Source: Clostridia bacterium
GTDB taxonomy: Bacteria > Bacillota > Peptococcia > Peptococcales > SKKY01
Direction: 5' to 3'
DNA: 41,820 bases
Assembly (NCBI GenBank): GCA_009930175.1
Contig: RZYW01000007.1
Span: forward strand, 1-41,820
The translations under genes and the position numbers were made by a program. Shown here one piece after another: positions 1-41,820 of this stretch. Position 1 is the stretch's first letter. Each line of letters starts with the position of its first letter. A model generated the notes under the pieces. The model was given only the letters and a program-made list of their open reading frames with translations. It was not told where the DNA came from and ran no database searches.

Positions 1-242
1 AAATTACCAGCATCCTTGTGGAAGGAGGAGCAAAAATTCATGGAAGTTTTATTGGAAACAATCTTCCAGATAAATATTATCTTTACTATGCCCCAATTCT
101 TATTGGTGGTAAAGAAGCTCCAGGTTTTTTTGGAGGAGAAGGATTTAAAAGCCTTGCAGATACTCCCAAATTAAATATTCATAACATAAAAAGTTTAGGT
201 AAGGATGTAAGAGTCACGTTATATCCGGAACAAAGGAGGTAA
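1..242 (+). CDS. ribD: RibD, C-terminal end (5-amino-6-(5-phosphoribosylamino)uracil reductase domain), partial
   Basis: The reading frame is open from base 3 and enters the window without a start, so this is the last ~80 residues of a longer protein. It shows the conserved LVEGGAKIHGSF segment typical of the RibD reductase domain and a C-terminal stretch ending in TLYPEQRR. RibD deaminates and reduces the pyrimidine intermediate of riboflavin synthesis in the cytoplasm. The GTG at 18 is an internal valine, not a start. The identification is supported by the next gene, ribE, which begins 1 base after the stop, with its ribosome site inside the last ribD codons. The N-terminal deaminase domain lies outside the window. 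Confidence 0.9.
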   Translation, partial: ITSILVEGGAKIHGSFIGNNLPDKYYLYYAPILIGGKEAPGFFGGEGFKSLADTPKLNIHNIKSLGKDVRVTLYPEQRR

Positions 243-243
243 A

Positions 244-894
244 ATGTTTACTGGAATTGTAGAAGAGTCAGGAAAAGTAAATTTAATTAATAAGGATTCA
301 AAATCTGCCAAAATTAAAGTTGAGGCAAAACTTGTTACAGAAGATTTAAATATTGGAGATTCAATTGCTGTAAATGGCGTTTGCCTGACAATAATAGAAT
401 TTTCCAATACCTATATAATAGCAGAAGTAATGCATGAAACCCTTGAGAGAACTTCAATAAAAACTCTTAAACCTGGAGATAAAGTTAACTTAGAGAGGGC
501 TTTAAAAGCAGATGGAAGATTTGGTGGTCATATAGTAACTGGTCATGTTGATGGTATAGGTATTATTCTAAAAACTAAAAAAGATGGGATTGCAGAGATC
601 TTTGACATATCATATCCTCCTGAGCTGGAAAAGTATATTGCAAAAAAAGGTTCTGTTGCAATAGATGGAATTAGTTTAACAGTGGTTGATATTAATAAAG
701 AATACTTCAGACTTTCTCTTATACCCCATAGCTTAAAAATGACAACTCTGGGTTATAAAAAAACGGGAGATATAGTGAATATTGAAATAGATGTTCTTGC
801 AAGATATGTTGAAAAGTTATTTACAACAAAACATAAAGAAGAAAGGAAACCGGATATTTCAGAAGATTTTTTACTTGAAAACGGTTTTATGTGA
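244..894 (+). CDS. ribE: Riboflavin synthase alpha chain
   Basis: 216 residues, normal for the family. The enzyme dismutates two 6,7-dimethyl-8-ribityllumazine molecules into riboflavin and the pyrimidine co-product. It begins with the hallmark MFTGIVEESG and contains two homologous lumazine-binding barrels: DSIAVNGVCLT (39-49) is repeated as GSVAIDGISLTV (136-147), and GGHIVTGHVDG (~94-104) opens the second half. The ATG lies 3 bases after AAAGGAGGT, which overlaps the ribD stop, so translational coupling is likely. It is part of a ribD-ribE-ribBA-ribH operon in the usual Firmicute order. The C-terminal ~15 residues are a polar tail that the fold does not need. Confidence 0.97.
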   Translation: MFTGIVEESGKVNLINKDSKSAKIKVEAKLVTEDLNIGDSIAVNGVCLTIIEFSNTYIIAEVMHETLERTSIKTLKPGDKVNLERALKADGRFGGHIVTGHVDGIGIILKTKKDGIAEIFDISYPPELEKYIAKKGSVAIDGISLTVVDINKEYFRLSLIPHSLKMTTLGYKKTGDIVNIEIDVLARYVEKLFTTKHKEERKPDISEDFLLENGFM

Positions 895-902
895 GGTGAA
901 AT

Positions 903-2120
903 ATGAGTTTTAAATTTGATTTAATCGAAGAGGCAGTTGAAGATATTAAAAAGGGCAAAATGGTAATTGTTGTAGATGATGAAGATAGAGAGAATGAAGG
1001 AGATCTGGTAATGGCTGCAGAGCTTGTTACCCCGGAAGCTATAAATTTTATGGTTACTCATGCCAAAGGTCTGGTTTGCCAGCCAATAATTGACGAGAGG
1101 CTTCAGGAACTTGATATTTGCAACATGGTAGAAAACAATACGGACAGGCATTGTACTGCATTTACAGTTTCTGTGGATGCAGCAGAAACGAAAACTGGAA
1201 TTTCAGCATTTGAAAGAGCGCTTACTATTCAAAAGCTAATTGATAAAAGCACCAAGCCTATGGACTTAAGACGTCCAGGACACATTTTTCCTTTGAGATA
1301 TATGCCAGGAGGCGTACTAAGAAGAGCTGGACATACAGAGGCATCGGTAGATCTGGCAGTTATGGCAGGGCTTTATCCTTCTGCAGTAATTTGTGAGATT
1401 ATTTCAGAAAATGGTGAAATGGCAAGGGTTCCAGAGTTAATGGAATACGCGAAAAAGTATGATTTAAAAATTATTACAATAGCAGATCTAATAAAATACA
1501 GAAGAAAAAAAGAAATATTAGTTAAAAAAGAAGCTGTAGCGAAAATGCCTACAAAACATGGAGAATTTATGCTTCATGCTTATTCAGAAAAATTATCTGG
1601 AAAAGAGCACTTTGCTTTAGTTAAAGGTAATGTTGAAACAGATGAGCCAGTATTAGTAAGAGTTCATTCAGAATGCCTTACAGGAGATGCTTTATCCTCT
1701 CTTCGCTGTGATTGCGGGGATCAGTTAGCAGAAGCATTAGACAAAATTGAAAAAGAAGGACGGGGAGTTCTTCTTTACATGAGACAAGAAGGTCGTGGTA
1801 TTGGTCTTTTAAATAAAATGAGGGCTTATGAACTTCAAGATCAGGGAAAAGATACGGTTGAAGCAAATGAATTATTAGGCTTTCCTGCAGATTTGAGAGA
1901 TTATGGAATTGGTGCTCAAATTCTAATGGACCTGGGTATTAAGAATCTTAAGCTAATGACTAATAATCCAAGGAAAGTAAAGGGTCTTGAAGGATATGGT
2001 TTGGAAATATCAGAAAGAGTACCCTTAGAAATACATTCAAATTGTAAAAATGAATATTATTTAAAAACAAAAAAAGAAAGATTAGGACATATGCTTGAAG
2101 AATTTAAGGAGGAGAAATAA
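903..2120 (+). CDS. ribBA: Bifunctional 3,4-dihydroxy-2-butanone-4-phosphate synthase / GTP cyclohydrolase II
   Basis: 405 residues with two domains in order. The N-terminal DHBP synthase (about 1-200) carries the acidic [11 protein letters not shown] motif (25-35) and [11 protein letters not shown] (141-151). The C-terminal GTP cyclohydrolase II (about 205-405) carries [18 protein letters not shown] with the three zinc cysteines C258, C269 and C271, [12 protein letters not shown] (294 on) and NNPRK (354-358). The two halves make the two precursors of lumazine, from ribulose 5-phosphate and GTP. All key residues are present, so both activities are expected. The start follows a GTGAGGTG site; the stop overlaps the ribH start by one base (TAATG), a mark of coupled translation. 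Confidence 0.97.
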
Positions 2121-2587
2121 TGGGAAAAATTTATGAAGGAAAATTAGTTGGAGAAAATATTAAAGTAGCAATAGTTGCAGGTAGATTTAATGAGTTTATT
2201 ACTGGTAAATTAGTATCTGGAGCTATGGATGCCCTTGTAAGACATGGGGTTGATGAAGAAAGTATTGATATTGTCTGGGTACCTGGTGCTTTTGAAATAC
2301 CATTGATTGCGCAAAAGGCTGCTGCTGGTGCCAAATATGATGCTGTAATTTGTCTTGGGGCAGTAATCAGAGGAGCAACACCCCATTTTGATTATGTTTG
2401 TGCAGAAGTTTCAAAAGGGGTTGCCCAAGTTTCTTTAAAAACTGAAAAGCCTGTAATTTTTGGAATTGTTACAACAGATTCTATAGAACAGGCCATCGAA
2501 AGAGCTGGAACTAAGAGTGGCAACAAAGGTTTTGAAGCTGGTGTAACAGCAATAGAAATGATAAACTTACTTAGAAACTTTAAATAA
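2120..2587 (+). CDS. ribH: 6,7-dimethyl-8-ribityllumazine synthase (beta chain)
   Basis: 155 residues, standard length. It condenses the pyrimidine from RibD with dihydroxybutanone phosphate from RibBA to give lumazine, usually as a hollow 60-mer. Visible signatures are [16 protein letters not shown] near the N-terminus, VPGAFEIP (54-61), [17 protein letters not shown] with the catalytic-type histidine H89, and a GNKGFEAG turn near the C-terminus. GGAGG of the ribosome site lies in the end of ribBA. It completes the riboflavin set visible here. The operon's regulatory region, where an FMN riboswitch would be expected, is upstream of the window. Confidence 0.97.
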
Positions 2588-2604
2588 TTTCGGGAGGTAA
2601 AAAA

Positions 2605-2946
2605 ATGGATCAAAAACCAAAATTTATAGGAACAGATGAAAGTGGTGCTGAGTACGAGGTAGAGTACCCAGAATTACTTTATACAGTACCTTTTACTCCT
2701 ATGATTGATAGAATAGAGGGAGAGAAACCTGAATTGCTGGATGGATTTCATAAGATTTTTCAAGAAGTTGGACCAGAGATTTTTCAAAATTATTTTAATC
2801 AACTAATTGATATTAAACGTGTAGAACATAGAATGATTATTACAACAAAGAGTTTCAGACAGAAGAGTTTAATTGAGAAATTTTATCTTCCCCTTATAGC
2901 TGAAGCTTTCCAGGTTACTAATATCAGAATTATTTCTCAAGGATAA
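2605..2946 (+). CDS. Small protein resembling the DnaA N-terminal domain
   Basis: 113 residues with a good start (GGGAGGT 7 bases before ATG) between ribH and psd, all on one strand with short gaps. Residues 1-44 are an acidic, proline-containing leader. Residues about 45-112 read like the N-terminal (domain I) fold of DnaA: an amphipathic helix (LLDGFHKIFQEVGPEIFQNY), hydrophobic strands (DIKRVEHRMIITT), a phenylalanine and basic residues before a helix (FRQKSLIEKFYLPLIAEAF), then a final strand (NIRIIS). There is no AAA+ ATPase or DNA-binding domain, so it cannot replace DnaA. The assignment rests on pattern recognition only, and the function is unknown. In DnaA this domain binds partners such as the helicase or regulators, so an adaptor role is possible but unproven. 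Confidence 0.55.
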   Translation: MDQKPKFIGTDESGAEYEVEYPELLYTVPFTPMIDRIEGEKPELLDGFHKIFQEVGPEIFQNYFNQLIDIKRVEHRMIITTKSFRQKSLIEKFYLPLIAEAFQVTNIRIISQG

Positions 2947-2951
2947 ACAAG

Positions 2952-3842
2952 ATGGATTTGGAAATCTATAATCGACAAAAAAAAGAAGTTGAAACTGAGC
3001 ATATTGTGGGGAAAAAATATCTTCAGTGGCTTTATTATAAATCCTCAGGGAATTTCTTTCTTGAGAAAATTGTAAAAAGAAAACTTGCCAGTAAGTTTTA
3101 CGGTGTTTTAAAAAACCGTAAAGGCAGCAAAAGAAAAATTAGAGATTTTATTGAAGAGAATAAAATTGCTGAAGAAGAATTTTTGGATAAAGTATCAGAG
3201 TATAAAAATTTCAATGAATTTTTTTACAGAAAATTAAAACCAGAAGCCAGACCTGTTAACTCCAATTCTGATATTCTGGTTTCACCAGCAGATGGAAGAG
3301 TATTTATTCATGAGAACATTCAAACTAGTAAAATAGTAGAAATTAAGGGTATGGCCTTTAATCTTGCTCAATTGGTTGGCTCTGAAGAGGCGATAATGGA
3401 ATATGATGGTGGTACGATGATAATTGTTAGATTAAATCCTTCTGACTATCACAGATTTCATTTTCCGGATTCAGGAATTCCTGAAAAAACCAAAGAAATT
3501 AAAGGTGCTTATTACTCAGTAAATACAGGAGTTTTAGATAGGATAGACAATATTTATTTAAAAAACAAAAGGACTGTAACAGAGTTTGAAAGTGATAATT
3601 TTGGAAAAATATTGTATATGGAAGTAGGAGCAACATTTGTTGGTACAATAATTCAAACCTTTAATCCTGGACAGAGGGTCGAAAAAGGAGCAGAGAAGGG
3701 ATATTTTAAGTTTGGAGGATCCACGGTAATTCTTTTTTTAAAAAAAGGGATACTAACACCAGATAATGATATTCTAGAATATACAAAGAAAAAAACAGAG
3801 ACTCTGGTTAAAATGGGAGAGTCTCTTGGTAAAGCCAAATAA
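2952..3842 (+). CDS. psd: Phosphatidylserine decarboxylase proenzyme
   Basis: 296 residues, the length of the soluble-looking clostridial type. It converts phosphatidylserine to phosphatidylethanolamine at the membrane face. SPADGRV (111-117) supplies the catalytic aspartate D114, YHRFHFPDSG supplies H167 and H170, and FGGST (254-258) is the self-cleavage site: the chain should break between G256 and S257, with S257 becoming the pyruvoyl group. The family more often has LGST, so GGST is a mild variant. The ribosome site AAGGA lies inside the end of the preceding gene, and only 5 bases separate the genes, so it is probably in the riboflavin transcript. The synthase pssA is not in the window. 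Confidence 0.93.
   Translation: MDLEIYNRQKKEVETEHIVGKKYLQWLYYKSSGNFFLEKIVKRKLASKFYGVLKNRKGSKRKIRDFIEENKIAEEEFLDKVSEYKNFNEFFYRKLKPEARPVNSNSDILVSPADGRVFIHENIQTSKIVEIKGMAFNLAQLVGSEEAIMEYDGGTMIIVRLNPSDYHRFHFPDSGIPEKTKEIKGAYYSVNTGVLDRIDNIYLKNKRTVTEFESDNFGKILYMEVGATFVGTIIQTFNPGQRVEKGAEKGYFKFGGSTVILFLKKGILTPDNDILEYTKKKTETLVKMGESLGKAK
3788..3826 (-). terminator. Intrinsic terminator of the folate operon, inside psd coding DNA
   Basis: Read on the minus strand, AGAGACTCT (3826-3818) and AGAGTCTCT (3805-3797) form a perfect 9-bp stem with a 12-base loop, followed by G and seven T (3796-3789). The first arm includes final folK codons; the second arm and T tract lie beyond the folK stop, within the last codons of psd. 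Confidence 0.8.
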
Positions 3843-4308
3843 TCTTATTATCATGGGGGATCTCTTTTAGGATCTCCCTTATTTTTTTTTTGTTAATTGT
3901 AAAATCATCTTTAGTAATTTCTGCTAAAGGCAATAAAACGAAAGCTCTGTTTAAAGCTTCTTTATGGGGTATTGTAAGAACAGGGTTATCAATAGTCTCA
4001 TAGCCATAAGTAATAATATCAATATCAATAGTTCTTGGACCCCAGTGAATTTCTTTTACTCTTTTTAATTTTTTTTCTATCCCCTGGTTATATTCCAGAA
4101 GCTGAAAAGGGTTTAAGGAGGTTTCAATTTCCACAATAATATTTAAAAAATTATTTTGATTTAAAAAGCCAACTGGTGCAGTTTCATAAACTGAAGATAT
4201 TTTTGTTATTTTTATCTTCTTGTTGTTGCGAAGCTCATTTAAACCTTCTTTGAGGAAATTTAACCTGTCACCGATATTTGAACCCATACTTAAATAAGCT
4301 TTAACCAT
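3808..4308 (-). CDS. folK: 2-amino-4-hydroxy-6-hydroxymethyldihydropteridine pyrophosphokinase (HPPK)
   Basis: 166 residues, typical for a single-domain HPPK. It transfers pyrophosphate from ATP to hydroxymethyldihydropterin, the step before FolP. Visible are the N-terminal strand AYLSMGSNIGDR, SVYETAPVG in the first third, and the signature GPRTIDIDIITYG with the metal-binding DxD, followed by LTIPHKEALNRAFVLLPLAEI. The start overlaps the end of folB by 19 bases, so the two are coupled. Its 3' end overlaps psd on the other strand by 35 bases and also contains the psd terminator, so its lysine-rich stretch NKKKIREILKEI is partly shaped by that element. Confidence 0.95.
   Translation of the reverse strand: MVKAYLSMGSNIGDRLNFLKEGLNELRNNKKIKITKISSVYETAPVGFLNQNNFLNIIVEIETSLNPFQLLEYNQGIEKKLKRVKEIHWGPRTIDIDIITYGYETIDNPVLTIPHKEALNRAFVLLPLAEITKDDFTINKKKIREILKEIPHDNKIIWLYQETLPF
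3855..3891 (+). terminator. Intrinsic terminator of the rib-psd operon, inside folK coding DNA
   Basis: GGGGGATC (3855-3862) pairs with GATCTCCC (3871-3878), with one G-U pair, leaving an 8-base loop. A 12-base tract with ten or more T follows (3880-3891). It lies 13 bases past the psd stop and entirely within the opposite-strand folK gene, where the T tract encodes lysines. Confidence 0.85.
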
Positions 4309-4667
4309 TCTCGTTTCCGCCTCATTTCTACTGCAAAGTATTCGTATTTTCCTTCAACAGGAGGAGTAGGTTTAATTAGTTTTATTTGAACTTCTTTAAT
4401 CAGAGGCGAGTAATTAAAAATATCTTTAATAATTTCTGCGGAAAGTTTTTCTATTAAATTATAGCTTTTATTTTCAACCTGATTACGCACCAGTTCAAAG
4501 ACTTCACCATAATTAACAGTATTATTTAAATCATCAGAATTCATTGCATTTTCTAAATCAAGAAACAATTCCCCGTCAACTTTAAATTGCTGAGAATATT
4601 TTTTTTCTTCTGGAAAACATCCATGCTTTCCATGGAACTCAAGTCCTTTTAGAATTATCTTATCCAC
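4290..4667 (-). CDS. folB: Dihydroneopterin aldolase
   Basis: 125 residues. It cleaves dihydroneopterin to hydroxymethyldihydropterin and glycolaldehyde, usually as an octamer. It opens with IILKGLEFHGKHGCFPEEK, the family hallmark, with the conserved glutamate and the Y/FxGCFPEE turn. NTVNYGEVFELV and the NLIEKLSAEI helix follow, and the catalytic-type lysine falls in IKLIKPTPPV near residue 100. It lies 13 bases after folP and overlaps folK by 19, in an operon ordered by pathway use (folE, folP, folB, folK). Confidence 0.94.
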   Translation of the reverse strand: MDKIILKGLEFHGKHGCFPEEKKYSQQFKVDGELFLDLENAMNSDDLNNTVNYGEVFELVRNQVENKSYNLIEKLSAEIIKDIFNYSPLIKEVQIKLIKPTPPVEGKYEYFAVEMRRKREWLKLI

Positions 4668-4680
4668 ATAAGCACTTCCT

Positions 4681-5526
4681 TTAACTTTGAATTATCTTAT
4701 CTGTAAAAACAGCAGCCTGAAGATTTTCTTTAACATCGTGGACTCTGAATATATCAAAGCCTTGTAGTATTCCTAATACTGTAGAAGCAATGGTTCCGGG
4801 CAGACGGTCTTTTGGAGGAACATTTACCACAGATCCTATTACAGATTTTCTTGATACACCCAGCAGCAAGGGATATCCTAATTCTTTTAACTGAAAAAGA
4901 TTATTCATAACTTTAATGTTTTGCTCAGGATCTTTTGCAAAGCCAATTCCTGGATCTAAAATAATTTTATCTTTAGAAATTCCTGCAGAGAGTGCAATTT
5001 CGATACTTTCTATTAAGGATTTTTTTATTTCGTATAGTAAACCTTCAGGGTATTCTTTGTTTTCATTATTGTGCATAATTACGATGCCTGCATTGTGTTT
5101 TGCTATGACAGGAGCAAGAAGTGGATCCCTCTTTAGTCCATATATATCATTTATTATAGATGCGCCTTTTTCCAAGGCGAATTCTGCAACCTCATGCTTC
5201 CAGGTGTCTATTGAAACTGGTATTGTCGTGTTTGCCAGTATTAACTCTAAAGGATCGTGTAATCTTTTTATTTCCTCTTCTGTTGAAACTGGCTCATGTC
5301 CTGGGCGGGAAGATTCGGCACCAATATCAAGAATATGCGCCCCATCCTTTTCCATTTGAATTCCTTGATTCAAAGCGGATTCGATAGAGTTATATTCACC
5401 TCCATCGGAAAAGGAATCAGGAGTAAGGTTAATAATTCCCATAATTTTACTCCCGCCATCAAGAATTAGTGTTCTTCCCTTTGCCTCGATTACTCTTTTT
5501 ATAGCTGATCTTTTATTTATCTCCAT
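4681..5526 (-). CDS. folP: Dihydropteroate synthase
   Basis: 281 residues, standard length for the TIM-barrel enzyme that joins p-aminobenzoate to hydroxymethyldihydropterin pyrophosphate. Signature 1, IMGIINLTPDSFSDGG, and signature 2, DIGAESSRPGHEPVSTEEE, are both intact; IDTWKHEVAEFALEKGA, DPGIGFAKD, LLLGVSRKS and the late FRVHDV follow as expected, covering the pterin and sulfonamide binding sites. The first ~18 residues precede the barrel. The ATG at 5526 has AAGGTG just upstream on the minus strand. It is 11 bases after folE, in the same transcript. Confidence 0.97.
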   Translation of the reverse strand: MEINKRSAIKRVIEAKGRTLILDGGSKIMGIINLTPDSFSDGGEYNSIESALNQGIQMEKDGAHILDIGAESSRPGHEPVSTEEEIKRLHDPLELILANTTIPVSIDTWKHEVAEFALEKGASIINDIYGLKRDPLLAPVIAKHNAGIVIMHNNENKEYPEGLLYEIKKSLIESIEIALSAGISKDKIILDPGIGFAKDPEQNIKVMNNLFQLKELGYPLLLGVSRKSVIGSVVNVPPKDRLPGTIASTVLGILQGFDIFRVHDVKENLQAAVFTDKIIQS

Positions 5527-5537
5527 AATTCACCTTT

Positions 5538-6095
5538 TTATTTATTTATTAAGGATAAAAATTCCTGGCGAAGAGCAGGACTATTCATAAAAGCCCCTCT
5601 CATAGCAGAGGTAACTGTAACAGATCCAGGTTTTTTTATTCCTCTCATTGACATACACATTTGCTCAGCTTCGATAACAACGGCAACACCATGAGGATTT
5701 AGAACCTTCATTATGGTATCTGCAGTTTCTTTTACAATTCTTTCCTGAAGCTGTGGTCTTGCAGAGATGACTTCTATAACTTGAACTAGTTTGCTAAATC
5801 CTGTAATTCTTCCTTCTTTTGGAATATAAGCGATATGAGCTTTTCCGTAAAAAGGAAGAAAATGATGTTCACAAATTGAATAGAAGGGTATATCTTTAAC
5901 CAGAACTAATTCTTCATGTTGTTCTTCTTTAAAAACTTCAATACAATCCTCTGGATTTTTATTTATTCCAGAAAAAATTTCCTGATACATTAAAGCAATT
6001 CTTGATGGTGTAAGTTCTAATCCTTCACGGGCAGGATTTTCTCCAATGGCTTCAAGAATATCTAGTACAGCATTCTCAATTTTTTTTAAATCCAT
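5538..6095 (-). CDS. folE: GTP cyclohydrolase I
   Basis: 185 residues, the usual size. It opens GTP to dihydroneopterin triphosphate, the first step of folate synthesis. The zinc ligands appear as C75 and H78 in SICEHHFLPF and C147 in EQMCMSMRG; GRITGFSKLVQVIEVISARPQLQER is the central conserved block. It is the classical FolE (type IA), not the zinc-independent FolE2. AAGGAG lies 9 bases before the start on the minus strand. It leads a four-gene folate operon; the 93-bp gap shared with the divergent permease gene must hold the promoter, but I see no strong -35/-10 pair for it. Confidence 0.96.
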   Translation of the reverse strand: MDLKKIENAVLDILEAIGENPAREGLELTPSRIALMYQEIFSGINKNPEDCIEVFKEEQHEELVLVKDIPFYSICEHHFLPFYGKAHIAYIPKEGRITGFSKLVQVIEVISARPQLQERIVKETADTIMKVLNPHGVAVVIEAEQMCMSMRGIKKPGSVTVTSAMRGAFMNSPALRQEFLSLINK

Positions 6096-6188
6096 TTAAA
6101 TTCAACTCCTTATATTTATTATATTTTAAAATTGAAGATTAGTGTATATAATAATTGTTGAAAGAAAAATTCCAAAAAGGAGACCTTC

Positions 6189-7334
6189 ATGAAAAGATTT
6201 TTTAATTGGAACAATCTCAATGTAAGTTTACAGGCATTTTTTGTTCTTTCAGGAATATTGATTTTGTATTTTGTTCTTAGTGATATTGTAGGCTTGAAAA
6301 ATACATTAGGAGCATTCTTTAGTGGTAGTATTACAATTTTAATGCCCTTTATAGTTGGCTTTTCTATTGCCTATCTGCTAAATCCAGCGGTGGTATATAT
6401 AGAAAATAAAATTGATAAATACATAAAATTTCTTGTTAAAAGGAATAAGATTAAAAGAGTAATCTCAATAGTAATAACCTATGTTATTTTTGTTGGGTTC
6501 CTTGTGTGGTTTTTAATTATTGTATTGCCACAATTTTATCAAAGTCTTTTGAGATTATTCGATCAGCTGGCCAGAGGATATTCGGAATACCAAGAACAAA
6601 TAGACAGAGTTGCAGAAGCACTTGATTTGAGCATGTATCTGGATTTTGCTCTTCTTGATCAAGCTGATTTTTCAGATATTAGTGATGTTTTAACAAAAGC
6701 ATTGCCGATTATCTTAAGTAAGGCCTATTCATTTACATCAAATATTTTTAAATTCTTTATGGGTATAATTATTTCTGTTTATGTAATCTTTGACAAAGAA
6801 AGATTCATTGAGGGAAGTAAAAAGATAGTTATGTTAATAACACCAAAAAATAATATTGAAAAAACAAATGTATTTTTACAAGAAACTAATCATATTTTCA
6901 AATCATTTTTTGTTGGGAAAACCCTTGATTCAATTATAATTGGCTTCTTGTGTTTTATTGGGTTGATGTTAATGGAGAATCCTTACCCAATTGTAATTTC
7001 AGTTATTGTGGGTATAACAAACATGATTCCATATTTTGGACCATTTATTGGAGCTGTACCAGGAGTAATTATAACAATGATTTACAGTCCCTCTATGGCC
7101 CTGTGGCTGGTACTTTTTATCTTTGCATTACAACAGTTTGACGGTTTAATACTTGGACCAAAAATCCTTGGAGATTCTACAGGTATAGAACCTTTTTGGG
7201 TTTTACTTGCAATAATAGTTGGAGGAGCTTTGTTCGGAGTATTGGGAATGTTACTTGGTGTTCCTGTATTTGCTGTAATTTATAATGTTTCAAAGAAAAT
7301 TATTAACAGAAAGTACGATGAAAAAATGAGTTGA
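6189..7334 (+). CDS. AI-2E family transporter (PF01594-type permease)
   Basis: 381 residues with about eight predicted membrane spans: one near 13-32, one near 43-63, one near 91-113, then a charged extramembrane segment (~120-175), and a cluster of spans after 190. The motif NMIPYFGPFIGAVPGVII and the terminal GGALFGVLGMLLGVPVFAVIYN are typical of this family, which includes YtvI, YueF and TqsA. Members have been linked to export of autoinducer-2 or sodium/proton exchange, so the substrate cannot be read from sequence. AAAAAGGAGA precedes the ATG. It stands alone, divergent from folE and followed by the liv promoter. Confidence 0.88.
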   Translation: MKRFFNWNNLNVSLQAFFVLSGILILYFVLSDIVGLKNTLGAFFSGSITILMPFIVGFSIAYLLNPAVVYIENKIDKYIKFLVKRNKIKRVISIVITYVIFVGFLVWFLIIVLPQFYQSLLRLFDQLARGYSEYQEQIDRVAEALDLSMYLDFALLDQADFSDISDVLTKALPIILSKAYSFTSNIFKFFMGIIISVYVIFDKERFIEGSKKIVMLITPKNNIEKTNVFLQETNHIFKSFFVGKTLDSIIIGFLCFIGLMLMENPYPIVISVIVGITNMIPYFGPFIGAVPGVIITMIYSPSMALWLVLFIFALQQFDGLILGPKILGDSTGIEPFWVLLAIIVGGALFGVLGMLLGVPVFAVIYNVSKKIINRKYDEKMS

Positions 7335-7373
7335 TAAAGTAAGAATACTCTTGTGTATACAAGGATTTTTCCG

Positions 7374-7402
7374 TTGACTATTGGTCTTAGTTGTTATATT
7401 AT
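7374..7402 (+). promoter_or_regulatory. Sigma-A-type promoter of the liv operon
   Basis: TTGACT (7374-7379), a 17-base spacer, and TATTAT (7397-7402), about 53 bases upstream of livJ. Both boxes differ from consensus at one position. A second possible -10, TATAAT (7400-7405), would need a 20-base spacer. An inverted repeat, CTTGT-GTAT-ACAAG (7350-7363), sits just upstream of the -35. Confidence 0.7.
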
Positions 7403-7455
7403 AATCAAGAAATATATCGAGTATTATAAAACAGAAAAAGGGAGGAATTATTTTT

Positions 7456-8649
7456 ATGAAAAGCAAAAAAATTATAGCTGGCCTAGTATTAGTATTATTT
7501 GCAATTACTATGGTTGCCGGTTGTGGAGGAGACAAAGCTCCAGCAGAAAAGCCAGGTGAAAAACCAGCTTCTGTAAAAGTAGGATTAAACGCAGAATTAT
7601 CAGGTAACGTAGCTCAGTACGGTATTGCTGTAGCAAATGCAATTGAGTTAGCTTTCGAAGAAATTAATGCAGCAGGGGGAGCAGATGGTATTAAACTTGA
7701 GGTAGTTAAGTATGACAACAGATCAGAAAATGCTGAGTCACTTAACATTGCAACAAGATTAGCTTCTCAAGATGAAGTTGCTGTAATCGTTGGACCAGTT
7801 ACTTCTTCAAACGCTATTGCAACAATTCCTGTTTCAGAACAGTTTGAAATTCCAGTAGTAACTCCAACTGGTACAGCTTTAGATATTACAGTTGATCCAA
7901 AAACTGGAGAAACTCGTCCTTTCATGTTCAGAACTTGTTTCATCGATCCTTTCCAGGGTCAGGTAGCTGCACAGTATGCTGCTGAAAACCTTGGTTTAAA
8001 AACAGCTTCAGTATATGTTGATAACAACAGTGACTATTCAAAAGGTTTAGAAGCATCTTTTAAAGAAGCTTTTGAAGGTTTTGGCGGAGAAATCGTAAGT
8101 GTTGAAGGATTTGTAATTGAAGACAGAGACTTCAGATCTACATTAACAAAAATTATTGGCGCAAACCCAGAAGCAATTTTTATTCCTGCATATGAAGAAC
8201 AAGTTTCTTTAATTATCAGTCAGGCTAGAGAGCTTGGATACACTGGCGCTCTTCTTGGTACAGATGGTTGGGATGGTACAAAAGTTTCTGAAGTTAACAC
8301 TCCAGAAGCATTACAAAATGCATTCTTTACTAACCACTACTCACCAGAAAGTACAGATCCAAAAGTAATTGATTTTGTTAAAAATTACACTGAAAAATTT
8401 GGAAGCACTCCAACAGCTCTTGCAGCTTTAGGTTATGATGCAGCTTACGTAATTGCTGATGCAATTGCAAAAGCAGGTTCAGCTGATCCAGTTGCTATTA
8501 AAGATGCTATTGCAGCTACATCAGGTTTAGTTGGTGTTACAGGTACAATCACTCTTGATGCACAGCATAACCCAATTAAGAGTGCTGTTATGTTAGGATA
8601 TAACGAAGAAGGAAAACAAACTTACGTTGAAACAATTAACCCTAAATAA
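7456..8649 (+). CDS. livJ: Branched-chain amino-acid ABC transporter, substrate-binding lipoprotein
   Basis: 397 residues of the Leu/Ile/Val-binding family. A lipoprotein signal is clear: MKSKK, a hydrophobic core, then the lipobox VAGC with the lipidated cysteine at C23, followed by a short charged linker. The mature part begins VKVGLNAELSGNVAQYG and contains the type I periplasmic-binding fold, with IVGPVTSSNAIA and TPTGTALDITVD in the first lobe. It captures branched-chain or related amino acids outside the cell and delivers them to LivHM. GGGAGG precedes the ATG. Codons here (GTT, GCT, GGT, AAC) look more biased than in neighbours, consistent with high expression, and a partial terminator follows the gene. 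Confidence 0.93.
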   Translation: MKSKKIIAGLVLVLFAITMVAGCGGDKAPAEKPGEKPASVKVGLNAELSGNVAQYGIAVANAIELAFEEINAAGGADGIKLEVVKYDNRSENAESLNIATRLASQDEVAVIVGPVTSSNAIATIPVSEQFEIPVVTPTGTALDITVDPKTGETRPFMFRTCFIDPFQGQVAAQYAAENLGLKTASVYVDNNSDYSKGLEASFKEAFEGFGGEIVSVEGFVIEDRDFRSTLTKIIGANPEAIFIPAYEEQVSLIISQARELGYTGALLGTDGWDGTKVSEVNTPEALQNAFFTNHYSPESTDPKVIDFVKNYTEKFGSTPTALAALGYDAAYVIADAIAKAGSADPVAIKDAIAATSGLVGVTGTITLDAQHNPIKSAVMLGYNEEGKQTYVETINPK

Positions 8650-8682
8650 TAAAGCACGATTATCAGAAAATCTTTGAAACCC

Positions 8683-8714
8683 AAAGGAGGGACGTAAACG
8701 TGCCCTCCTTTTTT
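8683..8714 (+). terminator. Intercistronic terminator/stabiliser between livJ and livH
   Basis: AAAGGAGGG-ACGT (8683-8695) pairs with ACGT-G-CCCTCCTTT (8698 on), with a two-base loop and one bulged G, and ends in a run of T to 8714. Since livHMGF has no separate clear promoter, partial termination here would make livJ more abundant than the permease genes. The hairpin would also protect the livJ 3' end. Confidence 0.8.
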
Positions 8715-8742
8715 ATGGTGTTCAAACAGAAAGGGTGTCTGT

Positions 8743-9627
8743 ATGGATATTTTCTTACAGCAAGTAATTAACGGTCTATCCCTTGGCAGCATATATGCTT
8801 TAATTGCTTTAGGTTATACAATGGTTTACGGAATAATAAAGTTAATAAATTTCGCTCATGGAGAAATTTACATGATTGGAGCTTACATAGGGTTTTTTGC
8901 TATTACTGCTCTTGGTATAGGATTTTTCCCTGCTTTAATTATTTCTATGGTAGGTTGTGCAATTTTAGGAATGGTTATTGAGAAAATTGCATATAAACCA
9001 TTAAGAAATTCCAGCAGAATTGCAGCATTAATAACTGCAATTGGTGTATCGCTTTTTCTTCAATACACAGGAGTATTCTTTTTTAAAGCTGAACCGAAAG
9101 TATTTCCTAAGATATTATCTGATGGAAGAATGAACATTTTTGGCACTAAAGCTTATATTAGTTACCAGCAATTAACAATTTTTGTAGTAACAATTTTATT
9201 AATGCTTTTATTACAATATATTGTTCATTTTACAAAAACTGGTAAGGCAATGAGAGCAGTTGCTTATGATAAAGATGCTGCTACTTTGATGGGAATAAAT
9301 ACAAACAACACTATATCAATGACTTTTGCAATTGGTTCAGCTTTAGCTGGAGCGGCTGGAGTTATGGTTGGTGTATATTACAGTGCAATTACTCCTTTAA
9401 TGGGTGTTATGCCAGGTTTAAAAGCCTTCGTAGCAGCTGTACTTGGAGGTATTGGAATTATACCTGGTGCTTTTACCGGTGGTATGATTTTAGGATTAAT
9501 TGAGGCAATGGTTAGCGGATATGGTAATTCTCTTTACAGAGATGCGGTAGCCTTCTTTATTCTGATTGTAATATTAATAATAAAACCAACAGGATTGTTT
9601 GGTAAGAATGAGAAAGAGAAGGTGTAA
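8743..9627 (+). CDS. livH: Branched-chain amino-acid ABC transporter permease LivH
   Basis: 294 residues, about eight membrane spans, standard for LivH. It starts FLQQVINGLSLGSIYALIALGYTMVYGIIKLINFAHGEIYM, the family hallmark, of which NGLSLGSIYALIALGYTMVY is the core. GKAMRAVAYDKDAATLMGIN (~165-185) is the EAA-like cytoplasmic loop that contacts the ATPases. It pairs with LivM to form the channel. The start has AAAGGGTG upstream. The next gene starts 3 bases after its stop. Confidence 0.95.
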   Translation: MDIFLQQVINGLSLGSIYALIALGYTMVYGIIKLINFAHGEIYMIGAYIGFFAITALGIGFFPALIISMVGCAILGMVIEKIAYKPLRNSSRIAALITAIGVSLFLQYTGVFFFKAEPKVFPKILSDGRMNIFGTKAYISYQQLTIFVVTILLMLLLQYIVHFTKTGKAMRAVAYDKDAATLMGINTNNTISMTFAIGSALAGAAGVMVGVYYSAITPLMGVMPGLKAFVAAVLGGIGIIPGAFTGGMILGLIEAMVSGYGNSLYRDAVAFFILIVILIIKPTGLFGKNEKEKV

Positions 9628-9630
9628 ATT

Positions 9631-10569
9631 ATGAAAATTAATCGACAATTAGTATTTAATTTATCCTTAGCTTTTATTTTGTTCTTTCTAATACATTTCC
9701 TTATGTCTGCCAAAATTATTTCACAATATTACCAATTAAATATCTATTTGCTATTTATTAATATAATTATGGCGACAAGTTTAAACCTTGTTAATGGATT
9801 TTTAGGACAATTGCATTTAGGGCATGCAGGTTTCATGGCAATTGGAGCTTATACCTCTGCTGCTATGACAACTAATATGGATTTACCATTTCTTCCCTCT
9901 ATATTAGTTGGAAGTATTGCTGCATTTGTTGTTGGTGTACTAGTTGGATACCCTATATTAAGATTAGGCGGAGACTATTTAGCAATTGCCACTTTGGGCT
10001 TTGGTGAAATAGTCAGAATTATGATTGTAAATACAGAGTATGTTGGCGGAGCCAGAGGTCTTTCAGGTATTCCTAGATATACAAACTGGCCTATATTATT
10101 TTTAATTACAGTAGCAATTATTTTATTAATAAGAAATTATATTAATTCCAGTCATGGAAGGGCAGTACTTTCAATTAGAGAAGATGAAATTGCTGCTGAA
10201 ACTATGGGGATTAATTTAACAAAGTATAAAGTTATGACTTTTGCTATTGCTGCATTTTTTGCAGGTACAGCAGGAGCATTATATGCACATTATTTTTTCA
10301 TCATTACCCCTGCAACTTTTAATTTTCTGAAATCAGTTGATTATCTTGTTATGGCAGTACTAGGTGGATTAGGAAGTATTACTGGTTCAATTTTTGCTGC
10401 TACCGGGCTTACAATTATTTCAGCATTATTACAGGATTTTGGGGCAGTAAGGATGATTGCTTATTCTGTTGTTCTCGTTGCAATTATGCTATTCAGACCT
10501 TCCGGTCTAATGGGAACAAAAGAAATGAAATTCTCTTTTCTTGATAAGAAAGGAGGAAATAAAGAATGA
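9631..10569 (+). CDS. livM: Branched-chain amino-acid ABC transporter permease LivM
   Basis: 312 residues with about eight to ten membrane spans. The marks of LivM are NLVNGFLGQLHLGHAGFM, GDYLAIATLGFGEI, and the coupling loop HGRAVLSIREDEIAAETMGI; the end has MAVLGGLGSITGS. It forms the second half of the membrane pore with LivH. An AAGGTG site precedes the ATG. The stop overlaps the livG start by four bases (ATGA), so LivM and LivG should be made in step. Confidence 0.95.
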   Translation: MKINRQLVFNLSLAFILFFLIHFLMSAKIISQYYQLNIYLLFINIIMATSLNLVNGFLGQLHLGHAGFMAIGAYTSAAMTTNMDLPFLPSILVGSIAAFVVGVLVGYPILRLGGDYLAIATLGFGEIVRIMIVNTEYVGGARGLSGIPRYTNWPILFLITVAIILLIRNYINSSHGRAVLSIREDEIAAETMGINLTKYKVMTFAIAAFFAGTAGALYAHYFFIITPATFNFLKSVDYLVMAVLGGLGSITGSIFAATGLTIISALLQDFGAVRMIAYSVVLVAIMLFRPSGLMGTKEMKFSFLDKKGGNKE

Positions 10570-11330
10570 AAATATTAGAGATTAATAAGCTTGTTAAATT
10601 ATTTGGTGGCTTAGCTGCAGTAAGCAAGTTTGATCTTTATATAAATAAAGGTGAACTGGTTGGTCTTATTGGACCAAACGGGGCAGGGAAAACAACTGCA
10701 TTTAACCTTATTACTGGCGTTTATGAACCAACTTCCGGGGAGGTAATTTTTGCCGGAGAGAATATAGCAGGGGTTAAACCATTTAAAATTAATCAAAAAG
10801 GTATGGCAAGAACTTTTCAAAACATCAGACTTTTTAAAGACCTGACAGTCCTTGATAACGTTCGAATTGCTTACCATTCTCATGTTAAATACTCTGTTTT
10901 TTCTTCACTATTCAGATTAAAATCTTTTTTTGTTGAGGAAAAAGAAATAGAAGAAAAAGCAATTGATTTTTTAAAAATATTTAGTCTTGACCATAAAAAA
11001 GATGAACTTGCGAAAAATCTTCCATATGGTGAGCAGAGAAGACTTGAAATTGCCAGAGCACTAGCTGCTCAGCCAAAGTTATTACTTCTAGATGAGCCTG
11101 CTGCCGGAATGAATCCTCAGGAAACACATGACTTAATGGAACTTATTGCAATGATCAGGGAAAAATTTGATCTTACAATTCTTTTAATTGAGCATGACAT
11201 GTCCTTGGTAATGGGAGTGTGCGAAAGAATTTATGTTCTAGATCACGGAATGTTAATTGCCAATGGAACTCCTGATGTAATCAGAAATGATCCAAAAGTT
11301 ATAGAAGCTTACTTAGGGGAGGAGGCATAA
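10566..11330 (+). CDS. livG: Branched-chain amino-acid ABC transporter ATPase LivG
   Basis: 254 residues. Walker A is GPNGAGKTT (~36-44), the Q-loop lies in MARTFQNIRLF, the signature region reads LPYGEQRRLEIARAL rather than LSGGQ (usual for LivG), Walker B is LLLLDEPAAGMNP, and the switch histidine is in LLIEHDMSLVM. It hydrolyses ATP on the inner face of the LivHM channel together with LivF. The ribosome site AAAGGAGG lies within the end of livM. Confidence 0.96.
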   Translation: MKILEINKLVKLFGGLAAVSKFDLYINKGELVGLIGPNGAGKTTAFNLITGVYEPTSGEVIFAGENIAGVKPFKINQKGMARTFQNIRLFKDLTVLDNVRIAYHSHVKYSVFSSLFRLKSFFVEEKEIEEKAIDFLKIFSLDHKKDELAKNLPYGEQRRLEIARALAAQPKLLLLDEPAAGMNPQETHDLMELIAMIREKFDLTILLIEHDMSLVMGVCERIYVLDHGMLIANGTPDVIRNDPKVIEAYLGEEA

Positions 11331-11331
11331 T

Positions 11332-12036
11332 ATGTTAAAAATCGACAATATTAACTTATATTATGATGGAATCCATGCTTTAAAGGGAGTAAGCCTTGAA
11401 GTTCCAGAAGGGAAAATTATTTCTTTAATAGGAGCAAATGGTGCAGGGAAAACTAGTACACTAAGAACAATTTCTGGCTTAAATAAACCTAAAACTGGCT
11501 CAATTACCTATAATGATCAGGATTTACTTAAAGTATCTCCAGAGAAATTAGTTAATATGGGAATAATTCAGGTTCCGGAAGGAAGAAGAATTTTTGCTCC
11601 TATGTCTGTATACGAGAACCTTGAATTAGGTGCTTATTTAAGAAAAGATAAAGCTGGAATTGAGAAGGATTTACAAAATGTATTTAAAAGATTCCCACGC
11701 CTGGAAGAAAGAAAAAAGCAAACAGCTGGAACACTAAGTGGTGGTGAACAGCAGATGCTTGCAATGGGCAGAGCATTAATGGCTCAACCAAAAGTACTTC
11801 TTCTTGACGAACCATCAATGGGTTTAGCACCGATTCTTGTTAGAGAAATATTTGACATAATTAAAGAACTTAATTCTATTGGAATAACAATTCTACTTGT
11901 TGAACAAAATGCAAAAATGGCCTTATCTATTGCTGACTATGCATATGTACTTGAAACCGGGAAAATTGTTTTAGAGGGTAAAGGGAAGGATCTTGCAGAT
12001 AGTGATGAGATTCAAAAAGCTTACCTTGGTGGATAA
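11332..12036 (+). CDS. livF: Branched-chain amino-acid ABC transporter ATPase LivF
   Basis: 234 residues, typical length. Walker A GANGAGKTS, Q-loop MGIIQVPEGRRIF (a LivF trait), signature LSGGEQQMLAMGRAL, Walker B VLLLDEPSMGLAP and the switch segment ILLVEQNAKMAL, which has Q in the place of histidine as is normal for LivF. It forms a heterodimer with LivG. The ATG follows GGGGAGGAGG, which overlaps the end of livG. It is the last gene of the operon, with a strong terminator 14 bases past the stop. Confidence 0.96.
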   Translation: MLKIDNINLYYDGIHALKGVSLEVPEGKIISLIGANGAGKTSTLRTISGLNKPKTGSITYNDQDLLKVSPEKLVNMGIIQVPEGRRIFAPMSVYENLELGAYLRKDKAGIEKDLQNVFKRFPRLEERKKQTAGTLSGGEQQMLAMGRALMAQPKVLLLDEPSMGLAPILVREIFDIIKELNSIGITILLVEQNAKMALSIADYAYVLETGKIVLEGKGKDLADSDEIQKAYLGG

Positions 12037-12050
12037 TCTAATTAATAGTA

Positions 12051-12083
12051 AAGCTCTGCTGAAAATTCAGCAGAGCTTTTTTT
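12051..12083 (+). terminator. Terminator after livF, facing cinA
   Basis: AAGCTCTGCTGAA (12051-12063) and TTCAGCAGAGCTT (12066-12078) form a perfect 13-bp stem with a two-base loop, followed by T to 12083. The T tract contains the end of the cinA stop codon on the other strand. On the minus strand the T run is short, so it works mainly for livF. Confidence 0.92.
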
Positions 12084-13305
12084 ATAATTTTTTTCTTAAA
12101 TAATCTAAGGCATAAAGTGTAGTCATTTCTCTTATTTTATTTCTGTTACCAAATAGATTAAGTTCTTGAGAATATTCTTTGCCCCGGATATAAAGACCAA
12201 TATAAACAAGACCAACAGGTTTTCCAGTACTGTCATTACCAGGACCAGCAATTCCAGTTGTTGAAATTCCAACATCAGTATTATTAATTAAAGCTACATT
12301 TCTAGCCATATAAAGAGCAGTTTCCTTGCTCACTGCCCCATATTTTAGAATGACATCTTCAGGGACCCCGAGAGTTCGTACCTTTGCTGAATTTGAATAA
12401 GCAACAATACCTTCAATAAAAGTATTTGAGATGCCAGGTAAATTAACTAATTTTGCAGAAAGTAAACCACCAGAGCAAGACTCCGCAGTAGAGATTGTAT
12501 ACTTATGCTTCTCAAGTTTCTCCTGAACGACTTCTTCTAAAGATTGATTCCCTTCACTAAAAATATAATCCCCAAGGCGAGAATAAACTTCTTTTTTTAG
12601 TTTGTTTATTTCTACCTGAGCAACATTTTCACTAGAAGCCGCCGCGGTAATTCTAAGCTTTACATAAGAGTCTTTTGCATATGGCGCCAAGGTAGGATTT
12701 GACAAACTTAAAAGGTCTTTAACAACTTCATTAACTGAAGATTCTCCTATTCCGAAGATATTAATATAATTAGAATAAAAAGTTTCATTTTGCATAGATT
12801 TTAAATAAGGAGCAACTTGTTCTTCAAACATTGGAATCATTTCTGATGGAGGTCCAGGAAGAATTATCAAGTGTTTTCCGTTAGTTTCCAAGTAACAGCC
12901 TATTGCAGAGCCAAAATTATTTTCTAGGATTTTGCTATCTTCAATATAGTAGGCCTGTTTTTTATTTATTTCAGGCATTCTTATATTTCTTTGAGAAAAT
13001 ATTGTCTGAATTTTATCCAAAGAATATTGATCAAGTATTAGGTTTTTATTAAAAAATTTAGCACAGGTTTCTTTTGTTATATCATCGTCCGTTGGGCCTA
13101 ACCCTCCAGTAGTAATAACCATATCGCAGCGTTTAAAGGCGTTTTCAAGACTTTCAAGTATTCTTGCCTCGTTATCACCTACAACTGTCTGAAAATGAAG
13201 ATTAAGCCCTGATTCAGCCATTTTTTTAGCAAGATATTGACTGTTAGTGTTTAGAATATCTCCCAATAAAAGCTCAGTTCCTACTGCAAGTAATTCTACC
13301 TTCAT
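12082..13305 (-). CDS. cinA: CinA family protein (nicotinamide-nucleotide amidase, competence/damage-inducible)
   Basis: 407 residues. The N-terminal MoCF/MPT-binding-like (COG1058) domain begins KVELLAVGTELLLGDILNTNSQYLA and carries TTGGLGPTDDDIT and ILPGPPSEM. The C-terminal CinA domain (about 255-407) has STAESCSGGLLSAKLVNLPG, GIVAYSNSAK and GIAGPGNDSTGKPVGLVYIG. Members act in pyridine nucleotide repair: the N-domain as ADP-ribose pyrophosphatase-like and the C-domain as NMN deamidase. AAAGGAGG precedes the ATG on the minus strand. It is convergent with livF and divergent from the DUF2889 gene. Both domains look complete. Confidence 0.94.
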   Translation of the reverse strand: MKVELLAVGTELLLGDILNTNSQYLAKKMAESGLNLHFQTVVGDNEARILESLENAFKRCDMVITTGGLGPTDDDITKETCAKFFNKNLILDQYSLDKIQTIFSQRNIRMPEINKKQAYYIEDSKILENNFGSAIGCYLETNGKHLIILPGPPSEMIPMFEEQVAPYLKSMQNETFYSNYINIFGIGESSVNEVVKDLLSLSNPTLAPYAKDSYVKLRITAAASSENVAQVEINKLKKEVYSRLGDYIFSEGNQSLEEVVQEKLEKHKYTISTAESCSGGLLSAKLVNLPGISNTFIEGIVAYSNSAKVRTLGVPEDVILKYGAVSKETALYMARNVALINNTDVGISTTGIAGPGNDSTGKPVGLVYIGLYIRGKEYSQELNLFGNRNKIREMTTLYALDYLRKKL

Positions 13306-13324
13306 CTGAAAAGCCTCCTTTGTA

Positions 13325-13352
13325 TTGATTGTAATTTATACTATACTATAAT
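13325..13352 (+). promoter_or_regulatory. Promoter of the DUF2889 gene
   Basis: TTGATT (13325-13330), a 16-base spacer and a perfect TATAAT (13347-13352), only 19 bases before the ATG, so the 5' leader is very short and holds just the GAGGTG ribosome site. Confidence 0.7.
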
Positions 13353-13371
13353 TATAACGAGGTGAAAACAT

Positions 13372-13839
13372 ATGAATATAATACTTTCAAGAGAACTAAA
13401 AACAAAGGCTTGGCTGGAAGAAGAAAATGAGAATCATATTTTTATTCAAGGAGAATTAATAGATGACAGGCACCATATTCTTTCAGTAATAAAATTTGAC
13501 TACAAAGAAGAGAAAGTAATTGAAATAATAAAAACCCAGTGGATAAAATCTCCTTATACATATTGTTCTGATATTAAAGATATTATAAATAGAATTATTG
13601 GGCTGGAAGTTAAAACCGGTGCAACAGCATTTATTAATAAAAATTTAGGCGGTAAGGATGGATGTATACATCTTGCTGAAGTAGTAGTACAAATTTTTAA
13701 ATGTTTTTATCAAGTTGTTCACAGAATAGAAGATTTAAAATTGTCTAGTGAAGATGAAAGAAAAAAGAGAAAGTTTAAAGTATTGAGAAATAGCTGTTAT
13801 GCTTATACAGACAGATTCAAAGATATGAACTTAGATTGA
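13372..13839 (+). CDS. DUF2889-type protein of unknown function
   Basis: 155 residues, no signal peptide or membrane span. The central features are LIDDRHHI (30-35), the middle segment TQWIKSPYTYC followed by a RIIGLEVKTGA stretch, and the block GGKDGCIHLAEVVVQIF (about 93-109), all characteristic of DUF2889 as I recognise it; C98 and H100 are candidate functional residues. No activity is established for the family. GAGGTG precedes the ATG. It has its own promoter and ends on top of the -35 box of the following riboswitch transcript, so it is not obviously linked to cobalt uptake. Confidence 0.75.
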   Translation: MNIILSRELKTKAWLEEENENHIFIQGELIDDRHHILSVIKFDYKEEKVIEIIKTQWIKSPYTYCSDIKDIINRIIGLEVKTGATAFINKNLGGKDGCIHLAEVVVQIFKCFYQVVHRIEDLKLSSEDERKKRKFKVLRNSCYAYTDRFKDMNLD

Positions 13840-13864
13840 CAACATATTTAACAAAGTGTAGAAT
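13836..13864 (+). promoter_or_regulatory. Promoter of the cobalamin-riboswitch cbi operon
   Basis: Consensus TTGACA (13836-13841), 17-base spacer, TAGAAT (13859-13864). The -35 contains the TGA stop codon of the preceding gene (13837-13839). Transcription would start near 13871, just ahead of the riboswitch. Confidence 0.82.
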
Positions 13865-13884
13865 TTGTTGTGATAAAATATAAT

Positions 13885-14090
13885 ATGAAGTCAAAGGTGC
13901 CTCTAGTTTGAGGAGAATAGGGAAGACCGGTAAAGCCGGCGCGGACCCACCACTGTATGCGGAGACAAAGCCCTGAATGCCACTGAAAATTTTTTCGGGA
14001 AGGCTGGGTGGAGAATGACACGTAAGCCAGGAGACCTGCCTGTGATTAAAACTTTGTTCCAAGGGAATTGGAATAAATACAAATGACTTA
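13885..14090 (+). ncRNA. Cobalamin (AdoCbl) riboswitch
   Basis: The leader has the conserved cobalamin riboswitch landmarks in order: AGGTGCC near the 5' end (~13894), GAATAGGGAAGACCGG, the GCCGGCGCGGACCCACCACTG core (~13935-13954), and the B12 box GCCAGGAGACCTGCC (14026-14040). It is followed by a strong terminator and by cobalt transporter genes. The arrangement predicts that adenosylcobalamin binding favours termination and so shuts down cobalt uptake. The exact 5' and 3' limits are approximate. Confidence 0.95.
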
Positions 14091-14098
14091 AAATGGGA

Positions 14099-14136
14099 AA
14101 GTCTCTTGTTTTTATAAAACAAGAGACTTATTTTTT
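14099..14136 (+). terminator. Riboswitch-controlled terminator before cbiQ
   Basis: AAGTCTCTTGTTTT (14099-14112) pairs perfectly with AAAACAAGAGACTT (14116-14129), a 14-bp stem with a three-base loop, then six T (14131-14136). It ends 23 bases before cbiQ, so it is the expression platform of the cobalamin riboswitch, acting on transcription. Confidence 0.9.
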
Positions 14137-14159
14137 ATTAAAAAATAAGGTTGGGAATA

Positions 14160-14933
14160 ATGCTCTATATTGAACAATTTGTATATTCAAATAAATTAAG
14201 GCACACACATCCTCTTGAAAGAGTAATTTTCGCTTTGGTAACAATGATCATGGCTTTAATAATTAAGGATTGGCAAGTTCATTTGTTAATTATTTTTTCT
14301 ATGGTAATTCTTTTGGTCTATAAAGCTAAAATAAAGGCTAGTGTTATTTTAAAGCTAATGTTAATACCTCTTGGTTTTTTAATTATTGGAGTACTTACCA
14401 TTGCCTTCCAAATTAGCTCTGCAGATCTAAATTATCTTTTTTATTTTAATATATTCAACTTAAACATTGGGATAACTGTATCCAGCCTTCAAACAGCATT
14501 TAACACATTAACTGTTTCTTTAAGTGCAGTAAGTTGTTTGTACTTCATGACACTAACAACTCCTATGGTTGAAATAATTTATGTATTACAAAAATTAAAA
14601 GTACCAGATTCAATTATTGAATTAATGACATTAATATATAGGTTTATTTTTGTTTTTATTAATACTGCATTTAACATTTATTATGCCCAGCAGGCAAGGT
14701 ATGGACATAGTACTTTTAAAAAATCCTTAAATTCATTTGCAATTCTTTTTGGAAATCTTTGGGGGAAAGCTTTTTTTAAATCAAAAAACTTACTGCAAAG
14801 TCTTGAGTCAAGGGGTTTTGAAGGAAATATAAAAGTTTTAAATCCAGAATATTCTTTTTCAAAAAATAATATTATTTCTTTTGTTCTTCTGGATCTTTTA
14901 ATATTTTTTACTGCATTATTTTTAAGCAGATAG
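14160..14933 (+). CDS. cbiQ: Cobalt ECF transporter transmembrane component CbiQ
   Basis: 257 residues from the ATG at 14160, chosen over the in-frame TTG at 14151 because AAGG (14147-14150) is at proper distance from the ATG and only one base from the TTG. About five to six membrane spans are visible. The coupling loops contain QQARYGHSTFKKSL and LLQSLESRGFEGN, the two Arg-Gly-type motifs by which EcfT proteins grip the ATPases. CbiQ links the ATPase dimer to the substrate-capturing CbiM/CbiN. It is the first gene behind the B12 riboswitch; in many genomes cbiM comes first. Confidence 0.9.
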   Translation: MLYIEQFVYSNKLRHTHPLERVIFALVTMIMALIIKDWQVHLLIIFSMVILLVYKAKIKASVILKLMLIPLGFLIIGVLTIAFQISSADLNYLFYFNIFNLNIGITVSSLQTAFNTLTVSLSAVSCLYFMTLTTPMVEIIYVLQKLKVPDSIIELMTLIYRFIFVFINTAFNIYYAQQARYGHSTFKKSLNSFAILFGNLWGKAFFKSKNLLQSLESRGFEGNIKVLNPEYSFSKNNIISFVLLDLLIFFTALFLSR

Positions 14934-14947
14934 AGAGGAAACTTATT

Positions 14948-15775
14948 TTGAATTATATTTTAAAAACTGAAAAATTAAATTTTTCTTATATGGATGGTAC
15001 TAAGGCATTAAAAGAATTGTCTATGAAGATTCCAGAAGGGAAAAAAATAGCAGTAATAGGGAATAATGGTTCTGGAAAAACAACTCTTTTTCTTCATTTC
15101 AACGGAATACATCGTCCGCAATCGGGTAATATTTTTTACCGGGATAAAAAAATGAGTTATTCTTCCGGAGAAATAAAAAATATAAGAAAGAATGTTGGAA
15201 TTGTTTTTCAAGATCCAGATAATCAGCTTTTTTCAGGCAGCGTGTATCAGGACATCTCTTATGGACCGGTAAATTTAGGATGGGATGAAAAGGAAATAAG
15301 AAAAAAAATAGAAGAAGTAATGAATCAAACTGGTACTTTTGATCTCAAAGATAAGCCAACACATTTTTTAAGTTATGGACAAAAAAAGAGAGTTGCAATA
15401 GCTGGTGTACTGGCAATGAATCCAGAAGTTATGATACTTGACGAGCCAACTGCTGGTTTAGATCCGGTTTTTACTTCACAAATTATGGAATTGCTTAATG
15501 ATTTAAATAAAAAAGGAACAACAGTGATTATTTCCAGCCATAATATGGATGAGGTTTTTTCCTGGGCTGATTATGTTTTCGTTTTAAGTCAGGGTGAAAT
15601 AATCTCAGAAGGTAAACCGGAAGAATTATTTAGAGATGCTGAAGTTTTGAAAAAAGCGAATTTAAAAAAGCCTTGGGTTCTTGATATGTATGATTACTTG
15701 TTAAATAAAGGTCTTGCAACAGTGGGGGATAATATTCCCAGAACAAGAGAAGAATTATTAAATTTAATTAAGTGA
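14948..15775 (+). CDS. cbiO: Cobalt ECF transporter ATPase CbiO
   Basis: 275 residues, starting with TTG; AGAGAGGAAA lies about 9 bases before it, and no ATG occurs before the conserved N-terminal strand YILKTEKLNFSYMDG. Walker A is GNNGSGKTT, the Q-loop FQDPDNQLFSGSVYQD is typical of EcfA-type ATPases, the signature is LSYGQKKRVAIAGVLAM, Walker B is VMILDEPTAGLDP, and the switch is ISSHNMDE. It powers cobalt uptake as a homodimer, since only one ATPase gene is present. The 95-base gap to cbiM contains a notable hairpin. Confidence 0.93.
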   Translation: MNYILKTEKLNFSYMDGTKALKELSMKIPEGKKIAVIGNNGSGKTTLFLHFNGIHRPQSGNIFYRDKKMSYSSGEIKNIRKNVGIVFQDPDNQLFSGSVYQDISYGPVNLGWDEKEIRKKIEEVMNQTGTFDLKDKPTHFLSYGQKKRVAIAGVLAMNPEVMILDEPTAGLDPVFTSQIMELLNDLNKKGTTVIISSHNMDEVFSWADYVFVLSQGEIISEGKPEELFRDAEVLKKANLKKPWVLDMYDYLLNKGLATVGDNIPRTREELLNLIK

Positions 15776-15778
15776 TAA

Positions 15779-15834
15779 ACCTTTTGGAAAATTGCCGGCA
15801 ATAATTAAACCAAAGGGATTATTATAAATTTTCC
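15779..15834 (+). repeat. Nested inverted repeats between cbiO and cbiM
   Basis: CCTTTTGG (about 15780-15787) can pair with CCAAAGGG (about 15810-15817), enclosing the perfect palindrome ATTGCCGGCAAT (15791-15802). A competing pair is GGAAAATT (15786-15793) with AATTTTCC (15827-15834). No T tract follows, so it is not a simple terminator; it could be a processing site, an mRNA stabiliser or a protein-binding site. Confidence 0.5.
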
Positions 15835-15870
15835 ATTTACAAAATGTTAAATGGACAAGGAGGAAGTAAA

Positions 15871-16635
15871 GTGTTTAACAAAAAACTTTACAGTATTTGG
15901 GCATTGCTGATATTATTTTTAGTTCCTGAATCAGCTTTTGCTATGCACATTATGGAAGGTTTTCTTCCATACAAGTGGGCTGCCTTTTGGGCTCTAATTT
16001 CATTACCTGTTGTTGTGTATGGTGTAGTTTCTATCTCTAAAAAAATGAAAGAAAACCCTGAATTAAAATTACTTTTAGGTGTAGCAGGTGCATTTGCTTT
16101 TGTTCTATCTGCACTAAAAATACCTTCTGTAACGGGTAGCAGTTCTCACCCAACAGGTGTTGGTTTAGGGGCTATCTTATTCGGACCAGCTGCTATGAGT
16201 GTACTTGGGATGATTGTTTTGTTATTTCAAGCAATTCTTCTTGCTCATGGTGGTATTACCACACTAGGAGCAAATGTTTTTTCCATGGCAATAGTAGGTA
16301 CTTTTGTAGCTTATGGTACTTATAAATTTGCTAAAAAAGCAGGAATTTCCAATGGTATAGCTGTTTTTCTTGCAGCAGCTTTTGGTAATTTAATGACTTA
16401 TGTTACAACTTCTTTTCAGCTGGCTTTGGCATTCCCTGCCGAAGTAGGTGGAGTTATGGCTTCTGCTGTAAAATTTTTGACTATATTCGCTGTAACACAA
16501 ATTCCTTTGGCAATTAGCGAAGGTTTACTAACAGTAGTTATTTTTAACTTCCTGTCAAAATACAGTTCTCAGGAATTAATTACTTTAAATATTTTCAAAA
16601 AAGGAGAGGTGTTGGGAGATGACAATCATGCGTAA
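15871..16635 (+). CDS. cbiM: Cobalt ECF transporter substrate-capture component CbiM
   Basis: 254 residues from GTG at 15871. AAGGAGG (15857-15863) is seven bases before it; the in-frame ATG at 15844 would make the ribosome site itself coding, so I reject it. A cleavable leader ends PESAFA, leaving [16 protein letters not shown] at the mature N-terminus: in the CbiM/NikM family the free amino group and the second-position histidine bind the metal. Five to six more spans follow, with [16 protein letters not shown] and [17 protein letters not shown] as conserved blocks. The B12 riboswitch upstream supports cobalt over nickel. Confidence 0.95.
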
Positions 16636-16912
16636 TAATATAATTTTGTTGCTATTAGTTGCTCTTCTTGCAGTTTTCCCTTTGTATCTTGTAAAAGACT
16701 CTGAATTTGGTGGAGCTGATGGTGCTGCAGAAGAAATGATTACTGAAATTAATCCAGAATATGAACCCTGGTTTAGTAGTTTTTGGGAGCCACCAGGTGG
16801 AGAGACAGAGAGCCTGCTCTTTGCCCTTCAGGCTGCTTTAGGTGCTGGTTTTATTGGATATTATGTTGGGTATAAAAGAGGCCAAGCTAAAGAAAAAGAG
16901 AATAAGGAATAA
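16619..16912 (+). CDS. cbiN: Cobalt ECF transporter small subunit CbiN
   Basis: 97 residues with two membrane spans (about 6-24 and 67-86) separated by an outside loop containing [23 protein letters not shown], the CbiN signature region. CbiN helps load cobalt into CbiM. Its start overlaps cbiM by 17 bases, with AAGGAGAGG inside cbiM; a second ATG nine bases later is possible. The charged C-terminus [14 protein letters not shown] lies in the cytoplasm. It ends the operon at a bidirectional terminator. Confidence 0.93.
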
Positions 16913-16914
16913 AA

Positions 16915-16942
16915 AAAGAGCCGGAAATTTTTCCGGCTCTTT
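16915..16942. terminator. Bidirectional terminator between cbiN and ychF
   Basis: AAAGAGCCGGAAA (16915-16927) pairs with TTTCCGGCTCTTT (16930-16942), 13 bp with a two-base loop. The A run on the left gives a seven-base U tract in the minus direction, so it suits ychF best; the plus direction has a shorter TTT. Confidence 0.85.
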
Positions 16943-16962
16943 CTAATATAGTATATTCATTT

Positions 16963-18066
16963 TTATACGTTGAATCTGAAGTGAACGACATCCCCATCTT
17001 TAACAACATATTCTTTTCCTTCAAGACGAAGTCTGCCAAGTTCTCTAGCTTTTGCAAAGGATCCTGCATTAGTAAGATCTTCATAGGAAACTACTTCAGC
17101 TCGAATAAAACCTCTTTCAAAGTCAGAATGAATAACACCTGCAGCCTGGGGAGCTTTTGTTCCTCTGCGAATTGTCCAGGCTCTTACTTCCAATTCTCCT
17201 GCTGTAAGATATGTTTCAAGACCTAGAAGGTAATAGGCCGCTTTGATTAAAAGATCAAGACCAGAGGCATCAAGGCCCATATCTTTTAAAAATTCTTTCT
17301 TTTCTTCAGCTGATAATTCTGCTATTTCAGATTCTATTTTTGCAGATACTGGAATTACTTCAGCATTCTCATCTTTGGCATATTCTCTAACTTTGTTAAC
17401 TAATGGATGATTTTCTGTATCTAAAATATCATCCTCAGAAACGTTAGCCACATAAATTACAGGTTTCATTGATAATAGGTTAAAGTTTTTTATAATAGCA
17501 AGTTCCTCTTCGGAGTATTCCAAAGTTTTTGCTGCTTTACCCTCCGCAAGTGCTTGGTCGATAATTTTACCAAGAAGCTGATCTTCAAATACGGCTTCTT
17601 TATCATTTGATTTTAATTTGTTTTTTAGTCTTGATCTTCTTCCTTCTAATACTTCCAGATCAGCAAGAACTAATTCTAAATTGATTACCTCGATATCGTT
17701 TACAGGATCAACTTTTCCAGATACGTGGGTAATATCATCATCTTCAAAACATCTTACAACATGAGCAATTGCATCAACCTCTCTGATATGGGAAAGAAAC
17801 TTGTTACCAAGGCCTTCTCCTTTACTTGCTCCAGCAACAAGGCCAGCAATATCAACAAACTCAAAGGTTGTATATATAGTTTTTTTCGGTTTAATAATTT
17901 CTGTAAGTTTTTCAAGTCTTTCATCAGGTACGTTTACGATTCCTACGTTAGGGTCAATTGTACAGAAGGGATAATTTGCTGATTCTGCACCTGCCTGGGT
18001 AATCGCATTAAACAAAGTAGATTTACCAACATTTGGTAATCCAACTATTCCACATTTTAAAGCCAA
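16963..18066 (-). CDS. ychF: Redox-regulated ATPase YchF (Obg-related)
   Basis: 367 residues, the family length. G1 is GLPNVGKST (9-17), the effector region YTTFEFVDIAGL holds the DxxG-type switch II, and the base-recognition motif position reads YVANVSEDD rather than NKxD, in line with YchF preferring ATP. A helical insert lies near 130-200 and the C-terminal TGS-like domain has GAKAP-type sequence GTKAPQAAGVIHSDFERGFI and ends DGDVVHFRFNV. YchF binds ribosomes and affects stress responses and translation fidelity. The start follows GAGGAG on the minus strand. Confidence 0.96.
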   Translation of the reverse strand: MALKCGIVGLPNVGKSTLFNAITQAGAESANYPFCTIDPNVGIVNVPDERLEKLTEIIKPKKTIYTTFEFVDIAGLVAGASKGEGLGNKFLSHIREVDAIAHVVRCFEDDDITHVSGKVDPVNDIEVINLELVLADLEVLEGRRSRLKNKLKSNDKEAVFEDQLLGKIIDQALAEGKAAKTLEYSEEELAIIKNFNLLSMKPVIYVANVSEDDILDTENHPLVNKVREYAKDENAEVIPVSAKIESEIAELSAEEKKEFLKDMGLDASGLDLLIKAAYYLLGLETYLTAGELEVRAWTIRRGTKAPQAAGVIHSDFERGFIRAEVVSYEDLTNAGSFAKARELGRLRLEGKEYVVKDGDVVHFRFNV

Positions 18067-18110
18067 TCTTTACACTCCTCTTTTGGTACTTAATTTATTG
18101 CAGTATTATG

Positions 18111-18139
18111 ATTTTATGCTAATAGATGTTTATTTGCAA
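18111..18139 (-). promoter_or_regulatory. Promoter of ychF
   Basis: On the minus strand: TTGCAA (18139-18134), 17-base spacer, TAAAAT (18116-18111), 44 bases before the ychF start. The -35 hexamer is a palindrome and may also serve the divergent gene. Confidence 0.6.
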
Positions 18140-18162
18140 TAAAAAAATGAAAATAGTAAGAT
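18134..18162 (+). promoter_or_regulatory. Possible promoter of the RsmF-like gene, sharing the palindromic -35
   Basis: The same TTGCAA (18134-18139) read on the plus strand is followed at 17 bases by TAAGAT (18157-18162), which has four of six -10 matches, 23 bases before the ATG at 18186. Weaker than the minus-strand promoter. Confidence 0.4.
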
Positions 18163-18185
18163 AAGTTGATAAATATAGAAGTGAG

Positions 18186-19520
18186 ATGGAGAATTTAATG
18201 ATTAAAAAAACATACGAAAAAATTCCAATAAAAACAATGGATAGAATTAAAGAAATTTTAGATGAAAATGAATTTGAAGAATTCAAAAATTCTTTAGATG
18301 AAGAACCTGTCTTGGGCCTTCGTGTTAATACTTTAAAAATATCTGTAGAAGACTTTCTAAAAATAGCTCCATTTAAATTAGAGCCAGTACCTTGGACGAA
18401 GAACGGCTTTTATTATGATAAAGAAGAGCGCCCTGGAAAACATCCCTATTATTATGCAGGATTGTACTATTTACAAGAGCCTTCAGCAATGCTTCCAGCT
18501 GAGGTACTTGCTCCAGATAAGTATTCATCTGTTTTAGATTTATGTGCTGCTCCTGGAGGTAAAAGCACTCAACTTGCAGAAATGATGGAAAATCAAGGAA
18601 TTCTTTTTGTTAATGATATAAGCCCTAAGAGAACAATGGCTTTAATTAGCAATCTTGTAAGAATGGGCGTTACTAACACAGTGGTTTGTAACAGTAAACC
18701 AGAAACCATGGCCAGAGAATTAATTGATTTTTTTACTCATATTCTTGTTGATGCTCCTTGCTCCGGTGAAGGAATGTTTAGAAGGGATCCTTCATCTATT
18801 GAAGATCTAAGCTTGTACTCTGTAGAAGACTGTCAACTTGCTCAAAGGGAAATTATAGCTTCCGCCTTCAAAATGATGAAGAATGACGGACTTCTTACTT
18901 TTTCTACTTGTACTTTTAATAAAATAGAAAATGAAGAGAATATCTCCTGGGCCTGTGAAAATTTTCCTGCTCAACTTTCAGAGTGCAAAAGAATATGGCC
19001 TCATAAGGATAAGGGGGAAGGACAGTTTGCCTCTTTAATAAAGAAAGATTCTGGAGATGATATAATAAGGGAATCTTTAATAGTAAAACCCTATAGGAAT
19101 GAATATTTAACAATTTTTATAGAAGAAACATTTACTGAAGAGTACCAAGATTTTTTTGATTTATCCAGAATTATTGAAATTAAAGATAAATTATACTTAC
19201 TTCCAAAGGGATATCCACTAATAAAAAAAATAAATATAATTAAGCCAGGTTTATTCCTTGGGGAGCTGAAAAAAAATCGTTTTGAGCCATCTGGGGATTT
19301 AGCACTTGCTTTCCCGCTAAAAGCATTTAAAAAAAGATTGAACTTTTTAAATAGGGATAATGAGGTGTTATCTTATTTAAAAGGAGAGACAATTATTAAA
19401 GATTTTTCTGAAAAAGGTTGGAGTATATTTGCTGTTGATGGATTTCCTTTAGGTTGGTTTAAAAAAGATGGGAATTTTTTAAAGAATTATTTTCCAAAAA
19501 ATATGAGAAGGATGGATTAA
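18186..19520 (+). CDS. RsmF/NOL1-NOP2-sun family rRNA (cytosine-C5) methyltransferase
   Basis: 444 residues. The catalytic domain (about 10-300) has the SAM-binding motif LDLCAAPGGKSTQLAEMM (117-134), the motif IV cysteine C192 in DAPCSGEGMF and the motif VI nucleophile C242 in STCTFNKIENE; this two-cysteine arrangement marks RNA m5C methyltransferases. The C-terminal third (about 310-444) matches the PUA-like extension of RsmF/YebU-type enzymes, with GLFLGELKKNRFEPS and a final VDGFPLGWFK. The substrate is probably 16S rRNA. The start could also be the ATG at 18198, which has GGAG better placed. It is followed after 3 bases by a pseudouridine synthase gene. Confidence 0.88.
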   Translation: MENLMIKKTYEKIPIKTMDRIKEILDENEFEEFKNSLDEEPVLGLRVNTLKISVEDFLKIAPFKLEPVPWTKNGFYYDKEERPGKHPYYYAGLYYLQEPSAMLPAEVLAPDKYSSVLDLCAAPGGKSTQLAEMMENQGILFVNDISPKRTMALISNLVRMGVTNTVVCNSKPETMARELIDFFTHILVDAPCSGEGMFRRDPSSIEDLSLYSVEDCQLAQREIIASAFKMMKNDGLLTFSTCTFNKIENEENISWACENFPAQLSECKRIWPHKDKGEGQFASLIKKDSGDDIIRESLIVKPYRNEYLTIFIEETFTEEYQDFFDLSRIIEIKDKLYLLPKGYPLIKKINIIKPGLFLGELKKNRFEPSGDLALAFPLKAFKKRLNFLNRDNEVLSYLKGETIIKDFSEKGWSIFAVDGFPLGWFKKDGNFLKNYFPKNMRRMD

Positions 19521-19523
19521 AAT

Positions 19524-20255
19524 ATGGTGAAAATCAGAATTGATAAGCTTCTCAGTGATCAATCTTCAGAAAGCAGAGGAGAGATAAAAAAGGAAATAAA
19601 AAGAAATGGAGTACAAATAAATGGATTAAGTATTAAAGATCCAGGAAAAATTGTAGATACTGAAAAAGATATAGTTATTTTTAGAGATAAAAAAATTTCT
19701 TACCAGCAGTATATTTATATTATGCTTAATAAGCCTGCAGGAATAGTTTCTGCAGTTACGGATGACAGAGATCAAACTGTTATTGATCATATAAAAGATG
19801 TATACCCAAGAAAAGATTATTTCCCTGTGGGAAGGCTTGATAAAGATACGGAAGGTCTTTTGATCATTACTAATGATGGTGCACTTGCCCATCAGGTTTT
19901 AAGTCCAAAGAAACATGTACCAAAAAAATATTATGTTGAAATTAATGGTAAAATTGAAGAAGATCATATTAAAATGTTAGAAGAAGGGGTTACTCTTGAA
20001 GATGGTTATCAAACGAAAGAAGGGAAGGCTGAAATTATTTCTTTTGAAAATGGGACCAGTAAAATACATTTAACTATTACTGAGGGGAAATTTCATCAGG
20101 TAAAAAGAATGATTAAGTCCATTGGCTTTGAGGTAAGTTATCTGAAAAGAATCGAAATGGGTTCTTTGAAATTAGATAAAAATCTAAAAACAGGAGAATT
20201 CAGAGAGTTAACAGAAGAAGAACTAGAATTATTCAAAGAAAGCAGGGGGAATTAA
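19524..20255 (+). CDS. RsuA/RluB/E/F family rRNA pseudouridine synthase
   Basis: 243 residues. An N-terminal S4 RNA-binding domain (IRIDKLLSDQSSESRGEI, about 3-45) is followed by the pseudouridine synthase domain with PVGRLDKDTEGLLIITNDG; D106 is the catalytic aspartate. Later blocks LSPKKHVPKKYYVEI and ITEGKFHQVKRMI are typical of RsuA. It isomerises a uridine in 16S or 23S rRNA; the exact site cannot be read from sequence, although RsuA (16S U516) is the closest pattern. Located directly after another rRNA modification gene, it probably shares its transcript. No strong ribosome site is seen, so coupling to the upstream gene is likely. Confidence 0.9.
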   Translation: MVKIRIDKLLSDQSSESRGEIKKEIKRNGVQINGLSIKDPGKIVDTEKDIVIFRDKKISYQQYIYIMLNKPAGIVSAVTDDRDQTVIDHIKDVYPRKDYFPVGRLDKDTEGLLIITNDGALAHQVLSPKKHVPKKYYVEINGKIEEDHIKMLEEGVTLEDGYQTKEGKAEIISFENGTSKIHLTITEGKFHQVKRMIKSIGFEVSYLKRIEMGSLKLDKNLKTGEFRELTEEELELFKESRGN

Positions 20256-20256
20256 G

Positions 20257-20439
20257 ATGCAGCCAAAAGGTGAAAAATTAAGAAAAGCAATCAACTGGGT
20301 AACAGAAACAAAAAATGATTTTCCGCAAAAAGAAATAATTAGTATAGTAAATGAGGCTAACATGAAGTTCGATTTGAATCCGGCAGATTCAGAATTTTTA
20401 ATAAAGTTTTTTAGAGATAACAAGGAAGCTCAAGTATAA
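20257..20439 (+). CDS. Conserved-looking 60-residue protein of unknown function
   Basis: 60 residues preceded by AGCAGGGGGA. It is highly charged and probably helical: PKGEKLRKAINWVTETKND, then PQKEIISIVNEANMKFDL, then NPADSEFLIKFFRD. The combination of GE-LRKA-NW and a LNPADSEFL end looks like a small conserved family found in several bacterial groups, but no function is known to me. The next gene starts immediately at its stop (TAA then ATG), so the two are translationally coupled, pointing to a link with the phosphatase-like protein downstream. Confidence 0.75.
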   Translation: MQPKGEKLRKAINWVTETKNDFPQKEIISIVNEANMKFDLNPADSEFLIKFFRDNKEAQV

Positions 20440-21342
20440 ATGATATATTGCTTTGGTCATTGCTTTCCATATACAGACATAGACAGTCTTGTCGGATCTG
20501 TCCTTTTAGAAAAATATTTTAAGCTACAAAATAAGGAAGCAGAAGCAGTATATTTTAATGAAGATGCACTTAGGGAAAGTACTTTGGATATATTTAAATT
20601 AACTGGTCTTAAGATGCCAAGGTTAATTGATAAAGAAGAGCTAAGCAGAGAGAATGTTGAATTTGCCTTAGTTGATCATAATGACATAATGGAGTCATTT
20701 GGTTTTTTTGACATTGAAAAAGAGGTTCTTCTTTGCATAGATCATCATACAATACAATCAAATTTGAAAGCAAAAGAAATAAGGTTTAAAAAAATTGGGG
20801 CAGCTTGTTCTATGGTTGCCGAGATGTTTATAGAAAAAAACCTTGAATTTACAAATGATTTAGCTAAAGGATGCGTAATAGGAATAATATCGGACACAAT
20901 GGGATTGCGAAATGCTAAAACAAGTGAGAGAGATCGGGAGATAGTTAAATATCTTTATAAAAATTATAATATTGATATTAGTTTCAGGGAATTAGTGGAA
21001 AAAACTGTAAAACAGGTAATGTTCAGAAATATGACTATTGAAAGAATACTTACTAATTCCTTGAGAGAATATAATAATGGCAGGGTTGGTATTTCGCAAA
21101 TATTCGTTCTTAATGAGGATTATAAAAAGAGGATTTCTGATATCCTGGAAGAAGGAAAAAAGATGAAATATGACCTTTATATTTTTGCACTTCATATTCA
21201 AAAAGAAAACAGAAGTGTGGTGTATTATTTTGACAGAAAGTATAATATATTTCCCGTTTATGAAGAGTATGACAGAGTTATTTCCAGATCAAGGGACTTG
21301 CTTCCCCACGTTTTAACTCAAATAAAATTAAGAAGTACCTGA
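20440..21342 (+). CDS. DHH/DHHA2 phosphoesterase, divergent manganese-dependent (family II) pyrophosphatase relative
   Basis: 300 residues, close to the ~310 of family II pyrophosphatases. Metal-site motifs appear in the correct order and spacing: H7, the DID of D13/D15, DHN (79-81), DHH (101-103) and D152 in IISDT. The C-terminal DHHA2 half (about 190-300) ends VISRSRDLLPHVL, matching the SRKK-VxP phosphate-gripping motif. Odd points: two extra residues lie between H7 and DxD, SRKK is SRSR, and the usual lysine of the DHHA2 domain appears to be arginine (R209 in SLREYN). It may hydrolyse pyrophosphate or another small phosphate ester. AAGGA precedes the ATG inside the upstream gene. Confidence 0.8.
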   Translation: MIYCFGHCFPYTDIDSLVGSVLLEKYFKLQNKEAEAVYFNEDALRESTLDIFKLTGLKMPRLIDKEELSRENVEFALVDHNDIMESFGFFDIEKEVLLCIDHHTIQSNLKAKEIRFKKIGAACSMVAEMFIEKNLEFTNDLAKGCVIGIISDTMGLRNAKTSERDREIVKYLYKNYNIDISFRELVEKTVKQVMFRNMTIERILTNSLREYNNGRVGISQIFVLNEDYKKRISDILEEGKKMKYDLYIFALHIQKENRSVVYYFDRKYNIFPVYEEYDRVISRSRDLLPHVLTQIKLRST

Positions 21343-21367
21343 ATTAATAATTCAGGTACTCTTTTTT
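21334..21367 (+). terminator. Terminator spanning the ends of the DHH gene and dsdA
   Basis: AGTACCTGAATT (21334-21345) pairs perfectly with AATTCAGGTACT (21349-21360), loop AAT, then C and seven T. The first arm contains the DHH stop codon and the second arm encodes the final dsdA codons on the other strand. The minus-direction T run is weak. Confidence 0.85.
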
Positions 21368-22600
21368 TATGCTTTCAGGAACAAGATTTCCACCTGTGCC
21401 CCAAATAATATAAGTAACATTCTCTGGATTGATATTATTCTTTTCAAAATAACCAGATTTTTGAATAATTTCAACACCTTTAATTCCAGTAACAGCAGAA
21501 GGCTCCAGAAAGATATTTTCTTCATAATAAAATTCTTTTAGTAATTTTGTCAGATAGTTATCTTCACAGGTATAGCAACCATCAATTACAGTGTTCAAAG
21601 TTTTTCCAACAAAACCTGAAGGTCTTCCAACGGCAAGACCATCGGCTATAGTTTTATTAGTTAAACCAATATCTTCAACAGATATTTTTTCATGTAATTG
21701 AGTGTAGAGCCCAAGGAAAAAAGAAGGGGACTCAACGGGTTCACCGAAGAAGCAGTGTACATTATCTTTAAATATTTCTTTTAGTCCGAAGGTTATTCCA
21801 CCAGGACCTCCACCAACCCCACAAGGTAAAAATACAAAAAGAGGATGTTCATCATTTACTGAGATTTTTAGTTCAGCAAGTTGCTTTTTTATTTCACTCC
21901 CTGCGATGCTATATCCTAAAAATAAATCTTTAGAATTTTCATCATCAATAAAGTAATCATTGGGATCTTTCTTTGACAGTTCCCTAGCACTTTCAACAGC
22001 AAAAGAATAATCAGATTTATACTCAAAAACTGTTACTCCCTGATTACGCAGCATTTCTTTTTTCCAGCTTTTAGCGTCTTCCGACATATGTACATTAACT
22101 TTAAAGCCCAGCTTAGCTCCCATTAAACCAATGCTTAATCCTAGATTACCTGTTGAACCAACTGAAATAGAGTATTTATTAAAAAAAGACTTTAGGTTTA
22201 TCAATTTAGAATAATCATCATTAGTATTTAGAAGATTATTTCTTATGGCAAGTTCTTCTCCGTGTTTCAATACTTCATAAAATCCACCTCTGGCTTTTAT
22301 TGATCCAGAAATGGGAAGCATATTATCCATCTTTAAAAATATTTTTCCTGGAAGATTTCTATTTTTTTTAATTTTAGAAATTCCTTTAATAGGAGAAGAA
22401 ATCAATCCACTACTTTGAAGTAATTCTGGGAAGGATTTATTTAAAAAGAGTGCGAATCGTTGTATTCTGTTTTCAGCTTCAAAAATTTCCTCTCTACTTA
22501 TATCAATACCCTTGTAAATTTCTTTATAGGTATTTTCCCAAAAAATTTCTTTTCTTTCACTTAACATTTTAATAACAGAATCATTTTTAATTTTATACAA
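21344..22600 (-). CDS. dsdA: D-serine ammonia-lyase (D-serine dehydratase)
   Basis: 418 residues, somewhat shorter than the ~440 of E. coli DsdA. A fold-type II PLP enzyme that turns D-serine into pyruvate and ammonia. The signature KIFLKMDNMLPISGSIKARG contains the PLP lysine K102, followed by SVGSTGNLGLSIGLMGAKLGF, NVHMSEDAKSWKK, and the glycine loop LPCGVGGGPGG that holds the cofactor phosphate. IADGLAVGRPSGFVG and ATGGNLVP-type ending WGTGGNLVPE agree with DsdA rather than threonine dehydratase. It lies 12 bases after a small membrane protein gene. No dsdC-like regulator is near. Confidence 0.93.
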   Translation of the reverse strand: MYKIKNDSVIKMLSERKEIFWENTYKEIYKGIDISREEIFEAENRIQRFALFLNKSFPELLQSSGLISSPIKGISKIKKNRNLPGKIFLKMDNMLPISGSIKARGGFYEVLKHGEELAIRNNLLNTNDDYSKLINLKSFFNKYSISVGSTGNLGLSIGLMGAKLGFKVNVHMSEDAKSWKKEMLRNQGVTVFEYKSDYSFAVESARELSKKDPNDYFIDDENSKDLFLGYSIAGSEIKKQLAELKISVNDEHPLFVFLPCGVGGGPGGITFGLKEIFKDNVHCFFGEPVESPSFFLGLYTQLHEKISVEDIGLTNKTIADGLAVGRPSGFVGKTLNTVIDGCYTCEDNYLTKLLKEFYYEENIFLEPSAVTGIKGVEIIQKSGYFEKNNINPENVTYIIWGTGGNLVPESIKKEYLNY

Positions 22601-22612
22601 AATAAGATCACC

Positions 22613-23053
22613 TTACCTAACAATAAAACTTAATCCGGAAAGCAGCAGGACAATACCAATTAATTTTTGCGTTGTTATTAAAGACTGAGCAATACCAAAT
22701 AAACCAAAATGATCAATTAAAACGCTGACAATTAACTGAACTACAATAAAAACACTTATTGCAACAGTTGAGCCAAGTATTGGAACAACTCTTGCAGCAT
22801 AATAGATAATTACAGCACCAAGAATTCCTCCGGCTAAAACATAAAACAAAGGAACTTGAAGTACTTTTTTATAATTTTCCATATCAAAACTAAAAAGGTT
22901 TATTACAAGCATTATAACAATACTTATTAATAAACTAATTAATACTGCAACTTTTGTTGTCAGCTCTTTTCCCAAGAAACCATTTATAGCAGGCTGGGAA
23001 CCCATACATATTCCGGCTAAAATTGCAAAAAATAACGCTGTAGCTTTACTCAT
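22613..23053 (-). CDS. DMT-superfamily YdcZ/DUF606-type membrane protein
   Basis: 146 residues, five hydrophobic spans (about 5-23, 34-53, 67-88, 92-112, 123-144) and the N-terminal motif FAILAGICMGSQPAINGFLGKEL typical of the DUF606/YdcZ family of drug/metabolite transporter relatives. These are often found in pairs, but only one is present here, so it may act as a homodimer. AGAGAGGTG precedes its ATG on the minus strand. Placement 12 bases upstream of dsdA suggests the pair shares a transcript and that it may move D-serine or a related amino acid; that role is inferred from context only. Confidence 0.82.
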   Translation of the reverse strand: MSKATALFFAILAGICMGSQPAINGFLGKELTTKVAVLISLLISIVIMLVINLFSFDMENYKKVLQVPLFYVLAGGILGAVIIYYAARVVPILGSTVAISVFIVVQLIVSVLIDHFGLFGIAQSLITTQKLIGIVLLLSGLSFIVR

Positions 23054-23137
23054 ATGACACCTCTCTTACATTACATGATATAATAATACAGTATGAAAAA
23101 TAAAAAAGATAGATGTTCACAAGGAAGGGGAAGCCTT

Positions 23138-24718
23138 TTGAAATACAGAATTAGTAATATAAAAATATCCGTTAGTGTACCTGACCAAAATAAAGAAATT
23201 ACCAGAAAAATAAAAAGCAAAATATCGGGAGATATTAATCTATACAATTTAGTAATTTATAAAAGATCAATTGATGCAAGAGAGAAAAAGAATATTATGT
23301 ATGTTTATACAATTGATTTCGAAACAAAAAAACCAATTAAAAATTATCAAAAACTTGGTTTGGCGATTCCAGATGAATATGAATATATATATCCTGAAAA
23401 AGGAAAGAAGAAGTTGTTAAATTCACCAATAGTTTGCGGCTTTGGACCAAGCGGAATTTTTTCTGCGCTAATGTTGGCTGAAAATGGATATAATCCAATA
23501 ATTATTGAAAGAGGGAAAAAAATCTTAGAAAGAAAAGAAGATATAAAGAACTTTTGGTCTCAAGGGATTTTAAATACAGAATCTAACATTCAATTTGGTG
23601 AGGGAGGAGCTGGAGCTTTTTCTGATGGGAAGCTTACCACACAAACTAAAAATCCAAGATCCCGAAAGGTACTTGAGGTTTTTGTAGAAAATGGTGCTCC
23701 TGAAGAAATTCTTTATGACAGTAAGCCCCACATTGGAACAGATTTATTAAGAAATGTAATAATTAGTATTAGAGAGAAAATTGAATCTCTTGGGGGTACT
23801 TTTTTATTTGATAGTAAGGTTGAAGAAATATTGACAGATGAGAACAATATTTTGCAGGGAGTAATTGTTAATGGAGAGAAAATTGAAACCCAGGTAATGA
23901 TTATTGCTCCTGGGAATTCATCTAGAGATACCTTTGAAATGCTTTGTAAAAAAGGTGTTCATATGACTAGTAAGCCCTTTGCCGTTGGCTTAAGGATTGA
24001 GCATCTGCAAGATGATGTTAATGAAAGTCAATATGGTGAAATGAGAGAATATTTGGGTGCTGCAGATTATAAACTTACATTTAATGGTAATAAAAGGTCA
24101 TTATATACCTTTTGCATGTGCCCGGGTGGTTATGTAATTAATGGGGCATCAGAGGAAGATACCGTTGTTACAAATGGCATGAGCTATCATTCCAGAAAAG
24201 GTGAAAATGCTAACAGTGCTATATTGGTTAATATTAATCCTGAAGATTTTGGAGGATATGATAATGTCCTTGCTGGTATTGAATTCCAAAGAAATCTTGA
24301 AAAATTAGCATTTAAGCATGGTGGGAGTAATTACAAAGCTCCTGTTCAATTAGCGGGAGATTTTTTGAAAGACAAAGTAAGTATAGAGTTGGGCACTGTT
24401 AAACCAACCATCAGGCCGGGGTATAAGTTTGTTAATTTTAATGATTTTCTTCCATCATTTATTTCTGAAACCATTAAAGAAGGTTTAATAAATTTTTCTG
24501 GAAAAATGAAAGCATTTCAAGATGAAAATGCAGTTCTTACGGGGATAGAAACAAGAAGCTCATCTCCTGTAAGAATTGTAAGGAAAGATGGAGAATCAAC
24601 AAATATTGCTGGTCTTTTTCCATCAGGAGAGGGAGCTGGCTATGCAGGTGGAATAATGTCTGCTGCAGTTGATGGGATTGTGAGTGCTGAAGAAGTAATA
24701 AAAAGATATTTCATATAG
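23138..24718 (+). CDS. FAD-dependent dehydrogenase, COG2509-type
   Basis: 526 residues from TTG at 23138. The start is chosen because AAGGAAGGGG (23121-23130) is seven bases upstream and the protein then begins with KYRISNIKISV, as related proteins do; the in-frame ATG at 23093 has no ribosome site. The first ~95 residues form a small domain. The FAD site follows: VCGFGPSGIFSALMLAENG (Rossmann GxGxxG variant), IIIERG, then IQFGEGGAGAFSDGKL and the C-terminal GLFPSGEGAGYAGGIMSAA, which binds the flavin. Residues between match the glutathione-reductase-2-like superfamily. The substrate is unknown. The gene downstream is 12 bases away. Confidence 0.88.
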   Translation: MKYRISNIKISVSVPDQNKEITRKIKSKISGDINLYNLVIYKRSIDAREKKNIMYVYTIDFETKKPIKNYQKLGLAIPDEYEYIYPEKGKKKLLNSPIVCGFGPSGIFSALMLAENGYNPIIIERGKKILERKEDIKNFWSQGILNTESNIQFGEGGAGAFSDGKLTTQTKNPRSRKVLEVFVENGAPEEILYDSKPHIGTDLLRNVIISIREKIESLGGTFLFDSKVEEILTDENNILQGVIVNGEKIETQVMIIAPGNSSRDTFEMLCKKGVHMTSKPFAVGLRIEHLQDDVNESQYGEMREYLGAADYKLTFNGNKRSLYTFCMCPGGYVINGASEEDTVVTNGMSYHSRKGENANSAILVNINPEDFGGYDNVLAGIEFQRNLEKLAFKHGGSNYKAPVQLAGDFLKDKVSIELGTVKPTIRPGYKFVNFNDFLPSFISETIKEGLINFSGKMKAFQDENAVLTGIETRSSSPVRIVRKDGESTNIAGLFPSGEGAGYAGGIMSAAVDGIVSAEEVIKRYFI

Positions 24719-24730
24719 GAGGATAAATTT

Positions 24731-25111
24731 ATGAGAGCAAGGGAAGCTTTAGAAAAAAAGAAATGGGCAGTAGTTGGAGATGTAACAAATAAATCTAAGT
24801 ATGCCTATGATATTGCAGAAAAATTAATTGAAAAAGATCATGTGGTTTATAAAGTCGATCCTAGGGGATGCGATGATCCAAAAGTTCTGAAAAGCCTTAA
24901 AGATATCCCGGAAGATGTAGAGATGGTTAATCTAGTTGTCCGCTCTGATATGGGCATAGATATAGTAAAGGAAATGAAAGAGCTGGGGCTGGATCATGTA
25001 TTTATTCAACCAGGGGCGTCAAGTAAAGAAATTCTTGATTATTGTGAAGAAAATGATATTGAAGTAATTAGAGGTTGTGTACTGGCTGAGTATAGAAACT
25101 TATTCAGATGA
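24731..25111 (+). CDS. CoA-binding domain protein (CoA_binding_2, YccU-like)
   Basis: 126 residues, a single Rossmann fold. KWAVVGDVTNKSKYAYDIAEKL is the nucleotide-binding start, VYKVDPRG follows the second strand, and VFIQPGASSKEILDYCEENDIEVIRGC with LAEY near the end is the standard finish of this family, which is related to the N-terminal domain of succinyl-CoA synthetase. It binds CoA or a similar nucleotide, but no reaction is established. GGAGG precedes the ATG by 9 bases. It likely shares a transcript with the flavoprotein gene. It overlaps the opposite-strand gene by 12 bases. Confidence 0.9.
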   Translation: MRAREALEKKKWAVVGDVTNKSKYAYDIAEKLIEKDHVVYKVDPRGCDDPKVLKSLKDIPEDVEMVNLVVRSDMGIDIVKEMKELGLDHVFIQPGASSKEILDYCEENDIEVIRGCVLAEYRNLFR

Positions 25112-25642
25112 TTTTTTTATACCTAGTTTAGCTTTGACAGCATCTGACTTGGTAAGCTTATAAAAGCGGTTAGCTTTTTTGTACATTATTAACTTAAGTG
25201 GGTATTTTTTTTCGATATTTGCTATTTCCATTCCGAATTTTTGAAGATTATGAAGCTTAGTCATTGCTTCTTCTTTAGGGGTGCCGTTTTTCATCTTTAT
25301 AATTGCTTCAGCAAATAGACCAATATTTACCATTTCCTTAATTTCTTCATCATCGGAAAGCTGGTACATATTTCTTGATATTGCATCCTTATTTAAAACG
25401 TGAAAAAGAACAGCTTTTTCTCTGCATGTAGATTCAGAGAAAAGTAAATCTGTCATTATTTCTGCAAAAAGAGTTGCATTTTCTTTTGATGTTTTTTCTT
25501 CAAAAAAATTATAAAGACGAGCATATACACCTAGCTTGACAAGCTGGGTGGAAACAAAGATCTTACTTAGAATTGTATATCGATAGTAAATTATGTAGGC
25601 TATAATAAGAAAGAAAACCATGGTGATTATAAAATATATCAT
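25100..25642 (-). CDS. Membrane-anchored protein of unknown function
   Basis: 180 residues. Residues 2-21 are a strong hydrophobic span (IYFIITMVFFLIIAYIIYY) followed by YRYTILSK, so the rest most likely sits in the cytoplasm behind an N-terminal anchor. The soluble part is alpha-helical and charged, with a possible repeat-like layout (TLFAEIMTDLLFSES, VLFHVLNKDAIS, GLFAEAIIKMKNG) reminiscent of short helical hairpins, and a basic C-terminus rich in lysine. I recognise no family. The start has AGGAGA on the minus strand. It stands alone, back to back with the infC promoter; its own promoter is not clear. Confidence 0.7.
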   Translation of the reverse strand: MIYFIITMVFFLIIAYIIYYRYTILSKIFVSTQLVKLGVYARLYNFFEEKTSKENATLFAEIMTDLLFSESTCREKAVLFHVLNKDAISRNMYQLSDDEEIKEMVNIGLFAEAIIKMKNGTPKEEAMTKLHNLQKFGMEIANIEKKYPLKLIMYKKANRFYKLTKSDAVKAKLGIKKSSE

Positions 25643-25669
25643 ATTATTTCTCCTGAGAGTTTTTATTAT

Positions 25670-25698
25670 TTGACAAAGGAACCCTGCTATGGTAATAT
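25670..25698 (+). promoter_or_regulatory. Promoter of infC-rpmI-rplT
   Basis: Consensus TTGACA (25670-25675), 17-base spacer, TAATAT (25693-25698). Transcription should start near 25705, giving a leader of about 155 bases before infC. Confidence 0.85.
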
Positions 25699-25704
25699 TA
25701 CTTC

Positions 25705-25830
25705 TGTTAAAAGAAGAGGCAGTCCGCTTCTCACCTTACGACCACTTATGTTTTAAGGTTAATTATATTAAAGACCATTGTCAAGATTTGGTGTTAATTA
25801 TGCGGACGGCTAAAGCCGTCTTTTTTTATT
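25705..25830 (+). ncRNA. L20-type ribosomal protein leader (autoregulatory attenuator)
   Basis: The leader contains GAGGCAGTCCGC and later GGTGTTAATTATGCGGAC, which I recognise as the L20 leader pattern of Firmicutes. GTCCGC (25722-25727) and CACC (25732-25735) can pair with GCGGAC (25802-25807) and GGTG (25790-25793). This long-range helix uses the first three bases (GAC) of the terminator stem at 25805-25810, so the two structures exclude each other. Free L20 binding is expected to shift the balance towards termination. Confidence 0.85.
25805..25827 (+). terminator. Attenuator terminator in the infC leader
   Basis: GACGGC (25805-25810), loop TAAA, GCCGTC (25815-25820), then seven T (25821-25827). 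It lies 31 bases before the infC start codon and overlaps the right arm of the antiterminator helix. Confidence 0.9.
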
Positions 25831-25858
25831 GTTTAAAATTATCTGGAGGTGAATTCTT

Positions 25859-26371
25859 ATTAGTAAAGAATTGCGGATTAACGAAGAAATTCGCGCAAGA
25901 GAAGTACGACTTGTTGATGAAGAGGGCGAACAATTAGGGTTATTTACTCTTTCTGATGCTTTAAAATTAGCCGAAGAAAAGAACCTTGATCTTGTGGAAA
26001 TTGCACCAACTGCAAAGCCACCTGTTTGTAAGACTATGGATTATGGCAAGTTCAAATATGAACAAAGCAAAAAAGAAAAAGAAGTAAAGAAAAAGCAAAA
26101 GACAATCAGTGTTAAAGAAGTAAAATTAAGACTTAACATTGAAGATAATGACTTTATGACAAAAGCAAGAAATGCAATCAGATTTCTTGAAGATGGAGAT
26201 AAGGTTAAAGTTACAATTATGTTTAGAGGAAGAGAAATCACTCATTCTGAACTAGGTCTTCAATTAAGTAAAAAATTTGCAGAAGCTACTTCTGAATATG
26301 GTAAAGTTGAAAAACCAGCCAAATTAGAAGGTAGAAATATGATTTTGATTTTAGCACCAAAAAGCGAATAA
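25859..26371 (+). CDS. infC: Translation initiation factor IF-3 (ATT start)
   Basis: 170 residues when started at ATT 25859. GGAGGT (25845-25850) is eight bases upstream, and the first residues then read (M)[17 protein letters not shown], as in known IF3 proteins; the TTG at 25871 would leave 20 bases from the ribosome site and cut conserved residues. An ATT start is a known trait of infC and lets IF3 repress its own translation by rejecting poor start codons. The N-domain (to ~75) has the [18 protein letters not shown] block, then a lysine-rich linker, and the C-domain ends [11 protein letters not shown]. It binds the 30S subunit and checks initiator tRNA. Confidence 0.96.
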
Positions 26372-26388
26372 CTTATAGGAGGATTAAC

Positions 26389-26586
26389 ATGCCAAAAATG
26401 AAAACTCACCGCGGTGCAGCAAAGAGATTCGGCAAGACTGCATCAGGTAAAATTAAAAGAAATCACGCTTTCACAAGCCATATATTAGAAAAAAAGTCAC
26501 CTAAGAGAAAAAGAAACTTACGTAAATCAGCTATTATGGCTAAAGGTGATGCACAAAGAGTAATTAAATTAATCCCATACAAATAA
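26389..26586 (+). CDS. rpmI: 50S ribosomal protein L35
   Basis: 65 residues, highly basic. It begins [23 protein letters not shown] and has [12 protein letters not shown], the L35 core, ending RVIKLIPYK. It packs near the base of the central protuberance in the 50S subunit. GGAGG lies 8 bases before the ATG. It is the middle gene of the conserved infC-rpmI-rplT operon, and repression by the L20 leader affects it too. Confidence 0.98.
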
Positions 26587-26612
26587 TTTGAATTTTTCAG
26601 GAGGAATTACTA

Positions 26613-26963
26613 ATGGCAAGAGTAAAAAGGGGAGTAACAACCCGTAAAAGACATAAAAAAATCTTAAAAATGGCTAAAGGTTACCGTGCTTCAAGATCAA
26701 AGAAGTTTAGAGTAGCTAATCAGGCTGTAATGAAAGGTTTAATGTTCGCATATGCTCACAGAAAACTTAGAAAAAGAGATTTCCGTAAGCTTTGGATTAC
26801 AAGAATTAACGCCGCAGCAAGAATGAATGATATTTCTTACAGCAGATTCATTAATGGATTAAAAAAAGCTGGAGTTGAAATTAACAGAAAAGTTTTATCT
26901 GAGCTTGCTATCAGCGACCCAAAAACATTTACTGAGCTAGTATCAGTTGCAAAAAATGCATAA
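26613..26963 (+). CDS. rplT: 50S ribosomal protein L20
   Basis: 116 residues. It starts [23 protein letters not shown] and contains [27 protein letters not shown] and [20 protein letters not shown], all conserved. L20 is an early 23S rRNA-binding assembly protein with a long basic N-terminal tail. When made in excess it is expected to bind the leader of its own operon. AGGAGG precedes the ATG. A terminator follows 13 bases after the stop. Confidence 0.98.
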
Positions 26964-26976
26964 ATAAGAACCGAAA

Positions 26977-27008
26977 AGGGTATGTTCCTGTTAACATACT
27001 CTTTTTTT
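26977..27008 (+). terminator. Terminator after rplT
   Basis: AGGGTATGTT (26977-26986) pairs with AACATACTCT (26993-27002), one G-U pair, six-base loop, followed by seven T (27002-27008). It ends 15 bases before the SDR start, so the SDR and methyltransferase genes depend on read-through or an unseen promoter. Confidence 0.85.
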
Positions 27009-27023
27009 GTTGGGGGGATTAAA

Positions 27024-27743
27024 ATGCTTTATAAAGATAAGGTTGTAATAGTAACAGGAGGCTCAAAAGGTATTGGCAAAGCAGTGACGGAAGCATACAT
27101 AGAAGAAGGGGCAATTGTTGTAAATGCAGATATTTTTGAACCGGAAGATGGAGCCAATGAGAGTCATTATATTAAAACAGATGTTTCCCAGGAAAACAGC
27201 ATAGTAGAAATGATTAACAATGTAATTACAAGGTATAAAAGAATCGATATACTTATTAACAACGCGGGAATATCTCTCTGGCAGTCACCCTTTGATTTAT
27301 CTGTTGATGAATGGGATAAAATAATAAATACAAATTTAAGAAGTGTATTTATATCTTCAAGAGAAGCAGGTAAAATAATGAAGGAACAGGGTGGGGGATC
27401 AATAGTAAATATTTCATCTACCAGAAGTATTATGTCAGAACCAAATACAGAAGCATACGCAGCATCTAAAGGTGGGATTAATGCACTAACTCATGCATTA
27501 GCAGCTTCCTTTTCTGAATATAAAATTCAGGTCAACTGTATAAGCCCGGGTTGGATTGAAAATGGTGATATTATGAAGCTAAGAAAAGAGGATCACTCAC
27601 AACATTTTTCACAGCGTGTTGGAGTACCAAAGGATATAGCAAGGGCCTGCCTTTTTTTAACAAATCCACTGAATAACTTTATTTCAGGAACAAATTTGGT
27701 AATTGATGGTGGTATGACCAGGAAAATGATTTATGAACACTAA
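27024..27743 (+). CDS. Classical short-chain dehydrogenase/reductase (SDR)
   Basis: 239 residues from the ATG at 27024, which has GGGGGG (27012-27017) upstream; an in-frame ATG at 26982 lies in the terminator stem and is rejected. TGGSKGIG (11-18) binds the cofactor, and D36 at the end of strand 2 (VNADIF) suggests NAD(H) rather than NADP(H). NNAG (79-82) and the catalytic S132, Y145 and K149 (NISSTRS, YAASK) are intact. The C-terminus ISGTNLVIDGGM is the usual ending. The substrate cannot be told: the closest patterns are glucose-1-dehydrogenase and 3-oxoacyl reductase-like enzymes. It is followed after 24 bases by an rRNA methyltransferase. Confidence 0.9.
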   Translation: MLYKDKVVIVTGGSKGIGKAVTEAYIEEGAIVVNADIFEPEDGANESHYIKTDVSQENSIVEMINNVITRYKRIDILINNAGISLWQSPFDLSVDEWDKIINTNLRSVFISSREAGKIMKEQGGGSIVNISSTRSIMSEPNTEAYAASKGGINALTHALAASFSEYKIQVNCISPGWIENGDIMKLRKEDHSQHFSQRVGVPKDIARACLFLTNPLNNFISGTNLVIDGGMTRKMIYEH

Positions 27744-27767
27744 ATTTCACAGGAACAGGAAAATATA

Positions 27768-28565
27768 ATGATAAAAAGAATTGAATCTTCGGATAATCCA
27801 TTTATAAAAAAAGCTTCTTCTTTGAAAAACAAAAAATATAGAGACAAAGAAAACCTTTTTATTACAGAAGGGATTAAAATTTGTGAAGATATACTTTGGG
27901 ATTCGAAAAAAAATAAATATATTCAAAACCTTATTTTAACAGAAAGCAATGAAGAGCTTCTTTCTCAAGAGCCCTATGCTTCATTTATTAACAAAACTAT
28001 AGTTATCAAAGAAAAACAAGTAAAAGATATAACAGATACGGTAACTCCTCAAGGTGTATTTTTACTTCTTCAAAAAGAAGTGCTGGATTTAAATGTGGAA
28101 ATTAAAAATTATTCCCGTGTATTAATTTTAGATGGAGTTGCAGATCCTGGGAACATGGGGACTTTAATAAGAACAGCTCTTGCAGCAAAATTTGATGCAA
28201 TAATATCTTTAAAAGGAAGTGTTGATGCATATAATCCAAAGGTAGTTAGATCAACAATGGGTGCAATTACCAAAATTGATATATTTGATTCTCTTGATCC
28301 CCTGGAGACTATATCAGTTTTAAAAAGCTCAGGTTTTACAATTTTTGCAGCTGATTTAAAGGGTGAAAGAACAATATATGACAATTTCCCTGAAGAAAAA
28401 GCAGCTCTTGTTATGGGATCTGAAGCAAAGGGAATTAACCTCCCTGAAGAAAACTTTGACATGAAAATTACTATTCCTATGAATGAAAAAACAGAATCAT
28501 TAAATGTATCTGTAGCTGGTGGATTATTGATGTATGCAATTAATAGAAGTAAATTTGAAAAATAA
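27768..28565 (+). CDS. SpoU/TrmH-type rRNA 2'-O-ribose methyltransferase
   Basis: 265 residues. An N-terminal RNA-binding domain (about 1-105, with FITEGIKICEDIL) precedes the SPOUT methyltransferase domain. Motif 1 is LDGVADPGNMGTLIRTALA with the catalytic-type arginine and asparagine; motif 2 is ALVMGSEAKGI; motif 3 is IPMNEKTESLNVSVAGGLLMYAI, which forms the trefoil knot and SAM site. It resembles YsgA/RlmB-like enzymes, often found just upstream of pheST in Firmicutes, as here. The rRNA target is not known from sequence. The pheST promoter lies across its final codons. Confidence 0.92.
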   Translation: MIKRIESSDNPFIKKASSLKNKKYRDKENLFITEGIKICEDILWDSKKNKYIQNLILTESNEELLSQEPYASFINKTIVIKEKQVKDITDTVTPQGVFLLLQKEVLDLNVEIKNYSRVLILDGVADPGNMGTLIRTALAAKFDAIISLKGSVDAYNPKVVRSTMGAITKIDIFDSLDPLETISVLKSSGFTIFAADLKGERTIYDNFPEEKAALVMGSEAKGINLPEENFDMKITIPMNEKTESLNVSVAGGLLMYAINRSKFEK

Positions 28566-28582
28566 AAAAAATATGTTATAAT
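28555..28582 (+). promoter_or_regulatory. Promoter of the T-box-pheST transcript
   Basis: TTGAAA (28555-28560), 16-base spacer and perfect TATAAT (28577-28582), with the extended -10 TG at 28574-28575. The -35 lies in the last codons of the methyltransferase gene. Confidence 0.8.
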
Positions 28583-28589
28583 GCATAGA

Positions 28590-28840
28590 AAATAAGAAAC
28601 CGACTATGAAGGGAAGCCCTTATATTAGTTTTCACACAGGGAGTTTGAGGCCATTGGACTGGGAGCCTCAGCTGAAAAAATATAAGAAGGATTTCGTCCC
28701 CGAGTCTCTTTGCTGAAACTAAGTAGGCAAAGACGAGTAATTCTGCGTTAAAGAATTCTGAGATAACTGATATATATTTATCGGTTAATTAGGGTGGTAC
28801 CGCGAATCTAACCTTCGCCCCTTGTGGGTGGAGGTTTTTT
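28590..28840 (+). ncRNA. T-box leader with phenylalanine specifier
   Basis: A 5' leader with the T-box sequence AGGGTGGTACCGCG (28791-28804). Stem I is visible: GACT (28602-28605) pairs with AGTC (28703-28706), GGGA (28611-28614) with TCCC (28697-28700), and CTTATATT (28619-28626) with AATATAAG (28679-28686). The loop on the 3' side, between the last two helices, holds TTTC, with TTC (28693-28695) followed by a G; both TTT and TTC encode phenylalanine. Uncharged tRNA-Phe binding here should allow read-through into pheST. Confidence 0.95.
28810..28840 (+). terminator. T-box-controlled terminator before pheS
   Basis: AACCTTCGCCC (28810-28820) and GGGTGGAGGTT (28826-28836) form an 11-bp stem with two G-U pairs, loop CTTGT, then T to 28840. 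It begins six bases after the T-box sequence, whose pairing with the upstream bases would form the antiterminator. Confidence 0.9.
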
Positions 28841-28882
28841 ATATTTTAAACAATATGTATTTATATTTTAGGAGGGATCTTG

Positions 28883-29905
28883 TTGAAACTGCAGTTGGAA
28901 GATATTAAGAAAAAAACCGAAAAGATCTTAGAGGAAAACTTTAACTTAGATGAGTTAAATGAAATGAAAGTAAAGATTCTGGGAAAAAAAGGGGAACTTA
29001 CAAATATTCTTAAGGAAATGGGTAAAGTATCTGCCGAAGAAAGACCAATAATTGGTCAGCTTGCGAATAAGATTCGTGACGATTTAAATGATATTTTCAC
29101 CCAAAAGTATCAGGAAATAAAAAACAAAGAATTAGAAGAAAAGTTAAGCAAAGAAACTATTGATGTTACTTTGCCGGGTAAAGAGATAAAAAAGGGTAGT
29201 ATTCACCCTGTAACAAAAACGATTATGGAAATTGAAGAAATTTTTATCGGTCTTGGATTTGAAATAGCAGAGGGACCTGAAATAGAAACGGATTTCTATA
29301 ATTTTGAGGCTTTAAATTTACCTAAAGACCATCCAGCAAGAGATATGCAGGATTCCTTCTATATTACTCCAGATGTGTTATTAAGAACACATACTTCACC
29401 AGTTCAGGTAAGAACTATGCTTGAAAAAAAGCAGGACCTTCCTGTAAAAATTATTTGTCCAGGAAAAGTATATAGAAGAGATGATGATGCAACTCATTCT
29501 CCAATGTTCCATCAGGTTGAAGGCTTAGTTATAGATAAAAATATTAGAATGAGTGACCTTAAAGGGGTGCTTTTAGCTTTTGCCAGAGAAATGTTTGGAC
29601 CTGATCAAAAAATACGTCTTCGTCCAAGCTTTTTCCCTTTCACTGAACCAAGTGCTGAGGTTGATATAGCTTGTGTAATGTGCGGAGGTAAAGGTTGTCG
29701 TACTTGCAAGCAAACAGGCTGGCTGGAAATTTTGGGTTCCGGAATGGTTCATCCTAATGTACTTCGTTATGGGGGATATGATCCAGAAGAAGTTACTGCT
29801 TTTGCTTTTGGAATGGGAGTAGAAAGAATTGCCATGCTGAAATATGGAATTAATGATCTTCGCTTGTTCTATGAAAACGATGTAAGATTTTTAAATCAAT
29901 TTTAA
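28883..29905 (+). CDS. pheS: Phenylalanine-tRNA ligase alpha subunit
   Basis: 340 residues with TTG start at 28883. Two TTG codons follow each other; GGAGGG (28871-28876) is six bases from the second and three from the first, so the second is preferred. The N-terminal coiled coil (about 1-85) precedes the class II catalytic core: motif 2 is [21 protein letters not shown], motif 3 [17 protein letters not shown], and [15 protein letters not shown] gives a cysteine-rich loop (C-G-G-x-G-C-x-x-C) often seen in bacterial PheS. It activates phenylalanine as an alpha2-beta2 tetramer with PheT and is controlled by the T-box upstream. Confidence 0.96.
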
Positions 29906-29926
29906 CAGAGGAGTAGTGAAAAAATA

Positions 29927-32359
29927 ATGGATTTATCATATAAATGGTTAAAAGAATATGTTGATTTTGATCTGACTCCCCAGGAACTGGCAGATAAGTT
30001 AACAGCTTCAGGGGTAGCAGTGGAAGGAATAACAAATTTATCGGAAGAATTAAGTGGTTTAGTTGTTGCTTATGTAGAGGAATGTGGGAAACATCCTGAT
30101 GCAGATAAATTATCTTTATGTAAAGTTTATGATGGGCAGGATCATTATCAAGTAGTTTGTGGTGCTGCAAATGTTGCTCAGGGACAAAAAATAATTTTTG
30201 CAAAAATTGGAGCTGTTTTACCAGGTAATTTTAAAATTAAAGCAGCAAAATTAAGAGGTGTAGATTCCCAGGGGATGATTTGTTCAGCAAAAGAAATCGG
30301 AATCCCACAAGAGTTACTTCTTCCATCTCAAAAAGAAGGAATATTGGAATTAGATCAAAGTGCTCCATTGGGTATGGATGGAGCAAAATATCTTGATTTA
30401 GATGATTATATTCTTGAGCTGGACTTAACTCCGGACAGAGGAGATTGTCTGAGTGTTCTTAATGTTGCCAGACAGCTTGCAGCAATCTTAAATACAAAAG
30501 TAAAGGAACCAGCAATTTCCTTAAATAATTCAATAGAAAATTCTTCAAAAAAAATTGATATCAAAATTGAGGATCTTGAATCTTGTCCAAGATATGTTGG
30601 AAAGATTGTTGAAAATGTAACTATTGGGGAGTCTCCTTACTGGATGCAAAGCCGTCTAAGAAGTGCAGGCTTAAGGCCTATTAATAATGTGGTTGATGTT
30701 ACCAATTATGTTCTTTTGGAAATGGGACAACCTCTTCATGCCTTTGATTATGAAATGTTAAGCGGTAATAAAATAATTGTAAGAAAAGCAACACAGGGAG
30801 AAAAGCTTGTTACTTTGGATAGTCAGGAGAGAACCCTTGATAATGAAATGCTTCTTATTTGTGATGGAGAGAGACCAGTAGCAATTGCTGGAGTAATGGG
30901 TGCAGAAAACTCTGAAGTTACATCTCAGACCAAAACAGTAATGATTGAATCTGCATATTTTAATCCTGTCAGCATAAGAAAAACTTCAACTAAATTAGGA
31001 CTTCGTTCTGAAGCTTCAGCGCGTTTTGAAAAAGGTATTAATTATGATCAGACAAGGTTAGCAGCTATCAGAGCAGCACAGTTATTAGAAGAAGTTGCTC
31101 AGGGAACACCACATAAAGAAGAGGTAGATGTATATCCTGAACCAATAAAGAATGCTGAAGTTAGATTAAGATTTGATAAGGCCAATAAAGTTCTTGGGAC
31201 ATCTTTAGAAAAATCAGAGATAAAAAATATTTTTGCAAGACTAAATCTTGAAATTATTAGTGAAAATGAAAGTGAAGCTGTTTTCAAAATTCCAGGATAC
31301 AGACCAGACTTGCAAATAGAGGAAGATTTAATAGAAGAAATAGCATCAATTTATGGGTTAGAAAATATTCCAGTAACTTTACCTTATGGAGATACTAATC
31401 CAGGAGCAAGAACCTTAAATCAGAAAGTTCGTAAAAAAATATTTGAGATTCTAAGCAGCAGTGGAGCAAATGAAGTTATTAACTATAGTTTTATAAATCC
31501 AGCTCATCTTGATAAAGTTCTTCTTCAAGAAAATGATCTAAGAAGAAGTGCTGTAGAAGTATTGAATCCTTTATCTGAAGAACAGGGGATTATGAGAACC
31601 ACACTTGTTCCGGGAATGCTTGATAACGCATTAAGGAATCACAACAGAAGATCAGAAAACATTCTGACTTTTGAAATTGGGAAAGTATATTATAAGAATG
31701 GCTTTCCTGAAAAAACTGTTTTACCTGAAGAGGAATTAAAACTTGCTCTTTTAGGAAGAGGTAAAATAGCAGGAGACTGGAAAAATAAAGATGAGGAAAT
31801 AGATTTCTACTATCTTAAAGGAATTTTAAATAAGTTATTTGATGCCTTGAAAATTTCTGGTATAGAATATGTTCCCGCTTCTGATGCAGGAGAATATCAT
31901 CCAGGAAGATGTGCAAAAGTATTGCTTGATGGAGATTTCATTGGCTATATAGGAGAAATTAATCCTAAAGTAGCCGACAACTATAGTCTTTCTGGAAGAA
32001 CATATCTTTCAGAACTCCATTTAGATAAACTCATAGAAAAATGTGAAAATAAAATAGACTATAAGTATCTTCCGAAATATCCAGGCATAACCAGAGATCT
32101 TGCTCTTCTTGTTGATGACATTGTTAGAGCAGGGGAACTAATTGCTTCTATTGAAAATAATGGTGGTAAATTACTTGAAAGTGTAGAGATTTTTGATCTT
32201 TATCAGGGAAGTCAGATTCCAAAAGGAAAGAAAAGTATAGCCTTTTCACTTAAATTCCAGGCAGAAGACAGAACTTTAACAGATGAAGATGTAAATGTAT
32301 TAATTAATAAAATTAAAGATGGCCTTGAGGAAGATTACAAGGCAAAACTTAGAGATTAA
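29927..32359 (+). CDS. pheT: Phenylalanine-tRNA ligase beta subunit
   Basis: 810 residues, full length. Domains in order: N-terminal part with the tRNA-binding OB fold (about 40-150, VAYVEECGKHPDADKLSLCKV and QVVCGAANV), the B3/B4 editing region (about 205-390, with RSAGLRPINNVVDVTNY), B5 (about 405-475), a pseudo-catalytic core (about 480-700) and the C-terminal FDX-ACB anticodon-binding domain (about 718-810, YPGITRDLALLVDD). It holds tRNA-Phe and edits mischarged tyrosine. It is 21 bases after pheS in the same transcript. A strong terminator follows 22 bases after the stop. Confidence 0.96.
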   Translation: MDLSYKWLKEYVDFDLTPQELADKLTASGVAVEGITNLSEELSGLVVAYVEECGKHPDADKLSLCKVYDGQDHYQVVCGAANVAQGQKIIFAKIGAVLPGNFKIKAAKLRGVDSQGMICSAKEIGIPQELLLPSQKEGILELDQSAPLGMDGAKYLDLDDYILELDLTPDRGDCLSVLNVARQLAAILNTKVKEPAISLNNSIENSSKKIDIKIEDLESCPRYVGKIVENVTIGESPYWMQSRLRSAGLRPINNVVDVTNYVLLEMGQPLHAFDYEMLSGNKIIVRKATQGEKLVTLDSQERTLDNEMLLICDGERPVAIAGVMGAENSEVTSQTKTVMIESAYFNPVSIRKTSTKLGLRSEASARFEKGINYDQTRLAAIRAAQLLEEVAQGTPHKEEVDVYPEPIKNAEVRLRFDKANKVLGTSLEKSEIKNIFARLNLEIISENESEAVFKIPGYRPDLQIEEDLIEEIASIYGLENIPVTLPYGDTNPGARTLNQKVRKKIFEILSSSGANEVINYSFINPAHLDKVLLQENDLRRSAVEVLNPLSEEQGIMRTTLVPGMLDNALRNHNRRSENILTFEIGKVYYKNGFPEKTVLPEEELKLALLGRGKIAGDWKNKDEEIDFYYLKGILNKLFDALKISGIEYVPASDAGEYHPGRCAKVLLDGDFIGYIGEINPKVADNYSLSGRTYLSELHLDKLIEKCENKIDYKYLPKYPGITRDLALLVDDIVRAGELIASIENNGGKLLESVEIFDLYQGSQIPKGKKSIAFSLKFQAEDRTLTDEDVNVLINKIKDGLEEDYKAKLRD

Positions 32360-32381
32360 TTAATTTAACGGATAGTGTATA

Positions 32382-32417
32382 ATTAGAACGTCAGATATTC
32401 TGGCGTTCTAATTTTTT
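32382..32417 (+). terminator. Terminator after pheT
   Basis: ATTAGAACGTCAGA (32382-32395) pairs with TCTGGCGTTCTAAT (32399-32412), 14 bp with one G-U pair, loop TAT, followed by six T. It lies 21 bases before the U32 gene, which thus needs its own promoter or read-through. A TATAAT at 32378-32383 overlaps the stem, with no good -35. Confidence 0.88.
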
Positions 32418-32437
32418 ATTAAGGGGAATAATAATAT

Positions 32438-34885
32438 ATGAATAAAATAGAATTGCTTGCTCCAGCAGGTAGTGAATTATCATTTAGGGCAGCAATAGAA
32501 AATGGTGCCGATGCAGTTTATCTTGGTACAGAGGAATTTAGTGCAAGGCATTATGCAGAAAATTTTAAATTAGATTCTCTGCCAGATATTATCAAAGAAG
32601 CTCATAAAAGAGGGATTAAAGTATATTTAACAGTTAATACCCTTCTAAATGACAAGGAGCTGGAATTATACCCGGAATATTTATATAAAGCTGCTCAATC
32701 AGGTATAGATGCTTTAATTGTTCAGGACTGGGGAGTAATAAATTTAACTAAGAATTTATTACCAGAAATGGTTCTTCATGGCAGCACACAAATGACAGTG
32801 AATAATTCAGCCGGTGCTCAGTTTCTTCAAAAACATGGTTTTAAAAGAGTGGTTTTAGCAAGGGAAACTTCATTAGAAGAAGTGAAAATTATTAAGAGAA
32901 CAACAGACCTAGAGCTGGAAATATTTGCACATGGTGCCTTATGTATTAGTTATTCTGGAATTTGCTATTTTAGTAGTATGCTTGGTGGCAGAAGCGGAAA
33001 CAGAGGGAAATGTGCTCAGCCCTGTCGTCTTGAATATGATTTTTTAAAGGAAAAAGGGAAACATTTTCTTAGTACAAAAGATATCAGAATGATTGAATAT
33101 ATTCCTGAAATAGTAAAATCAGGTGTTAGGTCCATTAAAATTGAAGGTAGAATGAAGCGGCCGGAATATGTTGCGGTAGTTATAGATCATTATCGTAAAA
33201 CAATTGATTCATACTATGAAGACCCAGGTAACTTTTCAGTAGACCCAAACACAATTAAAGAATTGGACCAGGCCTTTAGCAGAGGTGCCGGAAGTGGCCA
33301 TTATTTTGGAAAATTAAGTCAAGATGGAATGTCTTGGGAAAAGCCAAACAATGCAGGGATTCCTGCAGGGAAGGTTGTTTCCTTTAAAGGTGGCAAGGCT
33401 CACATAAAACTTATCGAGGATTTAAATATTGGTGATGGTTTTGTTATTGACAGCTATAATGGACCACAAGCTGGAGAAATAACCATTTCTGGTAAAAAGG
33501 GTGAAACAATTGAAATTCCTTTTAAAAGCAGGCTTCGTTTGGGAGAGCTTTTGTATAAAACCAGAGATAGTATTTTACAAAAAAAAGCCAGGGACACCTT
33601 TTCTTCTTCAAGAGTTACAAATAAGCAATATATAGATGTGATGGTTACAGTTATAGAAGGAGAAAATATTAACTATAAAATTACTGATGAAAAAGGAAAT
33701 ATTGTGGAAGGGCAGGGGACAGTTCCTGCAGAAAAAGCTTTAAAGAGACCCTTAACCGAAGAAACAATATTAGAACAATTCTCACGTCTTGGTAATACAC
33801 CTTATGAAATAAGAAGCCTCACTGCCCATATTAAGGGTGAAGTTATTGTTCCCTTAAGAGAATTGAATAATATAAGAAAAGACTTTACGGAAAAACTTCA
33901 GGAAGCCAGCTTGAGTGAATTTAATAGAGTTAACTTGCCAGATTATGATGAGTTTATTAAAAAGCTGCCCCTTCTTACAGAAAGAGATAACAAAAAAGAA
34001 AAAAAACTTTCAGTTTCCTTAAGTTCTTTAGAAGGGGTAAAGGCCGCTATTGAAGGTGGAGCAGATATAATTTATCTTTATCTTGAAACATTAAGAAACT
34101 TTAAAAAGCTTTCTGAAAAAGATATTTCAGAAGCTATTGAGTTATGTGAAAACAAATGTGAACTTAATTTTATAATTCCTGGAATAATTAAAGAAGGTCA
34201 GCTTGATTATTATAAAAACTTAATAAAAAATATTTATTCAGCTGGAGGTAAAAATTTTTCAGTAGCTAACCTCTCCGGTTTATCTTTATTAGATAATATT
34301 TCACCAGAAATCAATGGAGAATATACTTTAAATACCTTTAATTCCTGGGCAATTGATTTATTTGAAAGAGAAGGGGTTCGAAGGATCACTTTATCACCAG
34401 AACTATCATTAGATCAAATAAATAACATAAATAATAGTGAAATTGAAAAGGAAGTCTTAATTCAAGGTAATTTCCCATTAATAACTACTGAATATTGCGT
34501 ATTGGAATCATCAGGTTATTGTTTGAAAAAGAATAAGTCACCAGAAGTATCCTGCAGTGACAGCCATTTCTTTAAAGACAGGAAAAATTTTAATATGCCC
34601 CTTGCTTTTGATTATAACTGTAAGATGTATTTATATAATGTGAAGGAACTGTCTCTTTACAGAGACATGGAAAAAATAATTAAAAGCAAAATTGATGTTT
34701 ACAGGATTGAAGGAAGATTAGATTCTCCAGATAACATTTATCAAAAAACAAAAATGTATAAAGAACAGATTGATTTATATAATAAAAGAGGAAATGTAAA
34801 AATAAAAAAAGATAATATTGAAAAAATGTCCGCACTTTCTCCAGAGGGATTAACTGCAGGGCACTTATTCAGAGGTGTTGAATAG
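32438..34885 (+). CDS. U32 family protein with DUF3656, two tandem U32-like barrels (RlhA/TrhP-type)
   Basis: 815 residues. The N-terminal U32 barrel (about 1-290) begins IELLAPAGSELSFRAAIENG and carries HGALCISYSGIC...GKCAQPC with C169, C176, C192 and C196, likely iron-sulfur ligands, then SIKIEGRMKRPEYVA. A DUF3656-like middle part (about 300-500) follows. Residues about 522-785 repeat the barrel in degraded form: SLEGVKAAIEGGADIIYL, NGEYTLNTFNSWAIDLF, and YRIEGRLDSPDNIYQ, with four cysteines C687, C695, C706, C728. U32 proteins hydroxylate rRNA or tRNA or act in ubiquinone synthesis. The rRNA hydroxylase RlhA is the nearest known type; no peptidase activity need be assumed. Confidence 0.85.
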   Translation: MNKIELLAPAGSELSFRAAIENGADAVYLGTEEFSARHYAENFKLDSLPDIIKEAHKRGIKVYLTVNTLLNDKELELYPEYLYKAAQSGIDALIVQDWGVINLTKNLLPEMVLHGSTQMTVNNSAGAQFLQKHGFKRVVLARETSLEEVKIIKRTTDLELEIFAHGALCISYSGICYFSSMLGGRSGNRGKCAQPCRLEYDFLKEKGKHFLSTKDIRMIEYIPEIVKSGVRSIKIEGRMKRPEYVAVVIDHYRKTIDSYYEDPGNFSVDPNTIKELDQAFSRGAGSGHYFGKLSQDGMSWEKPNNAGIPAGKVVSFKGGKAHIKLIEDLNIGDGFVIDSYNGPQAGEITISGKKGETIEIPFKSRLRLGELLYKTRDSILQKKARDTFSSSRVTNKQYIDVMVTVIEGENINYKITDEKGNIVEGQGTVPAEKALKRPLTEETILEQFSRLGNTPYEIRSLTAHIKGEVIVPLRELNNIRKDFTEKLQEASLSEFNRVNLPDYDEFIKKLPLLTERDNKKEKKLSVSLSSLEGVKAAIEGGADIIYLYLETLRNFKKLSEKDISEAIELCENKCELNFIIPGIIKEGQLDYYKNLIKNIYSAGGKNFSVANLSGLSLLDNISPEINGEYTLNTFNSWAIDLFEREGVRRITLSPELSLDQINNINNSEIEKEVLIQGNFPLITTEYCVLESSGYCLKKNKSPEVSCSDSHFFKDRKNFNMPLAFDYNCKMYLYNVKELSLYRDMEKIIKSKIDVYRIEGRLDSPDNIYQKTKMYKEQIDLYNKRGNVKIKKDNIEKMSALSPEGLTAGHLFRGVE

Positions 34886-34887
34886 TA

Positions 34888-37245
34888 ATGAATAAAAGTA
34901 CATTAACAAAACTTGAATATTACAAAATAATAGAAAAACTGAAACAAAAATGTGGTTCCCAGCTAGGTAAAGATATCGCTGAGAAACTTTATCCTGAAAC
35001 GAATATGGAATTGATTATTAAAATGCAAAAAGAAACCAGTGAGGCTGTTTTAGTAAGAAGATATGATGGATCCATGCCTTTAGGAGGAATAGTTGATACC
35101 TTTGATTCACTGGGCCTTGCAGAAAAAGGTGGTATTTTAAATCCAGAAGAAATTGGTAAAGTGCGGGAAAATCTTTATGCAGCAAAAAATATTGTAGTTT
35201 TTCTGAACAGGAAACTTCAATATGAAATACCCTTGCTAAGAGAAAGAGGAGAAGGAATTGTTCCTTTAAAAGATCTTGAAAAAGAAATTGACGGAATAAT
35301 AGATGAAGAAAATCAAATTAAAGATTCTGCTTCAGATACCCTGTGGAATATCAGAAGAAAGAAAAAAGCACTTAATGAAAGAATCAAAAGCAAACTAGAT
35401 AGTATTGTAAGAAACTCAAATTCATCCAAATACCTTCAGGAATCTATTGTAACTTCCAGACAGGGAAGATATGTAGTTCCCGTTAAAATCGAGTATCGTC
35501 AGCATGTTCCTGGCATAGTACATGATCAGTCATCTAGTGGAGCAACTTTGTTTATTGAGCCAGCAGCAGTAGTTGAGTTCAATAATGATTTAAAAAAACT
35601 GGAACTGCAGGAGCAAGAAGAAATATCAAGAATACTTCTGGAAATTTCAGGGAAAATTGGAGCTCAGGGTGAAATCCTAAAAGAAAATTTAAGAATATTA
35701 TCGAATATTGATTTTATTATGGCCAAAGGTTTTTTAAGTACAGAACTTGAAGCTGTTGAACCTGAAATAAATTCATATCAAAAGATGAAAGTAAATAAAG
35801 GAAGACACCCTCTGATTGACATAAAAGAGGTTGTGCCTATAAGCTTTGATCTTGGTTATGACTTCGATGCCTTAATCATTACTGGTCCAAACACAGGGGG
35901 GAAAACCGTAACTATTAAAACAGCGGGACTTTTTGCGTTGATGGCTCAAAGCGGATTGCATCTTCCGGCAGACAAAGCTGAAATGGGTATTTTTGATAAA
36001 GTATATTGTGATATTGGTGATGAACAAAGTATTGAACAATCATTAAGCACATTTTCTTCTCACATGAAAAATATTGTCCATATAATTGAAAATACTGATT
36101 ACAAAACTCTAGTGCTTCTGGATGAGCTAGGTGCAGGTACAGATCCTTCTGAAGGTGCGAATCTTGCGATTTCAATAATTAAATTTTTTATGAAAAAGAA
36201 AGCAAAAATTATTGCAACTACTCACTACAGTGATTTAAAAATATTTGCATATAATACAGAAAGAGTAGAAAATGCTTCTGTAGAGTTTGATACTGTTAGT
36301 TTAAGACCTACCTATAAACTTTTGGTGGGTATTCCCGGAAAAAGTTATGCTTTAGAAATAGCGAAAAGGCTTGGATTGAATTATGAGATAATTAATGATG
36401 CTAAGAGTATGGTTAGCGATGATGACCAAGATGTTTCTGGACTAATTGAAAAACTGGAAAAAGATGCCTTTTATGGTGAAAGAAATCTTGAAGAAACAAA
36501 AATAAAACTTGCCCATGCAGAAGCAAAACTTTTAGAAGCTGAAGTGCTTAAGAAAAATCTTATTGAACGAGAAGAGAAAATAATTAAAAAAGCAGAAGAA
36601 GAAGCCTACAGAATTATAAGAAGTGCTAAAACTGAAGCGAACGAAAAAATAAAAGAAATAAAAGAATTGTTGCAGCAAGATAAAGAAAAAGCAATGGCTG
36701 CGGCGAATTCTTTTAGGAAAGATTTGGAAGAAACAGAAGGTGCTTTATATAAAAATATTACAAAAGGAAGCAGAATACAGGAAATAATAACTACTGAAAA
36801 CCTGCTCCCCGGAACAGAAGTCTTTGTCCCTAAGTTTAATCAAAAGGGAATTGTGTCTGAAGTTATGGATGATGAAGCTTATGTGCAATTGGGAATAATG
36901 AAAATGAAGTTAAAGAAAAGTGATCTGACAATACCAAAAAATAAAGATCAAAAGAAAGAAAGAACAGGTATCACAAAAATTAAAGATGAGAAAACTATGG
37001 CTATTAAAACTGAAATAGATTTAAGAGGCCTGACTGTAGAAGAAGCAATTTCTGAGGTAGATAAGTATCTTGACGATGCTAAAATTGCAGGTTTAAACTC
37101 TGTTTCTTTAATTCATGGGAAAGGAACCGGAGCTCTACGCTCTGGACTTAATGAATTTTTAAGAGGCCATCATTTTGTAAAAACAAGCAGAATAGGGGAC
37201 TCCCGAGAAGGTGGACATGGAGTCACTGTAGTTGAAATTAAATAA
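34888..37245 (+). CDS. mutS2: Endonuclease MutS2 (ribosome-splitting/Smr)
   Basis: 785 residues. Core and lever domains (about 1-310) lead to the ATPase with Walker A GPNTGGKT (333-340), LSTFSSHMKNI signature-like segment, Walker B LVLLDELGAGTDPSEGANLA and THYSDLK. A coiled coil (about 515-630), a KOW-like patch (LLPGTEVFVPKFNQKG), then the C-terminal Smr nuclease domain (about 705-785) with EIDLRGLTVEEAI, LIHGKGTGALRSGL and GDSREGGHGVTVVEI. No MutS mismatch-binding domain I is present, as expected. MutS2 has been shown to suppress recombination and, in B. subtilis, to act on collided ribosomes. It starts 2 bases after the U32 gene. Confidence 0.96.
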   Translation: MNKSTLTKLEYYKIIEKLKQKCGSQLGKDIAEKLYPETNMELIIKMQKETSEAVLVRRYDGSMPLGGIVDTFDSLGLAEKGGILNPEEIGKVRENLYAAKNIVVFLNRKLQYEIPLLRERGEGIVPLKDLEKEIDGIIDEENQIKDSASDTLWNIRRKKKALNERIKSKLDSIVRNSNSSKYLQESIVTSRQGRYVVPVKIEYRQHVPGIVHDQSSSGATLFIEPAAVVEFNNDLKKLELQEQEEISRILLEISGKIGAQGEILKENLRILSNIDFIMAKGFLSTELEAVEPEINSYQKMKVNKGRHPLIDIKEVVPISFDLGYDFDALIITGPNTGGKTVTIKTAGLFALMAQSGLHLPADKAEMGIFDKVYCDIGDEQSIEQSLSTFSSHMKNIVHIIENTDYKTLVLLDELGAGTDPSEGANLAISIIKFFMKKKAKIIATTHYSDLKIFAYNTERVENASVEFDTVSLRPTYKLLVGIPGKSYALEIAKRLGLNYEIINDAKSMVSDDDQDVSGLIEKLEKDAFYGERNLEETKIKLAHAEAKLLEAEVLKKNLIEREEKIIKKAEEEAYRIIRSAKTEANEKIKEIKELLQQDKEKAMAAANSFRKDLEETEGALYKNITKGSRIQEIITTENLLPGTEVFVPKFNQKGIVSEVMDDEAYVQLGIMKMKLKKSDLTIPKNKDQKKERTGITKIKDEKTMAIKTEIDLRGLTVEEAISEVDKYLDDAKIAGLNSVSLIHGKGTGALRSGLNEFLRGHHFVKTSRIGDSREGGHGVTVVEIK

Positions 37246-37260
37246 GAAATAATAATAGTA

Positions 37261-37301
37261 AAAGGCCTTGGTTATAAGATTCATAACCAAGGCCTTTTTT
37301 T
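37261..37301. terminator. Bidirectional terminator between mutS2 and the PBP gene
   Basis: AAAGGCCTTGGTTAT (37261-37275) pairs perfectly with ATAACCAAGGCCTTT (37283-37297), 15 bp, loop of seven, then T to 37301. The stop codon of the opposite gene (37300-37302) lies on the end of the T tract. In the minus direction the U run is only four bases. Confidence 0.9.
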
Positions 37302-40197
37302 ATTCTGCTGGTATTCCTACCCTTATTTCATTTGAGGGAGAGGATGAACGGTTGGTTCCTGTTTGGAGAGTTACAACTTTATAAAAATAAGTGGTGCCTT
37401 TATTAACATTTTTGTCACTATATGAAGATCCTGTAACTCTTTCGTTAGAATTTAACTGGTTTGAAGAAGAAACAGGGAAGCCTGGTTCTGTCCCTCTGAA
37501 TATCAAGAACTCATAACCACCACCAGAACTCTCTGATAGACTCCACTTTAATTGCATTACATATTTATCTCCTTCTTTTTTAGGAGAAATAGATAGCTGG
37601 GGAGTTGGAACGTTAGTAGTATTGTCTTGATTTTCTGTAGCTGGCGGCTTAGGTTCGTTATTAGAAGCTGATGCCACATTTGAAATTGTATTTGATAGTG
37701 CAATTCTTGTTCCGGTGTCGTTATTAAATGCAATAATTTTATAATAATATTTTTCGTTTTCTTTTATTTTATTATCTGTATAGGAGAGTCCTTTTATATT
37801 CTCAATTCTGCTGCTTGGACTAGGTATAAAACCTGGATCATTTGAACGGTGAATATCGAAAACTAATCCATCTGGTTTTTCTGAAGTCCAATTCCATGAA
37901 ATTTTGAAAGATCCAGTTCCTGTTACTTCACCATTTATTTTAAACTCGGGAAGCTGTGCTCCAGGAAGAGGCAACCCATTTTCACCCTGATAAATAGGGT
38001 TAACATATGCAGGTGCCTCAAGAACAGCATCCTCAGGAACAACATCGAAACCAGCTTCCTGCCAAGGCTCTTCTCTTACAAGAAAGACTCCGGGAGGAAC
38101 TCCAGGAATACTAATCCATGCTTTTGATACTTCAGTTGGTACGAATTCCTCGTTAAAAATCTCTGTTCTTCTGTATTCTGCAGGTGTAAGTTCGCTTGGG
38201 AGTAATCCGGATTTTGAATCAATTGTAAGAGAAACTATACCACCAGGCATTTTAAAGTTTGTTGGTGTCTTTCCTTCATGAGCTACTTCCATGACTTCTC
38301 TCCAGATTGGAGCGGCATGTGTACCACCATAAACATATGACATTGTTTCTTCTTTATCATATCCCATCCAAACGCCCCCGATAAGTTCGGGAGTATATCC
38401 TACAAACCAAACGTCAGCATTGAAAGAAGTTGTTCCTGTTTTCCCTGCGATAGGCCAGTTGCCAAAGTTTGCTTTTACTCCTGTTCCCTCTGCTACTGCT
38501 GACTGAAGCATGCTTGTCATTAAGTATGCAGTTTGTGGTGACATTACTTTTGATTCTTTTGGGGCATGTTCATAGAGAAGTTCTCCATAATAGTTTTCAA
38601 TTTTATTTATAGAGTGAGTGTCCATTTTTATGCCACCATTTGCAAAGGCAGAATATGCAGAAGTTAATTCCAGAGGGCTCACACCATAAGTAAGACCACC
38701 TAAAGCCAAAGAATACCCTTTATCATTCACTTGTCCCGTTCCTACAAGGGAAGTAATCCCAAGGTCCTGAGCAAACATAAATCCATTTTCGACTCCTATT
38801 TCTTCAAGAGCCTTAACTGAACAAACATTTATTGAATCTGTTAGAACTTTTCTCATTGAAATTAACCCACGGAAACGGTTATCAATATTTTTGAAAACAA
38901 TGCTTTTTTCTTCATTATTAACATAATTAGGATATGCTTTAGGATAATCATCAAAAACACTTGCCGGTGTATAACCCATTTCAAGAGCTGCTCCAAATAC
39001 TGCAATCGGTTTAAATGCAGACCCGGGTTGTCTTAAGGCTTGGGTAGCTCTGTTGAATCCTCTGGCAGTCTCTTGGTTTCTGCCACCAACAAGGCCCTTA
39101 ATTTCTCCTGTTTTAGGATCTATAACAATCATTGCTGATTGAATAACCTTGTCTCCTTTTCCCTTTGGAAACTTAGTATCATCAGCATAAACTTCTTCCA
39201 TTTTATTTTGAATCTTAGTATCAAGACTGGTATAAATTTTATAACCACCAGAATAAATGAGTGCTTCTTGATCTCTAATATCTAAAACATTTATTGCTTC
39301 TTCAAAAACATTATCAAGGAATGAAGAATATTTTCTGGTTTCAGAATCTCCTGTAAAAGATAAATCAAGTTGAAAACCAAATTCCTCAAAATCTTCAAGG
39401 AGCTTTTCCCGCTCATCTTTACTTATTACATTATTGTTTTCCATTAACATTAAAACTGTTTTGTATCTTTTACCTGAATTAACAGGGTGATTAGTTGGAG
39501 AGTTTGCCCAAGGATTTTGAATTACTCCTGCAAGAACAGCACTTTGATGGTAATCAAGTTCACTGGCACTTACATTGAAGAAAGTTTTTGCTGCAGCTTC
39601 AATTCCGTAAGCTCCTTTACCAAAATATATTTTATTTAAGTACATTTCTAATATTTCATCTTTTTCATAAGCTCGTTCCATTTTTAAAGAAACGATAGCT
39701 TCTTGAGCTTTTCTTTTTATGGAAATATCTGTTGGATCAAAAAAAGATATTTTTGCAAGTTGCTGAGTTAAAGTACTTCCACCTTGAGCACCAAATCCAT
39801 CCTTAACGTTTGCTACTACGGCTCCCATGAGTCGGATTGGATCAATACCAATGTGATTGTAAAATCTTTTGTCTTCTACTGAAAGAATAGTTGCTTTAGC
39901 TTCATCGGAAATTTCTTCAAGTTCAACAGGCATTCTGTTTTCTACTCCATGAAGAGAAGCGACCAGATTACCATCTTGATCATATATTTCTGATGAGATA
40001 GCATAATTTTGCAAAATAGTTTCTTCAATTTCTGGCATATCCCTTAAGATGCTCAAAACATAGGCCGTTACTCCGACGACCATCACGCCACCAAGAATTA
40101 AAATAATTATAAGAGCTTTTTTTAACATATCTTTTGGTGTCATTTTCTTTTTATATGGTTTTGTAAGAATTTCTCTTGCAGATTTATCATCTTTCAT
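37300..40197 (-). CDS. Class A penicillin-binding protein with C-terminal fibronectin type III-like modules
   Basis: 965 residues. A short basic cytoplasmic tail precedes one membrane anchor (about 27-51). The transglycosylase (GT51) domain has SVEDKRFYNHIGID with catalytic E108 and GGSTLTQQLAK (139-149). The transpeptidase domain has SxxK at S393-K396 (PGSAFKP), SxN at 455-457 (SIN) and KTG at 586-588. After about 740 come two FN3-like modules (about 750-840 and 865-960) joined by an Asn/Pro/Thr linker, each with the SFKISWNW/MQLKWSLS, KYYYKIIAFN/TYFYKVVTL pattern. It polymerises and cross-links peptidoglycan outside the membrane. AGGAGG precedes the ATG on the minus strand. Confidence 0.93.
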   Translation of the reverse strand: MKDDKSAREILTKPYKKKMTPKDMLKKALIIILILGGVMVVGVTAYVLSILRDMPEIEETILQNYAISSEIYDQDGNLVASLHGVENRMPVELEEISDEAKATILSVEDKRFYNHIGIDPIRLMGAVVANVKDGFGAQGGSTLTQQLAKISFFDPTDISIKRKAQEAIVSLKMERAYEKDEILEMYLNKIYFGKGAYGIEAAAKTFFNVSASELDYHQSAVLAGVIQNPWANSPTNHPVNSGKRYKTVLMLMENNNVISKDEREKLLEDFEEFGFQLDLSFTGDSETRKYSSFLDNVFEEAINVLDIRDQEALIYSGGYKIYTSLDTKIQNKMEEVYADDTKFPKGKGDKVIQSAMIVIDPKTGEIKGLVGGRNQETARGFNRATQALRQPGSAFKPIAVFGAALEMGYTPASVFDDYPKAYPNYVNNEEKSIVFKNIDNRFRGLISMRKVLTDSINVCSVKALEEIGVENGFMFAQDLGITSLVGTGQVNDKGYSLALGGLTYGVSPLELTSAYSAFANGGIKMDTHSINKIENYYGELLYEHAPKESKVMSPQTAYLMTSMLQSAVAEGTGVKANFGNWPIAGKTGTTSFNADVWFVGYTPELIGGVWMGYDKEETMSYVYGGTHAAPIWREVMEVAHEGKTPTNFKMPGGIVSLTIDSKSGLLPSELTPAEYRRTEIFNEEFVPTEVSKAWISIPGVPPGVFLVREEPWQEAGFDVVPEDAVLEAPAYVNPIYQGENGLPLPGAQLPEFKINGEVTGTGSFKISWNWTSEKPDGLVFDIHRSNDPGFIPSPSSRIENIKGLSYTDNKIKENEKYYYKIIAFNNDTGTRIALSNTISNVASASNNEPKPPATENQDNTTNVPTPQLSISPKKEGDKYVMQLKWSLSESSGGGYEFLIFRGTEPGFPVSSSNQLNSNERVTGSSYSDKNVNKGTTYFYKVVTLQTGTNRSSSPSNEIRVGIPAE

Positions 40198-40230
40198 ATT
40201 TAACAGTTCCTCCTTGTTATAAACAAAAGC

Positions 40231-40239
40231 ATTATATCA
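40231..40239 (-). promoter_or_regulatory. Extended -10 promoter of the PBP gene
   Basis: On the minus strand, TGATATAAT (40239-40231) is a perfect extended -10; no good -35 lies 17 bases upstream, as is common for extended -10 promoters. It is 34 bases before the start codon. Confidence 0.6.
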
Positions 40240-40273
40240 TATTTTTATTTTGCCTAAAACTTTTTAAGAGGGT

Positions 40274-40302
40274 TTGTTTTAAAATTAAATATTTGCTAAT
40301 AT
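40274..40302 (+). promoter_or_regulatory. Likely promoter of tyrS
   Basis: TTGTTT (40274-40279), 17-base spacer, TAATAT (40297-40302), 42 bases before the tyrS ATG. TATGAT at 40305-40310 is an alternative -10. No T-box is seen before tyrS. Confidence 0.45.
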
Positions 40303-40344
40303 ACTATGATAAGAAAGTTTACAATTTTACTCAGGAGGAAAAAA

Positions 40345-41571
40345 ATGAATAATGTATTTGATGTTCTAAAAGAAAGAGGTTTTATTGAGCAAGCTACACA
40401 TGAAGAAGAAATCAGGGAACTTTTAGGAAAAGAAAAAGTTACTTTTTATATAGGATTTGATCCAACAGCCGATAGTCTTCACGTAGGTCATTTCATTCAG
40501 GTTATGGTAATGATGCATATGCAGCAGGCTGGTCACAGACCAATAGCTCTTCTTGGTGGTGGAACTGCAATGGTAGGAGATCCATCAGGGAAGACAGATA
40601 TGCGTAAAATGTTGACGATGGAACAGATAAATACAAACTTAAATGCTTTCAAAAAACAATTCTCTAAATTTATTGATTTCTCAGAAGGCCAGGCTATCAT
40701 GGTTAATAATGGTGAGTGGCTAACAAAATTAAATTACATTGATTTTTTAAGAGATATTGGCAGGCATTTTTCTGTAAACAGAATGCTAAGCTTTGAATGT
40801 TTTAAAAGCAGAATGGAGAAAGGTCTTTCTTTTCTTGAGTTTAACTATATGATAATGCAATCTTATGATTTCCTTGTGTTGTATAGGGAACATGGATGTA
40901 AACTTCAGCTTGGTGGAAATGATCAATGGTCAAATATTCTTGGCGGAGTTGAATTGGTAAGAAAAGTTGATCAGGGGGATGCTTTTGGATTGACATTTAA
41001 ACTTCTTGTAACAAGTGAAGGGAAAAAAATGGGCAAGACTGAGCAAGGAGCTTTGTGGCTGGATCCAGAAAAAACCTCACCATACGATTTTTACCAATAC
41101 TGGAGAAATGTTGATGATGCAGATGTAAAAAATTGCCTTTCTCTGTTAACTTTCCTTCCTATGGAAGAAGTAAACAGACTTGGAGCTATGGAAGGAGCAG
41201 AAATCAACGAAGCAAAGAAAGTATTAGCATATGAAGTAACAAAAATGATACATGGAGAAGATGAAGCAGAAAAAGCTAAGGGGGCCGCCGAAGCATTATT
41301 TGGTGGAGGTGGAAGCCTGGACAATGTTCCAAGTGCAAATGTTTCTTCAACAGACTTAAAAGAAGGAATAAATTTTTTAGACACTCTTGTTGAAGTTGGT
41401 TTTATTAAAAGTAAGTCTGAAGGCAGAAGACTTGTTGAACAAAATGGATTATCTTTAAATGATGAAAAAATAAAAGATTTTAACTTTATATTAGAAGAAA
41501 AATATTTTTCAAATGGAACTGCGATGGTAAAAAAAGGTAAAAAAGATTATCTCCAGCTTAAAGTCAATTAG
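40345..41571 (+). CDS. tyrS: Tyrosine-tRNA ligase
   Basis: 408 residues from ATG 40345, with CAGGAGG seven bases before it; the in-frame ATG at 40306 lacks a ribosome site and would add 13 residues, so it is rejected. The class I core shows [16 protein letters not shown] (HIGH as HVGH, 46-49), [30 protein letters not shown], and the KMSKS loop as KMGKT (228-232), which is common in this enzyme. The C-terminal part (about 340-408) is an S4-like RNA-binding domain: [24 protein letters not shown]. It charges tRNA-Tyr as a dimer. It stands alone, ahead of a strong terminator. Confidence 0.96.
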
Positions 41572-41583
41572 AGGTAAACTATT

Positions 41584-41621
41584 ACTTCCTGGCGCTTTTT
41601 GAAAGTGCCAGGAAGTTTTTT
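41584..41621 (+). terminator. Terminator after tyrS
   Basis: ACTTCCTGGCGCTTT (41584-41598) pairs with AAAGTGCCAGGAAGT (41602-41616), 15 bp with one G-U pair, loop of three, then six T to 41621. Confidence 0.92.
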
Positions 41622-41689
41622 AAAAAATTATTTTAATTTATGTTTAATTGAAGATTATTCAGGGTAAAAAAGTATTCCCGGAAAAAATA

Positions 41690-41739
41690 AAAAATAATTT
41701 TAAAATGATGTTGACAGAAACGAATAAAGTTGCTAATAT
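41690..41739 (+). promoter_or_regulatory. Very strong promoter with upstream A/T element, probably of an rRNA operon
   Basis: Consensus TTGACA (41711-41716), 17-base spacer and TAATAT (41734-41739). The 20 bases before the -35 are nearly all A and T (AAAATAATTTTAAAATGATG), like an UP element. No gene begins in the remaining 80 bases. Confidence 0.75.
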
Positions 41740-41745
41740 ATAGAA

Positions 41746-41820
41746 CGTTGCTGAAGCAAGAAATTGCAAGCGACAAGGCACATTGAAAATTAAACAGCTG
41801 TGAAGAAACGAAAAGAAAGA
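41746..41820 (+). other. Probable rRNA operon leader, truncated by the window end
   Basis: After the start point the sequence holds a short hairpin TTGC-TGAA-GCAA (about 41748-41759) and then ACATTGAAAATTAAACAGC (about 41781-41799), which resembles the TTGAAAACTAAACA leader block found before 16S rRNA genes in low-GC Firmicutes. The region has no ribosome site or open frame. The 16S gene itself would lie beyond the window. Confidence 0.6.

Follow-up and report, generated by a model that had tools for sequence, protein, structure and literature searches.

The question raised by this locus is whether a protein with two U32 barrels in a single chain carries two cysteine-ligated metal sites, and how its halves would then share the work. 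The window, meaning the whole stretch of 41,820 nucleotides that was analysed, comes from a Clostridia bacterium (contig RZYW01000007.1) and encodes this protein on its forward strand with the following features:

32438..34885, + strand: two-barrel U32/DUF3656 protein (RlhA type), 815 aa (open reading frame, Pfam, trees)
32438..33316, + strand: N-terminal U32 barrel, residues 1-293, U-type, probable catalytic half (best PF01136 stretch, residues 76-292)
32942..33025, + strand: first cysteine quartet, C169, C176, C192 and C196, CX6CX15CX3C (homologue alignment)
32990..33007, + strand: RSGNRG loop, residues 185-190, in the N-half only (119-120 of 120 homologues per position)
33551..33907, + strand: DUF3656 domain between the barrels, residues 372-490 (PF12392, 85.1 bits; also in E. 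coli RlhA)
34001..34882, + strand: C-terminal U32 barrel, residues 522-815, putatively V-type (Pfam, AlphaFold2, 5D88 match)
34496..34621, + strand: second cysteine quartet, C687, C695, C706 and C728 (four-or-none pattern, UbiV alignment)

An earlier note on this DNA had claimed that the C-terminal half repeats the N-terminal U32 barrel, and the profile comparisons bear this out. In a whole-genome search PF01136 (Peptidase_U32) matches the protein twice, at 273.2 and 84.5 bits with a cut-off of 22.4. On its own the C-half reaches 83.9 bits (E 1.3e-23), 68 of 72 family C-halves match the same profile at E 0.01, and the N-half and C-half profiles align with 100% probability over 282 columns (E 2.6e-49). 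The motif pairs that the note quoted from the two halves are found in the translation. A chance repeat is ruled out by the C-half Pfam score and the N/C profile comparison; a plain BLASTP comparison of the 815-residue protein with itself did not detect the repeat. The note had named structure prediction as a check, and a C-terminal fold other than a U32 barrel as evidence to the contrary; the predicted fold is a U32-type barrel. AlphaFold2 models, computed from alignments of 75 and 71 rows taken from 77 usable related-loci rows, reach a mean pLDDT of 93.7 and a pTM of 0.92 for the full chain, and 94.0 and 0.92, respectively, for residues 512-815 alone. The C-half superimposes on the U32 structure 5D88 with Z 15.0 over 198 residues at 3.6 A, at rank 9 of a VIA realignment in which unrelated TIM barrels score near 5D88. 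In Foldseek, 5D88 ranks second for the full chain (E 1.6e-6) and is absent from the top 50 for the C-half, where CutC and other TIM barrels are present; a sequence search of solved structures returned no real relative. Since Pfam, the N/C profile comparison, AlphaFold2 and the 5D88 match agree, the observation of a second U32 barrel following a DUF3656 linker is sound.

Conservation was assessed in a sample of 120 aligned sequences. A single-protein query returned no related loci, and an alignment query returned at least 80. Among 60 genomes searched, the window's own included, 52 gave some match, and 38 gave one match running from residues 1-5 to 814-815. A homologue was present at 126 loci; short ones (L034, L049, L050, L116 and L120) and those with ambiguous letters (L048 and L065) were excluded, and the remainder plus the window make up the 120 rows, i.e., the window, 42 sequences from related genomes and 77 from named genome contigs, with methanogens and an Armatimonadetes record taken in.

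By its sequence, the window protein is a member of the RlhA family (23S rRNA C2501 hydroxylase), because its N-terminal barrel is placed there in the tree and its scores against the NCBIfam models of TrhP (274.6 vs 534 bits), UbiU (231.8 vs 440 bits) and UbiV (74 vs 275 bits) fall far below the cut-offs. The U32 barrel is followed by DUF3656 (PF12392 at residues 372-490), which is the RlhA layout; this linker, which marks the family, had been missed in the earlier note. The maximum-likelihood tree of N-terminal barrels comprises 56 rows (42 of the 120 two-barrel, 7 of 10 E. coli-type and 7 of 8 outgroup sequences) and leaves out UbiU, which the FastTree tree included. In it, the window protein is placed with E. 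coli RlhA and away from TrhP and other U32 proteins (outgroup branch 97/86), DUF3656 being common to the window protein and E. coli RlhA. The seven E. coli-type sequences fall into one clade (100/100) nested in the two-barrel DUF3656 family and adjoin L043 and L045 with 98/98 support; TrhP, a Paenibacillus TrhP2-like protein and a separate 414-residue U32 protein of the window's genome lie outside that family. The two-barrel rows grouped without E. coli RlhA in 0% of 200 bootstrap trees, from a bootstrap that had not settled.

The single chain had been presented as a novelty, on the grounds that known U32 pairs are two proteins. This overlooks the RlhA1 and RlhA2 groups of Kimura et al. 2017, which, according to the accessible text of PMC6747719 and PMC6599085, are mostly two domains of the same proteins, so that, as in the window protein, there are two U32 domains per chain. 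Because such chains are already in print, the single chain does not count as new, and the window protein is an unremarkable member of an established family of two-domain proteins. In the accessible portions of the same sources, U32 families are given four-cysteine motifs, and a second RlhA quartet with mobile positions goes unmentioned; the literature searched contained no mention of it either, although an earlier description may exist. What seems to be new here, as far as the alignments indicate, is that the cysteines of the second barrel form a conserved four-residue site, which seemingly extends to E. coli RlhA. Another kind of single-chain two-barrel U32 protein, of about 640-750 residues, was also encountered (L143, L146, L149 and L049). 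Its inter-barrel space is too short for DUF3656, judged by length, and inspection of the C-half loop reveals four cysteines in two of them (L143 and L049) and no cysteine in the other two (L146 and L149).

The cysteines of both halves lie where the earlier note had placed them (169/176/192/196 and 687/695/706/728). In the N-terminal barrel each of the four is cysteine in 120 of 120 homologues, and their CX6CX15CX3C spacing matches the published U32 motif (PMC6747719). E161, C169 and C176, which are reported to be required for ho5C2501 in E. coli RlhA (PMC6599085), are present in the window protein and in 120/120 homologues. E143, E161, K234, E236 and R238 are likewise each found in 120/120, and the RSGNRG loop has no counterpart in the C-half alignments.

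The second quartet behaves differently at the level of single positions: cysteine occupies position 687 in 112 of the 120 rows, 706 in 103, 702 in 96, 728 in 95 and 695 in only 24, and the window protein has a proline at 702. Thus, the expectation that the C-terminal cysteines are conserved in homologues fails for the exact positions and holds for the set of four. Counted over residues 684-731, 7 rows have no cysteine, one row each has one, two or three, 77 have four, 31 have five and 2 have six. In other words, 110 of 120 contain four to six, 8 none or one, and 2 two or three. Independent-column shuffles, which preserve column make-up and not kinship, predict 34.9 rows with two or three cysteines (minimum 20 in 5000 shuffles) vs the 2 observed, and 0.72 rows with none or one (maximum 4) vs the 8 observed. 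Thinning to below 60% identity leaves the picture the same in 87 rows (0:6, 2:1, 3:1, 4:56, 5:21, 6:2), and a looser count over residues 672-734, which includes a frequent cysteine beside E672, gives 0:6, 1:2, 2:1, 4:58, 5:44 and 6:9. The rule is broken by L044, with two cysteines, and L082, with three. An apparent lack of conservation of the C-terminal cysteines, suggested by the variable C695, is ruled out by counting them as a set.

Assignment of the rows to ligand classes shows how the positions move. The largest class, 687/702/706/728, includes 78 rows, of which 52 have exactly these four; 14 rows are 687/695/702/706-like, 9 (the window included) 687/695/706/728-like, 6 belong to 687/695/725/728 and 3 to 687/702/725/728, with 8 rows site-less and 2 partial. 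On the FastTree tree, where support is weak for 38 of 134 inner branches, 13 changes occur among ligand classes and 5 between presence and absence of the site. Of the rows with at least four cysteines, 31 lack the 702+706+724..729 set, and 28 of these have a cysteine at 694-698; of the 79 rows with the set, 2 have one there. A cysteine at 694-698 thus takes the place of a missing ligand, C695 of the window protein replacing the usual C702 in this genus; the genus-mate L005 has a quartet similar to that of the window. Taking into account this set-wise conservation with shifting positions, the odd spacing in the window protein is a lineage variant of a conserved four-cysteine site, and the cysteines of the second barrel seem, from the alignment, to form a genuine four-residue site that is kept as four or none. 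Ten-residue blocks around C687, C695, C706 and C728 have mean pLDDT values of 92, 70, 84 and 95 in the C-half model and 92, 76, 77 and 94 in the full model.

C570 and C574 are also present in the second half. C570 was considered as a fourth ligand analogous to C39 of UbiV and ruled out, as it is cysteine in 55 of 120 rows and aligns with L57 of UbiV; in the looser count it occurs in 51 of 111 rows with the quartet vs 4 of 9 without it. The site-less two-barrel RlhA sequences are three archaeal records (L105, L111 and L063), three Bacilli/Tenericutes metagenome-assembled genomes (L114, L117 and L128), L032 and L043, and all eight retain N635 and E655. Outside the 120, inspection reveals four loop cysteines in a Collinsella protein (L162) and none in a Fusobacterium protein (L161). 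Since 8 of 120 rows and the Fusobacterium protein are without it, the second quartet is not essential for every member.

The UbiU-UbiV heterodimer, which acts in anaerobic ubiquinone hydroxylation, offers a guide to the role of this site. It combines a U-type and a V-type barrel with one [4Fe-4S] cluster each (PMC6747719), a barrel pair that the window protein would also have, there in one chain and not in two. Alignment of UbiV with the C-half family places its C180, C193 and C197 on 687, 702 and 706, and its N120, E140, E165 and G170 on N635, E655, E672 and G677, of which N635 is conserved in 120, E655 in 119 and E672 in 107 of the 120 C-halves. Mutation of C39, C180, C193 and C197 of UbiV abolished cluster binding, as reported in PMC6747719. 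Owing to the proline at 702, just two members of the window quartet (687 and 706) fall on UbiV ligand positions; the fourth UbiV ligand is C39, whereas the other cysteines of the window protein are C695 and C728. In four of seven UbiV proteins (L165, L167, L168 and L170), additional cysteines lie close to residues 220-225, roughly where C728 aligns; E. coli UbiV has none there. Since UbiV cluster ligands align with 687/702/706, a [4Fe-4S] cluster is more likely than zinc at the second site, and it is most likely what this site binds.

In a tree of 61 barrels, a 99/95 branch separates the C-halves and UbiV from the N-halves, UbiU, TrhP and TrhP1, and the same split is recovered at 94/89 in 41 rows after removal of 20, mostly long ones and their partners. 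Placing UbiU and UbiV in one clade is not rejected by the AU test (p 0.357 for 61 rows, 0.408 for 41 rows), nor is a single clade of UbiU, UbiV and TrhP-like proteins (p 0.48, 41 rows). A common origin of the "V" role for the C-half and UbiV is favoured on these phylogenetic grounds. A closer relationship of the C-half to UbiV than to other U32 proteins was considered and not established, the C-half profile scoring 139.2 bits with TrhP, 104.5 with UbiU and 68.3 with UbiV. The Bacillus pair TrhP1/TrhP2 (YrrN/YrrO), described in PMC6599085 as two U32 proteins needed together for tRNA ho5U34, consists of two chains, unlike the window protein. By inspection, a Paenibacillus TrhP1-like protein (L150) has no cysteine in the quartet region; it groups with TrhP and not with the C-halves.

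E. coli RlhA (YdcP; L034:3782-5740, 653 aa), the 23S rRNA ho5C2501 synthase, has one U32 domain and DUF3656 according to Pfam, and no further Pfam domain at E 1 beyond DUF3656. As in the window protein, its N-terminal barrel contains CX6CX15CX3C and a later four-cysteine set follows DUF3656; in contrast to the full barrel of the window protein, its second half is reduced to a tail some 150 residues long, which in several relatives is closer to 110. All ten E. coli-type sequences (E. coli, Klebsiella, two Aeromonas, Providencia, Parabacteroides, Phocaeicola, Bacteroides and two Persicobacter) have C572, C580, C611 and C614 in addition to the N-terminal quartet, and the order of these tail cysteines in E. 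coli matches the 687/695/725/728 class. The E. coli-type tail matches the C-half profile with 97% probability (E 9.3e-11) in one hhalign comparison, made with a shallow tail profile and with one template-column option not in effect. The profile match, the invariant cysteines and the nested tree position suggest that the second barrel shrank in the E. coli lineage while the site was retained.

From these comparisons we infer the metal identity, catalysis, substrate and division of labour of the window protein. It would be an O2-independent U32 RNA hydroxylase, most likely making 5-hydroxycytidine in 23S rRNA (C2501) and using prephenate as cosubstrate; prephenate is reported to be required for the E. 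coli RlhA modification (PMC6599085). The N-half, as the catalytic half, would hold one [4Fe-4S] on the canonical quartet together with the invariant residues needed in RlhA and TrhP. The C-half would correspond to UbiV, with N635, E655, E672 and a quartet most likely holding a second [4Fe-4S] that may serve electron transfer or shape the site between the halves; this quartet would be under "four or none" selection with movable ligands. As the C-half would correspond to UbiV beside a catalytic N-half, one chain would do the work of both UbiU and UbiV. This two-barrel RlhA, an RNA hydroxylase with a catalytic one-cluster N-half and a UbiV-like second-cluster C-half, is held with a probability of about two in three. 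The earlier note had offered either a pair of Fe-S clusters or a catalytic half joined to a scaffold half, and this remains the best reading; its idea of a cluster in the C-half has far more support from these comparisons than the sequence by itself could give. A broader proposal, slightly short of an even chance, is that RlhA enzymes including that of E. coli are fused U-type/V-type pairs with two clusters, the second lost in a few lineages. The ancestor of E. coli RlhA would then have had two barrels, with most of the second lost later and the C572/C580/C611/C614 site kept, and U32 hydroxylases would as a general rule pair a catalytic barrel with a V-type one that bears a cluster, in two chains in UbiUV and in a single chain here.

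One alternative concerns the metal: the second quartet could be a structural zinc site and the C-barrel a non-redox scaffold for rRNA positioning or fold stability, with a cluster in the N-half only. Four cysteines can bind zinc too, and CX2C/CX3C-type ligand sets with movable members and occasional complete loss, as seen for the second quartet, would fit such a site. A scaffold role also agrees with a C-half that has neither the RSGNRG loop nor the other N-half invariants, and that retains its conserved residues where the second site is lost. Zinc is nevertheless quite unlikely, given that 687/702/706 align with the UbiV ligands C180/C193/C197, whose role in [4Fe-4S] binding is supported by mutation (PMC6747719), and that the first quartet, at the corresponding location, has the canonical U32 cluster motif. 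Much less probable still is that the C-half is a duplicate in decay, without a specific function, and its cysteines inherited remnants: end branches are indeed longer in C-halves than in N-halves, presence of the quartet changes five times on the FastTree tree and most of the second barrel is gone in E. coli-type RlhA, but N635 (120/120) and E655 (119/120) are maintained, the quartet is retained as a unit with compensating moves, and its four cysteines are invariant in 10/10 E. coli-type tails.

It is also conceivable, although unlikely, that the same two-cluster architecture serves a substrate other than 23S rRNA, whether tRNA U34 or some different molecule, as the rRNA assignment follows from family membership and other U32 members are reported to act on tRNA and quinones (PMC6599085, PMC6747719). 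The genome, however, encodes the separate 414-residue U32 protein that groups with TrhP in the trees, and it is E. coli RlhA with which the window protein groups and shares DUF3656. Returning to the two-cluster RlhA, the accessible text of PMC11574389 and PMC6747719 calls O2-independent U32 hydroxylation and the role of the UbiU/UbiV clusters open; if RlhA has two sites in one chain, that of E. coli included, the two-cluster question becomes addressable in a single protein and in a common laboratory strain, and the site-less members, from several archaeal and Tenericutes-type genomes and Fusobacterium, offer natural comparisons for what the second site does.

The gene is flanked on the same strand by two genes of identified function:

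29927..32359, + strand: pheT (phenylalanyl-tRNA synthetase beta), upstream neighbour (Pfam)
34888..37245, + strand: mutS2, downstream neighbour (Pfam MutS_V and Smr)

Positions 28880-37245 of the window thus have the order pheS-pheT-rlhA-mutS2, 28880-29905 being taken as pheS by position and matches. Among the best 80 homologous loci listed, many of them incomplete, MutS2 is found in 37 and PheT in 21; a tie of this gene order to ribosome work is a guess. The genome also encodes a prephenate dehydratase (PF00800), a prephenate consumer, which suggests that prephenate is made in this organism. Finally, plasmids of E. coli, Salmonella and Shigella contain a detached 3' piece of rlhA, corresponding to residues 517-652 at about 91-92% identity and including the second quartet (L171:2501-2908, i.e., OZ023075.1 131198-131605; similar rows H26-H54). 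In L171, this piece sits beside cyanide-insensitive ubiquinol oxidase genes, and a "hypothetical protein" annotated at 2642-2914 starts at about residue 564, just before C572.
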